A DNA stretch of 64,000 nt, taken from the NCBI GenBank assembly GCA_007556525.1, contig SWJS01000002.1:1-64000 (forward strand), written 5' to 3'. This stretch comes from Lysobacteraceae bacterium CU05-9 (GTDB lineage: Bacteria; Pseudomonadota; Gammaproteobacteria; Xanthomonadales; Xanthomonadaceae). The translations under genes were made by a program, and so were the position numbers. The stretch's first letter is position 1; each line of letters opens with the position of its first letter. Shown here piece by piece: positions 1-64,000 of the stretch. The notes beneath the pieces were generated by a model. The model saw only the letters and a program-made list of their open reading frames with translations, was not told the DNA's origin and ran no database searches.

Positions 1-123
1 GCCGAAACGCTCTGCACCGACCTTCGTCAGAGCAGCCGTCAGCGTGGTCTTGCCGTGGTCAACGTGACCGATGGTGCCGACGTTAACGTGCGGCTTGGTG
101 CGTTCAAACTTACCCTTTGCCAT
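1..123 (-). CDS. tuf: Elongation factor Tu, N-terminal fragment (cut by window edge)
   Basis: The 41 residues present are the start of EF-Tu, the GTPase that delivers aminoacyl-tRNA to the ribosome. The P-loop GHVDHGKT is visible near residue 19 and the opening [20 protein letters not shown] is typical of the family. The gene runs off the left edge, so about nine tenths of it is outside the window. It is the last gene of the rpsL–rpsG–fusA–tuf str operon; 133 bases holding a hairpin and A/T-rich degenerate repeats separate it from fusA. Confidence 0.97.
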
Positions 124-212
124 TTCTATAATCCTAATTAACTAAAGTAAAAATCTAATATCAAAAATCTAAAATCTGAAATCCAAAAACCGATTCCACA
201 TCTTGTGAGATG

Positions 213-247
213 GGGATTCCCGCACCATTTTCAAATGCGGAAATCCC
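213..247 (-). other. Intercistronic hairpin between fusA and tuf
   Basis: The bases form an imperfect 12-bp stem (gggattcccgca against tgcggaaatccc, 11 of 12 pairing) around an 11-base loop, just after the fusA stop. No T-run follows on the transcribed strand, so it is not an intrinsic terminator. It may be a processing or stability element in the fusA–tuf message. The rest of the spacer (about 142–190) is a degenerate run of AAATCTAA/AAATCTGAAATCC units. Confidence 0.4.
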
Positions 248-256
248 GGACCTCAA

Positions 257-2344
257 TTACTTCTTCATTGCAGCTTCAGCGATGTTTGCCGGAGCTTCTG
301 CGTAGTGATCGAATTCCATCGTGAAGGTCGCGCGACCTTGCGACATCGAACGCAGCGACGTTGCGTAACCGAACATTTCGCCCAGTGGCAACATGGCGTT
401 GATGACCTTACCCGATGGGCTGTCGTCCTGACCTTGCAGAATGCCGCGACGACGCGACACGTCGCCCATCACGTCACCCAGGTAGTCTTCCGGCGTCACG
501 ATTTCGACCTTCATGATTGGCTCAAGCAACACTGGCGATGCCTTGTTGAAGCCGTCCTTGAAGCCCATCGAACCGGCGATCTTAAACGCCATTTCCGAGG
601 AGTCGACTTCGTGGTACGAGCCGTCAACCAGCTTGACCTTCACGTCAACGATGGGGTAACCCGCCAACAAACCATTCTGGATCGTTTCCTGGATACCCTT
701 ATCAACTGCCGGGATGTATTCCTTAGGAACGACACCGCCGACAATCGCATTTTCGAACGAGTAACCTTCGCCCTGACCCGCTGGTTCGATTTCCAACCAG
801 ACGTGACCGAACTGACCCTTACCACCCGACTGACGGACGAACTTGCCTTCCGACTTGACAGCCTTGCGGATAGTTTCGCGGTATGCCACCTGTGGCTTAC
901 CCACGTTGGCTTCCACGTTGAACTCACGCTTCATGCGGTCGACAATGATGTCCAGGTGCAACTCACCCATACCGGCGATGATCGTCTGACCGGATTCTTC
1001 GTCGGTGCGGACGCGGAACGAAGGATCTTCCTGAGCCAAGCGACCCAGTGCAAGACCCATCTTCTCCTGGTCGGATTTCGTCTTCGGCTCAACGGCCATC
1101 GAAATCACCGGCTCTGGGAACGACATGCGCTCCAGAGTGATGACCGCGTCCTGTGCACACAGTGTGTCACCCGTCGTCACATCCTTCAGGCCGACTGCAG
1201 CAGCGATGTCGCCGGCACGGACTTCCTTGATTTCAGCGCGGTCGTTCGCGTGCATTTGCAGAATGCGGCCGACACGCTCCTTCTTCGACTTCACCGGGTT
1301 GTAAACTTGGTCGCCCGAATTCAAAACGCCGGAGTAGACGCGGAAGAACGTCAACGAACCCACGAATGGGTCGGTCATGATCTTGAACGCCAATGCCGAG
1401 AATGGTTCGGTGTCCGATGCCTTGCGGGTATCTTCCTGTTCCTTCTCATCGATGCCTTGCACCGGTGGACGGTCAGCAGGCGATGGCAACAAGTGGATGA
1501 CACCGTCAAGCATCGCTTGCACGCCCTTGTTCTTGAACGCCGTACCGCAGAATACAGGAACGATTTCAACCTTCAGGGTGCGCTCGCGCAGACCTGAAAT
1601 GATTTCAGCTTCCGACAGATCGCCTTCTTCCAGGTACTTGTCCATCAATTCTTCGCTGGCTTCTGCAGCTGCTTCCACCATGAACGAACGTGCTTCTTCG
1701 GCCTTGGCTTGCAGATCAGCAGGAATGTCCAAGTATTCGAACTTCGTACCTTGCGATGCGACGTCCCACTTGATTTCCTTCATCTTCAGCAAGTCGATGA
1801 CGCCTTCGAAACCGTCTTCAGCGCCGACTGGCACTTGCATTGGAACGGCATAGGCACCAAGCCGCGAACGCAACTGGCCAACAACATTTTCGAAGTTGGC
1901 ACCGGTACGGTCCATCTTGTTGACGAATGCCATGCGTGGCACTTTGTACTTGTTCGCCTGACGCCAAACGGTTTCGGACTGCGGTTGCACGCCACCAACG
2001 GCGCACAGCACGAACACGGCACCGTCGAGGACGCGCAGCGAGCGTTCAACTTCAATCGTGAAGTCGACGTGGCCCGGGGTATCGATGACGTTCAAACGGT
2101 ATTCCGGCATGGACTTGTCCATACCCTTCCAGAATGCAGTCGTCGCAGCAGACGTAATCGTGATGCCGCGTTCCTGTTCCTGTTCCATCCAGTCCATCGT
2201 CGCGGCACCTTCGTGCACTTCGCCGATCTTATGGCTGACGCCGGTGTAGAACAAAATGCGTTCCGACGTCGTAGTTTTGCCAGCATCGATGTGGGCCATG
2301 ATGCCAAAGTTACGGTAACGTTCAATAGGAGTGGTACGAGCCAC
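257..2344 (-). CDS. fusA: Elongation factor G
   Basis: A 695-residue EF-G, the GTPase that drives ribosomal translocation and, with RRF, ribosome recycling. The N-terminal G domain shows [13 protein letters not shown] (P-loop), the G2 region [19 protein letters not shown] (G3) and NKMD (G4), followed by the usual domains II to V. Length matches bacterial EF-G (about 700). The start is GTG with GGAAGG five bases upstream. It lies in the str operon between rpsG and tuf. No sequence in the switch regions looks unusual. Confidence 0.98.
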
Positions 2345-2410
2345 GGGAACCTTCCAGTTTTAAATGATTTGACTTGAATAAGTGACTGCTTGCGCGATCA
2401 CTTCAGTTGT

Positions 2411-2434
2411 TGTGCCGGAGGTGAGTCCGGCACA
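2411..2434 (-). other. Perfect 9-bp hairpin in the rpsG–fusA spacer
   Basis: tgtgccgga and tccggcaca form a perfect 9-bp stem with a 6-base loop between the rpsG stop and the fusA start. There is no T-run, so termination is unlikely. A second short inverted repeat (aagtga…tcactt) lies at about 2379–2402. In Escherichia coli the rpsL–rpsG spacer holds the S7 binding site; a structural role in translational coupling here is only an inference. Confidence 0.35.
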
Positions 2435-2450
2435 GACACCAACGCAGGTA

Positions 2451-2918
2451 TTACCAGCGGAAGTGTGCAAACGCCTTGTTGGCTTCCGCCATACGGTGCG
2501 TTTCTTCGCGCTTCTTGATTGCGCCGCCACGGTTTTCCGAAGCGTCCATCAATTCAGCGGCGAGCTTACGTGGCATCGAGTTCTCGCCACGCTTACGTGC
2601 CGATTCGATCATCCAACGCATTGCCAAAGCCATGCGACGCGATGCGCGGACTTCGACAGGAACTTGATACGTAGCACCACCAACGCGGCGCGACTTCACT
2701 TCGACGGTTGGAGCGACGTTGCCCAATGCCTTCTCGACGAGTTCGAGGGCATTTGGGTTCTTCTCACCGATCACGTCCATTGCACCGTAGACGATCTTCT
2801 CGGCGATCGACTTCTTGCCACTTTGCATGACCATGTTGATGAAGCGTGCGATGGTTTCCGATCCGTGCTTTGGATCCGGCAAAACCGAACGCTGTGGAGC
2901 TGAGCCTTTACGCGACAT
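2451..2918 (-). CDS. rpsG: 30S ribosomal protein S7
   Basis: A 155-residue S7, the primary 16S rRNA binding protein that organises the head of the 30S subunit. The N-terminus [20 protein letters not shown], the central [20 protein letters not shown] and the [21 protein letters not shown]-terminal stretch are standard. The start ATG has AGAAGG about 10 bases upstream. It is second in the str operon; in other bacteria S7 represses this operon by binding its own mRNA, which cannot be judged from this sequence alone. Confidence 0.97.
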
Positions 2919-2990
2919 AATTGCGTACCTTCTAAAAAATTCTTAAAAAAACGATTCGTTACTTAGTTCATCTGAACCCGGTGACGAAAA

Positions 2991-3365
2991 TTATTCCTTC
3001 GGACGCTTCGCGCCGTACTTCGAGCGACGTTGGCGACGCTTTGCAACGCCGGCGGCGTCAAGCGAACCACGCACGGTGTGGTAACGCACACCTGGCAAGT
3101 CCTTCACACGGCCGCCGCGGATCAACACGACGCTGTGCTCTTGCAGGTTGTGGCCTTCACCACCGATGTAGGAAATCACTTCGTAACCATTCGTCAGACG
3201 CACCTTGGCGACCTTACGCATAGCCGAGTTTGGCTTCTTAGGCGTGGTCGTGTAGACACGGGTGCAAACGCCACGACGTTGTGGGCAGTTTGCGAGCGCT
3301 GGCGAATTGCTCTTGTAGGTTTCAGGGGAACGCGGCTTGCGAACCAGCTGATTAATCGTTGCCAT
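2991..3365 (-). CDS. rpsL: 30S ribosomal protein S12
   Basis: A 124-residue S12, the decoding-centre protein of the 30S subunit. The motifs [13 protein letters not shown] and [11 protein letters not shown] carry wild-type lysines at the positions altered in streptomycin-resistant mutants, so the allele looks drug-sensitive. It is the first gene of the str operon, preceded by a promoter about 260 bases upstream and a long untranslated leader. Confidence 0.97.
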
Positions 3366-3625
3366 GTGTTATCTCAGTTAGGCGGCCGGTGGATCTGGCC
3401 GAAAAGTTTCAAACAAAAAAAGATCAGCTCGCAACCTACCCCTCCGGCAAGCGCAAGCTAAACTGTGACCCTCTTCGACGACGCAAAAGCGCCATTTCCA
3501 AGGGAAAATCTGCGATCCCGTCCTATCCTGGACCCAACACGCGGCAATTCCGTTTAGCCGCCTTTGGTGATCTGTCGGATCCTTCAACTCTGCCATCTTG
3601 GCGGATCAGGATTCCGAGAGCCCAC
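3366..3625 (-). other. Long 5' leader of the str operon
   Basis: About 250 bases separate the predicted start of transcription from the rpsL start codon. I see no terminator, no tRNA and no convincing gene in it. An open stretch of 72 codons on the same strand (3378–3596) exists but has no good ribosome binding site and reads like chance. A leader this long leaves room for an RNA regulatory element, which I could not identify. Confidence 0.4.
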
Positions 3626-3655
3626 ATTCTAACAGGTTTTGGGAGGTTGTGGCAA
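3626..3655 (-). promoter_or_regulatory. Sigma-70-like promoter of the str operon
   Basis: Reading the minus strand, TTGCCA (5 of 6 to consensus) and TAGAAT (5 of 6) are separated by 18 bases. This is the best promoter match upstream of rpsL and is placed for an mRNA start near 3619. A TACAAT on the plus strand at 3683–3688 could serve the divergent small gene. Confidence 0.6.
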
Positions 3656-3724
3656 GTCGCCGTGCGCGTTGTGTTGCACTGCTACAATCGGGTCTGGAAC
3701 CCCTTTCAGGACTGCCAAAATATC

Positions 3725-4156
3725 ATGGGTGTCATTCAATATCGCCGCGGTGAACGCTTTGACCGGGTCATTGTCAGCAAGAACGAGGATCCTCGCGCTT
3801 CGACGATGATTGTGCGCCTGAACACCCATAGTTTCAAGGTACCGGAGAGCCAGACGCGGGCTGCTGTAGCGCCTGTCGCAGCCGCCAAGCCTAGCACCGC
3901 TCCCCTGCCCGAGGACCGCAGTCTCGCGGCGGTGCTGAAGCGTGCCGTCGAGGCAGCCGCACAGCAATCGAACGATGCCACGACTCGGGAGGTCTTCAAG
4001 CCTGCCGTTGACGCCGCCAATCGATCACGCGACGAAGCTCAGAAGATCTGGACGGAAGTCTCCAATAAGTCCAAGGAAGGCGTGAAGACGAATCCGCTCA
4101 AGCTCTTCATTATTGGCTTCATTGCGTTTCAGGTCTTACGCGCGATTTTCAACTGA
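3725..4156 (+). CDS. Hypothetical protein with a C-terminal membrane anchor
   Basis: A 143-residue protein I do not recognise. The first 60 residues are polar, the middle is Ala/Arg/Glu-rich and probably helical (about 65–120), and the last 18 residues (LKLFIIGFIAFQVLRAIF) form one hydrophobic segment, suggesting a tail-anchored inner-membrane protein. Its pattern vaguely recalls ElaB/DUF883-type ribosome-associated membrane proteins, but the match is too weak to name. The start is uncertain: ATG at 3725 has only a distant AGGA, and a second ATG lies at 3806. It ends 21 bases inside the convergent DUF4442 gene. Confidence 0.55.
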   Translation: MGVIQYRRGERFDRVIVSKNEDPRASTMIVRLNTHSFKVPESQTRAAVAPVAAAKPSTAPLPEDRSLAAVLKRAVEAAAQQSNDATTREVFKPAVDAANRSRDEAQKIWTEVSNKSKEGVKTNPLKLFIIGFIAFQVLRAIFN

Positions 4157-4672
4157 CCGCTTCGCGAGCTTTTCTTTGTAAAACGCACGGTCCGCAATAT
4201 AAATCTGCTTGTGCACTTCGCAGAACACCGTCGTGCCTTCCTTGTTCGTCAAGTTAGTCACCTTCTCGAACGTGAACTCTTTCTCTTCGGCGACACGGCG
4301 CTTCAATGCTTCGACTTCTTCGGGCGTATACGTGAACTCCGCATACAGGTCCTCACGTGCAGGACGCTTGAATAGAACTTCCGCGGATTTGTCCCAGACG
4401 ACGTAATTTTTGTCGAGTAATTGCATGAGCTGCACCATCGGAAACGGATCGACCGCCGAGAACATACTCCCGCCAAAAATCGAGCTCACATAATTCTTAT
4501 TGCGCCAACTGATCGGCACCTTGATCCGGATGTGCATCATGTCATCGCTCACCGAGATGACCTTGCCCGTCGAACGCCTATACATCGGTGACAGATTGAA
4601 TCCCCACTTGAACAACGTTGGCTTGCCGACATACTTCGACAGCCGATCCATCATCACCTCATAAACCGACAT
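4136..4672 (-). CDS. DUF4442 family protein (hotdog-fold, thioesterase-like)
   Basis: A 178-residue cytoplasmic protein of the DUF4442/YiiD-C type, a hotdog fold related to acyl-CoA thioesterases. Visible hallmarks are the YRRSTGKVISVSDD opening strand, the IRIKVPISWRNKNYV segment and GGSMFSAVDPFPMVQLMQLL, which forms the central hot-dog helix. The substrate is unknown. It converges with, and overlaps by 21 bases, the small anchored protein on the plus strand. Confidence 0.8.
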   Translation of the reverse strand: MSVYEVMMDRLSKYVGKPTLFKWGFNLSPMYRRSTGKVISVSDDMMHIRIKVPISWRNKNYVSSIFGGSMFSAVDPFPMVQLMQLLDKNYVVWDKSAEVLFKRPAREDLYAEFTYTPEEVEALKRRVAEEKEFTFEKVTNLTNKEGTTVFCEVHKQIYIADRAFYKEKLAKRSVENRA

Positions 4673-4776
4673 TTTCCTTCCTTGTTGTATGCAAGCATCA
4701 CAGTGTAACGGAAAGCCAACGGTGATTTAAGCGCGCTGGTAGCAAGCTATGAACTCAACCCCCCGGAGGCTCAACC

Positions 4777-5175
4777 GTGAAATTCAATCCCGTCATTTGG
4801 TTCGAAATTTACGTGCAGGATCTTGCACGTGCAACGATGTTTTACGAAATTCTGCTCGGCATCAAACTGGAACCCCTCGGGAATCCAACCGATGACAACA
4901 TGCAGATGATGGCGTTCCCGATGGAGATGGGATCGACCGGTGCAGGCGGTGCCCTTGTCAAAATGGAAGGCGTCCAACCCGGCCCCGGCGGCACTCTCGT
5001 CTACTTCTCCTCCGACGATGTTGCGATTGAAGTTGCGCGCATTGAAGCGGCAGGTGGCAAGGTTTTCAAGGACAAAGTGTCCATCGGCCAATTCGGCGAC
5101 ATCGCATTGGGCTTCGACACCGAGGGCAACATGTTCGGTCTGCACAACGCGCCAGCCGGCGCCGAGTCCTGTTAA
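4777..5175 (+). CDS. VOC family protein (glyoxalase/bleomycin-resistance fold)
   Basis: A 132-residue single-domain VOC protein. It opens with FNPVIWFEIYVQDLARATMFY, and a second beta-alpha-beta-beta-beta unit begins at GGTLVYFSSDD and ends DIALGFDTEGNMFGLHN, where the conserved C-terminal strand carries the usual metal-ligand region. The specific reaction cannot be assigned. The start is GTG at 4777, with GGAGG eight bases upstream. It is a single gene closed by a terminator shared with rpoC. Confidence 0.85.
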   Translation: MKFNPVIWFEIYVQDLARATMFYEILLGIKLEPLGNPTDDNMQMMAFPMEMGSTGAGGALVKMEGVQPGPGGTLVYFSSDDVAIEVARIEAAGGKVFKDKVSIGQFGDIALGFDTEGNMFGLHNAPAGAESC

Positions 5176-5195
5176 CAACCCTTGCCGCTCAAAAC

Positions 5196-5225
5196 AAAAA
5201 GCCACCCGATGAAGGGTGGCCTTTT
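5196..5225. terminator. Bidirectional intrinsic terminator between VOC gene and rpoC
   Basis: gccaccc–gatgaa–gggtggc is a 7-bp GC-rich stem with a 6-base loop. It is flanked by AAAACAAAAA on the left and CTTTTG on the right, so it gives a T-run in both directions. It sits between the convergent stops at 5175 and 5249. Confidence 0.85.
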
Positions 5226-5248
5226 GCTTGTAACGATAACGCTGAAGA

Positions 5249-9568
<4,320 letters not shown>

Positions 9569-9616
9569 TACTTATCTCCGAGAGGAGTGAATATGGTCGT
9601 GAGAGGAAAGCAACGG

Positions 9617-12600
9617 TTAGTTGCTTTCCAGCTCCATGTTGATACCGAGGGATTGGATTTCCTTCCTCAACACGTTGAACGATTCAGGCATGCCGGCAAC
9701 GCTTTCGTATTCGTTATCCACGATGTTCTTGTACATCTGGTTACGACCTTGAACGTCGTCGGACTTGACCGTGAGCATTTCCTGCAGCGTGTACGCCGCA
9801 CCGTATGCTTCCAGTGCCCAAACTTCCATTTCGCCGAAACGCTGACCACCGAACTGCGCCTTACCACCCAGCGGCTGCTGCGTGACAAGTGAGTAAGGAC
9901 CGGTTGAACGTGCGTGCATCTTGTCATCCACCAAGTGGTTGAGCTTCAGCATGTGCATGTAACCAACCGTCACCGGACGATCAAATGCTTCACCGGTGCG
10001 ACCATCGAACAACGTCGTTTGACCGCTGGTTGGCAGATCGGCAAGTGCGAGCATTTGCTTGATTTCAGCTTCGTCGGCACCGTCGAACACTGGCGTTGCC
10101 ATTGGCACGCCGCCCGTCAGGTTGCCGGCCAACGTCAACAACTCTTCGTCGGAGAACTTCGACAGGTCAACGCGAACACCTTCGGCCGTCTTGTCGTGGT
10201 TATAGATCTCGTCGAGGAACGAACGCAATTGCTTGACGTTCGCGTTGTCACGCATCATGCGATCAATCTTCGCGCCCAGACCCTTCGCAGCCCAACCCAA
10301 GTGGACTTCGAGAACCTGACCGATGTTCATACGCGATGGAACGCCGAGTGGATTCAACACAACGTCAACGGTTTGACCGTCTGCCATGTATGGCATGTCC
10401 TGAACAGGAACGATCGTCGAAACGACACCCTTGTTACCGTGACGGCCAGCCATCTTGTCACCCGGTTGGATGCGACGCTTAACTGCCAAAAACACCTTGA
10501 CCATCTTCAAGACGCCCGGTGCCAAATCGTCACCTTGCAGGATCTTGTTGCGCTTGTCGTCCTTACGCTTTTCGAACTCAGCCTTGTGCGCGTCGAGCTG
10601 CTTACGGGCAGTGTCGAGTGCGTCAGCGGCGTCATCATCCTTCAAGCGGAAGGTGAACCAGTCTTTCTTGTCGACGTTGTCGAGGACGAGCGACGAAAGG
10701 GTTTCACCTTTCTTCACGCCCGTACCACCGTTGACGACCTTGCCTTGCAACTGCGAACGCAGACGCGCAAAAATCGCCGCTTCAAGAATGCGGTACTGAT
10801 CGTCGAAGTCCTTGTTCACGCGAACAATTTCTTCTTGCTGGATCTTCTTCGCACGTTCGTCACGTTCGATGCCGTCACGCGTAAAGACTTGAACGTCGAT
10901 GACCACGCCGTCCATGCCAGGTGGCACGCGCAGCGAGCTGTCCTTCACGTCCGATGCCTTCTCACCGAAGATCGCGCGCAACAACTTCTCTTCAGGAGTC
11001 AATTGCGATTCGCCCTTCGGCGTGACCTTACCGACGAGGATGTCACCCGCGCGGACTTCCGCACCGATGTACACCACGCCCGACGTGTCGAGACGGTTCA
11101 ATGCCGATTCCGAAACGTTCGGGATATCTGCAGTGATTTCTTCCGCGCCGAGCTTCGTATCACGCGCTTGAACCGTCAGTTCTTCGATGTGGATCGTCGT
11201 GTAACGGTCTTCTTGAACAACGCGTTCCGACAAAAGGATCGAGTCTTCGAAGTTGTAACCGTTCCATGGCATGAATGCCACGAGCATGTTTTGGCCCAGT
11301 GCCAATTCACCGATGTCCGTCGAAGGACCATCCGCCAAAACGTCACCACGCGCAATCACGTCACCAACCTTCACGAGTGGCGATTGATTGATACAGGTGT
11401 TCTGGTTCGAACGGGTGTACTTGATCAGGTTGTAGATGTCCACGCCAGCATCGTTGCCGCCGGTGAGTTCGCGTTCGTTCGCCTTGACCACGATGCGCGC
11501 TGCGTCGATTTGTTCGATCACACCGCCACGCATTGCGTTCACGGTCACACCCGAGTCACGTGCAACTGCGCGTTCAATGCCGGTACCGACCAAAGGCTTT
11601 TCGGACTTCAGCGTTGGCACAGCTTGACGCTGCATGTTCGCACCCATCAATGCACGGTTCGCATCGTCGTGCTCGAGGAACGGAACCAAAGCCGCTGCAA
11701 CCGAAACGGTCTGCATTGGCGAGACGTCCATGTAGTCGATTTCGCTTGGTGGCTTGAGCAAAAATTCGCCCTTGCTACGGCAGTCGACGAATTGAGCAGT
11801 GATGTTGCCCTTCGAGTCTTGCGGCGCGAACGCCTGTGCAATGACGTATTCATTTTCTTCAATGGCCGACAGGAATTCGATTTCGTCGGTGACCTTGCCG
11901 TTCACGACCTTGCGGTATGGCGTTTCGAGGAAGCCATACTTGTTCGTGCGCGAGAACACTGCCAACGAGTTGATCAAACCAATGTTTGGACCTTCCGGCG
12001 TTTCGATCGTACAAACGCGACCGTAGTGCGTTGGGTGAACGTCGCGGACTTCAAAGCCTGCGCGCTCACGCGTCAAACCACCTGGACCCAACGCCGAAAC
12101 GCGACGCTTGTGCGTGACTTCGGACAATGGATTGTTTTGGTCCATGAACTGCGACAGTTGCGACGAACCGAAGAATTCCTTTATCGATGCAGCCACTGGC
12201 TTCGCGTTGATCAATTCTTGCGGCGTCAAACCTTCCGACTCAGCCATCGACAAACGTTCCTTGACGGCACGTTCAACGCGGACCAAGCCAACGCGGAATG
12301 CATTTTCGGCCATTTCGCCGACCGAACGCACACGACGGTTACCCAGGTGATCGATATCGTCAACGACATCGCGGCCGTTACGGATTTCGGTCAACTGGCG
12401 GATGACGTCGAGGATGTCGGACATGTCACCATTTTCTTCACGGAGCGCAACCGACTCTGCATCCTTGCGGTCTGCAAAATAACGCGCATCGTAAAGCACG
12501 TGTGCGCCTTCCGTTTCCGGACGGCCCAAACGCTTGTTGAACTTCATGCGACCCACTGCCGACAAGTCGTAGCGGTCGAACGTGAAGAACAAGTTGTGGA

Positions 12601-13771
12601 ACAAGTTCTGTGCAGCATCCTTGGTTGGTGGCTCACCCGGACGCATCATGCGGTAGATTTCAACCAACGCGTCGGTTTGGGTACGCGTGGCGTCAGCACG
12701 CAATGTCGTCGAGATGTATGGTCCGCGGTCCAGATCGTTGATCCAGATCGTGCCGATCGATTCGATGCCAGCCTTGCGGAATGCTTCGAGTTGCTCTGCA
12801 GTGATTTCGTCGTTTGCCAACGCGAGTTCTTCACCCGTCGCTTCGTCGACAACGTCATGCGACAGCGTGCGACCGATGACGAAGTCATCAGGCACTGCCA
12901 ATGCGTCGATGCCGGCGTCCGTCAATTGCTTGACGTGACGTGCCGTGATGCGCTTACCGGCTTCAACGATGACGGTCTTGCCATCAACGATGTCAAAGTC
13001 GAGCGTTTCGCCGCGGAGGCGTTCTGCCACGAGTTCCCACTGCACACCTTCCTTCGGGTCGATGTGGAATGCGTTGATCTCGAAGAACTCATTGAGCATG
13101 TCTTCGTTCGTGTAACCCAGTGCGCGCAGCAGCACGGTGACTGGCAACTTACGGCGACGGTCGATACGGGTATACAGGCCGTCCTTCGGATCGAATTCGA
13201 AGTCGAGCCACGAACCGCGGTAAGGAATGATGCGGGCCGAGTACAGAACCTTGCCGGAGCTGTGCGTCTTGCCACGGTCATGGTCAAAAAACACGCCAGG
13301 CGAACGGTGCAACTGCGACACGATGACGCGTTCCGTACCGTTGACGATGAAGGTACCGTTGTCCGTCATGAGTGGAATTTCACCCATGTAGACTTCCTGT
13401 TCCTTGATGTACTTGATTTGCTTGTTCGAGGATTCGCGGTCGTAGATGACCAGCTTGACCTTGACCTTCAGCGGTGCGCTGTAGGATTGACCACGCGTAC
13501 GGCATTCGCGCTCGTCGAACGCAGGTTCACCCAGGGTGTAACCAGCATATTCGAGTGCAGCGTTACCACTGTACGAAGAGATCGGGAAAACGGATTTGAG
13601 CGCCGCGTGCAGACCTTTGTCTTCGCGTGCGTCAGATGCTTTGTTGGCCTGCAGGAATTCGCGGTAGGAATCGACCTGGATCGCTAGCAGGAAAGGGACC
13701 TCGAGAATGGAACCGCGCTTACCGAAATCCTTGCGGATGCGCTTCTTCTCGGTGAAAGAATACGTCGTCAT
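9617..13771 (-). CDS. rpoB: RNA polymerase beta subunit
   Basis: A 1384-residue beta subunit. The rifampicin-binding cluster ([23 protein letters not shown]) is wild type, and the fork-loop [16 protein letters not shown], the active-site [13 protein letters not shown] and the C-terminal [21 protein letters not shown] are intact. The gene lies 229 bases downstream of rplL; the spacer contains a hairpin with a T-rich tail. The ribosome binding site is weak (GAGG about 12 bases from ATG). Confidence 0.98.
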
Positions 13772-13910
13772 GGGAGTTGATGCCTCAGTATTGGAAAAAT
13801 CAAATTTTGTACAACGTCCAAACGGTTGAAGTCGCTGATATTGCCGGCATCAGCACGCCCTCTCCCACTACTTCATCGCCTGGATGGTCTTGCAAAATTA
13901 CGGTGTAACT

Positions 13911-13947
13911 AAAACGACCAAAGGCTGGAGTCCATATGGACCCAGCC
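13911..13947 (-). terminator. Probable partial terminator (attenuator) between rplL and rpoB
   Basis: On the minus strand GGCTGG-GTCC-ATAT-GGAC-t-CCAGCC folds into a stem with one bulged base, followed by TTTGGTCGTTTT. E. coli has a well-known attenuator in the same rplL–rpoB spacer that lowers polymerase expression relative to ribosomal proteins. Position and structure here fit that role. The interrupted T-run suggests leaky termination. Confidence 0.55.
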
Positions 13948-14000
13948 TCGGTGAGTCACGGCAATACGCGGCGAGCGCAATGCCATGACGGGAACTCAAA

Positions 14001-14375
14001 TTACTTGAGTTCAACAACTGCGCCAGCTGCTTCGAGTTCTTTCTTGAACTTCTCAGCGTCTTCCTTCGAAGCGCCTTCCTTAACAACTTGTGGTGCAGCT
14101 TCGACCATGTCCTTAGCTTCCTTCAAGCCAAGACCGGTGATACCGCGAACAGCCTTAATGACTTCAACCTTCTTCGCGCCGGCTTCCTTCAGCACGACGT
14201 TGAATTCGGTTTGTTCTTCAGCTGGAGCGCCGCCAGCAGCAGGGCCAGCAGCCATGACGACAGGAGCAGCAGCGGTCACGCCGAAATGCTCTTCCATCGC
14301 CTTAACGAGTTCCATAACTTCCATCAGCGACTTCGCGCCGATAGCTTCGATGATTTGTTCGTTCGAAAGGGACAT
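14001..14375 (-). CDS. rplL: 50S ribosomal protein L7/L12
   Basis: A 124-residue L7/L12, the multi-copy stalk protein that recruits translation factors. The N-terminal dimerisation domain ([12 protein letters not shown]), the Ala/Gly/Pro hinge ([20 protein letters not shown], about residues 35–54) and the C-terminal domain with [20 protein letters not shown] are all standard. It follows rplJ by 51 bases. Confidence 0.98.
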
Positions 14376-14426
14376 TGTTTTACCTTTTGAAAATTTACGT
14401 AAGAGATTTGGGAAAAAATCTACTGA

Positions 14427-15047
14427 TTACTCAGCAGGCTTTTCTTCCGATGAAGTTTCGTCCGCTGCAGGTGCTTCAGCAGCAGCTTCTGCAGCTGGTG
14501 CTGCTTCTTCTGCCGGTGCCGCTTCTGCTGCCGGAGCAGCTGCGCCGCCTTGACCTTCCGCTTCGAGCTTGTCGCCCAGAGCCTTGACCACGCGTGCAAC
14601 GCGGGTGGCTGGTTCGACCAGAACCGAAAGCAGCATCGACAAAGCTTGATCGCGCGTTGGCAACGAAGCCAACACATCAACGTGCGACGCTGGGTACTGA
14701 GTACCACCGACGACGACGATCTTTGCAATCAGCTTGTCGTTACCCTTGGCGAATTCCTTGATCAGTCGACCGGCAGCGCCGGGTTCTTCCGTCGAAAACG
14801 CATACAAGAGAGGACCAACCAACGAATCCTTTGCGACTTCGTATTCGGTACCTTCGACAGCGCGTGCAGCCAACGTGTTCTTGACAACTTTCAAGAAAAC
14901 GCCTTCTTCACGTGCCTTCTTGCGCATCGCAGTCATTTGACCGACTGTGGTGCCTGCGTATTCAGCAGCGACCAAGGAGTGTGCCTTGGCGGCGACGTCT
15001 GCCACGATTGCGACGACGTCTTGTTTTTGAGACAAATTTAGAGCCAT
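14427..15047 (-). CDS. rplJ: 50S ribosomal protein L10 with an extended Ala/Glu/Pro tail
   Basis: L10 anchors L7/L12 dimers on the 50S stalk. The core ([20 protein letters not shown] to about residue 165) is ordinary and ends in the helix that binds L12. After [14 protein letters not shown] the protein continues for roughly 35 residues of almost only Ala, Glu and Pro, ending [12 protein letters not shown]. coli L10 is 165 residues and this one is 206. I place the start at ATG 15047, which has GGAGG five bases upstream; a TTG four codons earlier is less likely because that GGAGG lies inside its coding sequence. Confidence 0.96.
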
Positions 15048-15061
15048 TGCTTCCTCCAAAA

Positions 15062-15300
15062 TGAACTCCGCTCACGGCTCCTGCCGCTTGCGGTCCAGAT
15101 CAGCGTTCGTCCTTGAACACCGGGAACCTTCCGATTCCGCTGGTGGCACCTCTAGAAATTTCCAGAAGGGGCAACCATCTACGCTGGCTTCCTCAAACAC
15201 TGAGTGGATTAAGTGACTTCTAAGGGTCACGCCTGCGGTCTTTGATGGGTCACGTGGACGTAAGTCCGCGGGACGCCTTCAAAATTGTTGTTGAGTTAGA
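15062..15300 (-). promoter_or_regulatory. L10-type autoregulatory mRNA leader upstream of rplJ
   Basis: In E. coli the rplJ leader folds so that the L10–L12 complex can bind it and block translation. Here the minus strand carries the expected blocks: CCGCAGGCGTGACC, then CTTAATCC, then AGCGTAGATGGTTGCCCC, resembling the GTAGGCG…TAATCC…CTACGCAGATGGTG frame of proteobacterial L10 leaders. The boundaries are approximate. The remaining spacer (15301–15434) holds short GGTAGA/TTAGAG repeats in opposite orientations (15293–15310 and 15388–15410) and no gene. Confidence 0.65.
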
Positions 15301-15434
15301 GGTAGAGTTAGACGATTGAGTCCGCAACTTTACCTCTCTCTCAAAACCCGGAGCTCGCTGCAACTTGTGCACTTCACTCCTGGTTGTTCTACCTCTACCT
15401 CTACCTTTACGGAGAAGTTAGAAGTAGAGAGTTA

Positions 15435-16133
15435 TTACTTAAACGACAGCGACGATTGATCAACCGTCACGCCTGGGCCCATCGTCGAAGAAATTGCAAC
15501 CTTCTGGATGTACGTGCCCTTCGACGTTGCAGGCTTTGCCTTCACGAGGTCAGCCAACAGAGCATTCAAGTTCTCTTTCAGCTTGCCGTCTTCGAAGTCA
15601 GCCTTGCCGATCGTGCAGTGAATGATGCCTGCCTTGTCCGTGCGGTAACGGACCTGACCGCCCTTCGCAGCCTTGACAGCGTCGCCTGGGTTAGGCGAAA
15701 CCGTACCGACCTTAGGGTTCGGCATCAAGCCACGAGGACCCAGCACCGTGCCCAACTTACCGACGACGCGCATTGCGTCCGGCGTTGCGATCACGACGTC
15801 ATAGTTCAGGTCGCCTGCTTGCATCTTCTCAGCCAGATCGTCCATGCCGACTGCGTCTGCGCCTGCTGCCAAAGCTTCATCAGCCTTCGCGCCTGCGGGT
15901 GCAAAAACAGCCACGCGAACCGACTTGCCCGTGCCTGCTGGCAGAACGGTCGAACCGCGGACTTGTTGATCCGACTTCTTCGCGTCGACGCCGAGACGTA
16001 CAGCGACGTCAACGGATTCAACGAACTTTGCTTTCGTTGCGGTCTTCAGGATCTTGATCGCGTCTTCGAACGAATACGCCTTACCTGGTTCCACAGCGGC
16101 CTTGATGGCCTTAATACGCTTGGTTTGTGCCAT
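15435..16133 (-). CDS. rplA: 50S ribosomal protein L1
   Basis: A 232-residue L1, the mobile stalk protein near the E site and the translational repressor of the L11 operon in other bacteria. Typical blocks are [20 protein letters not shown] at the start, [19 protein letters not shown] in the middle, and [15 protein letters not shown] at the end. It follows rplK by 10 bases, with GAGGACTGAACA before the ATG. Confidence 0.98.
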
Positions 16134-16143
16134 TGTTCAGTCC

Positions 16144-16572
16144 TCAGCCTTCAACCGTGATGCCCATCGAACGAGCCGTGCCCGCGATGGTCTTAACTGC
16201 AGCGTCAAGTTCAGCAGCCGTGAGGTCTGCTTCCTTCGCCTTCGCAATTTCTTCGACTTGAGCCATCGTGACCTTACCGACCTTAGCCGTGTTAGGACGC
16301 GCCGAGCCCGACTTCAAACCTGCTGCCTTCAACAACAAAACCGCCGCTGGGGTCGACTTGGTGACGAAGGTGAACGTACGGTCCGAATAAGCCGTGATGA
16401 TGACCGGAACTGGCAGGCCTGGTTCCAACTTCTGCGTTGCAGCGTTGAAAGCCTTACAGAATTCCATGATGTTCAAGCCGCGCTGACCAAGGGCTGGACC
16501 CACTGGTGGCGACGGGTTGGCTTGACCCGCCTTAACTTGAAGCTTGATATAGCCAATGACTTTCTTTGCCAT
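16144..16572 (-). CDS. rplK: 50S ribosomal protein L11
   Basis: A 142-residue L11, part of the GTPase-associated centre and needed for RelA activation. The N-terminal proline-rich loop ([21 protein letters not shown]) and the C-terminal RNA-binding domain ([12 protein letters not shown]) are standard. GGAG lies 12 bases before the ATG. A promoter about 165 bases upstream probably drives rplK–rplA. Confidence 0.98.
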
Positions 16573-16734
16573 TTGATTTCTATCTCCGGGTAAAACGCCT
16601 TAAAAAACAGGCTCCCCATCGGTTTCCAGGAAAGGTCCGCGTCCTGGCATCGCGGTTGTTCCACCACCCAATCTGCGGAGCAGACTTACCCGCAGCGATT
16701 GATTCGCCGACGGGTTTCGGGCAGGAAGCCCAAA
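16573..16734 (-). other. 5' leader of rplK–rplA
   Basis: About 155 bases lie between the predicted transcription start and rplK. The leader contains two clear stems (GGGC-TTCCT-GCCC and CTGCGG…CCGCAG) and no gene. L1 represses the L11 operon at such a leader in E. coli, so an L1 binding site is plausible here but not demonstrated. Confidence 0.4.
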
Positions 16735-16763
16735 ATTATGACGTACTTTGCGAGATTTTGCAA
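16735..16763 (-). promoter_or_regulatory. Sigma-70-like promoter of rplK–rplA
   Basis: On the minus strand TTGCAA (4 of 6) and CATAAT (5 of 6) are separated by exactly 17 bases. It lies in the 350-base nusG–rplK spacer and gives L11/L1 their own promoter, as in E. coli. Confidence 0.6.
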
Positions 16764-16792
16764 TACCCCAAGTTTCCGACGAACGGCAATTG

Positions 16793-16908
16793 GGGAAATG
16801 GGAGATAAGAAAAGGGAGATGGGATGAATGAAGAAGCCGCGCTTTGCAGCACGGCCGTCTTATTTCCCTTTTCCTTTCTCCCGTCTCCGGGTTTCAAGTT
16901 TCAGGTTT
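16793..16908. repeat. Polypurine arm and inverted polypyrimidine arm in the nusG–rplK spacer
   Basis: A purine arm (GGGGAAATGGGAGATAAG, then AAAAGGGAGATGGG, 16793–16826) faces a pyrimidine arm (TTTCCCTTTTCC, then TTTCTCCCGTCTCC, 16862–16887, followed by GGGTTTCAAGTTTCAGGTTT). The arms are imperfect inverted copies about 35 bases apart. The same pair of arms brackets the spacer at 28.9–29.07 kb. Confidence 0.5.
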
Positions 16909-16922
16909 ACGCCCGCAGGGCG

Positions 16923-17495
16923 TTACGCTTTCTCAACTTGTCCGAATTCCAATTCCACCGGCGTCGAGCGGCCGAAAATCAGCACAGCGACGGTGAGGCG
17001 GGACTTCTCGTAATCGATGCGTTCGACGACGCCGTTGAAGTCGTTGAATGGACCGTCGATGACGCGCACCATTTCGCCTGGCTCGAACAACACCTTCGGA
17101 CGTGGCTTCTCGACACCTTCCTGCACGCGCTGCAAAATCACGTTCGCTTCCTTATCGGAGATTGGCAGCGGGTTGTCCGCGGTGCCACCGATGAAGCCCA
17201 TGACCTTCGGCGTTTCCTTGATCAAGTGCCACGCTTCGTTGTCGATGCGAGGAATGCCGTTATCGTCGCGAACGGCGATTTCAACCAGCACATAACCCGG
17301 GAAAAACTTACGTTCCGAACGGCGCTTCTGACCCGAGCGCATTTCCAGCACTTCTTCCGTCGGAACGAGCACTTCACCGAAGACGTCCGTCATTTCCGCA
17401 CGTTCAATGCGTTCCGTGAGCGCGCGCTGCACCGACTTCTCAAAGCCAGAGTACGCATGCACTACAAACCAACGCTTATTGACGGAATCATTCAT
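16923..17495 (-). CDS. nusG: Transcription termination/antitermination factor NusG
   Basis: A 190-residue NusG, which binds RNA polymerase and links it to Rho or the ribosome. The NGN domain starts [20 protein letters not shown] and contains [10 protein letters not shown]; the C-terminal KOW domain begins [22 protein letters not shown]. Length is close to E. coli NusG (181). It follows secE by 40 bases in the usual secE–nusG pair. Confidence 0.97.
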
Positions 17496-17535
17496 TCGTT
17501 ATTTCTCCAAAAAACTTTCGTGCGATTCGCCGCAA

Positions 17536-17919
17536 TTAACCCAACAGCAACTTCAGCACTTGCTGGATGATCAGGTCGAAGAACGCGAGGATCAAGCTGA
17601 TCACCGCCACGGCGATAACGACAACCCATGTCGTTTGCAATGCTTCCTGACGGGTTGGCCAAACCATCTTGCGCAACTCGAAACGCGATTCCTTCAGGAA
17701 CACACGGGTGCGCGGGCCAAGCGTCGAGGTCATGTAGACCAAGGCACCGGCGACCAATCCACCGATCACCATCATCAAGCGCAGGAACTTGCTCGGCACC
17801 TGGATGTCGAAATGGTTGTACGCGAAGATGCCGCCGGCGACGAGCAAAACTGCTACGACGAGCTTGACCCAATCGAGAGCGGTGAGCTGAATTGGGGTCG
17901 ATTTAAAAACGGTATTCAT
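17536..17919 (-). CDS. secE: Preprotein translocase subunit SecE
   Basis: A 127-residue SecE of the SecYEG protein channel. Two hydrophobic segments occupy roughly residues 18–60 (LVVAVLLVAGGIFAY and LMMVIGGLVAGALVYM), then comes the conserved amphipathic region FELRKMVWPTRQEALQTTWVV, then the essential C-terminal transmembrane helix. I start it at ATG 17919 (MNTVFKSTPI); upstream codons in frame would run into the tRNA. The ribosome binding site is weak. Confidence 0.93.
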   Translation of the reverse strand: MNTVFKSTPIQLTALDWVKLVVAVLLVAGGIFAYNHFDIQVPSKFLRLMMVIGGLVAGALVYMTSTLGPRTRVFLKESRFELRKMVWPTRQEALQTTWVVVIAVAVISLILAFFDLIIQQVLKLLLG

Positions 17920-17940
17920 TGGCGTAACCGGAACTTCTTT

Positions 17941-17978
17941 AAACAAAACGAGCGCGCCACATCCACTGCGTCGCGCTC
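17941..17978 (-). terminator. Terminator-like hairpin between tRNA-Trp and secE
   Basis: On the minus strand GAGCGCG pairs with CGCGCTC (7 bp, 15-base loop) and is followed by GTTTTGTTT. It should end or attenuate tRNA-Trp transcripts before secE. Confidence 0.6.
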
Positions 17979-17987
17979 CGCGAAAAA

Positions 17988-18063
17988 TGGCGCGCCAGGA
18001 AGGAATCGAACCCTCAACCTGCGGTTTTGGAGACCGCCGCTCTGCCAATTGAGCTACTGACGC
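17988..18063 (-). tRNA. tRNA-Trp (anticodon CCA)
   Basis: The 76 bases fold as a complete cloverleaf: acceptor GCGTCAG against CTGGCGC (one G·U), D-arm GCTC–GAGC, anticodon stem GCGGT–ACCGC with loop CTCCAAA, T-arm GAGGG–CCTTC around TTCGATT, and an encoded CCA end. A tRNA-Trp immediately upstream of secE–nusG is a common arrangement in gammaproteobacteria. Confidence 0.97.
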
Positions 18064-18080
18064 GTATCGTGAACCTCAAC

Positions 18081-18121
18081 AAAAAAGCGACCCTTCGGTG
18101 CGCTCGAACCCGTTGAGGGTC
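18081..18121 (-). terminator. Intrinsic terminator upstream of tRNA-Trp
   Basis: GACCCT and AGGGTC form the base of a hairpin, followed on the minus strand by GCTTTTTT. It lies 81 bases after the hutD stop and so most likely ends the hutD transcript. A weak promoter-like TAAAAT (18126–18131) sits just upstream of the hairpin, so tRNA-Trp could also be served by read-through. Confidence 0.65.
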
Positions 18122-18201
18122 AGCTATTTTAGCGCATCATTCGGGAAATTGAAAGCACCGACGAATGGTGATTTTCTGACCAATGACACGGTTTGTTCGA
18201 C

Positions 18202-18747
18202 TTAGGGGCGGACGCGGAAGCCGACGCCACCGAGGAACGTGACCAATTGCGGGCGTTCGACCGTCAGCAAACCCACGGAACCCTCGGGAACTGCGAGATC
18301 GCCGATTTTGCCGTCGATCAATGCAAACAAGCCGACGACATCGCCGGGCATCACATCGAACCGCCCTCCCGGCACTTGCGCAGACAAAACGACACGATCG
18401 CGTCGCCCCATGAGATTCAAGTCGGTTGTCGCACGACCGAGCAACTTCGTCGACACCAGAGCCTCGCCGGCGAAAACACGTTGGTCCAAAGCACGCACAA
18501 CGGATTCATCGTCATCGATCGTCATGGAAATATCATCGGGACCCAACGACACGAACACGCGATCGATGCCGGGGAGTGATGAGAAAGGACCGTCTTTTTC
18601 GATGCGTGCCATGGATAAGCGCCAATCCCACGAATCATCGTCGACAGCGGTCAAACCAACACCGCGAAAAATCTCAAACGTCGTCCCGCCACCATTGGCC
18701 CAGGGCATTTCGAGGAAGTCGGAGGGATGGATAAGTTTTTGTGACAT
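18202..18747 (-). CDS. HutD/Ves family protein
   Basis: A 181-residue cupin-like protein of the HutD/Ves family. The family signature near the start (FLEMPWANGGGTTFEIFR) and the WDWRLSMARIEKDGPFSSLPGIDR block are clear. In other bacteria hutD lies with histidine-utilisation genes, but no hut gene is present here. I start it at ATG 18747; a GTG five codons earlier is possible. It is divergent from the M20 dipeptidase. Confidence 0.85.
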   Translation of the reverse strand: MSQKLIHPSDFLEMPWANGGGTTFEIFRGVGLTAVDDDSWDWRLSMARIEKDGPFSSLPGIDRVFVSLGPDDISMTIDDDESVVRALDQRVFAGEALVSTKLLGRATTDLNLMGRRDRVVLSAQVPGGRFDVMPGDVVGLFALIDGKIGDLAVPEGSVGLLTVERPQLVTFLGGVGFRVRP

Positions 18748-18825
18748 TTGTGTTGAGCGCACTTAAGGCTTGCGATTGGGACACAGCGTAGAATAAGGGT
18801 ATTCGCTCATCGTAAGGAAGAATTC

Positions 18826-20319
18826 ATGGATATCGCCAAAGTTTCTGCGTTCGTCGACAAGAAGTGGGAAGACGAAATTGTTCCGCAACTGATTGAATAC
18901 ATCGCCATTCCGAACAAGTCGCCGATGTTCGACAAGGATTGGAAAGAGCATGGATACATGGATCAAGCGGTCAAGTTGATGTCCGACTGGGCGAACTCGC
19001 AAACGATCCCGGGCATGAAGCTTGAAGTGGTGCAGTTGGAAGGACGGACGCCGCTGATTTTTATCGAGATTCCTGCTGCGAACGGTGGTAGCGATGAAGA
19101 TCCGGTGTTGCTGTATGGCCACTTGGACAAGCAACCTGAGATGACCGGTTGGGATGATGACCTCGGTCCTTGGAAGCCTGTTTTAAAGGGCGATAAGTTG
19201 TATGGTCGCGGCGGCGCGGATGATGGTTATGCGATCTACGGTTCGCTGACGTCGATCATGGCGTTGCAGGAACAAGGTTTGCCGCATAACCGTTGCGTGA
19301 TTTTGATTGAGGCATGCGAAGAATCCGGCTCCTACGATTTGCCTGCGTACGTTGATCATCTCGCGGAGAAAATTGGTCAGCCATCCTTGGTCGTGTGCTT
19401 GGATTCGGGTTGCGGTAACTACGATCAACTGTGGTGCACGACATCGCTGCGTGGTTTGACGGGCGGTAACTTCACCGTCAAGGTTCTCGAAGAAGGTGTG
19501 CACTCCGGCGATGCGTCAGGTGTGGTGCCGTCGAGCTTCCGTATTTTGCGCACATTGCTGTCGCGCATTGAAGACGAAAATACGGGCAAGGTTTTGCTGG
19601 ACGAACTCCATGCGGAGATTCCTTCCGAACGCGTTGCGCAAGCAAAGGAAGCCGCGAAGGTTCTCGATACTGCGGTCTACGACAAGTTCCCAATGGTCGA
19701 TGGCTTGAAGCCAATGAATGACGATCTGACGGAGCTTGTGTTGAACCGCACCTGGCGCCCTGCTCTCTCGATCACGGGCATCGACGGCATGCCACCACTG
19801 GAATCGGCGGGCAACGTTTTGCGTCCGCATACGTCGGTGAAATTGTCGATGCGTTTGCCACCAACGGCTGATGGTGCAACGGCTGGCGAAGCGATGAAAA
19901 ATGCTTTGCTGAAGGATCCTCCTTATGGCGCGCAAGTGTCATTAGATCTCGAAAAAGCCTCCACCGGTTGGAACGCTCCGGCGCAATCGCCATGGTTGAC
20001 GGAAGCGATTGATGCATCGAGCCAGGCGTTTTATGAGAAGCCGGCGATGTACATGGGCGAAGGCGGTTCGATTCCTTTCATGGGTATGCTCGGCGAAAAG
20101 TTCCCCGGCGCTCAATTCATGATCACGGGTGTTTTGGGTCCACATTCGAATGCGCATGGACCGAATGAGTTTTTGCATATTCCAATGGGCAAGCGCGTGA
20201 CGGCATGTGTTGCGTTCGTGTTGACGAAGCATCAGGCGGCAAGTGCTGCGGGTGAAACGAGTGGCTCAGCTGTGATGGCGGATTCGGGCACTCGTAACGG
20301 CGACCATGGCTGCTGCTAA
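18826..20319 (+). CDS. M20 family metallopeptidase (dipeptidase)
   Basis: A 497-residue zinc dipeptidase of the M20 family. The first metal motif is LLYGHLDKQPE (about residue 90), followed by the bridging aspartate in YGRGGADDGYA and the catalytic acid in EACEESGS; a lid/dimerisation domain follows after DSGCGNYDQLWCTTSLRGLTG. Related enzymes hydrolyse dipeptides or N-acylated amino acids. No signal peptide is seen, so it should be cytoplasmic. AAGGAAG precedes the ATG. Confidence 0.9.
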   Translation: MDIAKVSAFVDKKWEDEIVPQLIEYIAIPNKSPMFDKDWKEHGYMDQAVKLMSDWANSQTIPGMKLEVVQLEGRTPLIFIEIPAANGGSDEDPVLLYGHLDKQPEMTGWDDDLGPWKPVLKGDKLYGRGGADDGYAIYGSLTSIMALQEQGLPHNRCVILIEACEESGSYDLPAYVDHLAEKIGQPSLVVCLDSGCGNYDQLWCTTSLRGLTGGNFTVKVLEEGVHSGDASGVVPSSFRILRTLLSRIEDENTGKVLLDELHAEIPSERVAQAKEAAKVLDTAVYDKFPMVDGLKPMNDDLTELVLNRTWRPALSITGIDGMPPLESAGNVLRPHTSVKLSMRLPPTADGATAGEAMKNALLKDPPYGAQVSLDLEKASTGWNAPAQSPWLTEAIDASSQAFYEKPAMYMGEGGSIPFMGMLGEKFPGAQFMITGVLGPHSNAHGPNEFLHIPMGKRVTACVAFVLTKHQAASAAGETSGSAVMADSGTRNGDHGCC

Positions 20320-20388
20320 ATGACGGCAGCAGAACGGATTTTGTTGTAAGCTGAATTCCAACATCCCTAACTGAACGGAAATCGAAAT

Positions 20389-20622
20389 ATGTCAATCATT
20401 GCAACAATTGTTGGTGGTGCCATCATCGGTGCAGTCGCTCGCATGGTGAAGCCAGGCGCAGATCCAATGGGCTGGATCATGACGATCCTTTTTGGCATCG
20501 TGGGCGCTTTCCTGGGCAGCTACATTGCGCAGGGCGGTCTGTGGGGCTGGCTCGTTGCGGTCGTTGTGACCATCGCGTTACTGTTTGGATATGATGCAGT
20601 TGTTCGCAAGCGCATTCGATAA
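20389..20622 (+). CDS. GlsB/YeaQ/YmgE family membrane protein
   Basis: A 77-residue, very hydrophobic protein with three short membrane segments rich in Gly, of the transglycosylase-associated/GlsB family. The IGAVARMVKPGADPMGWIMTILFGIVGAFLGSYIA pattern is diagnostic. Members are often induced by stress; the molecular function is unknown. It is closed by a strong terminator. Confidence 0.88.
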   Translation: MSIIATIVGGAIIGAVARMVKPGADPMGWIMTILFGIVGAFLGSYIAQGGLWGWLVAVVVTIALLFGYDAVVRKRIR

Positions 20623-20642
20623 GCGACCAGCGTCGTAATGCG

Positions 20643-20675
20643 AAGCCCCGGCATTCATGTCGGGGCTTTTGTTTT
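20643..20675 (+). terminator. Intrinsic terminator after the GlsB-like gene
   Basis: aagccccg–gcattcatgt–cggggctt forms an 8-bp GC-rich stem followed by TTGTTTT. It lies only 13 bases before the ATG of the next gene, so that gene needs a promoter overlapping this region or read-through. Confidence 0.85.
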
Positions 20676-20688
20676 AGAATGACGGACT

Positions 20689-21696
20689 ATGACGAGTGCT
20701 TCGAATGTGGCGGATAATCGCCAAAACCAACGCGATTCCTTCGCCCGTTCCGCGACCGGTAATGACTCCCTGGCCCTGCAGCGTGCATCGATGGATGCGG
20801 GCTTCCGCAGTTATTGGCGAGGCGACCACAATGGCGTGTCGGTGATTGTGATGGACTCGCCACCGGACAAGGAAGACGTCAAGCCATGGCTGCGTGTGCG
20901 CGATGTTCTTGAAGCCGCGGGTGTCCGCGTGCCTCGCGTTGATGCTCGCGATGTCGAGAATGGTTTCCTGCTGTTGGAAGATCTGGGCGCAGACACCATG
21001 TTGCAGGCCATTGATTCACGTGAAGCTGAAGCTTGGTTCGATCAGGCGATGCAGCAATTGATCAAGATTCAAGCGATGCCGTTGGATGCGACGTTGCCGA
21101 CGTATGATCGCGAAATGCTTGCGCGCGAGTTGCGTCTTTTCGATGACTGGTTCATTGGCAAGCATTTGAATCACACGTTATCCTGTGACGATCTCGAAAA
21201 TCTCGAACTCGCCTACTCGCGTTTGATCGAAGACATCATGACGTATCCGCAATCGTGGGTGCACCGTGACTTCATGCCGCGCAACTTGATGCCGGTGCAC
21301 GATGGCGTCGCAGTGCTGGATTTCCAGGACGCGGTCACCGGACCGATCGCATACGACGTGCTGACATTGTTCAAGGACGCTTTCATCTCTTGGCCAGACG
21401 ACTTTGTCGAGACGCAATGGCGAAAGTATCATGGGCTCGCGCTAAGCAATGGCTTGAACGTCCCACAGGATTTTGAAACGTTCCAGCGCCAACTGGATTG
21501 GATTGGCATCCAGAGACATCTGAAGGTGATTGGTATTTTTGCGAGACTCTGCCATCGCGATAACAAGCCGAAATATGTCGCCGACGTCGAACGTTTCTTC
21601 GCCTATCTCGACGGCGTGGTGCCGAAGTATCCGGAGTTGCAGCCACTGAATGATGTGCTCAACAAGACGGTCAAACCTGCGATGGCGAAAGCGTAA
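20689..21696 (+). CDS. amgK: Anomeric MurNAc/GlcNAc kinase (AmgK-like phosphotransferase)
   Basis: A 335-residue aminoglycoside-phosphotransferase-fold kinase. The catalytic loop is WVHRDFMPRNLM and the metal-binding block is VLDFQDAVTGPIAYDVLTL; the N-lobe shows FLLLEDLGADTML. Immediate coupling to a MurU-type nucleotidyltransferase identifies it as AmgK, which phosphorylates recycled MurNAc or GlcNAc at C1 in the peptidoglycan salvage route of pseudomonads. Its stop overlaps the murU start by one base. Confidence 0.9.
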   Translation: MTSASNVADNRQNQRDSFARSATGNDSLALQRASMDAGFRSYWRGDHNGVSVIVMDSPPDKEDVKPWLRVRDVLEAAGVRVPRVDARDVENGFLLLEDLGADTMLQAIDSREAEAWFDQAMQQLIKIQAMPLDATLPTYDREMLARELRLFDDWFIGKHLNHTLSCDDLENLELAYSRLIEDIMTYPQSWVHRDFMPRNLMPVHDGVAVLDFQDAVTGPIAYDVLTLFKDAFISWPDDFVETQWRKYHGLALSNGLNVPQDFETFQRQLDWIGIQRHLKVIGIFARLCHRDNKPKYVADVERFFAYLDGVVPKYPELQPLNDVLNKTVKPAMAKA

Positions 21697-22406
21697 TGCA
21701 GGCGTTGATTTTCGCGGCGGGGCTGGGTGAACGCATGCGCCCATTGACGGACGTGACGCCAAAGCCATTGCTTGAAGTCGGCGGCAAACCACTGATCGTT
21801 TGGCATCTCGAAAAGCTTGCGCATTTAGGCATCAAGGACGTCGTCGTCAACACGTCGTGGTTGGCGGAGCAGTTTCCCGGGAAGCTTGGCGACGGTTCGC
21901 AGTGGAATCTCAACATTCGCTATTCCGAAGAACCGGGCTCGCCACTGGAGACCGGTGGCGGTTTGTTGAACGCTTGGAATTTGCTTGATGTCGAACAACC
22001 CATGCTCGCGGTGAATGGCGATGTGTGGACGGATTTCGATTTCGCACAGCTCCATCTTGCGCATGACGATCTTGCACATCTCGTGATGGTGCCGAATCCA
22101 ATGCACAATCCGAATGGCGATTTCTCGTTGAATGACGGTCGCATTGAAAGCGAATCAGACATCCCGCGTGATACGTTTGCCGGCATCGGCATCTACCGTT
22201 ACGGCATTCTTGACCAATGGCGCGAAACGGTTGGCGATGTTGCGGGCGTCGAGCGCGATCCACCACGCTTCAAGCTTGCGCCACTATTGCGAAAGGCAAT
22301 GCGCGGAAATCGTGTAAGCGGTCAACTGCATGATGGATTGTGGACCGACGTTGGAACGCCGCAACGCTTAAGCGAACTCGACGCGCAGATCAGAGCTGCT
22401 CGCTGA
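21696..22406 (+). CDS. murU: MurNAc-1-phosphate uridylyltransferase
   Basis: A 236-residue nucleotidyltransferase starting MQALIFAAGLGERMRPLTDVTPKPLL, the signature nucleotide-binding loop of sugar-phosphate uridylyltransferases, followed by VNTSWLAEQFP and the metal-binding VNGDVWTDFD. With AmgK it makes UDP-MurNAc from recycled MurNAc, bypassing MurA and MurB. The ATG overlaps the amgK stop (TAATG). Its end overlaps the convergent hda by 17 bases. Confidence 0.92.
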   Translation: MQALIFAAGLGERMRPLTDVTPKPLLEVGGKPLIVWHLEKLAHLGIKDVVVNTSWLAEQFPGKLGDGSQWNLNIRYSEEPGSPLETGGGLLNAWNLLDVEQPMLAVNGDVWTDFDFAQLHLAHDDLAHLVMVPNPMHNPNGDFSLNDGRIESESDIPRDTFAGIGIYRYGILDQWRETVGDVAGVERDPPRFKLAPLLRKAMRGNRVSGQLHDGLWTDVGTPQRLSELDAQIRAAR

Positions 22407-23085
22407 GAATCTCGCGCACGAACGGGAGCGTGAGTTTCTTCTTTCGCACCGACGACGCGTGATCCAACTGACGAAACAAGCTCATCAAATTCGCGATGCT
22501 GCGATCCGCGCGCAACAGCAACCAATCAATCGCGGCGTCGTCAAATTCCAGTCCGCGCGATAAAGCGCGTAATTGCAGGGCTTTTTTGCGTCCTTCATCG
22601 GCCAGCAAAGTCAGCGGTACACGCACGCAAGCGTTCAACCGTGAACGAAGGTCCGGCAGCTGCAGATCCAGATCGTTAGGCGATGACACCGTCGAAATCA
22701 GGACAGATTGATCGGCGGCCTTGGCTGCGTTGAGCAAATGAAACAGCGCAACTTGCGCGTCCAAATCGCCCGCAATGGCATCAAGATCATCAATGGCAAT
22801 CAAAGACGCTCCCGCACCCACTTCGCCAATGCGGTCGCGCATCTGCTTCAACGGCACGAAAGCGACAGTGCGCCCGGATTCGCGCGCAGCGTAACAGGCG
22901 GCAAGCAAGAGGTGTGTCTTGCCGGATTCCGATGCGCCTTGCAGAAGATGCGGTGTCGCGTCACTTGCCGCGACCGCATGTTCGACAACACTGACACTCG
23001 GAATCGCTTCGTCCCCATCCACAAACGTCGCGAAACGCTGTTCGGGAAGAAATTTAAGATTCAGTGGTATCTGCGATCCGGACAC
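22390..23085 (-). CDS. hda: DnaA regulatory inactivator Hda-like AAA+ ATPase
   Basis: A 231-residue protein resembling the central ATPase domain of DnaA without its N-terminal and DNA-binding domains. The family opening IPLNLKFLPEQRFATFV, Walker A (GASESGKTHL) and Walker B (LIAIDDLDAI) are visible. With the sliding clamp, Hda converts DnaA-ATP to DnaA-ADP after initiation. I start it at GTG 23085 because similarity begins there and it is 4 bases after the stop of the upstream permease gene. I do not see a clear N-terminal clamp-binding QL-type motif beyond SQIPLNL. Confidence 0.88.
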   Translation of the reverse strand: MSGSQIPLNLKFLPEQRFATFVDGDEAIPSVSVVEHAVAASDATPHLLQGASESGKTHLLLAACYAARESGRTVAFVPLKQMRDRIGEVGAGASLIAIDDLDAIAGDLDAQVALFHLLNAAKAADQSVLISTVSSPNDLDLQLPDLRSRLNACVRVPLTLLADEGRKKALQLRALSRGLEFDDAAIDWLLLRADRSIANLMSLFRQLDHASSVRKKKLTLPFVREILSEQL

Positions 23086-23089
23086 GGCT

Positions 23090-24253
23090 TTAGCCAACGT
23101 CGTTGCCGTCCTTGTTCGACGCTTCCGAGAACACGACCGCCCGCTTCTGAGCGCCGCGGTATAGCTCGCTCTGCACATAGCGCTCATGCGCGTAACGAAG
23201 CAGAACGTTTGCGACGGCGGCAACAGGCAAGGCGAGCAACATGCCGACAAAGCCAAACAATTGGCCACCGGCCAACACTGCAAAAATCACAGCCACCTGT
23301 GAAAGGCCAATGCGGTCGCCGACTAGGCGCGGCGTCAGGATGTAGCTCTCAATGATCTGGCCCACACCGAAGACGATCAAGACGTAAACAATGTGTTTCA
23401 TGTCGCCATACTGAACCAGTGCCGCGACCAAACCCAGTATTACCCCCGTCGCAGGGCCAAGGTATGGAATGAAGGTAAACAGACCTGCAAGAATCCCGAT
23501 CAGAATTCCCAGACTGATTCCTGCCATCCACAGTCCAACGCCATACATCACGCCGAGAATCGCCATGACGAGGAACTGCCCCTTCAGAAAACCGGCAAGG
23601 ACGTCACTTGTTTCATGCGCGAGTTTGTTGAAAGTTTCACTGTGCTGACGTGGCACCATCGAGGCAATCTTGTCGACGATGATGTCCCACTCCCGCAGAT
23701 AGAAGAACGTCAAAATCGGAATCAAAATCATGTTGCCGACAATCGCCGCAATCGCGAAGCCCGATGTTGTCAAGTAATTGAACATCGTCCCTGCGAAGCC
23801 GCCGGCACCTCGCCAGTGCTGCCGGATCAATCCCGTCAAATTATCAACATCGAAGTTGCGTGCGATGTCGAGACGTGTTTTCGCCTCTATCCAAGGAATC
23901 AACGTATCGTTGAACCAAGTCTTGTAGCTCGGCCATGCCTCCACCAACGTCACGATCTGACGTTGCAACATTGGGACCAATGCGACAAGCAGGAACAAAA
24001 TGATCAAGCTCATCACAATCGTCACTGCTGTCACGGCTTGATTGCGAGTGCGGCCCTTTTCTTCGAGCCAATCGACAACCGGATCACCGAGCCAACCGAG
24101 CAGCGCTGCAACGATGAAGGGAATCAGGATTGGCGAGAGCAAGTTGAGCAGCACAATGACTGCGACACCAATCGCGACCCATTGCACACGCTGAAAAAAC
24201 GCAGCAATCTGCGCCAACGATGTACGTGGATGAGGATTACCCGTTGTTGGCAT
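23090..24253 (-). CDS. AI-2E family transporter (PerM-like permease)
   Basis: A 387-residue inner-membrane protein with about seven to eight membrane segments. The first pair is VAIGVAVIVLLNLLSPILIPFIVAALLGWLGDP, and the family block FIPYLGPATGVILGLVAALVQYG and the terminal GQLFGFVGMLLALPVAAVANVLLRYA are typical. Substrates of this family vary (signals, Na+/H+ in some). I choose ATG 24253, which overlaps the end of the DUF2066 gene by 17 bases; residues encoded further upstream are an Arg/His-rich chance extension. Confidence 0.88.
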   Translation of the reverse strand: MPTTGNPHPRTSLAQIAAFFQRVQWVAIGVAVIVLLNLLSPILIPFIVAALLGWLGDPVVDWLEEKGRTRNQAVTAVTIVMSLIILFLLVALVPMLQRQIVTLVEAWPSYKTWFNDTLIPWIEAKTRLDIARNFDVDNLTGLIRQHWRGAGGFAGTMFNYLTTSGFAIAAIVGNMILIPILTFFYLREWDIIVDKIASMVPRQHSETFNKLAHETSDVLAGFLKGQFLVMAILGVMYGVGLWMAGISLGILIGILAGLFTFIPYLGPATGVILGLVAALVQYGDMKHIVYVLIVFGVGQIIESYILTPRLVGDRIGLSQVAVIFAVLAGGQLFGFVGMLLALPVAAVANVLLRYAHERYVQSELYRGAQKRAVVFSEASNKDGNDVG

Positions 24254-25568
24254 TTGATGGTGTCTTCGCAGGTGCAGGCTCGACCTTTGCAGGTTCCGCG
24301 GATTTCGCCGGTGCCGGCTCGACTTTCGCCGGAGCAGGCTCAACCTTCGGCGCTTCCTGCTTCGGTGGCTCCTGTGCAGGCGGCGATGATTGTTGAATGA
24401 CCTTCGAGCCACCGCTATGCAAGCCCTGCAATGCGATGGCAGCCTTCAGTGCGCTTGGGTCACCGACGTACGTGATGTCGACCACCACACCGCCTTGCGT
24501 CGTCGCAACCGTTGTCACGCTCTTCACGCCTGGAATCTGGTTGAGCTTACCCATGACGCTCATGTAATCGGCACTGTTCGATACGTTGTTGAACGTCTCG
24601 CGCACGACCGATGTCGTCGATACGTTTGGTGCCCCCGCAAGCGATGGGTCGTCGCCACCCGTACCCTCAGCTGCGGCGGCAGCCTGCGCTGCTTTCTGCG
24701 TTTCGAGAGCAGCCAATTCCTCTTCGGTCATCGGCGGTGGCTTCGGTGCGAAGCCGGCAACGGCATAACGACGGATCAACGCATCCGCCGCACCATCACC
24801 GCCGGCTGCGACGACTTCGAAAGGATCCTTGTTCTTGGTGTCCCAGTCTTTCAAAATCTTGCCGCGTTCAATGAACGTCCAGCGACCTTCCCACTCGTCG
24901 CCAACGCGCTTGATGTAGCCGACTAACTGCGAGTCACCCTTGTAGGCGGCAGAAGCGACTGACAGCGCACGCAAATCCTTACGCACGACGGCACCGGCCA
25001 AAGCCTTCTCAGCAGCGTTACCCTTCGGCAAAACGACTTGAATCCCACGCATCTGACCGCGCTCAAGCAGCGAGCGGGCGGCGTCACGTTCGGTGTAGCT
25101 CACCAAACGCGGACCATGTTGACCATCGTCGACAACGATCCAGGCGAGCGGTTGCTGGCGCGGCTCCGGCCAATATTGCAGACCGGAGCGCTTCACCAGC
25201 GCGCGGACTTTGTTCGGATCAAACTGCACGACGATATTGGTGCCAAAGGAAGGGACACCGGCGGCGGAACGGCCTTCTTTTTGGACAAAATCATGCGAAA
25301 TCGACAACGCTTTCGCATTCTTCAATTCAGGACCGAGGTATGGGCGTGACTTGACGTTCGGATCGCCCGAAACGCGTTCGAGTACCTGGATCAGCGCGCG
25401 GGCCATGCCGTTCTGCGTGTCGGCGGCACTTTGCGATTTCACCCGCACTTCAGCGGTGTAAACGGGATCCGCGGCCAACGCGAACGACGCGACGAACATC
25501 GCGATCAGGATCAACGCAATTTGCGGAACAATACGGGCTCGGTTCAAAACGGACAAGCGCACTACCAT
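24237..25568 (-). CDS. DUF2066 domain protein with signal peptide and repeated Pro/Lys/Glu tail
   Basis: A 443-residue exported protein. A signal peptide occupies about the first 34 residues (ending VASFALAADP), followed by the DUF2066 domain (AEVRVKSQSAADTQNGMARALIQVLERVSGD). After about residue 390 the chain becomes a low-complexity tail with repeated VEPAPAK and SAEPAK units that reaches the stop. The function of DUF2066 is unknown; it is typically linked to purM and hda in this lineage, as here. The start is ATG 25568; upstream codons are not convincing. Confidence 0.85.
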   Translation of the reverse strand: MVVRLSVLNRARIVPQIALILIAMFVASFALAADPVYTAEVRVKSQSAADTQNGMARALIQVLERVSGDPNVKSRPYLGPELKNAKALSISHDFVQKEGRSAAGVPSFGTNIVVQFDPNKVRALVKRSGLQYWPEPRQQPLAWIVVDDGQHGPRLVSYTERDAARSLLERGQMRGIQVVLPKGNAAEKALAGAVVRKDLRALSVASAAYKGDSQLVGYIKRVGDEWEGRWTFIERGKILKDWDTKNKDPFEVVAAGGDGAADALIRRYAVAGFAPKPPPMTEEELAALETQKAAQAAAAAEGTGGDDPSLAGAPNVSTTSVVRETFNNVSNSADYMSVMGKLNQIPGVKSVTTVATTQGGVVVDITYVGDPSALKAAIALQGLHSGGSKVIQQSSPPAQEPPKQEAPKVEPAPAKVEPAPAKSAEPAKVEPAPAKTPSNANNG

Positions 25569-25685
25569 GACACAGACGAATATCCTGAAATGATGCCGTA
25601 TTCGGGGCTCGGAATCCAACTTTTTGGAAATCAGCGTGGCGGATTGGTTAAAATGGGCGTCCAACCTGACCCCGTGTGAGCGCCC

Positions 25686-26762
25686 GTGACGAACTCGAAC
25701 TCAACCCCAATGACCTACAAGGATGCGGGAGTCGACATTGACGCCGGCAATGAGCTGGTGGAACGCATCAAGCCGTTGGTGAAGCGCAGTTTCCGCCCGG
25801 AAGTGATGGGTGGACTGGGTGGTTTTGGCGCGATGTTTGACCTCAGCGGCAAGTACAAGGAGCCTGTGCTGGTATCCGGCACCGATGGCGTCGGAACGAA
25901 GTTGAAGCTCGCGCAGCAGTTGAACCGCCACGAGACGATTGGCATCGATTTGGTGGCCATGTGCGTCAACGATGTGTTGGTGCAGGGTGCGGAGCCTCTG
26001 TTTTTCCTGGATTATTTCGCGACTGGCAAACTCGACATTGATACGGCGGCTGCCGTTGTGGGAGGCATCGCGAATGGCTGCACGGAATCAGGCTGTGCAT
26101 TGATCGGCGGTGAAACGGCGGAGATGCCGGACATGTACGCGCCGGGTGAGTATGATCTCGCGGGGTTTTGCGTATCCGCTGTTGAGAAGTCACTCATCCT
26201 CGATGGTTCGCGCGTGCAAGCCAATGACGTGTTGATCGGTTTGGCATCGAGCGGTCCGCATTCGAATGGCTATTCTTTGATTCGCAAAATCTACGAGCGC
26301 GCTGGTTCGCCTTCCGATGCGGTGTTGAGTGATGGCCGCAATGTGATCGATGCGTTGATGACACCGACACGTTTGTACGTGAAGCCGATTCTCGAAGCAT
26401 TGGCGAAATTCAATACGAACGATGATGGTCAAGGTGCAATCCACGCGATGGCGCACATCACCGGTGGTGGTCTCACCGAAAACATCATCCGCGTCATTCC
26501 GGACGGACTCGGTTTGCAAGTCGACGCGAAGTCGTTGGTGTTGCCGCCAGTGTTTGCGTGGTTGCAGGAACAAGGACAAGTTGCCGCGAACGAAATGTGG
26601 CGCACATTTAACTGCGGCGTTGGCTTCGTACTGGTCGTTGATGCGTCGCAAGTGGATGCCGTTTCGTCGTGGGCTTCGTCGCACGATCTGGAACCACGTG
26701 TCATCGGTCGCGTTACCGAAAATGCGTCAACCGATCTGCACCAGCGCGTCGTGATCGAATGA
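25686..26762 (+). CDS. purM: Phosphoribosylformylglycinamidine cyclo-ligase
   Basis: A 358-residue AIR synthetase, the fifth step of purine synthesis (FGAM plus ATP to AIR). It shows [21 protein letters not shown], the GGFGAMFDL and [14 protein letters not shown] nucleotide-binding blocks, and [12 protein letters not shown] give the GTG start at 25686; the ATG eight codons later (25710) is equally possible. It is divergent from DUF2066 and overlaps purN by ATGA. Confidence 0.96.
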
Positions 26763-27412
26763 AGCCGACGTTGCGGTTGGTGATTTTGGTTTCCGGTCGC
26801 GGCTCGAACTTCCGCGCCATCTCGGACGCCATTAACCGCGGCGAATTGGACGCTGAAATCGTCGCGGTTTTCTCTGACAAAAAACTCGCCCCCGCTCTCG
26901 ACATCGCTCGCGAACGCAACATCCCTGCCATCGCGATCAACCCGAAAGATTACGCGGATCGGTTGGCGTTTGACCGTGTTTTTTTTGCGGAGATTGCCAA
27001 GTTCGATCCGGACCTGATTGTGTGCGCAGGTTATATGCGCATCATGTCGGGCGAAGTCGTGCGCGAGTTCAGTGATCGCATGATCAACATCCACCCTTCC
27101 CTGCTGCCGAAGTTCAAAGGACTGCACACGCATCGCCTTGCAATCGAAGCCGGCGAAAAGGAACACGGCGCCAGCGTCCACATCGTCACCGAAGATCTCG
27201 ACGGTGGTCCTGTGCTGATGCAAGCGCGCGTTCCAGTTTTGCCCGATGACACCGAAGACACCTTGGCTGAACGCGTACTTCAGGTTGAGCATCACCTCCT
27301 TGTGACTTGTCTGAATGAATGGCAAAAGGGACACTTCAATTTCGACGGACATAAGCTGACATACAGGGACAGTTTGTTGAAATCTCCTCTTGACCTCTCT
27401 GAGTTCGAGTAG
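26759..27412 (+). CDS. purN: Phosphoribosylglycinamide formyltransferase
   Basis: A 217-residue GAR transformylase using 10-formyl-tetrahydrofolate (third step of purine synthesis). The N-terminal substrate loop is [12 protein letters not shown]-like, and the catalytic triad Asn110, His112 and Asp148 sits in [17 protein letters not shown] and TEDLDGG. The ATG overlaps the purM TGA, the usual purMN coupling. Confidence 0.96.
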
Positions 27413-27423
27413 GAGTAAGTGGA

Positions 27424-28224
27424 GTGAGTAAAAGCATGCTTCCCATTTTGGCGGTGCTCGCAGCGCTCTCACCGCTGAGTGTGAGTGCGCAGGATGTGCC
27501 GGTGCAGACGCAGGTGCGTAACGATGCGAACGTGCCGAATCGCCTGGCGACCCAGCAGCACGCGTTGCAGAGTTTTGTCGCGCAATACAACGTCGTGCGT
27601 AATGGCATGAACCTTGGGCGTGCGACTCTGCAAGTCCAACCCACGCAGGGCAATCGCTGGCGTGCGGACTTGTTGATGCGGGCGACGGGATTTTTGTCGA
27701 TTGCTGGCATTCATGCAGATACCAGTACAGTATTTGACGTAGTGGGAAGCGGTTTGCGTCCAATCTCGCAAGCCACGACACGTCGCAGCGGAATGTTTGG
27801 AAGCAAGCAATCCGTCGGTGTCTTCAACTGGGGCGCGCAAGTCGCGAACTGGAGTGGCGATGTGAAAGACGCGCGCAAACGTCCCGTTACATTGCAAGAC
27901 GGAGATTTGACCGGACTGTTGATCAACCTTGCAGTGGTAAGGGATGCAAAGCCGGGCAAGACTTTGAATTACCGATTCGTGGACGAAGGCCGGACACGTA
28001 ATCACACCTATCAAGTCGCATCGACGCCTGAGAACATCAAGGTCGGCGACATGGAATACGAAACATACCGTGTCACCCGCACGGATGCCCAGAAGAGCAG
28101 CGACGAAACGGTGCTTTGGGTTGTACCGGGTGGAGATACACCGATCCGCATGCAGCAGCGTGAGGACGGGAAAGAAACGTTTAACCTTCAATTGATTGAA
28201 TACAGGAAAGGAGCTTCGGCGTAA
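27424..28224 (+). CDS. DUF3108 domain protein, first of a tandem pair
   Basis: A 266-residue exported protein with a signal peptide (hydrophobic residues 6–20, ending SVSA). The DUF3108 domain spans about 55–260, with LLINLAVVRDAKPGKTLNYR and ETVLWVVPGGDTPIRM. Function is unknown; the fold is probably a periplasmic beta-structure. I use GTG 27424 because AGGAG lies six bases upstream; ATG 27436 is the alternative. Its stop overlaps the ATG of a paralog. Confidence 0.8.
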   Translation: MSKSMLPILAVLAALSPLSVSAQDVPVQTQVRNDANVPNRLATQQHALQSFVAQYNVVRNGMNLGRATLQVQPTQGNRWRADLLMRATGFLSIAGIHADTSTVFDVVGSGLRPISQATTRRSGMFGSKQSVGVFNWGAQVANWSGDVKDARKRPVTLQDGDLTGLLINLAVVRDAKPGKTLNYRFVDEGRTRNHTYQVASTPENIKVGDMEYETYRVTRTDAQKSSDETVLWVVPGGDTPIRMQQREDGKETFNLQLIEYRKGASA

Positions 28225-28886
28225 TGTTGAAATTGAAAAAATCGCTGGCACTCGTTGCAGCAGGCCTGATGCTTGCCGCCCCTGCTTTCGCAGTTTCACC
28301 TGTGGACGCGACGTACAAGGCGAGCTACATGGGCATGAACGCAACCGGCAAGATGCAGGTCGCATCGATCGGCGGTGGCAAGTACAAGACCACGTTGAGC
28401 GTGCACAACCAGTTGGGCTTCAGCTCGCAGGTCACGGTTTTTGACGAGAACGGTGGCAACTTACGCCCACTGAGCAGCGTCGACAACAGCAAGTTCATGG
28501 GCAAAAAAATCGATTCCACCGCAACCTACAACTGGGCTTCGGGCACCGCGTCGTGGGACGGCAACATCAGCCAGGACAAGAAGGGTCCGGCCAAGATGTC
28601 CGCAGGCGACATGGACGCACTGCTTGTCAATCTCGCCGTTGTGCGTGACGTTGCCGCAGGTCGCGCGATGAACTACCGCATGCTCGAGAACGGCAAGTCG
28701 AAGAACGTGACCTATCGCGTTGTCGGCAAGGAAAACATCAACGTGCTCGGCAAGCAGCAATCCGCAACGAAGGTTGCCGGCAGCGGCGTGACCATGTGGG
28801 TCGTCAGCGGCATTGAAGTACCTGTCCGCATCGAGAAGAAGAATGATCTCGGCAACATCGTGATGCAGCTTTCGTCGATCAACTAA
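28224..28886 (+). CDS. DUF3108 domain protein, second of a tandem pair
   Basis: A 220-residue exported protein with a clean signal peptide (LALVAAGLMLAAPAFA). It aligns with the preceding gene through LLVNLAVVRDVAAGRAMNYR and TMWVVSGIEVPVRIEKK, so the two arose by tandem duplication and have diverged. The start codon overlaps the previous stop (TAATG), implying co-translation. A bidirectional terminator follows. Confidence 0.82.
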   Translation: MLKLKKSLALVAAGLMLAAPAFAVSPVDATYKASYMGMNATGKMQVASIGGGKYKTTLSVHNQLGFSSQVTVFDENGGNLRPLSSVDNSKFMGKKIDSTATYNWASGTASWDGNISQDKKGPAKMSAGDMDALLVNLAVVRDVAAGRAMNYRMLENGKSKNVTYRVVGKENINVLGKQQSATKVAGSGVTMWVVSGIEVPVRIEKKNDLGNIVMQLSSIN

Positions 28887-28892
28887 ATTCGA

Positions 28893-29065
28893 AATGTGAG
28901 ATGGGAAAAGGGAAATGGGGAATAAATACCTTCTCTTTTAGCCCTGCACGATACACCTCAAAGAAAAAGCCGCATCTCGATGCGGCTTTTTTCATTTGGG
29001 CGTCAATGTGAAAGCTCAAGGAAGTGCAATTCTCATTTCCCTTTTTCCATCTCCCTTTTCAGGTT

Positions 29066-29066
<1 letters not shown>
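28893..29066. repeat. Polypurine and inverted polypyrimidine arms around the DUF3108–murA spacer
   Basis: GAAATGTGAGATGGGAAAAG-GGAAATGGGG (28892–28921) faces CTCATTTCCCTTTTTCCATC-TCCCTTTTC (29031–29059), followed by AGGTTTCAG. They are near-perfect inverted arms about 110 bases apart that enclose the terminator. The same family of arms occurs at 16.8–16.9 kb, also with a trailing TTTCAGGTTT-like end. Confidence 0.55.
28964..28992. terminator. Bidirectional intrinsic terminator between DUF3108 and murA
   Basis: gccgcat–ctcg–atgcggc is a perfect 7-bp stem with a tetraloop, extended by A–T pairs, with AAAAA on the left and TTTTTT on the right. It serves the plus-strand DUF3108 genes and the minus-strand murA. 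Confidence 0.92.
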
Positions 29067-30601
<1,535 letters not shown>

Positions 30602-30606
<5 letters not shown>

Positions 30607-30631
30607 GGATTCGCTCAAAACTTCGTAGAAT
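30602..30631 (+). promoter_or_regulatory. Possible promoter of the kdsD–lpt operon
   Basis: TTCACG (4 of 6) and TAGAAT (5 of 6) with an 18-base spacer lie 41 bases before the preferred kdsD ATG. The element overlaps the start of the divergent ibaG. Confidence 0.4.
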
Positions 30632-30671
30632 GAACGAATTAGATTACCCCAAAACGAAGGCTCTTCGCTCA

Positions 30672-31676
30672 ATGACCTCCCCTACCACCGCCACCTCGAA
30701 CGTGGCCGACGCCGCGCTGCTGGAGTCGGGACGGCGGGTTTTTGGCGTTGAGATGCAAGGGCTGCAAGCCAACTCCGATCGGTTGAATGCATCATTCGTG
30801 GAAGCCTGCAGGCTGATGCTCGGCTGTCAGGGTCGCATCGTCTGCCTCGGTATGGGCAAATCCGGTCACGTCGCCCGCAAGATCGCAGCGACCCTCGCTT
30901 CTACTGGCACGCCTGCCTTCTTCGTGCATCCAGGCGAAGCGGGGCACGGTGACCTCGGAATGATCACGGACGTCGATGTGGTCTTGGCGATCTCCTACTC
31001 CGGCGAAAGCGACGAAATCATCATGCTGCTGCCGGTTTTGAAGCGCCAAGGCAACGCGCTGATCACGTTGACCGGTCGCCCGGAATCGACGATGGCGCGC
31101 GAAGCGACGGTGCATCTGGACGTCAGCGTGCCGCAGGAAGCCTGCCCTCTATCGTTGGCGCCGACTGCGAGTACGACGGCGGCGATGGCGATGGGTGACG
31201 CGCTAGCGGTCAGTTTGCTGGAGGCGCGCGGGTTTACGGCGGATGATTTTGCCCGTTCCCACCCGGCCGGTGCCTTGGGACGCCGCTTGCTGCTGCACAT
31301 CAACGACATCATGCATACGGGCGCGGAAATTCCGAAAGTTCTGCCAACTTCCTCGATTTCTGAAGCTTTGGTGGAGATTTCCTCGAAACGTCTGGGATTG
31401 ACCGCGATTGTAGATGAGCAGGACCATCTGCTCGGACTGTACACGGACGGTGACTTGCGCCGGACGCTGGACGACGACGCGATTAACCTGCGCACTACGT
31501 CGATTGCGGACGTCATGACGCGCTCCCCGAAGACCATTCAATCGGACGCGCTGGCTGTGGAAGCCGCCCGTTTGATGGAATCGCATAAAATTTCAGGCTT
31601 GCTGGTTTTGAATCCTGAACAAAAAATCGTCGGCGCTCTCAATATTCACGACTTATTGCGGGCCCGTGTAGTTTGA
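30672..31676 (+). CDS. kdsD: D-arabinose-5-phosphate isomerase (KdsD)
   Basis: A 334-residue KpsF/GutQ-type isomerase that makes arabinose-5-phosphate for Kdo. The SIS domain carries GMGKSGHVARKIAATLASTGTPAFFVHPGEAGHGDLGM and the active-site histidine region FARSHPAGALGRRL; two CBS domains follow (about 205–330). I prefer ATG 30672 because the length then matches E. coli KdsD (328); earlier ATGs overlap the promoter. It opens the kdsD–kdsC–lptCAB operon. Confidence 0.94.
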   Translation: MTSPTTATSNVADAALLESGRRVFGVEMQGLQANSDRLNASFVEACRLMLGCQGRIVCLGMGKSGHVARKIAATLASTGTPAFFVHPGEAGHGDLGMITDVDVVLAISYSGESDEIIMLLPVLKRQGNALITLTGRPESTMAREATVHLDVSVPQEACPLSLAPTASTTAAMAMGDALAVSLLEARGFTADDFARSHPAGALGRRLLLHINDIMHTGAEIPKVLPTSSISEALVEISSKRLGLTAIVDEQDHLLGLYTDGDLRRTLDDDAINLRTTSIADVMTRSPKTIQSDALAVEAARLMESHKISGLLVLNPEQKIVGALNIHDLLRARVV

Positions 31677-31685
31677 TTAACAAAT

Positions 31686-32312
31686 ATGAATGTGAATTTT
31701 TCCCCAGTTGTTAACGCTTACTCGAGCAAGTCGGTTCGCGATCGTGCTGCCCGTATCAAGCTGGCATGTTTCGACGTGGACGGGACGCTGACGGATGGTC
31801 GGTTGATTTTCGACGATCAAGGTCGTGAGCTGAAGGCGTTCCATGCGCACGACGGTCAAGGTCTCGTGCTACTGATGCGTGGCGGCGTGGAAGTCGCGCT
31901 GGTCACTGCACGCGTCTCGAAAGTGGTGACGCGGCGTGCCGCTGAACTCGGCATTCAACGCGTGCATTTGGGTGCGAAGGATAAGCTCGCAACCGTGCGT
32001 GAAATCGCGGCGGAAATGGGCATCGGGCTGGATGAGGTCGCGTTCATGGGTGACGACGTTCCTGACCTACGCGCTATGCGTGAAGTTGGTTTGAGTGTTG
32101 CACCTGCGGACGCACATCTTTGGACATTGGAAGCGACGGATTGGCGGACAACGGCGAAGGCTGGGCGTGGCGCAGCGCGTGAGTTGTGCGATGTGATTTT
32201 GGAAGCGCAAGGATTGGTGCCGCAATTGTTGAACGGTATCGTGCAGGCGGACGCCCCGGTTGATCCGAACCACGTGGCACCGTTTGTCGTCAGCGAGGAG
32301 CACAACGCATGA
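31686..32312 (+). CDS. kdsC: Kdo-8-phosphate phosphatase
   Basis: A 208-residue HAD phosphatase of the KdsC type. The catalytic DxD pair is Asp30/Asp32 in LACFDVDGTLTDG; VTARVSKVVTRRAAELGI, and GDDVPDLRAM (motif 4) follow. It dephosphorylates Kdo-8-P in lipid A–core synthesis. The end overlaps lptC by ATGA. Confidence 0.95.
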   Translation: MNVNFSPVVNAYSSKSVRDRAARIKLACFDVDGTLTDGRLIFDDQGRELKAFHAHDGQGLVLLMRGGVEVALVTARVSKVVTRRAAELGIQRVHLGAKDKLATVREIAAEMGIGLDEVAFMGDDVPDLRAMREVGLSVAPADAHLWTLEATDWRTTAKAGRGAARELCDVILEAQGLVPQLLNGIVQADAPVDPNHVAPFVVSEEHNA

Positions 32313-32872
32313 ATTGGCGCGTTCTTCTGACATTGGCTTTGGTCGGTTTGTTTGTGGCGATGACCTATAACCTGTTCACCCGCGGCAAGGTCAATGAGAC
32401 AGTCACGGCGACTGGCGGTGCACCGGATTACATTCTCAAAAATTTTGAACTCATCGCCCTCGATGCAAATGGCAAAGAGGCATTCTCCGTGCGTGCGCCG
32501 GAATTGATCCGCGCCGAAAATGATCAGCACCTTGAGTTGACTACGCCGGACTTTCTGATCCCACCGAGTGCGGAAGGCGGCAACAGCACTTGGAAGGTTG
32601 TTTCGAAGACAGCATGGGTCAGCGGAGACAACGAAGAAATCCGATTGAAGGGCGATGCCGTCGCGACGACAACGACGCCGCAGGGCAAGCCGTTGCGCGT
32701 CGACTCGCAGCAGCTGAACGTTTACCCGCAAAAGCAAATTGTTTCGACACCGATTTTGGCAACCATTAACCAACCAGGCCTTAGAATTACAGGTCAAAAT
32801 GGGTTGGAAGCGCACATGCAATCGCAGCGCATTATCATTAATTCGATGAAGGCACACTACAATGGCCGATAA
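32309..32872 (+). CDS. lptC: LPS export protein LptC
   Basis: A 187-residue bitopic inner-membrane protein: one N-terminal membrane helix (VLLTLALVGLFVAMTYNLF) and a periplasmic beta-jellyroll (PDYILKNFELIALDANGKEAFSVRAPEL…). It passes LPS from LptBFG to LptA. It starts within the kdsC stop and ends 11 bases inside lptA. Confidence 0.93.
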   Translation: MNWRVLLTLALVGLFVAMTYNLFTRGKVNETVTATGGAPDYILKNFELIALDANGKEAFSVRAPELIRAENDQHLELTTPDFLIPPSAEGGNSTWKVVSKTAWVSGDNEEIRLKGDAVATTTTPQGKPLRVDSQQLNVYPQKQIVSTPILATINQPGLRITGQNGLEAHMQSQRIIINSMKAHYNGR

Positions 32873-33380
32873 GGCAATGTTCAAGAAACTATCGCTCGCA
32901 GTTTTGATGGCAACCAGCTTGGTCGCGGGTCATGCCATGGCGCGTTCGTCGGACCGCAATCAACCGATCGACATCTCGGCGAATCAAGGTGTGATGGAGC
33001 AGGACGAAAGCCGTCCAAGCGTTGTCACGGGTAACGTGGTTATCACGCAAGGTTCCTTGGTCATCAACGCATCGAAGGGCGTCGTCACTTTGCGTGGCGG
33101 TGAGCCGGTACGTGTTGTTTTGACAGGTGGCCCGGTCCGCTTGCAACAGACAATGGACAACGGTCAGCCTTTGACGGTCAATGCATCGCAAGCCGATTAC
33201 AACTTGGCGACGGACATCGTCACATTGACGGGCAACGTCCGTATCTCGCAACCAAGCGGCAACTTGTCCGCTCCGAGCGCGGTGTACAACATGGGCACCG
33301 GTCGTTTTGAATCGCAAGGCTCTTCGAGTGGCCGTGTCAAAATGCGTTTCGTTCCTAAGAACCAACGTGGAGCCGGCTAA
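32862..33380 (+). CDS. lptA: LPS transport periplasmic protein LptA
   Basis: A 172-residue periplasmic bridge protein. The signal peptide ends GHAMA, followed by the OstA-like fold ([31 protein letters not shown]). GAAGG eight bases before ATG 32862 supports this start over the ATG five codons later. The stop overlaps the lptB ATG (TAATG). Confidence 0.94.
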
Positions 33381-34099
33381 TGCTCGTTGCACAGGGATTG
33401 CGCAAGTCGTACCGTAACCGCGAAGTCGTCAAGAACTTTGGCCTCACCCTTGATTCGGGTGAGGTCGTTGGTTTGTTGGGTCCGAACGGCGCCGGCAAGA
33501 CGACCTGCTTCTACATGATCGTTGGACTGGTCCCGGCCGATGCCGGCACGATCGTTTTGGATGGGAAGGACATTGGTGATGAGCCGATGTATGTCCGTTC
33601 GAAGTTTGGCGTTGGTTATCTGCCGCAGGAACCTTCTGTTTTCCGCAAGCTTTCCGTGCGCGACAACATCCGCCTGGTTCTTGAGCTGCGCGATGATCTC
33701 GATGCGAAAGGCCGCGAGAAAGAACTCAACGACTTGATGGACGAATTGCAAATCACCCATGTCGCTGATCAGCAAGGCGCTTCGTTGTCCGGTGGTGAAC
33801 GTCGCCGCGTTGAAATCGCACGTGCATTGGCCGGCAAGCCGCGCTTGATGCTGCTCGACGAACCATTTGCCGGCGTCGATCCAATTTCCGTTGGCGAAAT
33901 CCAGCGCATCATTACGCATCTGAAGAATCGCGGCATTGGCGTCTTGATTACCGATCACAACGTGCGCGAAACACTCGGCATCTGTGACCGCGCTTACATC
34001 CTTTCGGATGGCTTGGTGCTGGCGCAAGGTTCGCCGGAATCGCTCCTTGCGAATCCAGACGTGCGTCGTGTGTATCTGGGCGAAACGTTCCGCCTGTAA
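33380..34099 (+). CDS. lptB: LPS export ABC transporter ATPase LptB
   Basis: A 239-residue ABC ATPase powering LPS extraction with LptFG. Walker A GPNGAGKT (34–41), signature [15 protein letters not shown] (136–150) and Walker B LMLLDEP (156–162) are intact, followed by the H-loop ITDHNVRE. It ends the kds–lpt operon. In most relatives rpoN comes next; here only 97 bases separate it from hpf. Confidence 0.97.
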
Positions 34100-34196
34100 C
34101 TTCGTTAGAGTTTCGTAAGACACCATTTCAAGGGGTTGAAATTTTTCTCTGAAGTGCCATTCTGTAATTGAGCACATCAACTTTTCGGAGGAATCT

Positions 34197-34523
34197 ATGC
34201 AACTGCAAATTCATGGACATGGTGTAGAAGTTACGGACGCGTTGCGCGAATACGTGGAAAGTAAGATGGTGCGGATCAACCGTCACGCCGAGGGCATTCT
34301 CGACGGACGCGTGCAACTCTCGCTCGATAAGACGATTCAGAAGGCAGAAGCCCAAATTCGCATTGCCGGCAAGGAAGTGCACGCTGAGGCAGTCGGTCAA
34401 GACCTGTACGCCGCGATCGACGTCCTCGCCGATAAGCTCGACCGCCAGTTGGTCAAGCATAAAGAGAAGCAAGTGGACAGCAACCGTCGCGCAGAAGGCA
34501 TTAACCGCGCCGGTGAGATCTAA
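34197..34523 (+). CDS. hpf: Ribosome hibernation promoting factor, short form
   Basis: A 108-residue Hpf/YfiA protein that inactivates stationary-phase ribosomes (MQLQIHGHGVEVTDALREYVESKMVRI…LYAAIDVLADKLDRQLVKHKEK). It lacks the C-terminal dimerisation domain of long Hpf. CGGAGGAATCT gives a very strong ribosome binding site. It precedes hprK by 6 bases. Confidence 0.95.
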   Translation: MQLQIHGHGVEVTDALREYVESKMVRINRHAEGILDGRVQLSLDKTIQKAEAQIRIAGKEVHAEAVGQDLYAAIDVLADKLDRQLVKHKEKQVDSNRRAEGINRAGEI

Positions 34524-34529
34524 CTTCGC

Positions 34530-35489
34530 ATGAGCGAATTCGATGCCAGTGTTTCTGCTGGTGAAATCTTCGAACAACAACAAGAGCGCCTGAACCTTCG
34601 CTGGGTTGCAGGCGCTCAAGGTGCTGGGCGACGGATTGAATCATCGCACTCCAAATCGCGGCGCCCTTCCCTTGCCGGCTATCTCAACATCATCTATCCG
34701 AACAAGGTGCAGATCCTCGGCTCGGAAGAGTTGCAGTGGCTGGATGCGTTGGATTCCAGGCAGCGCTGGGAAACGATTCAGAAGATCTTTCAGTTTGAAC
34801 CTGCGGCGATCATCGTTTCAAAAAATCAAAGCGTCCCCGAAGACTTGATCGAAGTCGCCGAGGAAACGCAGACTGCGCTGTGGGTATCACCGCAACGTGG
34901 CCACGAAATCCTCAATCAGCTGCAGTACCGGTTGGCACGTGCACTCGCGCCGCGCATCAGCTTGCATGGCGTCTTCATGGAGATTCATTCGATTGGTGTT
35001 TTGATCACCGGTGAATCGGGTTCGGGTAAGAGCGAACTGGCGTTGGAGTTGATCAGTCGCGGACATCGACTCGTCGCGGACGACATGCCGGAATTTACGC
35101 AGATTGCGCCGGATGTTTTGGACGGGACCTGTCCGGAGATGTTGCAGGATCTGATTGAAGTGCGCGGCCTGGGCATCATGAATATCCGTCAGATGTTCGG
35201 TGACACTTCAGTGAAGAAGAACAAATATTTGCGCCTGATTGTGCATTTGACGAAGCCAACGACAGAAGTGCCGATTGCGGGAATTGAACGTCTGATCGGC
35301 GATAATGCAACGAGACGGATTTTGGAACTGGATGTACCAATGATTACCCTACCCGTGATGCCGGGACGCAACTTGGCTGTTTTGACCGAGTCTGCTGCAC
35401 GCTTGCATGCGTTGCGCATGAAGGGCATCAATCCGGCGATTGCATTCGTTGCGCGACATACGCAGTTGCTGCAGTCCGGAGATCAATGA
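34530..35489 (+). CDS. hprK: HPr kinase/phosphorylase
   Basis: A 319-residue bifunctional enzyme that phosphorylates HPr on Ser46 and removes the phosphate. The catalytic His146 (RISLHGVF), P-loop GESGSGKS (161–168) and HPrK signature [15 protein letters not shown] (210–224) are present. Its target serine is present in the HPr encoded downstream. The stop overlaps rapZ by ATGA. Confidence 0.97.
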
Positions 35490-36373
35490 TGCCGACGGGT
35501 GAACAGCAGCGGTTGATTTTGGTGTCGGGTTTGTCGGGTGCCGGAAAGTCGGTTGCGCTGCATACGTTCGAAGATCTTGGTTACTACTGCGTGGACAATT
35601 TGCCGGCGCAGATGTTGCCTTCGTTCCTGCAGACGTTCCGCTCGTCGTCCACGCATTCGCATATGCCTTTGGCGGTCGGTATTGATGCGCGCAGTCATTA
35701 CGATGAAGCATCGACACTTGCCAATTCCATCAGTCAATTGCGCGAAGACGATTGGGTGGATGTGGGGGTCGTGTTTTTTGATTCGACCGAACAAGTCTTG
35801 CTGCAGCGTTATGCGGACTCACGCCGCCGTCATCCGTTGAGCATGAATGGGCTGCCGTTGCTGGATTCGATTCGGCTGGAAATGAAGCAGCTGGAACAGG
35901 TTAAGAACATTGCCGACGTCGTCATCGACACGAGCCAGATGAACGTGCATCAGTTGCGTCGCGAATTGCGCGAGCGCTTCCGGACGAATTCGGAAGGTGG
36001 CGTGACGCTATTGTTCGAATCGTTCGCTTATCGCCGCGGCGTGCCGACCGAAGCGGATCTCGTGTTTGATGCGCGCGCGTTGTCCAATCCGCATTGGAAC
36101 GCGGAGCTGCGTCCGATGACGGGCTTGCATCCGAATATCCGTGCGTTCCTGCTCGGTCAGGACGACGTGCAACTGTACGTCAAGCAAGTCGATGAGTTCC
36201 TGTCGACGTGGATCGCGAAGTTGGCGACGGATACGACGCGAAGCTACATCACGGTTGCATTTGGATGCAGTGGCGGGAAGCATCGGTCAGTTTTTCTCGC
36301 GGAATATTTCGCGGCGCGTGCGCGTGAGATGGGCTTTGATGACGTTGCGGTCAATCATCGCGAGATCGAATGA
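35486..36373 (+). CDS. rapZ: RNase adapter protein RapZ
   Basis: A 295-residue P-loop protein (GLSGAGKS, 15–22) with the C-terminal domain that binds small RNA or GlcN6P in E. coli ([25 protein letters not shown]…[20 protein letters not shown]). It regulates GlmS synthesis in enterobacteria by guiding RNase E; here its partner RNAs are not in view. It starts inside the hprK stop. Confidence 0.96.
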
Positions 36374-36425
36374 TTTTGGATCAATTTATGGCGGTTATTC
36401 ATGACCGTCTGCTATCGTCAGAATT

Positions 36426-36818
36426 ATGAGCGTTGGAATTGTTTTAATTTCCCATCCGGGAATTGCGTCGTCGATCAAATCGGTGGCGGAACGGATTTTT
36501 GGAAACTTGCCTTTGCGCGTTGAAGTGCTTGAGGTCGGTTTCGATGGGCGCGCGGCGGATTGGCTGCCGTCGTGTTCAACGCAGATGCGCAAGGTCGATC
36601 AAGGTAACGGTGTGCTGTTGCTGGTGGACCTGTATGGTTCGACGCCGAGTAACTGTGCAAAGGAAGCGAGCATGATTGGCACGCCGACGCGACGGGTATC
36701 AGGTTTGAACTTGAGCATGTTGATGCGCGTGCTGAATTATCCGGAGTTGGATCTGGATGGTTTGCAGGCGATGGCGGCGCAGGGCGCGAGAATTGGTGTT
36801 GTGTTGGATGACGCTTAG
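36426..36818 (+). CDS. PTS EIIA component, mannose family
   Basis: A 130-residue EIIA(Man)-type protein. The phospho-acceptor His10 sits in VLISHPGIASS and the conserved LLLVDLYGSTPSNCAKEA block follows. No EIIB, EIIC or EIID gene is nearby, so it probably signals rather than transports. Tandem 40-bp repeats start two bases after its stop. Confidence 0.93.
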   Translation: MSVGIVLISHPGIASSIKSVAERIFGNLPLRVEVLEVGFDGRAADWLPSCSTQMRKVDQGNGVLLLVDLYGSTPSNCAKEASMIGTPTRRVSGLNLSMLMRVLNYPELDLDGLQAMAAQGARIGVVLDDA

Positions 36819-36820
36819 CG

Positions 36821-36927
36821 CGTCATTTGGGTAAGAGGTAAAAGCTGAGCGATGCTGGTGCATCGTTTGGGCAAGGGATAAAAGCTTGGTGGTGCGCGGC
36901 ATCATCATGAGTACGAGGTAAGAGCGA
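36821..36927 (+). repeat. Three 40-bp tandem repeat units between EIIA(Man) and ptsH
   Basis: The segments gtaagaggtaaaagct (36831), gcaagggataaaagct (36871) and gtacgaggtaagagcg (36911) recur at an exact 40-base period; units 1 and 2 agree at about 27 of 40 positions. The third unit runs into ptsH and its GAGG serves as the ptsH ribosome binding site. Each unit thus carries a Shine–Dalgarno-like core. A small stem cgatgc–tggt–gcatcg lies at the first junction. Confidence 0.7.
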
Positions 36928-37197
36928 GTGATTGAACGGAAAATTGTGGTGTCGAATCAGCTGGGCCTGCATGCGCGTGCGACCGCGAAGCTGGTGCAGT
37001 TGCTGGCACCGGTGCAAAGTACGGCGACGTTGAAGGCGAAGGGACGCGAAGTGAATGCGAAGAGCATCATGGGCGTCATGTTGCTCGCCGCCGGCATGGG
37101 CACGGAAATCAATTTGCGTGTGGAAGGTCCCGACGAAGTTGAAGTGGCGGATGCGGTGGTGGATCTTTTTGACAGGAAATTTGACGAAGAAGCGTAA
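36928..37197 (+). CDS. ptsH: Phosphocarrier protein HPr
   Basis: An 89-residue HPr. His15 (QLGLHARATAKLV) is the PEP-dependent phosphorylation site and Ser46 (NAKSIMGVMLLAAGMG) is the HPrK target, at the textbook positions. The start is GTG, with GAGG nine bases upstream. It is followed three bases later by ptsI. Confidence 0.97.
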   Translation: MIERKIVVSNQLGLHARATAKLVQLLAPVQSTATLKAKGREVNAKSIMGVMLLAAGMGTEINLRVEGPDEVEVADAVVDLFDRKFDEEA

Positions 37198-37200
37198 CGG

Positions 37201-38937
37201 ATGAGGCAGGAGTTCAAGGGAATCGGTGCGTCACGTGGCACGGCTTTAGGTCGGGCGCGGGTACGCTTGCCGCATGCTCTTGATATCGAAGAAGTCCACA
37301 TCGACGAATCGCAGGTCGAAGCGGAAATCGCGAAGATGCATGATGCGATCACGCACGTGCGTTCCGAGATGGATGCGTTGCGTGGTCGTCTCACTGGTGC
37401 GTTGGTCAAGGAGATGGGTGAGTTCCTTGATCTGCATGCGTTGATTCTTGATGACCCTGAGCTGATTGAAAGCCTGGATAAGTTGATTCGCACGCGGTTG
37501 ATCGTTGCGGATTATGCGTTGAAGTTGCAACGCGATAAGGTGACGCAGATTTTTTCGGCGATGGATGACACGTACTTGCGTGCGCGCGTCGATGATATTG
37601 ATTTGGTGTTGAGCCGTATTCTCGCCGCCCTGCACCGGCAGACCGCGAAGGTGGATGCGAAGGTCGGTGAAATTCTCGTCGCAGAGAACGTTGCGCCGTC
37701 GGAGTTGCAGGAGCTCGTTGATCAAGGCGTGATTGCAATCGTTACAGTGATGGGCAGCATGTTGTCGCACACGGCGATTCTTGCGCGTTCCATGAACTTG
37801 CCTTTGGTCGTTGGTGCCGTCGGTGTGCTGAAGACACTCAACGATGGCGACACGATTGTTTGTGATGGCGGAACGGGTCTTGTCGTTGTTGAACCGGATG
37901 CCGCAGATTTGCGTGCGCACCGTGAGCGCGACAAGGCGTATCTTGCTGAGCAGAAGCAACTGGACCGCCTGCGTCGCGTTCCAACGGTTACGACGGACGG
38001 CGTTGAAGTGTTGCTGTATGCGAACGCCGAGTCGAATGCGGATGTCACGAAGGCGCGTCGCCTGGGCGCGACCGGGATTGGGTTGTATCGGACGGAATTT
38101 TTGTTCCTGCAAAGTCTGGAATTACCGACCGAAGAAGAACAGTTTCGCGCTTACCGCGATGTGGTATTGGGTATGGCTGGACGACCTGTCACAATCCGCA
38201 CGTTGGATATTGGTGCTGACAAAGCAGACCGCACCGGATTGGCGTTACGTAACGAGCCCAACCCCGCGTTAGGCTTGCGTGGCGTGCGGTTGAGCATGAT
38301 GCGCTCTGGCTTGCTGGAAACGCAGTTACGCGCGCTGTTGCGAGCCAGTGGCTATGGTCCTGTTCGTATTCTCGTGCCGATGGTGTCGTCGCGCGAAGAA
38401 GTGGTGCAAGTCAAGCGTGAGATTGAGCGCTTGAGCACTATGTTGCGCGAGGAAGGTCATGCGGTGGCCGCACAGATTCCGCTGGGCGCAATGATCGAAG
38501 TGCCGGCAGCGGCGATTGCGTTGTCGACCTTCATCAAGTTGGTGGACTTCGTGTCGATCGGCACGAACGATCTCGTGCAGTACATTCTTGCAGTGGATCG
38601 TAACAATGAAGCGATTGGCAATTTGTTTACGCCGTTACATCCGGCGGTGTTGAAGTTGATGCATCAGGTGATTCGCCTCGCACAGAAGCACGGACGCAAG
38701 GTGTCGGTGTGCGGAGAGATGGCCGGTGATTCGACGTTTACATTTTTGCTGTTGAGCCTTGGATTGCGTGAGTTCTCGCTGCATCCGACGACGTTATTGG
38801 AAATCCGCCAAAAAATCCGCACCGCCAACATCGCCTCGCTGGAAGAACATGGGAAGCGGTTGTTGCGCGCGACATCCACCGCTGGCATTGAGCGCTGGAT
38901 GAACCAATACGGCGGCATGGAAATCAATCCTGCATAG
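37201..38937 (+). CDS. ptsI: PTS enzyme I (PEP-protein phosphotransferase)
   Basis: A 578-residue enzyme I. The phospho-histidine is His190 in MGSMLSHTAILARS; the PEP-binding domain carries GATGIGLYRTEFLF, the metal site NDLVQYILAVDRNNE, and the active cysteine in VSVCGEMAGD. It completes a PTS phosphorelay (EI, HPr, EIIA-Man) with HprK but without a sugar permease. Confidence 0.97.
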   Translation: MRQEFKGIGASRGTALGRARVRLPHALDIEEVHIDESQVEAEIAKMHDAITHVRSEMDALRGRLTGALVKEMGEFLDLHALILDDPELIESLDKLIRTRLIVADYALKLQRDKVTQIFSAMDDTYLRARVDDIDLVLSRILAALHRQTAKVDAKVGEILVAENVAPSELQELVDQGVIAIVTVMGSMLSHTAILARSMNLPLVVGAVGVLKTLNDGDTIVCDGGTGLVVVEPDAADLRAHRERDKAYLAEQKQLDRLRRVPTVTTDGVEVLLYANAESNADVTKARRLGATGIGLYRTEFLFLQSLELPTEEEQFRAYRDVVLGMAGRPVTIRTLDIGADKADRTGLALRNEPNPALGLRGVRLSMMRSGLLETQLRALLRASGYGPVRILVPMVSSREEVVQVKREIERLSTMLREEGHAVAAQIPLGAMIEVPAAAIALSTFIKLVDFVSIGTNDLVQYILAVDRNNEAIGNLFTPLHPAVLKLMHQVIRLAQKHGRKVSVCGEMAGDSTFTFLLLSLGLREFSLHPTTLLEIRQKIRTANIASLEEHGKRLLRATSTAGIERWMNQYGGMEINPA

Positions 38938-38940
38938 GGG

Positions 38941-38970
38941 TTACATACGTAATACGGTTCAGGGGATAAT
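38941..38970 (+). promoter_or_regulatory. Possible promoter of mgtE
   Basis: TTACAT (4 of 6) and GATAAT (5 of 6) with an 18-base spacer lie 30 bases before the mgtE ATG, directly after the ptsI stop. Confidence 0.45.
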
Positions 38971-38999
38971 GGGCAGAACTTTTTGTCAGGTCTGTCCCG

Positions 39000-40358
39000 A
39001 TGGCTGAAGCGTTGCGCCACGACAAAACCGCACGTCAATTGCGTCTGCTCTCAGACGCAATCGACAGTGGTCGCCTGGGACCTGTCAAGCGCCTCGTTCA
39101 AACGCTGTCTCCTGCTGAGATCGGCAACCTTCTTGAATCGCTTCCTCCGACCAAGCGCGTCATCGTGTGGGGTCTCGTTGATCCGGAAGATGATGGTGAG
39201 GTTTTGCTGCACGTTGGTGATGAGGTCCGAGAAGGTCTGATCGCAGACATGGACCAGGACGAACTGGTCGCAGCTGTTGAAGATCTCGACATCGACGATT
39301 TGGCGGATCTGGTTGAAGATCTGCCAGAGGCCGTGATGAACGAAGTCGTGCGTTCGATGGACCGCGATGATCGGGAAAGGTTGGAGCAGGTTTTGTCGTA
39401 TGACGAAGACACTGCCGGCCGTTTGATGAATCCGGATGTCGTCACCGTGCGTGCCGATACCACCATTGACGTCGTGTTGCGTTACCTGCGTTTGCGCGGC
39501 GAATTGCCGGATCACACTGACTACCTGTTCGTTGTTTCGAAGCGTCACCAGTACATGGGCCGTTTGTCGGTCGCATCGTTGTTGACCTCTGAGCCGACGA
39601 CGCCGATCAACAAGTTGATTGATCATGATCAGCCAGCGATTGACGTCAACGAATCGGACAATGAAGTCGCGCGTCAATTCTCCGACCATGACTGGGTGTC
39701 CGCGCCGGTCGTCGATGAGAACAATGTTTTGCTCGGCCGTATCACGATCGATGACGTGGTCGACATCATCCGCGAAGAAGCGGAGCACCAGGCGTTGAGC
39801 GCCGCAGGTCTCGATGAAGACGAAGATATGTTCTCGCCGGTCACTCGCGCATTCCGCCGCCGACTGGTTTGGTTGACCGTCAATCTCGGAACTGCGTTTC
39901 TTGCTGCTTCTGTCGTCGATGAGTTTGCCCCGACCATCGAGAAAATTGTCGCGCTCGCCGTCCTGATGCCAATCGTGGCAGGGATGGGCGGTAATGCGGG
40001 GACGCAGGTTTTGACGTTAATGATCCGCGGTTTGGCACTCGGTCAAATCGGTGCATCCAACATCTGGGCGTTGCTGCGAAAGGAACTCTCCGTCGCGTTG
40101 ATCAACGGCGTCGCTCTCGGCACATTCCTGGGCATTGTCGTGTTGGTGTGGTTCCGGGAGCCGATGCTTTCCGTGGTGATCGGTTTCGCATTGATGTTTA
40201 ACATCATTACGTCTGCGGCGGGTGGCGTTCTTGTGCCGCTTGGATTGAAGCGATTGGGATTTGATCCAGCGTTGGCGGGAGGTGTCTTGCTGACGACGTT
40301 GACTGACACCATGGGGTTCCTGGTGTTCTTGGGACTGGCAACGCTCATCTTGCTCTGA
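39000..40358 (+). CDS. mgtE: Magnesium transporter MgtE
   Basis: A 452-residue MgtE. An acidic N-domain (about 1–130), two CBS domains (LMNPDVVTVRADTTIDVVLRYL and the second near 200–260) and about five transmembrane helices from residue 285 are visible, with the pore block PIVAGMGGNAGTQVLTLMIRGLALGQI. The cytoplasmic domains sense Mg2+ and gate the channel. It commonly follows ptsI in this lineage. Confidence 0.95.
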   Translation: MAEALRHDKTARQLRLLSDAIDSGRLGPVKRLVQTLSPAEIGNLLESLPPTKRVIVWGLVDPEDDGEVLLHVGDEVREGLIADMDQDELVAAVEDLDIDDLADLVEDLPEAVMNEVVRSMDRDDRERLEQVLSYDEDTAGRLMNPDVVTVRADTTIDVVLRYLRLRGELPDHTDYLFVVSKRHQYMGRLSVASLLTSEPTTPINKLIDHDQPAIDVNESDNEVARQFSDHDWVSAPVVDENNVLLGRITIDDVVDIIREEAEHQALSAAGLDEDEDMFSPVTRAFRRRLVWLTVNLGTAFLAASVVDEFAPTIEKIVALAVLMPIVAGMGGNAGTQVLTLMIRGLALGQIGASNIWALLRKELSVALINGVALGTFLGIVVLVWFREPMLSVVIGFALMFNIITSAAGGVLVPLGLKRLGFDPALAGGVLLTTLTDTMGFLVFLGLATLILL

Positions 40359-40421
40359 GCATTCGCATTAGTTGGAGTCGGAGTTGGTGGAGTTAGCTCT
40401 TCTGCGATGGATCCCGCGTGT

Positions 40422-41171
40422 TCATTGCGGATCCACGAACTCCCGGAAAATCACTTCATATCCGGACGCTTTCGCCAACTTTTGGACGAGTGCCGTGCCG
40501 ACGATCGGAATGGCACCCATTGCGCGGACACGCTCAAGCGCCGCGGGCTCTGACAAACCGAAACCCACTGCAAGCGGGCGGCCGGAGATCGACTGTAAGT
40601 CCTTTACCCGCTGCGCAATCGGATCGAAATCCTGCGTACCCTCCCCTGTGATTCCCAGACGCGCCACAACGTAGACGAAGCGTTGCGCCGTTGCGTACGC
40701 GTCGCCCGGATCCGGACGTTCCGCAAAAAGCCGCGCAGCACGTTCAACCGACGTCGTCGGCGAAACCAACGGCACAATGTGGTAGCCGGCATCCCTCAAT
40801 GTTGATTCGAACTCGGGCTCTTCGCCGAATGGCAAATCGACGATCAACAGCGAACGAACACGCGTTGCACGCAAACGCTCGATCAATCCCGAGGCTCCCA
40901 TTTGCAATACGGGGTTGAGATATGAGAACAGCACAATGTCCGGACTTTCGCGCACATCGGCAAGACATTCCAAAACACCTTCAAGCGTCACGCGTTGCTC
41001 AATCGCACGCTGCGCTGCTGCTTGCAGAACCGGTCCATCCGCAATTGGATCGGAGTGCGGGACGCCGATTTCAATCGTTGCGATGCCCGCTTTGGCAGCT
41101 GCACGCAGGATGTCCGGCAGTGCATCAAGGGAGGGATCGCCCGCCATGATGAAAGGCATCAAACGTTCCAT
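40422..41171 (-). CDS. trpA: Tryptophan synthase alpha chain
   Basis: A 249-residue alpha subunit that releases indole from indole-glycerol phosphate. It begins MERLMPFIMAGDPSLDALPDIL and shows the catalytic Glu in TIEIGVPHSDPIADGPVLQAA. The family asparate region is represented by SLLIVDLPFGEEPEF and the phosphate loop by AVGFGLSEP. It is the last gene of the trp operon and abuts trpB with no spacer. Confidence 0.95.
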   Translation of the reverse strand: MERLMPFIMAGDPSLDALPDILRAAAKAGIATIEIGVPHSDPIADGPVLQAAAQRAIEQRVTLEGVLECLADVRESPDIVLFSYLNPVLQMGASGLIERLRATRVRSLLIVDLPFGEEPEFESTLRDAGYHIVPLVSPTTSVERAARLFAERPDPGDAYATAQRFVYVVARLGITGEGTQDFDPIAQRVKDLQSISGRPLAVGFGLSEPAALERVRAMGAIPIVGTALVQKLAKASGYEVIFREFVDPQ

Positions 41172-42356
41172 TTAAATCTCCAGACGAGAACGGTAGGTAG
41201 GGGAATCCTTGTCGCCACGACCGGAAAGGCCTAGCAACACCGTGCGGGCACCATCACGCGCAAGGTCACGCAACCGGGCAAGTGCATGACTGGATTCCAA
41301 TGCAGGCAGGATGCCTTCCAATGCGCAGAGTTCCTGCGCCGCGGCCAGTGCTTCATCGTCACTCGCACGCCACACATCGATTAGCCCATCATCAAACCAG
41401 GCCGCGAGCTCCGGTCCGATCGCAGGGTAATCAAGTCCCGCACTGACCGATGCCGTTTCCGCAGTGTGGCCAACCTCGTTTTGCAACAGGAAAGTCCGGC
41501 AACCATGTAACACGCCAATTCGCCCACCGCCGATGCGCGCGGCATGTTCGCCGAGCTGCGTGCCGTGGCCGCCTGCTTCAACAACGACACGGCGCAGCGA
41601 ATCGTTGAGAAATGGTTTGATCAGACCGGAGCTGTTACTGCCACCGCCGACGCAAGCAATGACGGCATCTGGCAGCGAGCCATGACGTTTCAGGATTTGC
41701 TCACGTGCTTCGTCGCCAATCACGGTCTGAAAGGTGCGCACGATCGTCGGGAATGGATGCGGTCCCAGTGCCGAACCAAGAACGTAATGGGCGACGTCGC
41801 AACGCGCGGCCCACGCGCGCAATGCCGCATTGACCGCTTCCTTCAGTGTGCCCTGCCCGCTCTCCACGGCTTCAACTTTCGCGCCGAGCATGCGCATGCG
41901 GAACACGTTGAGCTGCTGCCGCTCCATGTCGACTTCGCCCATGTAGACCGTGCAATTCAGTCCCAACCGCGCACAGGCCGTTGCGGTCGCGACACCGTGT
42001 TGGCCAGCGCCGGTTTCTGCGATGATTTCTTTTTTGCCCATTCGCTTTGCAAGAAGCACTTGTGCAATGGCATTGTTGATCTTGTGCGCACCCGTCAGGC
42101 ATTGGTCTTCGCGCTTGAGGTAGAGATTCTCAAGACCGACGGCCTCAGCCAATCTCGGCGCTGACGTCAACGCCGTTGGACGCCCGACGAAATCATGCAA
42201 TTCCGAATTGAGCGCGTGCAAAAATTCCGGATCCCCCATCGCTGCGACGAACGCTTCTTCAAGTTCGAGCAACGGTGTCATTAACGTTTCCGGCGCATAG
42301 CAACCGCCGAACCCGGATCGCCCGAAGCGCGTCGGCAATTTAAAGTTGGATGGCAT
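41172..42356 (-). CDS. trpB: Tryptophan synthase beta chain
   Basis: A 394-residue PLP enzyme that joins indole and serine. The PLP lysine is in KREDQCLTGAHKINNAIAQ and the phosphate-binding loop is CVGGGSNSSGL; GRPTALTSAPRLAE and AETGAGQHGVATA are typical. I start at ATG 42356, which has GAGGG about 8 bases upstream; it overlaps the trpF end by 17 bases. Confidence 0.96.
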   Translation of the reverse strand: MPSNFKLPTRFGRSGFGGCYAPETLMTPLLELEEAFVAAMGDPEFLHALNSELHDFVGRPTALTSAPRLAEAVGLENLYLKREDQCLTGAHKINNAIAQVLLAKRMGKKEIIAETGAGQHGVATATACARLGLNCTVYMGEVDMERQQLNVFRMRMLGAKVEAVESGQGTLKEAVNAALRAWAARCDVAHYVLGSALGPHPFPTIVRTFQTVIGDEAREQILKRHGSLPDAVIACVGGGSNSSGLIKPFLNDSLRRVVVEAGGHGTQLGEHAARIGGGRIGVLHGCRTFLLQNEVGHTAETASVSAGLDYPAIGPELAAWFDDGLIDVWRASDDEALAAAQELCALEGILPALESSHALARLRDLARDGARTVLLGLSGRGDKDSPTYRSRLEI

Positions 42357-42960
42357 GGACGGCCCTCGTGAAATGCTGGATTTGGGGAATGGATTTACGT
42401 CCGGGCGCGGCTTCAAGTCGCGATGCGGCATCAGCGCCACGGCAATGAATTCGGTGCTGATGGGGCAGTGCCAAAATTCTCGCCCTCACATTGTCGCCCT
42501 CAAGTCCCCCTGCCAACAGGAATGATGAGGGAGGAGGAAATTGCGCAGCGTGATTTTGGCCTGAACCGCCATGTACGCCGGTCTGCGAGGGTGCCGTCTC
42601 CCATAAGTAGAGATCGGCGTTGATGATGTCCTGATCAGGACTGTCCGGCCACGGAAGCAATAACTTCAAATCAAAGGAGTGCACACGGGCATATGCATCC
42701 GCACGTTCCGCCGCGGGCAAATAAGGCTGCACCCAACCAAGTCCGCATGCCAATGCTTCGTCGATGATCGAGTCGATATTGTCCGCAACGCTTACAAGCA
42801 CGCCACGCTGGCCGACATCCGCGCTCGCCTCTTTGAGATTCACGCAATGACGTGGACTCGCCGCATGCCGCACAAAGCCGACTAGGTCCGCCCCAGCTTC
42901 AAGTGCCGCGTGCGCATCAGATGAGCGCGTGATTCCACACACTTTCGCCAACAACGTCAT
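42340..42960 (-). CDS. trpF: Phosphoribosylanthranilate isomerase
   Basis: A 206-residue TIM barrel. The catalytic Cys is in LAKVCGITR, the phosphate sites are HGGSGQ and FLLAGGLEGDNV, and the acid is in ADAASRLEAAPG. The region around residues 125–150 and the strand before ADAASRLE are more divergent than usual, but all catalytic elements are present. The start overlaps the trpC stop (ATGA). Confidence 0.88.
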   Translation of the reverse strand: MTLLAKVCGITRSSDAHAALEAGADLVGFVRHAASPRHCVNLKEASADVGQRGVLVSVADNIDSIIDEALACGLGWVQPYLPAAERADAYARVHSFDLKLLLPWPDSPDQDIINADLYLWETAPSQTGVHGGSGQNHAAQFPPPSSFLLAGGLEGDNVRARILALPHQHRIHCRGADAASRLEAAPGRKSIPQIQHFTRAVHAIQL

Positions 42961-43766
42961 TGCACACACGCCCGCAAAAACAACGCCGGGTCGTCACTGC
43001 GCATCAACGCTTCACCGATCAGGACCGCATCGAAACCTTCCTTGAATGACGCAACGGCATCTTCCGGATTGGTCAAACCGGATTCACGGATCAGAACAGC
43101 GTCCGGAAAAGCATCACGCAATGGAGCAACACTCGGGTGACCGATCGCAAAGCTGGCAAGATCACGTGCGTTCACGCCGACCAATGTGGCGCCACTCTCC
43201 TGCGCAAACGGAATCTCGCTGAAATCATGCAACTCAACGAGCGGCTCCAGTCCACGTGCACGCGCTGCCTCGGCGAACGCCGCTGTGTGCGGACCGAGCA
43301 CACGTGCGATCAATAGCACTGCATCTGCCTGTGCGATCAAGGCAGCTTCATCCAAGTGCTGCTCACTCAGCACGAAGCCTTTGTATAAGCGCGGCATTCC
43401 AAAGTCACGCGCAGCCAAAACTTCGTCCGCACTGCCCTGGAACAGCAGAGGCTCCGCCAGAATTGAAACCGCAGCAGCCCCACCCTCACGGTAGGCGCCC
43501 AATTGCTCCATGAAATCCCGACCCGCCGCGAATGCACCCAAGGAAGGTGATGCCCGTTTGAACTCCGCGATGACCGCGCCGCCACGCTTTAATTTCGTCT
43601 CGCGCAACGCGCGCTCAAACCGTCCTTCGCCCGTGCGCAGTTGCGCGGCAGGTATCGACGTAGCACCAATCCGGGCAAGCTCACTATTCACAACACGACT
43701 GAGATGTGAATCTTCGGGTAAGCGCGCATCACGGACGATCACGTCTGCCGACATCAATGCATTCAT
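42957..43766 (-). CDS. trpC: Indole-3-glycerol phosphate synthase
   Basis: A 269-residue TIM barrel. Hallmarks are AEFKRASPSLGAF (catalytic Lys), VSILAEPLLFQGS, LYKGFVLSEQHLDEA, LVGVNARDLASF and IRESGLTNPEDA. Monofunctional, not fused to TrpF as in enterobacteria. It overlaps trpD by ATGA. Confidence 0.96.
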   Translation of the reverse strand: MNALMSADVIVRDARLPEDSHLSRVVNSELARIGATSIPAAQLRTGEGRFERALRETKLKRGGAVIAEFKRASPSLGAFAAGRDFMEQLGAYREGGAAAVSILAEPLLFQGSADEVLAARDFGMPRLYKGFVLSEQHLDEAALIAQADAVLLIARVLGPHTAAFAEAARARGLEPLVELHDFSEIPFAQESGATLVGVNARDLASFAIGHPSVAPLRDAFPDAVLIRESGLTNPEDAVASFKEGFDAVLIGEALMRSDDPALFLRACVQ

Positions 43767-44794
43767 TTCGTCATCTCCTGCGTAGGCAATGGTGCAATAA
43801 ATCCATTTTCCAAAACATCACGGCATTCACGCATCACCTGAGGTAGTTGAGGCAGTGATTCATTCCGGTGCAGGAGCAAGCCAAGTCCCGCCTGCAGCGC
43901 AACTGCATCTGCAACAGCCGGGCGGAAATCCGCAGAGGCCGATCCCGCCAGACAACCGCGTGCAACTCGCAACGCCTCTTCACGGTCAGCGACACGCAAT
44001 GCATTACGGGGCGGCGTGGCAATCGCCAGATCCCTAGGCACAAGCACTTCAAGAGTCAGGACGTTCCCATCACGCACTTCAAGCACACGCGTTGGTCCTT
44101 CGATGGAAGCCTCGTCCATTCCATTGCCTTCCGCACAGCTGCCATGAATGACGAAACTACGGTGCACACCAAGTCGCGCGAGCGCTCCCGACATGGGCTC
44201 CAGCAAAGTCGGCCGCGCAACACCGAGAACCTGATACGCAGGACGCGCCGGGTTCAACAATGGTCCAAGCAAATTGAAAATCGTGGGAATGCCAAGGCGC
44301 CGGCGAATCTCACGCAGCCGTCCCAGAAGCGGGTGATACATCGGTGCAAAAAGAAACGCAAAGTTCCTTTCGACCAAATCCTGCTTCAAGTGCGTGGCGT
44401 CCCGGGCAAGATCATAGCCGAGCGCCTCCATTAAATCGCCGCTGCCGCAAGTTGAGGTCGCGGCACGATTTCCGTGCTTGGCAACCGGCACACCGAGATG
44501 CGCAAGCAACAGACTCGACAGCGTGCTCAGGTTTGCCGTGGATGCTCTATCACCTCCGGTGCCAACGACATCCAGCACGGCGAGATCACCGCAGTCGAAC
44601 GGCTGTGCTTCCGCGAGCAACACTTGCGCGAACGAATGAAGTTCTTCAGCAGTGGGCTCACGTTGCGCAAGCAGCGCAAGGCATGCACCCACCAGCAATG
44701 CGTCGGTATCCTGATCAACGAACGTGCGCATTAACTCGCTGGCCGTCGCGGCAGGCAGCGGGCGGATTGGATTATGGGAGGTCAGCAACGTCAT
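43763..44794 (-). CDS. trpD: Anthranilate phosphoribosyltransferase
   Basis: A 343-residue enzyme with the PRPP loop DVVGTGGDRASTANLSTLSS, KHGNRAATSTCGSGDLMEALG, and PTIFNLLGPLLNPARP. It is monofunctional (no glutaminase domain). It overlaps trpG and trpC by 4-base start/stop overlaps. Confidence 0.96.
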   Translation of the reverse strand: MTLLTSHNPIRPLPAATASELMRTFVDQDTDALLVGACLALLAQREPTAEELHSFAQVLLAEAQPFDCGDLAVLDVVGTGGDRASTANLSTLSSLLLAHLGVPVAKHGNRAATSTCGSGDLMEALGYDLARDATHLKQDLVERNFAFLFAPMYHPLLGRLREIRRRLGIPTIFNLLGPLLNPARPAYQVLGVARPTLLEPMSGALARLGVHRSFVIHGSCAEGNGMDEASIEGPTRVLEVRDGNVLTLEVLVPRDLAIATPPRNALRVADREEALRVARGCLAGSASADFRPAVADAVALQAGLGLLLHRNESLPQLPQVMRECRDVLENGFIAPLPTQEMTK

Positions 44795-45366
44795 GCGCGC
44801 ACCCCCGCAAGACGCAGTACATTTTCGAGCAATGCTGGACCCTCAGGTGTCAAAATACTTTCCGGATGGAACTGCACGCCCCATCGTGGCAATGTCCGGT
44901 GTGCGATCGCCATCGGTTCACCGGCTGCGGAGCGCGCAGTCACTTCCCAATCACGGGGCAACGAAGACTCCTCGACGATCAAGCTGTGGTAGCGCCCCAC
45001 CATCATCGGATGCGACAACCCCGCAAAAATCCCTTCCCCATCATGCGTAACCGGCGTCGCCTCACCATGCAACGGTTCGCGCGCATGCGTCACGACACCA
45101 CCGCTTCCTGCAGCCAACGCCTGTTGTCCTAAGCAGACACCCAACACCGGCAACTGCATATCACTCGCGGCGACGTCGATATGGATATTGCAATCCAATG
45201 GATGTCCCGGACCCGGCGAAAGGACAACGAGCGACGGATCTTTCGCGCGGACCTCCTCCAGCGTTATCCGGTCAAAGCGTACAACCTCCACTTCCTCACC
45301 CAATGCCTGAAAGGCCTGCACGAGGTTATAAGTAAAACTATCCAGCGCATCAATCAAGAGAATCAT
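44791..45366 (-). CDS. trpG: Anthranilate synthase glutaminase subunit
   Basis: A 191-residue class I glutamine amidotransferase. The nucleophile Cys is in LGVCLGQQALA, where many homologs read GHQ, and the His–Glu pair is in GVQFHPESILTPEG; the start is MILLIDALDSFTYNLV. Its linkage inside the trp operon argues for TrpG rather than PabA, though a dual role is common. Confidence 0.93.
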   Translation of the reverse strand: MILLIDALDSFTYNLVQAFQALGEEVEVVRFDRITLEEVRAKDPSLVVLSPGPGHPLDCNIHIDVAASDMQLPVLGVCLGQQALAAGSGGVVTHAREPLHGEATPVTHDGEGIFAGLSHPMMVGRYHSLIVEESSLPRDWEVTARSAAGEPMAIAHRTLPRWGVQFHPESILTPEGPALLENVLRLAGVRA

Positions 45367-46751
45367 TCGGCGCCCTCCAATACATCCAGCGAAACGCCCA
45401 TTGCCGCAGCCGGCGCGCGGAGTTTATGCAACGTCTCTTGATATTCGGCGTGTGCATTGGAAGCGCGAACGATGCCTGCACCGGCCTGCAACCATGCATG
45501 GCCATCGGCATACACTGCAGTGCGCAGAATCAGCGCACTGTCCAAAACCCCATCAATCCCCAATTTGATCAGCGCTCCGGCATAAGGTCCGCGCGCATCG
45601 CCTTCGAGCTCAACAATGCGCTTCACGGCGCGCAGCTTCGGCGCACCGCTGACGGTACCTGCAGGGAAACACGAAGCGAGTACATCCAATGCATCGACGT
45701 CGTCCCGCAATTTCGCTTTCACTGTCGTCGTTAAGTGCAAGACATGACTGGTGCGCAAAAGCGTCAGCGGTTTTTCGACGGACACTGCACCGGGCGCCGC
45801 GCATCTGCCCAAATCATTGCGCGAGAGGTCCACCAACATCTGATGCTCGGCGAGTTCCTTCGGATCGGTCCGCAATGCATCGAACCGCGCCATATCGTCG
45901 TCATGATCATTTCCGCGTGGCACCGTGCCCGCGATTGGCAGTGTCTCCGCTTCGCCATCACTCACGCGCACGAGCATTTCCGGCGACGCACCGGCAAGTG
46001 CGAAACCATCCCATTCAAGAAGATATCCGTACGCACTTGGATTGAAGCGGCGCATGCGGCGATAAGCGCTTAACGGTGACGGTGGATTCTCGATGCGAAG
46101 GCGCTGACTCGGCACCACCTGATAAACATCGCCATCACGGATGAGCCCTTGCGCATGCGTCACGTGTGCTTCGTAGGCGGAGCGCTTAATGGTCGCGAAA
46201 GCCCGCGGCGATCCGGGATCCTCACGCGCCAGTGTCGGCTGCGACAGAGCGAGGCGCAGAGAAAGGAGTTTATGGCGGACTGCACCCAAATCCGTTCCCA
46301 ACACCTGTAGCTCAGCTACTTGATGAAGATGGTCAAAAACCAACGCCGCATTGAACCGCCGCGCCCACACGGTCGGCAATCCCAATGAGTTGCGCGCAGG
46401 CAATGTCAATGTCGGTTCATCAGCAATGACGGCTTCAAATCCAACGTATCCCGCGATACCCACACCGATGGGCATCGCATCGCGACCGGGCGGCAACTCG
46501 GAGGCTTCATCAAACACACCGGCGTTATCAACCACCGGACCCGCGAAATCACGCAACGCCTGCACCCACCCGCTCACGCGACCTTCCAGTTTCAATTCAC
46601 CACTATCCTGGATCAGGACGAAACTGTGCCGACCCACGCGCTCGCCTTGATCGGCTGACTCCAGCAGCAAACTGGCGCCGTGAGAACGCAACGCCAGATA
46701 GGCGGATAGCGGTGTGATGAGATCGGCAGGTAATCGGTAGCGGATAAACAT
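45363..46751 (-). CDS. trpE: Anthranilate synthase component I
   Basis: A 462-residue chorismate-utilising enzyme. The feedback-site motif LLLESAD (near residue 36) and catalytic blocks LPIAGTVPRG, HQMLVDLSRNDLGRCA, FPAGTVSGAPKLRA and RGPYAGALIKLGIDG are all present. ATG 46751 (MFIRYRLPAD) is chosen because family similarity begins there; an in-frame ATG at 46766, three bases after the attenuator T-run, is possible but lacks a ribosome binding site. Transcription is controlled by the attenuator directly upstream. Confidence 0.94.
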   Translation of the reverse strand: MFIRYRLPADLITPLSAYLALRSHGASLLLESADQGERVGRHSFVLIQDSGELKLEGRVSGWVQALRDFAGPVVDNAGVFDEASELPPGRDAMPIGVGIAGYVGFEAVIADEPTLTLPARNSLGLPTVWARRFNAALVFDHLHQVAELQVLGTDLGAVRHKLLSLRLALSQPTLAREDPGSPRAFATIKRSAYEAHVTHAQGLIRDGDVYQVVPSQRLRIENPPSPLSAYRRMRRFNPSAYGYLLEWDGFALAGASPEMLVRVSDGEAETLPIAGTVPRGNDHDDDMARFDALRTDPKELAEHQMLVDLSRNDLGRCAAPGAVSVEKPLTLLRTSHVLHLTTTVKAKLRDDVDALDVLASCFPAGTVSGAPKLRAVKRIVELEGDARGPYAGALIKLGIDGVLDSALILRTAVYADGHAWLQAGAGIVRASNAHAEYQETLHKLRAPAAAMGVSLDVLEGAE

Positions 46752-46768
46752 TGCGATGGGGTCCATAC

Positions 46769-46800
46769 AAAAAAAGAGCCCGGTCATTTGAACCGGGCTC
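46769..46800 (-). terminator. trp operon attenuator (intrinsic terminator)
   Basis: GAGCCCGGT and ACCGGGCTC form a perfect 9-bp GC-rich stem with a 7-base loop, followed by seven Ts. The competing antiterminator is equally clear: GGCTCGGG (46849–46856, inside the leader peptide just after the Trp codons) is an exact reverse complement of CCCGAGCC (46796–46803), which includes the terminator's 5' arm. A ribosome stalled at the Trp codons should favour the antiterminator. Confidence 0.95.
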
Positions 46801-46823
46801 GGGAATTCAACAATCAGGCGCAG

Positions 46824-46916
46824 TTACACGTGCACGCCGGGTGAGTCTCCCGAGCCACAGCGCCACCACGCATTGAATGCGGTATGGAAAACAACGTGGG
46901 TCACGGGAAAAGTCAT
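46824..46916 (-). CDS. trpL: trp operon leader peptide with tandem Trp codons
   Basis: A 30-residue peptide starting MTFPVTHVV and ending PGVHV, with Trp17-Trp18 encoded by adjacent TGG codons in NAWWRCGSG. The reading frame ends 24 bases before the terminator's 5' arm, and its second half contains the antiterminator strand. The ATG lies about 7 bases after the predicted -10 element, so it may sit at or next to the transcription start. AGG three bases upstream is at best a poor ribosome binding site. Confidence 0.92.
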   Translation of the reverse strand: MTFPVTHVVFHTAFNAWWRCGSGDSPGVHV

Positions 46917-46922
46917 TTGCCT

Positions 46923-46951
46923 ATCTAAATGCATCAATCAAATTTTGTCAA
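46923..46951 (-). promoter_or_regulatory. Promoter of the trp operon
   Basis: A perfect TTGACA (46946–46951) is followed after 17 bases by TTAGAT, or after 18 by TAGATA, as the -10 element. It lies 44 bases after the pyrB stop, on the same strand. I see no terminator between pyrB and this promoter and no obvious TrpR operator. Confidence 0.65.
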
Positions 46952-46994
46952 TGATCCCTGGAACGATGCATTGCAGTCAACGGCACGCGGACCT

Positions 46995-47942
46995 CTAATG
47001 CACATTCAGCGGCTTCGTGAGGAGCGCTTCCATCACCGCCGAGCGCATCGCGACACCATTGCTCACTTGACGCAAGATCATTGATTGTTTGCAGTCTGCG
47101 ACGTCGTCTGAAATTTCAACACCGCGGTTGACCGGACCCGGATGCAGGACGACCGCGTCAGGGCGCGCGTACGCGAGGCGCTTCGCAGTGAGTCCGTATT
47201 GTTCGTGATAATCCTTGAGTGATTCGACCATGCCCTCTTCCATGCGCTCGCGTTGCAGACGCAGCATCATCACGACGTCAGCGCCATCGAGGGCAGCATC
47301 GAAATCGTGCGTGATGTTGAAGCCTTCGAGGATTTCGTCATCCATTGGAAGCAGCGTACGTGGACCGCAGACACGGACGTCGCGGACGCCGAGTGCGCGC
47401 AAGGCGTGTAGGTCTGAGCGGGCGACGCGGGAGTGTGCGATGTCGCCGGTGATCACGACACGCAGACGCGAGAAGTCACGGCCCTTCGCTTGACGGATCG
47501 TCAGCATGTCGAGCAGACCTTGCGTCGGATGATTGGCGCAGCCGTCACCGGCGTTGATCACAGCAGTTGATGGACCGGCAATGGCGGCGAGTGCGGCGGC
47601 GGCACCGTCTTCGCGATGGCGAATCACGAATCCGCGGACACCCATCGCTTCAATGTTGCGGAACGTGTCGGCAGCGGATTCGCCTTTCGTCGTAGAGGAA
47701 TTCGCAGCTTCGAAATTCAGGACTTCCGCGCCGAGTTGCTGTGCGGCGAGTTGGAAGCTGAGGCGCGTGCGCGTGGACGGTTCAAAGAAAAGCGTGCAAA
47801 CCCCAACACCCCGCAACGGCTGATAGAGGTACTTCCCTTCCACAAACTCCTGGGCGCGATCAAGCAAGCCGTGGATGGTTTCGTCGGAGATGTTCTCGAG
47901 TGAGAGAAGGTGGCGAAGCGGAGTCTTGATTTGAACCGTCAT
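46995..47942 (-). CDS. pyrB: Aspartate carbamoyltransferase catalytic subunit
   Basis: A 315-residue ATCase. The carbamoyl-phosphate loop is FFEPSTRTRLSFQLA, followed by NSSTTKGESAADT (mobile 80s loop), HPTQGLLD, and HPGPVNRG. No pyrI or dihydroorotase-like pyrC' follows. The start is ATG 47942 (MTVQIKTPLRHLL); the ribosome binding site is poor. It is the last gene of yqgE–ruvX–pyrB. Confidence 0.96.
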   Translation of the reverse strand: MTVQIKTPLRHLLSLENISDETIHGLLDRAQEFVEGKYLYQPLRGVGVCTLFFEPSTRTRLSFQLAAQQLGAEVLNFEAANSSTTKGESAADTFRNIEAMGVRGFVIRHREDGAAAALAAIAGPSTAVINAGDGCANHPTQGLLDMLTIRQAKGRDFSRLRVVITGDIAHSRVARSDLHALRALGVRDVRVCGPRTLLPMDDEILEGFNITHDFDAALDGADVVMMLRLQRERMEEGMVESLKDYHEQYGLTAKRLAYARPDAVVLHPGPVNRGVEISDDVADCKQSMILRQVSNGVAMRSAVMEALLTKPLNVH

Positions 47943-47990
47943 AAGGGGATTTTGATGGGAAAAATAAGCCAATTCATCTTATCACGCGGG

Positions 47991-48452
47991 TCATGACTCG
48001 AATGGAACGGCATCTTGTGGAGAGCGTAACCAGCGGTCGAGAATGACGGCAGCGGCGACGGCGTCGAGAAGTTCGGCATCCTTGCGTTTGGTGGTGCCTT
48101 GCGAGCGGTCCATTGCAAAACGTGCCGCTGCATCGATGGAACTGTTGCGTTCGTCCATCATTTCGACGGGCAATTTGAAGCGTTCGATGAGACCGCGTGC
48201 GAAGGCTTTAGCGCGTTGACGTGAAGGCTGGTCGCCACCGTCCTGGGTCATGGGATCACCGACGATGAAACCGCTGGGCCGCCATTCCTTGACGAACTTT
48301 TCGCAGATTGACCAATCCGGGCCTTTCTCGTTAACCATGACGAGACCGAGAGGTTTCGCGCCATCGCCGAAGGAGCTGCCGACAGCGACGCCGATGCGGC
48401 GGGCACCGACGTCGAAGGACATGACAGGACGGGATGGATCGATGCGTGACAA
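47991..48452 (-). CDS. ruvX: RuvX/YqgF family nuclease
   Basis: A 153-residue RNase H-like protein (MSFDVGARRIGVAVG, with the first catalytic Asp; MDERNSSIDAAARF; LLDAVAAAVILDRWL with the last Asp). Proposed roles are 16S rRNA 5' processing and Holliday-junction resolution. The likely start is TTG 48452, one base after the yqgE stop; ATG 48422 would cut into the first strand. Confidence 0.92.
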   Translation of the reverse strand: MSRIDPSRPVMSFDVGARRIGVAVGSSFGDGAKPLGLVMVNEKGPDWSICEKFVKEWRPSGFIVGDPMTQDGGDQPSRQRAKAFARGLIERFKLPVEMMDERNSSIDAAARFAMDRSQGTTKRKDAELLDAVAAAVILDRWLRSPQDAVPFES

Positions 48453-48453
48453 C

Positions 48454-49023
48454 TTAAGCGTGCCCTGCGTAATCCATCAGTTGACAGAAGTCGAAACCGA
48501 TTCGTCCGGCGGCTGCATCCCAACGCATCTCCAGCGGGGTGTCGAACAACAAGTCCGTGTCGGATGGAGCCGTCAGCCAAAAATTATCAACGAGCTCCTT
48601 CTCAAGCTGATCCTTACCCCATGCGGCGCAACCCAGGGCAACCAAAGAATTACGTGGACCGTCACCGCGTCCGATTGCTTCAAGGATTTCGCGCGACGTC
48701 GTGAGGTAAATGCCCTCACCGACTTGCAGCGAAGAATCCCAATCCATGCCGCCGTCGTGCAGAACGAAGCCGCGCTCAGCATGCACGGGACCGCCGTGCA
48801 AAACCGGCGACTTGCGTGCGTCAAGATCCAGCAATTCGATGCCGAGTTGATCCATCACTTCACCGAGATTCAACTCGGAGGGACGGTTGATGACGATGCC
48901 CATCGCGCCGTCGTGATCGTGTTGGCAGATGAGCGAGACGCTTTTCGAAAAAACACCTTCGTCATCCGTATTTGGAAGCGCGATCAAAAACTGATTCAAC
49001 AACTGCAACGAATCCGAACTCAT
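48454..49023 (-). CDS. yqgE: YqgE/AlgH family protein (UPF0301)
   Basis: A 189-residue protein with LLNQFLIALPNTDDEGVFSKSVSLICQHDHDGAMGIVINRPSELNL-type family start and the VLHGGPVHAERGFVLHD block. Function is unresolved. AGGAGGCCCTC gives a strong ribosome binding site. It leads yqgE–ruvX–pyrB. Confidence 0.94.
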   Translation of the reverse strand: MSSDSLQLLNQFLIALPNTDDEGVFSKSVSLICQHDHDGAMGIVINRPSELNLGEVMDQLGIELLDLDARKSPVLHGGPVHAERGFVLHDGGMDWDSSLQVGEGIYLTTSREILEAIGRGDGPRNSLVALGCAAWGKDQLEKELVDNFWLTAPSDTDLLFDTPLEMRWDAAAGRIGFDFCQLMDYAGHA

Positions 49024-49055
49024 GAGGGCCTCCTGATTTTTGATTTCACCCCTCC

Positions 49056-49061
49056 ATTATA
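49056..49061 (-). promoter_or_regulatory. Consensus -10 element upstream of yqgE
   Basis: A perfect TATAAT on the minus strand overlaps the stop codon of yggR, 33 bases before the yqgE start. No good -35 is present at 16–18 bases, so the promoter is tentative. Confidence 0.35.
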
Positions 49062-50046
49062 GGGATGAAGTCCGAACGGAACCTATCTGCAATTTTCGCC
49101 GCGATTGTGTCATGCTGATCATTCCCCCTGCCAGCGACGTCTCGATCAGCCCGGGGATTTGCACGATCCGGTCTTCGCGAATCAACGCCTTCACTGCCGG
49201 CGTCGCGCACATCACTTCAAAGGCCGCTTGACGTTTCCCGTTGCTGACGCGATGCAACTCCTGCACCAACACGCCGTTCAATGTATCGGCCAAAATTCCT
49301 CTCACATGCCCCTGCTCTTCCGCTCCGAATAAGCTGACGATTCGTTGCACCGTTTGCTGCGCACTCTGCGCATGCACGCTCGCAATGACGAGATGTCCCG
49401 TCTGCGCCGCAAGCAACGCCCATCTTGCAGTTTCGACATCACGCAACTCACCGATCGCGATGACATCCGGGTCTTGCCGCAGCGCCGCTTTGATGCCTGT
49501 CGCGAAGGTCTGCGTATCGACACCAACATGACGTTGCGTGAAGCGCGATCCGCTTGCGCTCAATGCAAATTCAACGGGATCTTCCAATGTCACAACGTGT
49601 TGTGGATGCTTGCGCACGCGCTCGAGGATCAACGCGGACATGCTCGTGGATTTGCCACTTCCTGTTGCACCGGCGATCAAAACAAGTCCATGCGGTTGCT
49701 GCATCCAATCACGGGGCGCTTGCGGAATTTCGCATGCATCGACGTTCGGCAATTCCGTTTGAATGATGCGCGCGGTGACTTGTATGCCATCGGTCGTTCG
49801 CGCGATTTGCAGACGGTAGCGCTCCCCAAGTGAGTCCTGCCATGCCATGTCGAGATCGTTGACATCCGGCAATGCCAAGGCGTCGAGAATGAATTGCCAG
49901 CTCAAACCAGATTTCTGTGGGATTAAATCGCCATTGACTCGCCAAAAAACCCCTTTCTCACCCCAATGCCAATCGGATGCCCCGCCCTTCCGCGCGTCAC
50001 GTAAAGCGGTCTCCAACGGCGATTCATTTACAATGGACGCATGCAT
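49057..50046 (-). CDS. yggR: PilT-like type IV pilus ATPase family protein (YggR-like)
   Basis: A 329-residue GspE/PilT-type ATPase. Walker A is GATGSGKST (126–134), the Asp box is VTLEDPVE (152–159), Walker B is DVIAIGELRD (194–203) and the His box is TGHLVIASVHAQSA. The PilT AIRNLIRE motif is altered to AVKALIRED, so it is a divergent paralog rather than canonical PilT. E. coli has the same order yqgE–ruvX–yggR–yggS. ATG 50046 has AGGAGT six bases upstream and overlaps the start of the divergent yggS. Confidence 0.85.
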   Translation of the reverse strand: MHASIVNESPLETALRDARKGGASDWHWGEKGVFWRVNGDLIPQKSGLSWQFILDALALPDVNDLDMAWQDSLGERYRLQIARTTDGIQVTARIIQTELPNVDACEIPQAPRDWMQQPHGLVLIAGATGSGKSTSMSALILERVRKHPQHVVTLEDPVEFALSASGSRFTQRHVGVDTQTFATGIKAALRQDPDVIAIGELRDVETARWALLAAQTGHLVIASVHAQSAQQTVQRIVSLFGAEEQGHVRGILADTLNGVLVQELHRVSNGKRQAAFEVMCATPAVKALIREDRIVQIPGLIETSLAGGMISMTQSRRKLQIGSVRTSSL

Positions 50047-50730
50047 CCGGATACTCCTGTTCAAGCCAATTGGCGGCAAGTGAAATCGCAACTGCATGAC
50101 GCAGCGCAAAGTGCTGGACGTCCCGACCCCGCGTTGCTGGCCGTATCCAAGCGCCATTCCGCCGAAGCGATCCGTGAACTTGTCAGTGTCGGTCAAGCGG
50201 CATTCGGCGAAAACTATGTGCAGGAAGCCGCCGACAAGATGCAGCAACTCGCCGACGAACGCTCACAGATCGAGTGGCATCTGATTGGCCATCTGCAGTC
50301 GAATAAGGCGGAGGTTGCGGCGCGTTCGTTCGACTGGATCCACACGGTCGATCGCATCAAGTTGCTGGCGCCGTTGAACAAGGGTCGCGATGGTGACACG
50401 GCGTTGAACGTTTTGATTCAAGTGAACATCGATGACGAAGACAGCAAGTCCGGATGTGCGCCCGACGAGATCGACATGCTCGCCGATGCGATTGCGGGAT
50501 ATCCGAATTTGACACTGCGCGGCTTGATGGCGATTGGCACGCTGCATGACGATGCCGAGAAAGCACGGCCGATGTTCCGGCGGATGAAAGAACTTTTTGA
50601 TGAGTTGCAAATGAAACACACAACCGTCGACACACTGTCGATGGGCATGAGCGGTGACTACCCCGTTGCGATTGAAGAAGGCGCGACGATGATCCGGGTG
50701 GGAACGGCGATTTTTGGTGAGAGGACATAG
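50041..50730 (+). CDS. yggS: YggS family PLP homeostasis protein
   Basis: A 229-residue fold-III PLP-binding protein. The PLP lysine is in LLAVSKRHSAEAIREL, followed by FGENYVQEA, WHLIGHLQSNK and the C-terminal phosphate site SMGMSGDYPVAIEEGATMIRVGTAIFG. It buffers PLP and affects amino-acid balance. The ATG overlaps the 5' end of yggR by six bases, head to head. It is followed two bases later by proC. Confidence 0.95.
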   Translation: MHPDTPVQANWRQVKSQLHDAAQSAGRPDPALLAVSKRHSAEAIRELVSVGQAAFGENYVQEAADKMQQLADERSQIEWHLIGHLQSNKAEVAARSFDWIHTVDRIKLLAPLNKGRDGDTALNVLIQVNIDDEDSKSGCAPDEIDMLADAIAGYPNLTLRGLMAIGTLHDDAEKARPMFRRMKELFDELQMKHTTVDTLSMGMSGDYPVAIEEGATMIRVGTAIFGERT

Positions 50731-50732
50731 CA

Positions 50733-51551
50733 TTGAACAAAAACTGGCCCGATAACTTGACTTTCATCGGCGGTGGCAACATGGCGCGTTCGTTGATTGG
50801 AGGCTTGATTTCCAGTGGTTTCGATGCGGATCGCATTCACGTCGCAGATCCGTATGAGGCCGCACGTGATGCATTGGCGAATGACTTCGGTGTGCATGTT
50901 TACGAGTCGTCGAGTGATGCGGCAGAGCATGGTGACACGTGGATTCTTGCAGTAAAACCGCAAGTCGTTGATGAGGTTTGCGCGGACTTGCAAAGCGCTG
51001 CGGTGAAAAAACCACTGGTCATTTCGATTCTTGCAGGCACGCCGATTCACCGCATCGCACAAGCGTTGAATGTTGATACGGCGATTGTTCGTTGCATGCC
51101 AAACACGCCTGCATTAGTAAGCAAGGGGGCGACTGGTTTGTTTGCGAATGATGCAAGCAGCGAGGCGCAACGCGCACAAGCCGTTGCGTTACTGAGCGCG
51201 GTCGGCATCGCAGAATGGGTCGATCGCGAAGCATTGATTGACAGTGTCACCGCCGTTTCGGGAAGTGGGCCTGCGTATGTGTTTTTGCTGGCGGAAGCCA
51301 TGATGGATGCCGGCGTAGCGCAAGGCTTGCCGGAAGACGTTGCACGCAACCTCACGATCCAGACGTTGGTTGGCGCCTCAGAGATGCTCGCATCGTCAGA
51401 ACAAGATGCGGCGACGTTGCGTAAGAACGTCACGTCTCCGAACGGCACCACGCAAGCGGCGATTGAATCGTTCGAAGCAAGCGGGTTCCGCGGAATCGTC
51501 AAGAAAGCATTGGATGCCGCACGCGATCGCGGCGTCGAACTCAGCAAATAA
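50733..51551 (+). CDS. proC: Pyrroline-5-carboxylate reductase
   Basis: A 272-residue NAD(P)H-dependent enzyme for the last step of proline synthesis. The Rossmann motif is FIGGGNMARSLIGGLI; VRCMPNTPALVSKGATGLFA and VTAVSGSGPAYVFLLAEAMMDAGVAQGL are the family signatures. The start is TTG 50733, with GAGG eight bases upstream. Confidence 0.95.
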   Translation: MNKNWPDNLTFIGGGNMARSLIGGLISSGFDADRIHVADPYEAARDALANDFGVHVYESSSDAAEHGDTWILAVKPQVVDEVCADLQSAAVKKPLVISILAGTPIHRIAQALNVDTAIVRCMPNTPALVSKGATGLFANDASSEAQRAQAVALLSAVGIAEWVDREALIDSVTAVSGSGPAYVFLLAEAMMDAGVAQGLPEDVARNLTIQTLVGASEMLASSEQDAATLRKNVTSPNGTTQAAIESFEASGFRGIVKKALDAARDRGVELSK

Positions 51552-51569
51552 TTTGGACAGACCTGAAAC

Positions 51570-52493
51570 ATGACAACGATCGTCCCGCAATGCATTGATG
51601 CCAAGTTGACGCGTGCAGCGATTTTTCTGGAGATCACGCTGAAGCCAGGCGAAGAGGCGACCAACGAGATCCGTGCACTCTGCGGTGACCTTTCGTCGTT
51701 GGAACGAGCGGTCGGTTTCCGCGATCCGGATAGCACGCTGTCTTGCATCATGGGCTTTGGTTCGGATGCATGGGATCGATTGTTTGGTTCGCAGGTGCGT
51801 CCAAGCGAATTGCACGCATTCCAGGAAATCAACGGCGTACATCACGCGGTGGCGACGCAGCAAGACATTTTGTTCCATGTGCGCTCTACCCGACTCGATC
51901 AATGCTTTGAGTTCGTCAACATTGTCATGGACCGCATCCGTGATTACGTGGAAACCGCCGACGAAGTTCATGGCTTCAAGTATTACGACGAGCGCGATTT
52001 GTTGGGCTTCGTGGATGGCACCGAAAATCCAAGTGGCCAACTCGCATTGGATTCAACATTGATCAAGGACGGCGACTTCGAAGGTGGTAGTTATGTCATT
52101 ACGCAGAAGTACCTGCATAACTTGAAGTCGTGGAATGCGTTGAGCACGGAACAACAGGAGAAAATCATCGGTCGCCGCAAGCTGTCCGACGTTGAACTTT
52201 CCGACAAGGATAAGCCGTCGAATGCACACAACGCTTTGACGGTCATCGAAGAGAATGGCGTGGAAGTGAAAATCCTCCGCGACAACATGCCTTTCGGCAA
52301 CGTGTCCAAGGGCGAGTTCGGCACTTATTTCATCGGGTATTGTTCGACGCCTGCACGCACCGAGAAGATGCTCAACAATATGTTCGTCGGCAATCCACCG
52401 GGCAACTACGACCGCATTCTGGATTTCAGCACGGCGGTGAGTGGATCGTTATATTTTTGCCCGTCGCAAACATTTCTGGACAGCATCGATTAA
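51570..52493 (+). CDS. DyP-type heme peroxidase
   Basis: A 307-residue dye-decolorising peroxidase, closest in form to the cytoplasmic YfeX-like class. The catalytic Asp149 lies in GFVDGTENP, the proximal heme ligand is His220 (SNAHN), and Arg237 is in ILRDNMPFGN. There is no Tat or Sec signal, so it should be cytoplasmic. No encapsulin gene is nearby. Confidence 0.93.
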   Translation: MTTIVPQCIDAKLTRAAIFLEITLKPGEEATNEIRALCGDLSSLERAVGFRDPDSTLSCIMGFGSDAWDRLFGSQVRPSELHAFQEINGVHHAVATQQDILFHVRSTRLDQCFEFVNIVMDRIRDYVETADEVHGFKYYDERDLLGFVDGTENPSGQLALDSTLIKDGDFEGGSYVITQKYLHNLKSWNALSTEQQEKIIGRRKLSDVELSDKDKPSNAHNALTVIEENGVEVKILRDNMPFGNVSKGEFGTYFIGYCSTPARTEKMLNNMFVGNPPGNYDRILDFSTAVSGSLYFCPSQTFLDSID

Positions 52494-52563
52494 GCGACTT
52501 TTCACGCGATGATGACGGCGTGTTTCCTAAAGTTATGAAAAAATAACGACAAAGGACACACCC

Positions 52564-53109
52564 ATGAAGACTCGCTGGATCATTGCCGCGCTTGCGGTTG
52601 CTGGTGTTGCGTTTGCCGCCACTTCCAAAGCCCAAGCCGCTGATCAAAGCACCGTTGGCAACGTCGATCTGAAACGCTATGCCGGACTCTGGTATGAGCA
52701 AGCGAATTTCCCGATGTTTTTTCAGCGCAAATGTGCGAAGAACACCACGGCCGAATACACCTTGCGCGAAGATGGCATGGTCACCGTCGTCAATAGCTGC
52801 GACACCAAGGAAGGCAAACGCATCCAATCGGAAGGCGTTGCACGCATGAAGGATAAGGATCCGTCAAAGCTCGAAGTTCGCTTCGCTCCGAAATGGTTGA
52901 GCGCACTGCCGTTCGTGTGGGGCGACTACTGGATCATTGATCTCGACCCTGATTACAAATGGTCGATCGTCGGTTCACCCTCGAAGAAATATCTCTGGAT
53001 TCTCACTCGTGACAAGCGCATTGACTGGGCAACCAAAGAACAACTGATCCAGCGCGCACGCAAGCATGGCTATGACGTCTCGCGCATCGTCGAGACGAAG
53101 CAAGACTAA
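52564..53109 (+). CDS. Lipocalin family protein (Blc-like), exported
   Basis: A 181-residue bacterial lipocalin. A signal peptide (about 1–25, ending SKAQA) precedes the GxW motif in DLKRYAGLWYEQANFPMFFQ, and the last strand block is IVGSPSKKYLWILTR. E. coli Blc is a lipoprotein, but no lipobox cysteine is seen here, so it is predicted to be soluble in the periplasm. Cys57 and Cys79 could form a disulphide. It overlaps the convergent gpx by 4 bases. Confidence 0.9.
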   Translation: MKTRWIIAALAVAGVAFAATSKAQAADQSTVGNVDLKRYAGLWYEQANFPMFFQRKCAKNTTAEYTLREDGMVTVVNSCDTKEGKRIQSEGVARMKDKDPSKLEVRFAPKWLSALPFVWGDYWIIDLDPDYKWSIVGSPSKKYLWILTRDKRIDWATKEQLIQRARKHGYDVSRIVETKQD

Positions 53110-53585
53110 AGCGCTTCCTCAATGTCGCCGGCAATCGCTGCCGGCGATGTCTGTGGCGCATAGCGGTCAAGCACTTTGCCATCGCGTCCAACCAGGAACT
53201 TGGTGAAATTCCATTTGATCGCTTCGGATCCGAGTAGACCTGGCGACTCCTTCTTCAGGAACACATAGAGCGGATCGGCGTCAGGGCCGTTGACGTCAAT
53301 CTTCGAAAACATATCGAACGTCACGCCATAAGTCAGCGAGCAAAATTCAACAATCGCCTCCTCGTCTCCAGGCTCCTGATTGCCGAATTGATCGCACGGG
53401 AAACCGAGTACTTCCAAACCTTGGTCGTGATACTTTTTGTAAAGTGCTTCCATGCCTTCGTATTGCGGCGTGAAACCGCACTTGCTCGCGACGTTGACGA
53501 TCAACAGAACCTTATCCTTGTAACCACTCATCGAGCGCGTGTTGCCTTCGATATCGGTCACATCGTAATCGTAGATTGAAGTCAT
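53106..53585 (-). CDS. Glutathione peroxidase family protein
   Basis: A 159-residue thioredoxin-fold peroxidase. The catalytic Cys is in NVASKCGFTPQYEG, Gln in GFPCDQFGNQEPG, and Trp in KWNFTKFLV. The cysteine in GFPCDQF is the usual resolving residue of thioredoxin-dependent members, so thioredoxin may be the reductant. ATG 53585 has AGGA seven bases upstream. Confidence 0.93.
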   Translation of the reverse strand: MTSIYDYDVTDIEGNTRSMSGYKDKVLLIVNVASKCGFTPQYEGMEALYKKYHDQGLEVLGFPCDQFGNQEPGDEEAIVEFCSLTYGVTFDMFSKIDVNGPDADPLYVFLKKESPGLLGSEAIKWNFTKFLVGRDGKVLDRYAPQTSPAAIAGDIEEAL

Positions 53586-53630
53586 CTCAGTTCCTGCCAA
53601 ACGTTGCCATGCAATCAGCTTAGCAAAGCA

Positions 53631-54209
53631 TCAGTGCGCTTTCTGTGCGGCACGTTGCGGCAACGCCATGATCAAGATGATGATCGCCACCAGCAGCACA
53701 CCGGTTGCCGTGTAACGGGACAACTCCAATCCGCCCTTTGCAACGGGTTTGTCGAGAAAGTCTCCAACCACCGCACCCAACGGACGCGTCAACACGAACG
53801 CCGCCCAAAACAACGCCGTGCGCGAAACACTTGTCATGTAATACAGCAACACCACCAGCAACAATGCTCCCCCAAAAATAGCCGCCGCACCCAGATACCC
53901 CAATCCTGCCGTATCCGCCATCCAGTCACCCAAAGCGGTGCCGAGCGTCTGCGAAAACATGATCGTGATCCAGTAAAACCACTCGGCTTTCGGTGTGCTA
54001 ATGGAGGCGACATCGATGCGACCCATGGAGCGGTGCCACACGAACAAACTTCCTAACAACAATGCCAACAACAATGTCGAGCCACCGGTGTAGCCAATGC
54101 CCAGCGATCTCGTTGCGTAATCGGCCATCGTCGTGCCGACTGTCGTCGACGCGATGATCGTCACCGCCGGCACTTTGATCATCGCTTCCTTGAGTTGTTC
54201 GTTCGACAT
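53631..54209 (-). CDS. COG4705-type multi-pass membrane protein
   Basis: A 192-residue inner-membrane protein with about six to seven hydrophobic segments. A conserved block (ASTTVGTTMADYATRSLGIGYTGG) recurs in variant form (FSQTLGTALGDWMADTAGLGY and LTRPLGAVVGDFLDKP), suggesting internal repeats each carrying a G-D pair. Function is unknown. The start is one of two adjacent ATGs; 54209 gives AGGA a seven-base spacing. Confidence 0.8.
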   Translation of the reverse strand: MSNEQLKEAMIKVPAVTIIASTTVGTTMADYATRSLGIGYTGGSTLLLALLLGSLFVWHRSMGRIDVASISTPKAEWFYWITIMFSQTLGTALGDWMADTAGLGYLGAAAIFGGALLLVVLLYYMTSVSRTALFWAAFVLTRPLGAVVGDFLDKPVAKGGLELSRYTATGVLLVAIIILIMALPQRAAQKAH

Positions 54210-54302
54210 CATTCCGTCCTGAGAATTTACGATGTCATTACGGCATGCACGATGTCGGGAAAATGTCCGACGGTTACGGTGAAAGCGTGTGGCGGTAGTT
54301 AA

Positions 54303-54761
54303 TTGCCGGACCCACTTGCAAGGCGGTGCGACAAGCCCGAACCCCTGAAGCAATATCTCGTTTGCATTTCGGTCGTCGATGATGCTCCGGCGAAGCAGGT
54401 CGTGTATGCGGCGACGGCGCTTTTTACGGTGACCGCGGCGTCCATGGAAGACAAGTACAAGTCGAACGTCTACCTGTCGAAATTGCATGATGAGACGCAG
54501 TCGGAAAGTCTCGGCGATCTGCGTGCACTGCCGGATCGAAAGGGCAAAAATGTCGCTGCCCAATTCAAACGTTACGCACGCAAGTACCGCAACGACGATT
54601 TCCCGATTTGCTATGTGACGCTACGTAAGGAAAAAATCCTTGCCTGGCGAAATGAAGTCGAGGCGAAAACGCCGTGGCAAAGTTACGACTTCAAATCATT
54701 GCAACATTGGCGCCCAACCGTCGGATCCTATCTCACCGTCGAAGCCTGGCCGGATAAGTAA
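54303..54761 (+). CDS. Unrecognised protein of up to 152 residues
   Basis: I do not recognise this gene. It is basic and soluble-looking, with a hydrophobic strand pattern near the start (QYLVCISVVDD, VVYAATALFTVTAAS) and FPICYVTLRKEKILAW and YLTVEAWPDK toward the end. The only possible early start is TTG 54303, directly after a TAA, with no clear ribosome binding site; the first ATG is codon 48. It may be a small cytoplasmic protein, or one whose 5' end has been damaged. Confidence 0.5.
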   Translation: MPDPLARRCDKPEPLKQYLVCISVVDDAPAKQVVYAATALFTVTAASMEDKYKSNVYLSKLHDETQSESLGDLRALPDRKGKNVAAQFKRYARKYRNDDFPICYVTLRKEKILAWRNEVEAKTPWQSYDFKSLQHWRPTVGSYLTVEAWPDK

Positions 54762-54787
54762 GCCAAGAAATAAGTTCATTTTTTTGA

Positions 54788-54805
54788 TATGTCAGTTATG
54801 ACATA
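54788..54805 (+). promoter_or_regulatory. Perfect inverted-repeat operator upstream of the HTH remnant
   Basis: TATGTCA-GTTA-TGACATA is a perfect 7-bp inverted repeat with a 4-base spacer, ending nine bases before the ATG. Such sites are typical autoregulatory operators of XRE-type antitoxins. The downstream gene, however, no longer encodes an intact HTH. Confidence 0.6.
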
Positions 54806-54814
54806 CTTCAATCT

Positions 54815-55027
54815 ATGGCTATGCAAAAACACAAACGTGAACGTCTCGAATCCCGCGGCTGGAAAGTTGGCACGGTTGATGAGTTTCTGGATCTCACGTC
54901 CGAAGAGTCCCGCGTGGCGAAGATGGAGAGCGCAGATACCTCTGTCTCTCTCGATCTCCTGATTCGCTCCCTCCTCGCCCTGGGTGTGACTAATCGACAA
55001 GTCGCTGCTGTGCTGGCGAATGCTTGA
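54815..55027 (+). pseudogene. XRE-type regulator (antitoxin-like) with the HTH core deleted
   Basis: The 70 residues look like the two ends of a known XRE regulator family joined together. The start (RERLESRGWKVGTVDEFLDLTSEE) and the end (SRVAKMESADTSVSLDLLIRSLLALGV) are both typical. About 35 residues between them, covering the helices that include the LTQxxLA motif and recognition helix, are missing in frame. DNA binding should be lost. A partner toxin gene is not present. Start ATG 54815; it ends 23 bases before lexA. Confidence 0.65.
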
Positions 55028-55042
55028 CAATTGATGCGTAAG

Positions 55043-55058
55043 GTGTCCAAATGGACAC
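55043..55058 (+). promoter_or_regulatory. Probable LexA operator overlapping the lexA start
   Basis: GTGTCC-AAAT-GGACAC is a perfect 6-4-6 palindrome. Its layout matches the GTAC-N4-GTGC-type box bound by LexA2 proteins in pseudomonads and xanthomonads, with changed half-site bases. It overlaps ATG 55051 and probably controls lexA–imuA by autorepression. A TTGACA lies at 55024–55029. Confidence 0.6.
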
Positions 55059-55722
55059 TATGAGCAAAAAATGGCAACCTTCATTCGACCCCGACGGACT
55101 TACGGCGAGACAGCTGGAGGTGTTGGGCTTTATCCGGGACTTCATCACGCAGAACAGTTTCGCGCCGACTGAGCGGGAGATTGCGGAGGCGTTCGGTTTA
55201 GCGAGCAAGACCGGGCCTCGCAAGCATTTGCAGGCGCTGGAAGCTGCGGGAGCGATCAGCATTCAGGAAGGACGCGCGCGATCGATCACGCTGAACGAGT
55301 CGCCGCGGACGCGCCGTTCACGCACGCACCTGAGTCTGCCTGTACTCGGCCAAGTCGCCGCGGGGCTGCCGATTGGCGCCGACATCGGGCTCCTGGTGCC
55401 GGAGGATGCGGAGGTGTTGGAGTTGGGGAAAGAGTTTTTTGCGACACGTCCCGATTACCTGCTGCGCGTGAAAGGTGATTCGATGCGCGATGCCGGCATC
55501 CTGAATGGCGATCTGGTGGCGATTGCGCGGGCGGAAGATGCGCGGAATGGCCAAATTGTGGTCGCGCGGATTGATGGCGAAATCACCATCAAGAAGTTGC
55601 GCAAATCCCGTGACGGCATTTCCCTGATCCCACGCAACCCGGACTACGAGGTGATCGAGGTCGGAAGTGATTCGGAGTTTGCGGTTGAGGGGATTTTTTG
55701 TGGGTTGGTGAGGAGAGGCTGA
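55051..55722 (+). CDS. lexA: LexA repressor (LexA2-like)
   Basis: A 223-residue SOS repressor. The winged HTH occupies about 17–75, with an unusual recognition region (EIAEAFGLASKTGPRKHLQAL instead of the common SPNAAEEHLKAL form). The self-cleavage site is Ala104-Gly105 and the catalytic dyad is Ser144 (VKGDSM) and Lys181 (EITIKKL), all at the expected spacing. ATG 55051 has AAGG seven bases upstream; ATG 55060 is possible. Linkage to imuA marks it as the mutasome-type LexA2. Confidence 0.93.
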   Translation: MDTMSKKWQPSFDPDGLTARQLEVLGFIRDFITQNSFAPTEREIAEAFGLASKTGPRKHLQALEAAGAISIQEGRARSITLNESPRTRRSRTHLSLPVLGQVAAGLPIGADIGLLVPEDAEVLELGKEFFATRPDYLLRVKGDSMRDAGILNGDLVAIARAEDARNGQIVVARIDGEITIKKLRKSRDGISLIPRNPDYEVIEVGSDSEFAVEGIFCGLVRRG

Positions 55723-56399
55723 TGGCTGCGTTGAGTTTGGTGCAGGCGGATCCGCTGGAGGAGCTGATTGACGGGCAGCAAGTGTGGCGCGGTCAATCGG
55801 CGAAGCATGGCTTCCATGAAGGTGCGGCGGCGCCTTTGCAGCCGACAGGTTTCGATGCCTTGGATCATGTGCTGCCGACCGGTGGTTGGCCCGATGCTTC
55901 CGTGACCGAATTGCTCCTCAGTTCCGATGGCATTGGCGAGTTGCAATTGCTGTGGCCAACCTTGCGTCGTTTGTCACATGCGTCGGATGCTTCGATGCGT
56001 CCTGTCGTGTTGATCGCCCCACCCTACATTCCGTATGCGCCGGCTTGGGCGAAGGCGGACATTGATCTCGAGAACTTGCACGTCGTGCACGCCACCACGG
56101 ATGCGGATGCGTTGTGGGCAGCGGAACAGTGTTTGCGTTCGGGCGCGTGTTCGGCAGTTTTGTGCTGGCCTATGAAGGCGGATGACCGTGCTATGCGACG
56201 TCTGCAAGTTGCGGCGCAAACAGGACAGTCGCTTGGGTTCGTGTTTCGCGATCAGCGTGAAGCGCGCAATCCCTCGCCGGCTGCATTGCGATTGCAGTTA
56301 AGCGTGCCGGAGTTTGGCGAAACGGGCGAAACTTCGATCAAAGTGTTGAAGTGTCGCGGCGGTGTGGCACCGAATCAAAGCGTGAGTTTATTCGCGTAA
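55722..56399 (+). CDS. imuA: ImuA (SulA-like translesion synthesis accessory protein)
   Basis: A 225-residue RecA-like-fold protein of the ImuA family, recognised by GFDALDHVLPTGGWPDASVTELLLSSDGIGELQLLWPTL. In other bacteria ImuA works with ImuB and DnaE2 in damage-induced mutagenesis. Here neither follows: the next gene is convergent and overlaps by 12 bases. ATG 55722 overlaps the lexA stop (TGATG) and has AGGAG six bases upstream. Confidence 0.9.
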   Translation: MAALSLVQADPLEELIDGQQVWRGQSAKHGFHEGAAAPLQPTGFDALDHVLPTGGWPDASVTELLLSSDGIGELQLLWPTLRRLSHASDASMRPVVLIAPPYIPYAPAWAKADIDLENLHVVHATTDADALWAAEQCLRSGACSAVLCWPMKADDRAMRRLQVAAQTGQSLGFVFRDQREARNPSPAALRLQLSVPEFGETGETSIKVLKCRGGVAPNQSVSLFA

Positions 56400-57227
56400 A
56401 AGCCGTTCGATTCCATCAAGCACGAGTAGCGCAATCACCGGACCGAGAAACGCGAGGCACCACATCAATTTGGGATTCACGCAATATGCCGCAATTCCCA
56501 GCGCGGCGTATGAGTTATTCAAACCGCGGATCAACACAGGTGCGCGAAGTGATCCGCTCACTGCATACGCGAGCGCGCACAGAACACCCATCAACCCAAT
56601 CATGTAAAGCTGCAGGTCCTGCCCTTCACCACCGTGCATCTGCATGAAGAAATAGGCAGAGCCCAGCGTGGCGATGATGAGAGGAATCCACTGCGGTAAC
56701 GCGGGCACGGTCCGCGCGATGGAATCCCGTAACGACCGGAACAGCAAACCGCGGCAAAGGAACTCCTCACCGACTGGTGCACCGACCGTGATCGCGAGCA
56801 TGACCGCGACATCAACCCAAGGCGACTTCCCGATTCCGAGACTGTCGCGAACTTGGTTGGAGGCGTCGACGGCGCCGGAGGTCATTTTTTCAAAAACAAC
56901 CACCGCCACTTCATACAACACGAATCCACCAATCGCTAGCAGCACCCCGTAACGGATTGGCCATTGCGCTAAACCGAATGCGGCGCGCGATGGCCAGCGA
57001 CGGTCGACCAGCGCAACGCCGATCACCGAGAATGCAACGAATGATGCGAACTTCAGAAGCTCCAGCCAGGAGCCGTATTTCCCGAGAAAACCCGAGATGT
57101 CATCGCCACCGAGCACCGTACTGAGCCAGGTCGGGAAACTGGACGCGAGCAACATTGCCGCGACTGCCGCCAGCACATGCAACCAATTCCATGAGCCGAC
57201 GGGCAGACGCAATTTCATCATCGGCAT
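56388..57227 (-). CDS. CPBP family intramembrane protein with altered motif 3
   Basis: A 279-residue protein with about seven membrane segments, of the CPBP (Rce1-like) glutamic protease family. Motif 1 is EEFLCR (Glu154-Glu155-x3-Arg159) and motif 2 is FMQMH (Phe194–His198). In motif 3 the usual His is Arg234 (IRGLNN), with Asn238 retained, so catalysis may be changed or lost. Substrates are unknown. The start (ATG 57227, or ATGs two and three codons later) overlaps the end of the next gene. Confidence 0.85.
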   Translation of the reverse strand: MPMMKLRLPVGSWNWLHVLAAVAAMLLASSFPTWLSTVLGGDDISGFLGKYGSWLELLKFASFVAFSVIGVALVDRRWPSRAAFGLAQWPIRYGVLLAIGGFVLYEVAVVVFEKMTSGAVDASNQVRDSLGIGKSPWVDVAVMLAITVGAPVGEEFLCRGLLFRSLRDSIARTVPALPQWIPLIIATLGSAYFFMQMHGGEGQDLQLYMIGLMGVLCALAYAVSGSLRAPVLIRGLNNSYAALGIAAYCVNPKLMWCLAFLGPVIALLVLDGIERLLRE

Positions 57228-57583
57228 TTAGTGATTTGAGCGTCGGGCTTCTTCGAGAGTTCCTCGAAACCCAACGAAGCTGCCTTCGCCAAATCGTTCG
57301 ATGGAATTTCCGCAATCGCGATGCGACCATCGCCGCCACCGCACACTGCAGGACGCATCATGCCATCGGTGCCGCAAGATTCACTTGCGACTTTGATGCC
57401 GGCTTTGCGAAGCGGATCCGTCACAGACGTCAGCGTGATGCTTGACGGTTCGCATTGCACGGTGCCGAAGAATTTATAAACTTGCACATTCGGCGCATTG
57501 GGTTGCACACCACTCGGTGCGACGACCACATTGCAGCCGGACAGGCCTACTGCAACGATGATGGCGGCGGTGAAAATTTTCAC
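57218..57583 (-). CDS. Hypothetical lipoprotein
   Basis: A 121-residue protein with a lipoprotein signal (IIVAVGLSGCNVVV, Cys17 as the lipidation site). The mature part begins with a Pro/Val-rich linker and contains four further cysteines (near residues 44, 70, 81 and 120), which suits disulphides in the periplasm. I do not recognise a domain. It lies between two other envelope-related genes, 6 bases after the upstream lipoprotein. Confidence 0.7.
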   Translation of the reverse strand: MKIFTAAIIVAVGLSGCNVVVAPSGVQPNAPNVQVYKFFGTVQCEPSSITLTSVTDPLRKAGIKVASESCGTDGMMRPAVCGGGDGRIAIAEIPSNDLAKAASLGFEELSKKPDAQITKCR

Positions 57584-57589
57584 GATCGA

Positions 57590-58141
57590 TTACTTCGTGT
57601 TTTTACCGTCAAAAACTTTCTCACCACCCACCGAATACATGCCTTCGCCTTGATGCTCGATCCATTCCTGATCACCATCGACGAAGCGGATGCCCGAACC
57701 GGAGACGGCTTGCTTCAACTTTTTCGTGCTGCCATCCGGAAGCGTCAACGTCACCATTTCATCGCTGGTGTAAACCGCGGTGACTTCCTTTCCATCCGCT
57801 GCCTTGAAGGTGCCGCGGCCGGTTTCAGCCACAGTGCCATCTGCAAGAGTCGGTTCGGTCGCAGCAGCAGTCGTCCCCGCGGCCGCAGCAGCAGGAGCTG
57901 CATCAACACCAGGGCAATTTGCGGCCTTCAATTGTTCACCGAGCTTCGCTTGTTGTTCCTTGACCTTCGCGAGCAGACTCTTGTTCTGATCGGTCGGATT
58001 TGCGGCAACGTCGGCTTCAACCTTCGCAATGTTGGCGGCGTTCTGATCGTATGCCTTCTTGCCCATTTCGCAAACCTTTTCCTGCGAGCACGCGCTCAAT
58101 GCAAGAACAACCGTCGCGGCGGTGATCAACTTGATATTCAT
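57590..58141 (-). CDS. Lipoprotein with a C-terminal MliC-like domain
   Basis: A 183-residue lipoprotein (lipobox LSAC, lipidated Cys19). Residues about 25–75 are helical and probably coiled coil, then a linker of Ala/Thr/Pro (about 77–97). The C-terminal 80 residues follow the MliC lysozyme-inhibitor pattern: VTAVYTSDEMVTLTLPDGSTKKL and AVSGSGIRFVDGDQEWIEHQ. A role in resisting lysozyme is an inference from that resemblance. GGAG precedes the ATG by 10 bases. Confidence 0.75.
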   Translation of the reverse strand: MNIKLITAATVVLALSACSQEKVCEMGKKAYDQNAANIAKVEADVAANPTDQNKSLLAKVKEQQAKLGEQLKAANCPGVDAAPAAAAAGTTAAATEPTLADGTVAETGRGTFKAADGKEVTAVYTSDEMVTLTLPDGSTKKLKQAVSGSGIRFVDGDQEWIEHQGEGMYSVGGEKVFDGKNTK

Positions 58142-58210
58142 GTCCAAAAAACTCCTCGGTGATTTCCTGAAATTTTGCATCTAGATTGTGGCAGCCGTGT
58201 TAAGTCTGCG

Positions 58211-58750
58211 TTACCCCGCCGCCATCGGTGCGCTCAACGACTTCGCGTAATGGCCGGAGGGGTCGAAGCAGCAGACGCGTTTTTTGCCGCCGCCCAACAT
58301 GTTGATCGCATCGTTGATTCGCTTGACGCGCGTGGCTGCCTGCTTGCCCGACACGATCCAATGAATCCAATCAACGCGTGCGAGTGTGGTCGTTGCGTTC
58401 CAAGTTTCGGTTGCGACTTTGTCGGCTTTCAACGCCTTCGAAAAATCCGCCGGCAACTTCGGCTCCGGCTCTTTGATCGACTTCAACATGACTTCAACTT
58501 GCGTGGTGTCTTAGTCCAGCGCGGTCAGCAATTTGTGATCGACGGGGATCCAATGACTTAAGTTGCCATCGGGTTCGAGTGTTTGGCGGAAAGGGATATC
58601 GTTGATCATCCCTTCGACGGTCGTGCGGCCGCGGCGTGGAAGTTGATCGCTGATTTTTTTCGGTAGTACAACGAACGCCCATGGCTTCCGCTTTTCGTAA
58701 TCGACGGGATGTTGCAGCTTCGCTTTGAATGTGAGTTCGGACTTGCTCAT
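58211..58750 (-). pseudogene. DUF1905–YdeI/OmpD-associated protein split by an in-frame TAA
   Basis: The first 79 residues (from ATG 58750) form a DUF1905 domain (LTFKAKLQHPVDYEKRKPWAFVVLPKK…VEGMINDIPFRQTLEPDG). A TAA at 58511–58513 then interrupts the frame. Translation of the same frame continues without shift into DTTQVEVMLKSIKEPEPKLP and a YdeI-type C-terminal domain ending with the family block WIHWIVSGKQAATRVKRINDAI. These two domains are normally one protein, so this looks like a single nonsense mutation. A restart at ATG 58489 would give a 92-residue fragment. It overlaps the upstream VOC gene by ATGA. Confidence 0.8.
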
Positions 58751-59133
58751 TCGTGCTCGAGCCCTTTGCCGATCCGGAAAATATGTCCATCCGGATGCCG
58801 CACATGCATCTCGCGCACGCACCATGGCTCGTCGACCGGACCCCACGTCACTTCGATGCCATTCGCTTTGCACGTCTCGTAGATGGCGTCAACATCATCG
58901 ACCCAGATCGACATCCACACGCCGACTTCTTCCTGGAAACCACCACCATCGGTTTGCTTGTGCCCCTGTCCATCGACGCACATAAAAATCTCACACTCCC
59001 CCGACCCCACCGCACCAAACGTCGGCGGCTCACCCCAATCCCAAAGCTTGCGCCAACCGAGCGCCTCGAACCATTTGAAGCTGCGCTCCATATCCGACAC
59101 GTTGAGAATTGGCGTAATGGCTTTCGCGTACAT
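58747..59133 (-). CDS. VOC family protein (glyoxalase superfamily)
   Basis: A 128-residue protein: AITPILNVSDMERSFKWFEALGW opens the first repeat and VWMSIWVDDVDAIYETCKANGIEV the second, ending MHVRHPDGHIFRIGKG with the usual C-terminal metal Glu replaced by Arg in FRIG. The substrate is unknown; such proteins are often drug-binding or dioxygenase-like. It is coupled to the damaged DUF1905 gene. Confidence 0.87.
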   Translation of the reverse strand: MYAKAITPILNVSDMERSFKWFEALGWRKLWDWGEPPTFGAVGSGECEIFMCVDGQGHKQTDGGGFQEEVGVWMSIWVDDVDAIYETCKANGIEVTWGPVDEPWCVREMHVRHPDGHIFRIGKGLEHE

Positions 59134-59167
59134 GAGTCAAAAACTCCGTCTTTTCGCCCATCATAAC

Positions 59168-59767
59168 TTATGGTGTTGCAGGCATTTCCCGATAGAAGGC
59201 TCGAGTTGCCAGCGCAAGTAGTTCGCGATCTTCCGGTGTGTCGCCATATGCGTAGATCTCATCGAAGCTCGACAAGTCGTAACGCTCGCGAACTTGTTTC
59301 GCCTTCTCACCTAGCACGCATTGTTTACCGTCATAGTTGCCGGTCATGCGCCCGTCCTTACGCTCTAACTTTGAGCAGATCAATTCCAGATTGTGCCTTT
59401 CTGCCCACGGACGAAGGTAAACATCCAATCCACCGGAGACCACGACAATCGTATCGCTTCGATCCCGATGCCATTGAATCCGTTGCATTGCTTCAGGTCG
59501 TAAGCATTGTTCAAGGTAGGTCGCTGCGAACTGCTTACCATGTTGCTGCAGCTTGTCTGCTGCAACGCCGCTGTATGCAACACGCACTAACGCTTTTCGG
59601 ATGGTCGTGCCCGAGACCCAACCAAGCTTGTATCCGATCACGAGCGGAAACAACAGAGGGTATCCAAACAAAAACCGCAGCGGGGAAGTTGATTGCCTGA
59701 CGAACGCCGGCATCGTCTCATGCGTCGTGATCGTGCCATCGAAATCAAAGAGTGCTAGGCTCGGCAT
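59168..59767 (-). CDS. HAD superfamily IB hydrolase
   Basis: A 199-residue HAD-IB phosphatase. Motif 1 is ALFDFDGTIT (nucleophile Asp8), motif 2 VVVSGG, and motif 4 YAYGDTPEDREL. A helical cap with a hydrophobic patch (LRFLFGYPLLFPLVIGYKLGW) resembles PgpC-type lipid phosphatases and SerB relatives; a lipid phosphate substrate is plausible but unproven. It is 34 bases upstream of the VOC gene. Confidence 0.87.
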   Translation of the reverse strand: MPSLALFDFDGTITTHETMPAFVRQSTSPLRFLFGYPLLFPLVIGYKLGWVSGTTIRKALVRVAYSGVAADKLQQHGKQFAATYLEQCLRPEAMQRIQWHRDRSDTIVVVSGGLDVYLRPWAERHNLELICSKLERKDGRMTGNYDGKQCVLGEKAKQVRERYDLSSFDEIYAYGDTPEDRELLALATRAFYREMPATP

Positions 59768-59783
59768 ATGTGAGGTATCGGAA

Positions 59784-59966
59784 CTAGCGTGAATAGTCAG
59801 CGGCTAACAACTGAGCGGCAGCTTCCCGCGCATCAGCATATGGAACGACGATCTCGGTTCCGACTTCTATTTGTCTTACGCGCTGCTCGCATTCAATAAC
59901 CCAGCCGCGCTCAAGCTTTGACGCAACAGAGTCTTGAACCTCGCCGATTGTTTTCTCATCGTCCAT
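59784..59966 (-). CDS. Small hypothetical protein (60 residues)
   Basis: A 60-residue acidic protein starting MDDEKTIGEVQDSVASKLERGWVIECEQRV. No domain is recognised. It lies on the same strand 16 bases upstream of the HAD gene, which favours a real gene, but the ribosome binding site is weak. Confidence 0.4.
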   Translation of the reverse strand: MDDEKTIGEVQDSVASKLERGWVIECEQRVRQIEVGTEIVVPYADAREAAAQLLAADYSR

Positions 59967-60010
59967 CCCAAAATCTTAGCCGATATGACCTAATTAGAAG
60001 CACGTTTTGT

Positions 60011-60470
60011 TTACGAAGTTGGATGGTGAAGTAGCATCAGCGGATAAACACGACCAGGATTATCGGACGAAGGATCAGCGACGAGCTGCAAGAGAACTGC
60101 CCCCTTCGCGCTCGTAGAACGCACGCGACTCGGGCTCTGCGTGAATTAGCAGCGCGCGCGGCGATGCGGTGATTGCATGATGAAGCAAGGCGGCGCCGAT
60201 GCCTTTTCGCATGTGGCTTGGATGTACCCATAAATGTTCGAGACAGTCGTGGGGCTCGGAGGGTGTTAACGACACCTGACAAAACCCAACCACTTCACCG
60301 CCCACCTCCGCACACCATGTCGCGTTGCGAGCGATTGCGTCGGGCGAGATCGTCACGCGGTCGCGCCACAATTCCATTTGCGAATCGCTGTATCCCCAAT
60401 GCGCCTTTGATGCGAATGCAATCGCGGAAAGTTGGGTGGCATCGGAAGCGATGGCGGGGCGGATGATCAT
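60011..60470 (-). pseudogene. GNAT family acetyltransferase, frameshifted near the C-terminus
   Basis: From ATG 60470 (MIIRPAIASDATQLSAIAFA) the protein shows the acetyl-CoA loop LWVHPSHMRKGIGAALLHHA and then FYEREGG, after which the frame ends in SSLAARR and a stop at 60075. Removing one base from the five-base run at 60100–60104 restores EGAVLLQLVADPSSDNPGRVYPLMLLHH, a typical GNAT ending, with a stop at 60011. The corrected protein would be 152 residues. A sequencing error in the homopolymer is the alternative. Confidence 0.78.
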
Positions 60471-60598
60471 TTTGGCAGGGAAAAATAGTGACTTTCGTGA
60501 ATATAGCACCGTGATGGTTGTTGCGGGTTCCATCACGTTGACTTCATCAAAGTGCGTGTAATTTAGTAGCAATTGAAATTTTCGGACAGGTAACCGTC

Positions 60599-60979
60599 AT
60601 GAAAACGAGATGGGTCGCGATGGCGATGATTTTGGGATTGAGCGCAACAGGTTGTGAGTCGATGAAACCGGACAAGGTGCAAGCGGCGTTGATCGAAGAC
60701 CTCAATTCCGTGCAGTGTGCGCAGATTGAGTCGCTGAATTTTCATTACAAATATCCGGTGTCGAGCTCCGTGCAAGCGCAGTTGAATGTCACCGATATCG
60801 AATGCTACAAACGCGCGGTGCGCAAAATGATCGATACGTTAGCCGCGAATGGCGCCGAACTCAGCGTGACATCCATGTACGTTTATGGTCAATTGCCCAA
60901 CGGTGACCCATTGAGCACGACGGCATTCGGTGTTCGCGAGAAAGCCAGCGCCCAAGAAATCCTCGATCAAGGTAGTTAA
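60599..60979 (+). CDS. Hypothetical lipoprotein
   Basis: A 126-residue protein with a lipoprotein-like signal (MILGLSATGC, Cys19). The mature part has no recognised domain; two more cysteines (VQCAQ, IECYK) could pair. AGG lies eight bases before the ATG. It ends five bases before the stop of the convergent BrnA-like gene. Confidence 0.65.
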   Translation: MKTRWVAMAMILGLSATGCESMKPDKVQAALIEDLNSVQCAQIESLNFHYKYPVSSSVQAQLNVTDIECYKRAVRKMIDTLAANGAELSVTSMYVYGQLPNGDPLSTTAFGVREKASAQEILDQGS

Positions 60980-60984
60980 CTCAG

Positions 60985-61245
60985 CTACTTGGAACGCAAT
61001 TCTTCGCGAAGAATCTGCCTAAGCTTTCCTACAGTGAGCGGTGATTGGTCGGCATCGTTCGCGGCAAGAAGATACTCTTTCAAAACCGCATTGATTCGCG
61101 TTTGGTAACCAACTCCATCGACTTCAGCAATCGCACGAAAGTGTTCGATAACATCGTCGTCGAGCATGATGGTGATGCGAGTTTTGCCAGTTTTTTCGAT
61201 CGCGGTTCCCCGGCGTCCTTTCGAAAAATCAAATTGTTTGGTCAT
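60985..61245 (-). CDS. BrnA-like antitoxin (orphan)
   Basis: An 86-residue protein with the BrnA pattern KTRITIMLDDDVIEHFRAIAEVDGVGYQTRINAVLKEYLL, a ribbon-helix-helix DNA-binding fold. BrnA antitoxins neutralise the BrnT RNase and repress their own operon. No brnT lies on either side, so it is an orphan. An AT-rich 11-bp tandem repeat upstream is a likely operator. Confidence 0.75.
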   Translation of the reverse strand: MTKQFDFSKGRRGTAIEKTGKTRITIMLDDDVIEHFRAIAEVDGVGYQTRINAVLKEYLLAANDADQSPLTVGKLRQILREELRSK

Positions 61246-61277
61246 AGTATTCCGTTACTTCATCGACTAATTGCCAA

Positions 61278-61299
61278 TGCATATATTATGCATATATTA
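61278..61299. repeat. Exact 11-bp tandem repeat upstream of the BrnA-like gene
   Basis: tgcatatatta occurs twice in direct succession, 32 bases before the start of the BrnA-like gene and overlapping the end of the next CPBP gene. Each junction contains ATGCAT, a palindrome. The position suits an antitoxin operator. Confidence 0.5.
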
Positions 61300-62013
61300 G
61301 GCTAGAAGAGGAATTAACTGGAAAATCAGATTGCCTGCGCAGTGTGCAATGAGCGGATACAGAAGACTGCCCGACTTGAAGCGCAACCAACCGTAGGCGA
61401 TACCACCAAGCAACGTGAAGGACGCGGAGATCATATCGAAGGAAAAATTGCCGCCTTTGTACCCGAGCCCGTGCCACAAACTAAACATGATTCCCGCAGC
61501 GATGATAACGGGCCAATGCATTTTTTCGTCAGGGTCACGGTTATCCATGAGACCCAGGAGTAACGCCGGCGCGATACCGCGATACGCCAGCTCTTCCGCG
61601 AAGCCGGGCATCGTTGCCTGAAACAGGATGGTTTCGTTCGATGGTGTTCCTGATGCAAAAACAAACCCAAGCACCGCACTCAACAGGATCAACACGGACA
61701 TCACGATGAGCGAGCATTTTTGGTTTTTGTAAGGCGCCACTAAACCTACTGCACGTCTGTTGAGTTTCAAACCAACGATGACAGCTATCGCGAGCACAAG
61801 ACTGAAAAACTTTCCTGTCCAGTTCCAATGACCACCGATGAAGTCCAACGACTTGAACGCATTCGGCGCACCCGTAACGAAATCATCGATGCCGAGATAC
61901 ACACCGAAAAGAATGCAACTCAGCAACAGAATTTTTCGATCGACGAAGCGCGTGCCGATACCTAGCAAAACTGCAATTGCGGCAAACACTGCCGAATAGA
62001 TCAATGCATCCAT
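61297..62013 (-). CDS. CPBP family intramembrane glutamic endopeptidase
   Basis: A 238-residue protein with about seven to eight membrane helices. All CPBP motifs are intact: EELAYR (Glu140-Glu141, Arg145), FSLWH (Phe177–His181) and HCAGN (His224–Asn228). It is unlike the other CPBP in the window, which has lost the third His. The substrate is unknown; some family members provide immunity to peptides. It is 8 bases after a GNAT gene. Confidence 0.88.
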   Translation of the reverse strand: MDALIYSAVFAAIAVLLGIGTRFVDRKILLLSCILFGVYLGIDDFVTGAPNAFKSLDFIGGHWNWTGKFFSLVLAIAVIVGLKLNRRAVGLVAPYKNQKCSLIVMSVLILLSAVLGFVFASGTPSNETILFQATMPGFAEELAYRGIAPALLLGLMDNRDPDEKMHWPVIIAAGIMFSLWHGLGYKGGNFSFDMISASFTLLGGIAYGWLRFKSGSLLYPLIAHCAGNLIFQLIPLLA

Positions 62014-62021
62014 GTGTTCAA

Positions 62022-62540
62022 TTATTCTGTCGCCGCGAATGCATCATGATAAGTCACGATACCGCTTGGCACGTCGCCATCAAACGAAATCGCCTGAAAA
62101 TATTCTGCCGGCACACCTGGATATTCCAAACCTCGATGCACACGAAAACCGAACCGCGAGTAATAAGCTGGATCGCCCAAAACCACGCATCCCGATGCAC
62201 CCAACTCACGCAACGCATTCAACGCCGCATCCATCAACGACGAACCGATACCTGCACCTTGCCGCGACGGATCCACCGAAATGGGACCCAATCCAAACCA
62301 ACCAACATCAGCGCCATCAACAGTCACCGGAGAAATCGCGGCGTGACCAACAACAGCATCATCAACTGCGGCGACAAGTGACACTGTCAATGCACCGGCC
62401 TCCCGCAATCGGAGAACAATGAATTGCTCCGTGTGATCCGTGTGCTCGGCATTGAGGAAGGCGGCGATGGTGAGAGCGTGGATTTTGGGAATGTCGTCCA
62501 AGCGCTCGGGACGAATGATAACTTCTGATGTCACTTCCAT
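62022..62540 (-). CDS. GNAT family N-acetyltransferase (YhbS-like)
   Basis: A 172-residue acetyltransferase. VIIRPERLDDIPKIHALTIAAF opens the fold, LGPISVDPSRQGAGIGSSLMDAAL is the acetyl-CoA loop, and VVLGDPAYYSRFGF is a YhbS-type signature. The substrate is unknown. ATG 62540 overlaps the end of the MAPEG gene by ten bases. Confidence 0.9.
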   Translation of the reverse strand: MEVTSEVIIRPERLDDIPKIHALTIAAFLNAEHTDHTEQFIVLRLREAGALTVSLVAAVDDAVVGHAAISPVTVDGADVGWFGLGPISVDPSRQGAGIGSSLMDAALNALRELGASGCVVLGDPAYYSRFGFRVHRGLEYPGVPAEYFQAISFDGDVPSGIVTYHDAFAATE

Positions 62541-62923
62541 GCCACCAGCACCCACAAACCCAACACCGCCAAAAAATTGATGGTGAAAATGATGCCGCGG
62601 AGACGGATGTTTTTGGTCAAAATCTGCACACCCGAATGCAACACCCTGCCTACGACGAACACCCAAGCCAAGGCAAGAGCCGCGCCGCTTACACGATCAA
62701 ACAACATCAACAAGATGCACGCCGCAAAAAAGAACATCGGCCATTCGAATTGATTCGACAAGTTCGCGCTGATCCGTGGCTCAACATCCACAAATGGATT
62801 GCTCCCATCACTGCGCTTGCCCACGCCCCAAATTTTCGGCGCCCGTGCAACCGTCAACGCGACATAAAGCATCGCAGTCCAAGCAACTTGGAATGCCATC
62901 GCAGCAAGCAGATCATGTTGCAT
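62531..62923 (-). CDS. MAPEG family membrane protein
   Basis: A 130-residue, four-helix membrane protein of the MAPEG (membrane-associated glutathione/eicosanoid) family. The signature ISANLSNQFEWPMFFFAACILLM and FVVGRVLHSGVQ are clear. Some members conjugate glutathione; bacterial roles are mostly unknown. It is 12 bases downstream of the DUF819 gene. Confidence 0.9.
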   Translation of the reverse strand: MQHDLLAAMAFQVAWTAMLYVALTVARAPKIWGVGKRSDGSNPFVDVEPRISANLSNQFEWPMFFFAACILLMLFDRVSGAALALAWVFVVGRVLHSGVQILTKNIRLRGIIFTINFLAVLGLWVLVAWK

Positions 62924-62935
62924 TGAAGGTCCTCG

Positions 62936-64000
62936 TTACGCCCCTGCCATCATCCGCAAGATCTGACCAAGACCATATGCGATCAACGTGCCTGTCGCGT
63001 AACCAACCGTGCCAAGCAACACGCCGACCGGTGCCAACGAAGGATGGAATGCCGCAGCGACGACGGGTGCCGAAGCCGCAGCACCGATGTTGCCTTGCGA
63101 GCCCATTGCGAAGTAGAACAACGGCGCCTTGACCATGCGCGCGACGATCCACAACACGAGGATATGCACCAACATCCAGATCACGCCGATCAACAACAAC
63201 TCCGGGCGGTCCGCGAGATGCAGGAAGTCCATTTGCATGCCGATGCACGCGATGAGGAAATACAAAAACACCGTCCCCAACTTCGCCGCACCCGCATTTT
63301 CCAGCTTACGTGCACGCGTGAAACTCAACAACAATCCTGCGAGCGTCGACAACACGATGATCCAAACGAACGGCGCATCGAGGCTGAATTGGGATGACCA
63401 GGAATAGTTTTGACCGAACCAACCTGCGATCGGATTCGAAACGGCGTGAGCTAAACCGACGATACCGAACGACACACCGATGATAGCCATCAAATCCGCG
63501 AGTGTGGGAATGCGGGCGTTGGCCTTCTCGTAGTCGGCGATGCGCTGCTTCATCTCATCCATCGCGCTGGTGTCAGCCTTGCTGCGTGCATCGATTTGTT
63601 GCGCACGGTTCGCGAGGAACAACAACGTCGCCATCCAGATGCTCGCGACCGCAACGTCAACGACTGCAAATTGACCGAACAACGTTGCATCGACTTCATA
63701 GATCTCGCGAATCGCAACCATGTTCGCGCCACCGCCAATCCAACTGCCGGACAACGCCGCCATGCCCTTCCAAGTATCACCGGCGACAGCAGCTGGCCAA
63801 AACCACTCCATCAACTGAAACGACACGATCGCACCAAGCACCACGCCCAACGTGCCGGCACAAAACACGAGCAACAACTTCGGCCCGAGCTTGATGATGC
63901 CCTTCAAGTCGACGGACAACGTCAACAACACTAACGCGGCGGGCAAGAGGATGCGGCTGGCGATGGGGTTGTAGAGAGCACTTTTTTCACCGTCGATTAA
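62936..64000 (-). CDS. DUF819 family membrane protein, N-terminus beyond the window
   Basis: At least 354 residues of a DUF819 (YjcL-type) inner-membrane protein with about ten hydrophobic segments. The block GMAALSGSWIGGGANMVAIREIYEV and the C-terminal FYFAMGSQGNIGAAASAPVVAAAFHPSLAPVGVLLGTVGYATGT are family hallmarks. The frame is open through the last base (NPIASRILLPAALVL), so the true start lies to the right of the window. The function is unknown, probably transport. Confidence 0.9.
   Translation of the reverse strand, partial: LIDGEKSALYNPIASRILLPAALVLLTLSVDLKGIIKLGPKLLLVFCAGTLGVVLGAIVSFQLMEWFWPAAVAGDTWKGMAALSGSWIGGGANMVAIREIYEVDATLFGQFAVVDVAVASIWMATLLFLANRAQQIDARSKADTSAMDEMKQRIADYEKANARIPTLADLMAIIGVSFGIVGLAHAVSNPIAGWFGQNYSWSSQFSLDAPFVWIIVLSTLAGLLLSFTRARKLENAGAAKLGTVFLYFLIACIGMQMDFLHLADRPELLLIGVIWMLVHILVLWIVARMVKAPLFYFAMGSQGNIGAAASAPVVAAAFHPSLAPVGVLLGTVGYATGTLIAYGLGQILRMMAGA

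Follow-up and report, generated by a model that had tools for sequence, protein, structure and literature searches.

The Escherichia coli trp attenuator (trpL; RF00513) and the trpL leader of Sinorhizobium meliloti are the described systems closest to the locus analyzed here. In E. coli, tandem Trp codons precede mutually exclusive antiterminator and terminator structures with a common arm, immediately upstream of trpE, which the remaining pathway genes follow. The leader has a Shine-Dalgarno sequence, three codons follow the Trp pair, and the stop codon starts 6 nt upstream of region 2, the 5′ arm of the antiterminator, which lies outside the reading frame. For this comparison we used an E. 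coli leader sequence verified as 100% identical to RefSeq genomes annotated with trpL. The trpL of S. meliloti is leaderless and gives rise to trans-acting products (PMC7298713). Its RNA begins at the leader ATG, its 14-residue peptide ends two residues past WWW, and its attenuator, located 5′ of trpE, controls trpE(G) only. A low-basal-level attenuator design was also described on theoretical grounds and compared with the his leader by Elf and Ehrenberg (2005), who discuss an operon under attenuation alone.

We analyzed a 64-kb stretch of contig SWJS01000002.1, called the window below, in which a leader on the minus strand precedes an entire trpEGDCFBA operon. We are confident that ribosome-mediated transcription attenuation at this leader governs the whole operon, a regulation predicted from the leader's anatomy. 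The attenuator is of a kind already known, and its layout is a variant. Like both bacterial systems, it has tandem Trp codons and an attenuator 5′ of trpE; it shares the exclusive, overlapping structures and the position ahead of the pathway with E. coli, and the predicted start of the RNA at the leader ATG with S. meliloti. In contrast to E. coli, there is no Shine-Dalgarno sequence, 10 to 12 codons follow the Trp pair in leaders of this type, and the antiterminator 5′ arm is within the reading frame. Relative to the start of region 2, the stop codon begins 30 nt downstream in the window and 24 nt downstream in five relatives measured; none of these leaders has the E. coli-type geometry, with the stop codon between regions 1 and 2. 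Unlike the S. meliloti leader, the window ORF has 30 codons and precedes all seven genes. The layout is that of the Elf and Ehrenberg design, and the window thus offers a natural example, ahead of an entire-pathway operon, of a stop codon inside region II, proposed by theory for low basal read-through. Whereas those authors considered attenuation alone, six of the eight relatives that share this layout have TrpR. No TrpR match above the cut-off was obtained in the window genome (99.97% complete), and a missing TrpR as the cause of the layout is ruled out by those six relatives.

All coordinates given for the leader and the operon refer to the minus strand. A consensus -35 hexamer, TTGACA (46946 to 46951), is followed 17 nt further by the -10 element TTAGAT (46923 to 46928), which ends 6 nt before the leader ATG at 46916. 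The trpL frame, MTFPVTHVVFHTAFNAWWRCGSGDSPGVHV (46824 to 46916), comprises 30 codons and a TAA stop (46826 to 46824). The leader of that length with adjacent TGG TGG codons claimed by the original prediction was confirmed, the Trp codons being located at 46868 to 46863, so that the predicted short ORF upstream of the trp genes holds at least two adjacent Trp codons. Region 1, the protector 5′ arm (46895 to 46910), has region 2 as its partner. The latter, GGCTCGGGAG (46847 to 46856), lies within the leader ORF. Region 3, the antiterminator 3′ arm (46796 to 46805), overlaps the 5′ arm of an intrinsic terminator (regions 3:4; 46769 to 46800) placed between the leader ORF and the first gene. The exact 8-bp antiterminator that had been noted was also found, GGCTCGGG (46856 to 46849) being the exact complement of CCCGAGCC (46803 to 46796). 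The helix extends to 10 pairs including a G-U, and 5 nt are common to the antiterminator and the terminator arm. The loop of an inner hairpin of the antiterminator (46817 to 46838) contains the leader stop codon; the hairpin reads GGCGC..stop..GCGCC in the relatives, and the window version is weaker. The run of seven T residues (46775 to 46769) was as predicted, but the terminator stem (46800 to 46776), described earlier as 9 bp, has 10 pairs counting one G-U, around a 5-nt loop.

All seven trp genes follow, as had been predicted, in the order trpE-G-D-C-F-B-A, with frames that overlap or touch. The divergent trpE (45363 to 46751), for anthranilate synthase component I, scored 383 bits with TIGR00564, under the 518-bit cut-off. 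On grounds of conservation we preferred the ATG at 46751 as its start, with the N-terminus aligned with those of relatives. The longest trpE ORF opens at 46787, inside the terminator loop, and automatic annotation may choose this wrong start. Four genes scored above the cut-offs of their models: trpG (44791 to 45366; TIGR00566), trpD (43763 to 44794; TIGR01245), trpB (41172 to 42440 as the longest ORF, with the true start further in; TIGR00263) and trpA (40422 to 41171; TIGR00262). The trpC gene (42957 to 43766) matched TrpC models with E values down to 3e-50, under their cut-offs. The very divergent trpF (42340 to 42969), assigned partly from its position in the operon, reached 65 bits with the TrpF model against a cut-off of 215, and its product is 67% identical to the Lysobacter silvestris counterpart.

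We searched 395 genomes of the family at the DNA level and complemented this with a genome-contig search. The window-type leader was found in L. silvestris and seven more genomes, all of one genus (g59) other than that of the window genome. With the 17 genomes of that genus as the sample, eight have the leader together with a divergent TrpE, eight have an ordinary TrpE and no such leader, and one has no TrpE. The last genome (G251) is 99% complete and has a PabB-like match; it is perhaps a tryptophan auxotroph. In a TrpE tree, the window sequence and those of the leader-bearing relatives formed one clade (100/100) on a long branch of unsure position. TrpE sequences are 67 to 84% identical inside the clade, and their identity to TrpE of other Xanthomonadaceae, of related families or of Acinetobacter does not exceed 43%. 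Given the co-occurrence of leader and divergent TrpE in g59, the leader and the seven-gene operon appear to be inherited as a unit. A search for a donor of the divergent operon returned, at E 1e-90, no sampled gammaproteobacterial genome except the window's own; acquisition from an unsampled source and fast divergence are both possible origins. Many WW matches were also seen upstream of Acinetobacter trpE, and these resemble reading frames belonging to the preceding coding sequence.

The eight related genomes retain every leader element even though the flanks have diverged. In the alignment of the nine distinct leaders, TGGTGG, GTGGCTCGGG in region 2 and CCCGAGCCCGGT in region 3 do not vary, in contrast to the 5′ codons, loops and spacer. 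All relatives have two or three Trp codons and the terminator, and their peptides, e.g., MHHLPAPSAFQTTQRAWWWRRGSGDSPGA and MNTQQQHSTLDTRAALRGWWRCGSGASAGA with start codons chosen after the -10 element, keep the frame, the Trp pair and the tail R-x-G-S-G-x-S-x-G. Region 1 is variable in sequence, with U-G for C-G changes that partly preserve pairing. A covariance model (R1) built from six of the leaders matched the window and the eight relatives at E < 1e-16, and among the matches listed for 395 family and 369 class genomes all others had E > 1e-4. Weak matches from other genera and from the wider class (L139-L145) were rejected, as the stretches fetched have neither trpE nor a tandem-Trp leader so arranged. 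The RF00513 model aligned with the window over its full length (1-100) at 28.1 bits (E 0.022), below the gathering score of 41, and elsewhere in the window genome it gave just sub-threshold matches. The original reading of a complete trp attenuator is supported by the anatomy, the gene context and the conservation in eight related genomes. A comparison of leaders across Xanthomonadales had been proposed to support it: the WW codons and both stems are indeed kept in the relatives, but the homologous leader is not found order-wide. The covariation anticipated in the stems is not on offer from the antiterminator helix, as its arms are invariant.

The conserved tail bears on whether the leader has an additional action in trans, through its peptide or through the terminated short RNA, in the manner of peTrpL and rnTrpL of S. 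meliloti. In favor of this, the C-terminal residues past the Trp codons are conserved, and the S. meliloti trpL is likewise leaderless with trans-acting products (PMC7298713). However, the tail is encoded by region 2, and RNA pairing alone accounts for most of its conservation; in addition, no sequence conservation beyond the Trp residues was reported for the alphaproteobacterial peptides (PMC7298713). By this analogy an additional trans function is conceivable but unlikely.

The promoter-like site suggests where the leader RNA begins. In the nine distinct leaders, the -35 element is TTGACA, with the same letters at the matching place; the spacing is 17 to 18 nt, and the -10 element, TTTCAT or TTTGAT at 18 nt in the relatives, ends 6 to 7 nt before the ATG. 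No Shine-Dalgarno sequence was found in any of them. From this spacing, transcription is expected to start at the ATG or immediately adjacent to it, and the leader RNA is thus probably leaderless. An in-frame ATG is also present further upstream, but this overlaps the -10 region and should not be transcribed.

We then estimated how readily such an arrangement would arise by chance. We coded the joint anatomy as a terminator with a stem of 8 or more pairs and a T run, a perfect upstream 8-nt complement of its 5′ arm, and an open frame with tandem Trp codons immediately 5′ of that complement. In 20,000 dinucleotide shuffles of the 243-nt gap between pyrB and trpE, the terminator occurred 62 times, the terminator with the antiterminator once, and all three elements not at all. 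Both strands of the 64-kb window were scanned, and the joint anatomy was found at this single place. These results bear on the view that the terminator chiefly stops transcription coming from pyrB, the short ORF and the antiterminator being incidental. The pyrB gene ends at 46995 on the same strand, 5′ of the leader, and its read-through would also be halted by the terminator. Nevertheless, L. silvestris retains the leader although its pyrB is encoded on the strand opposite to the operon and downstream of it. Together with the invariance of the Trp codons and antiterminator arm and the absence of the full combination from the shuffles, this makes such a role very improbable as an explanation of the leader.

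Folding computations are consistent with attenuation by a translating ribosome. The full leader folds more stably than its shuffles (z = -2.5). Before the terminator 3′ arm is made, regions 2 and 3 pair with a computed probability of 0.95 to 1.00. In the complete leader without a ribosome the terminator forms, and the 1:2 probability is 0.54 to 0.82 for nine of the ten rows, with L126 at 0.30. This untranslated fold, 1:2 plus terminator, is a default-off state that a binder such as a protein or uncharged tRNA could relieve without any translating ribosome, but we give this hardly any credence, as the reading frame, start codon and tandem Trp codons, needed by translation alone, are present in nine of nine leaders, and no T-box or other Rfam family outscored Trp_leader. 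When the first Trp codon occupies the A site, the region masked by the ribosome extends to 1 nt 5′ of region 2 and the computed 2:3 probability is 1.00; by computed pairing and geometry, the antiterminator that shares the terminator arm is therefore left free by a stall at that codon. When the second Trp codon occupies this site, the 2:3 probability drops to 0.01 to 0.61. When the ribosome is parked at the stop codon, equilibrium folding still permits 2:3 pairing around it, with a probability of 0.86 to 1.00.

We propose the following course for attenuation. Transcription would start at the leader ATG or immediately adjacent to it. When Trp-tRNA is scarce, the ribosome would stall at the tandem Trp codons with region 1 behind it and region 2 just ahead. 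Such a stall separates region 1 from region 2 and would favor the antiterminator; the 2:3 pairing would block the terminator, and the operon would be transcribed. When Trp-tRNA is plentiful, the ribosome would continue through region 2 to the stop codon 24 to 30 nt on. As region 2 is translated, the ribosome would sweep through it rather than halt directly upstream of it as in E. coli, and region 2, masked at first, would then become available to region 1 in the wake of the ribosome. Its capture by region 1 would leave region 3 free to form the terminator. Since the computation permits 2:3 pairing even with a ribosome at the stop codon, termination at high Trp in this model must depend on timing, on ribosome bulk or on early 1:2 pairing.

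While checking relatives, we came across a second leader type, which is the more novel lead. A different Trp-rich ORF, with Trp-Arg-Trp-Trp-Pro within TGGCGATGGTGGCC and without a terminator, lies upstream of the ordinary trpE of other Xanthomonadaceae (examples at L013, L018, L030, L033, L161-L168 and L184-L228). It starts with ATG or GTG, 6 to 7 nt (once 5) past TA(C/A/G)AGT or a near match, and is by this spacing probably leaderless too. At E values up to 1e-3, its model, R2, matched 276 of 390 genomes of the family, from 34 of 54 genera, although the weakest of these matches may be due to chance; the leader looks widespread across the family. In g59, it is found in the eight genomes with an ordinary TrpE and is absent from the eight with the window-type leader. 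No Rfam family gave a useful score with six such loci, and no prior description was found in the searchable literature, mostly without subscription journals. The two types share the leaderless promoter spacing, the Trp codons and a position upstream of trpE or trpG. They differ in that the Trp-Arg-Trp leader has no terminator and usually overlaps the trpE start, and there is no evident sequence homology between them.

The Trp-Arg-Trp frame usually crosses the trpE start and stops inside trpE, 16 nt upstream of the codon that aligns with the first residue of the window TrpE. In a first sample, a stop at that codon was present in 11 of 13 overlapping cases versus 0 of 24 others (Fisher p 9e-8, a value that ignores shared ancestry). 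In other genomes (L163, L165, L168, L218 and L224), the shortened leader stops directly after Trp-Arg-Trp or WRWWP, and in L163, L165 and L168 trpE no longer carries the out-of-frame stop. These features may reflect a translational control with no terminator: when Trp is plentiful, ribosomes translating across the trpE start would prevent initiation there, whereas their stalling at the Trp codons would leave that start accessible. If real, this leader would be a simple, testable case of control by ribosomes reading over the start of another gene. Whether Xanthomonadaceae control tryptophan synthesis by two unrelated leaderless leader peptides, the more widespread Trp-Arg-Trp ORFs acting on translation and, in the window lineage, which lacks these ORFs, a terminator-type attenuator with the divergent seven-gene operon, we regard as an evenly balanced question. 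A second Trp-Arg-Trp-Trp copy precedes trpG in four genomes examined (L222, L223, L225 and L204), with the leader stop 142 to 189 nt before trpG.

The sole tRNA gene in the window is a tRNA-Trp (CCA) at 17988 to 18063, 29 kb from the trp leader, probably by coincidence.
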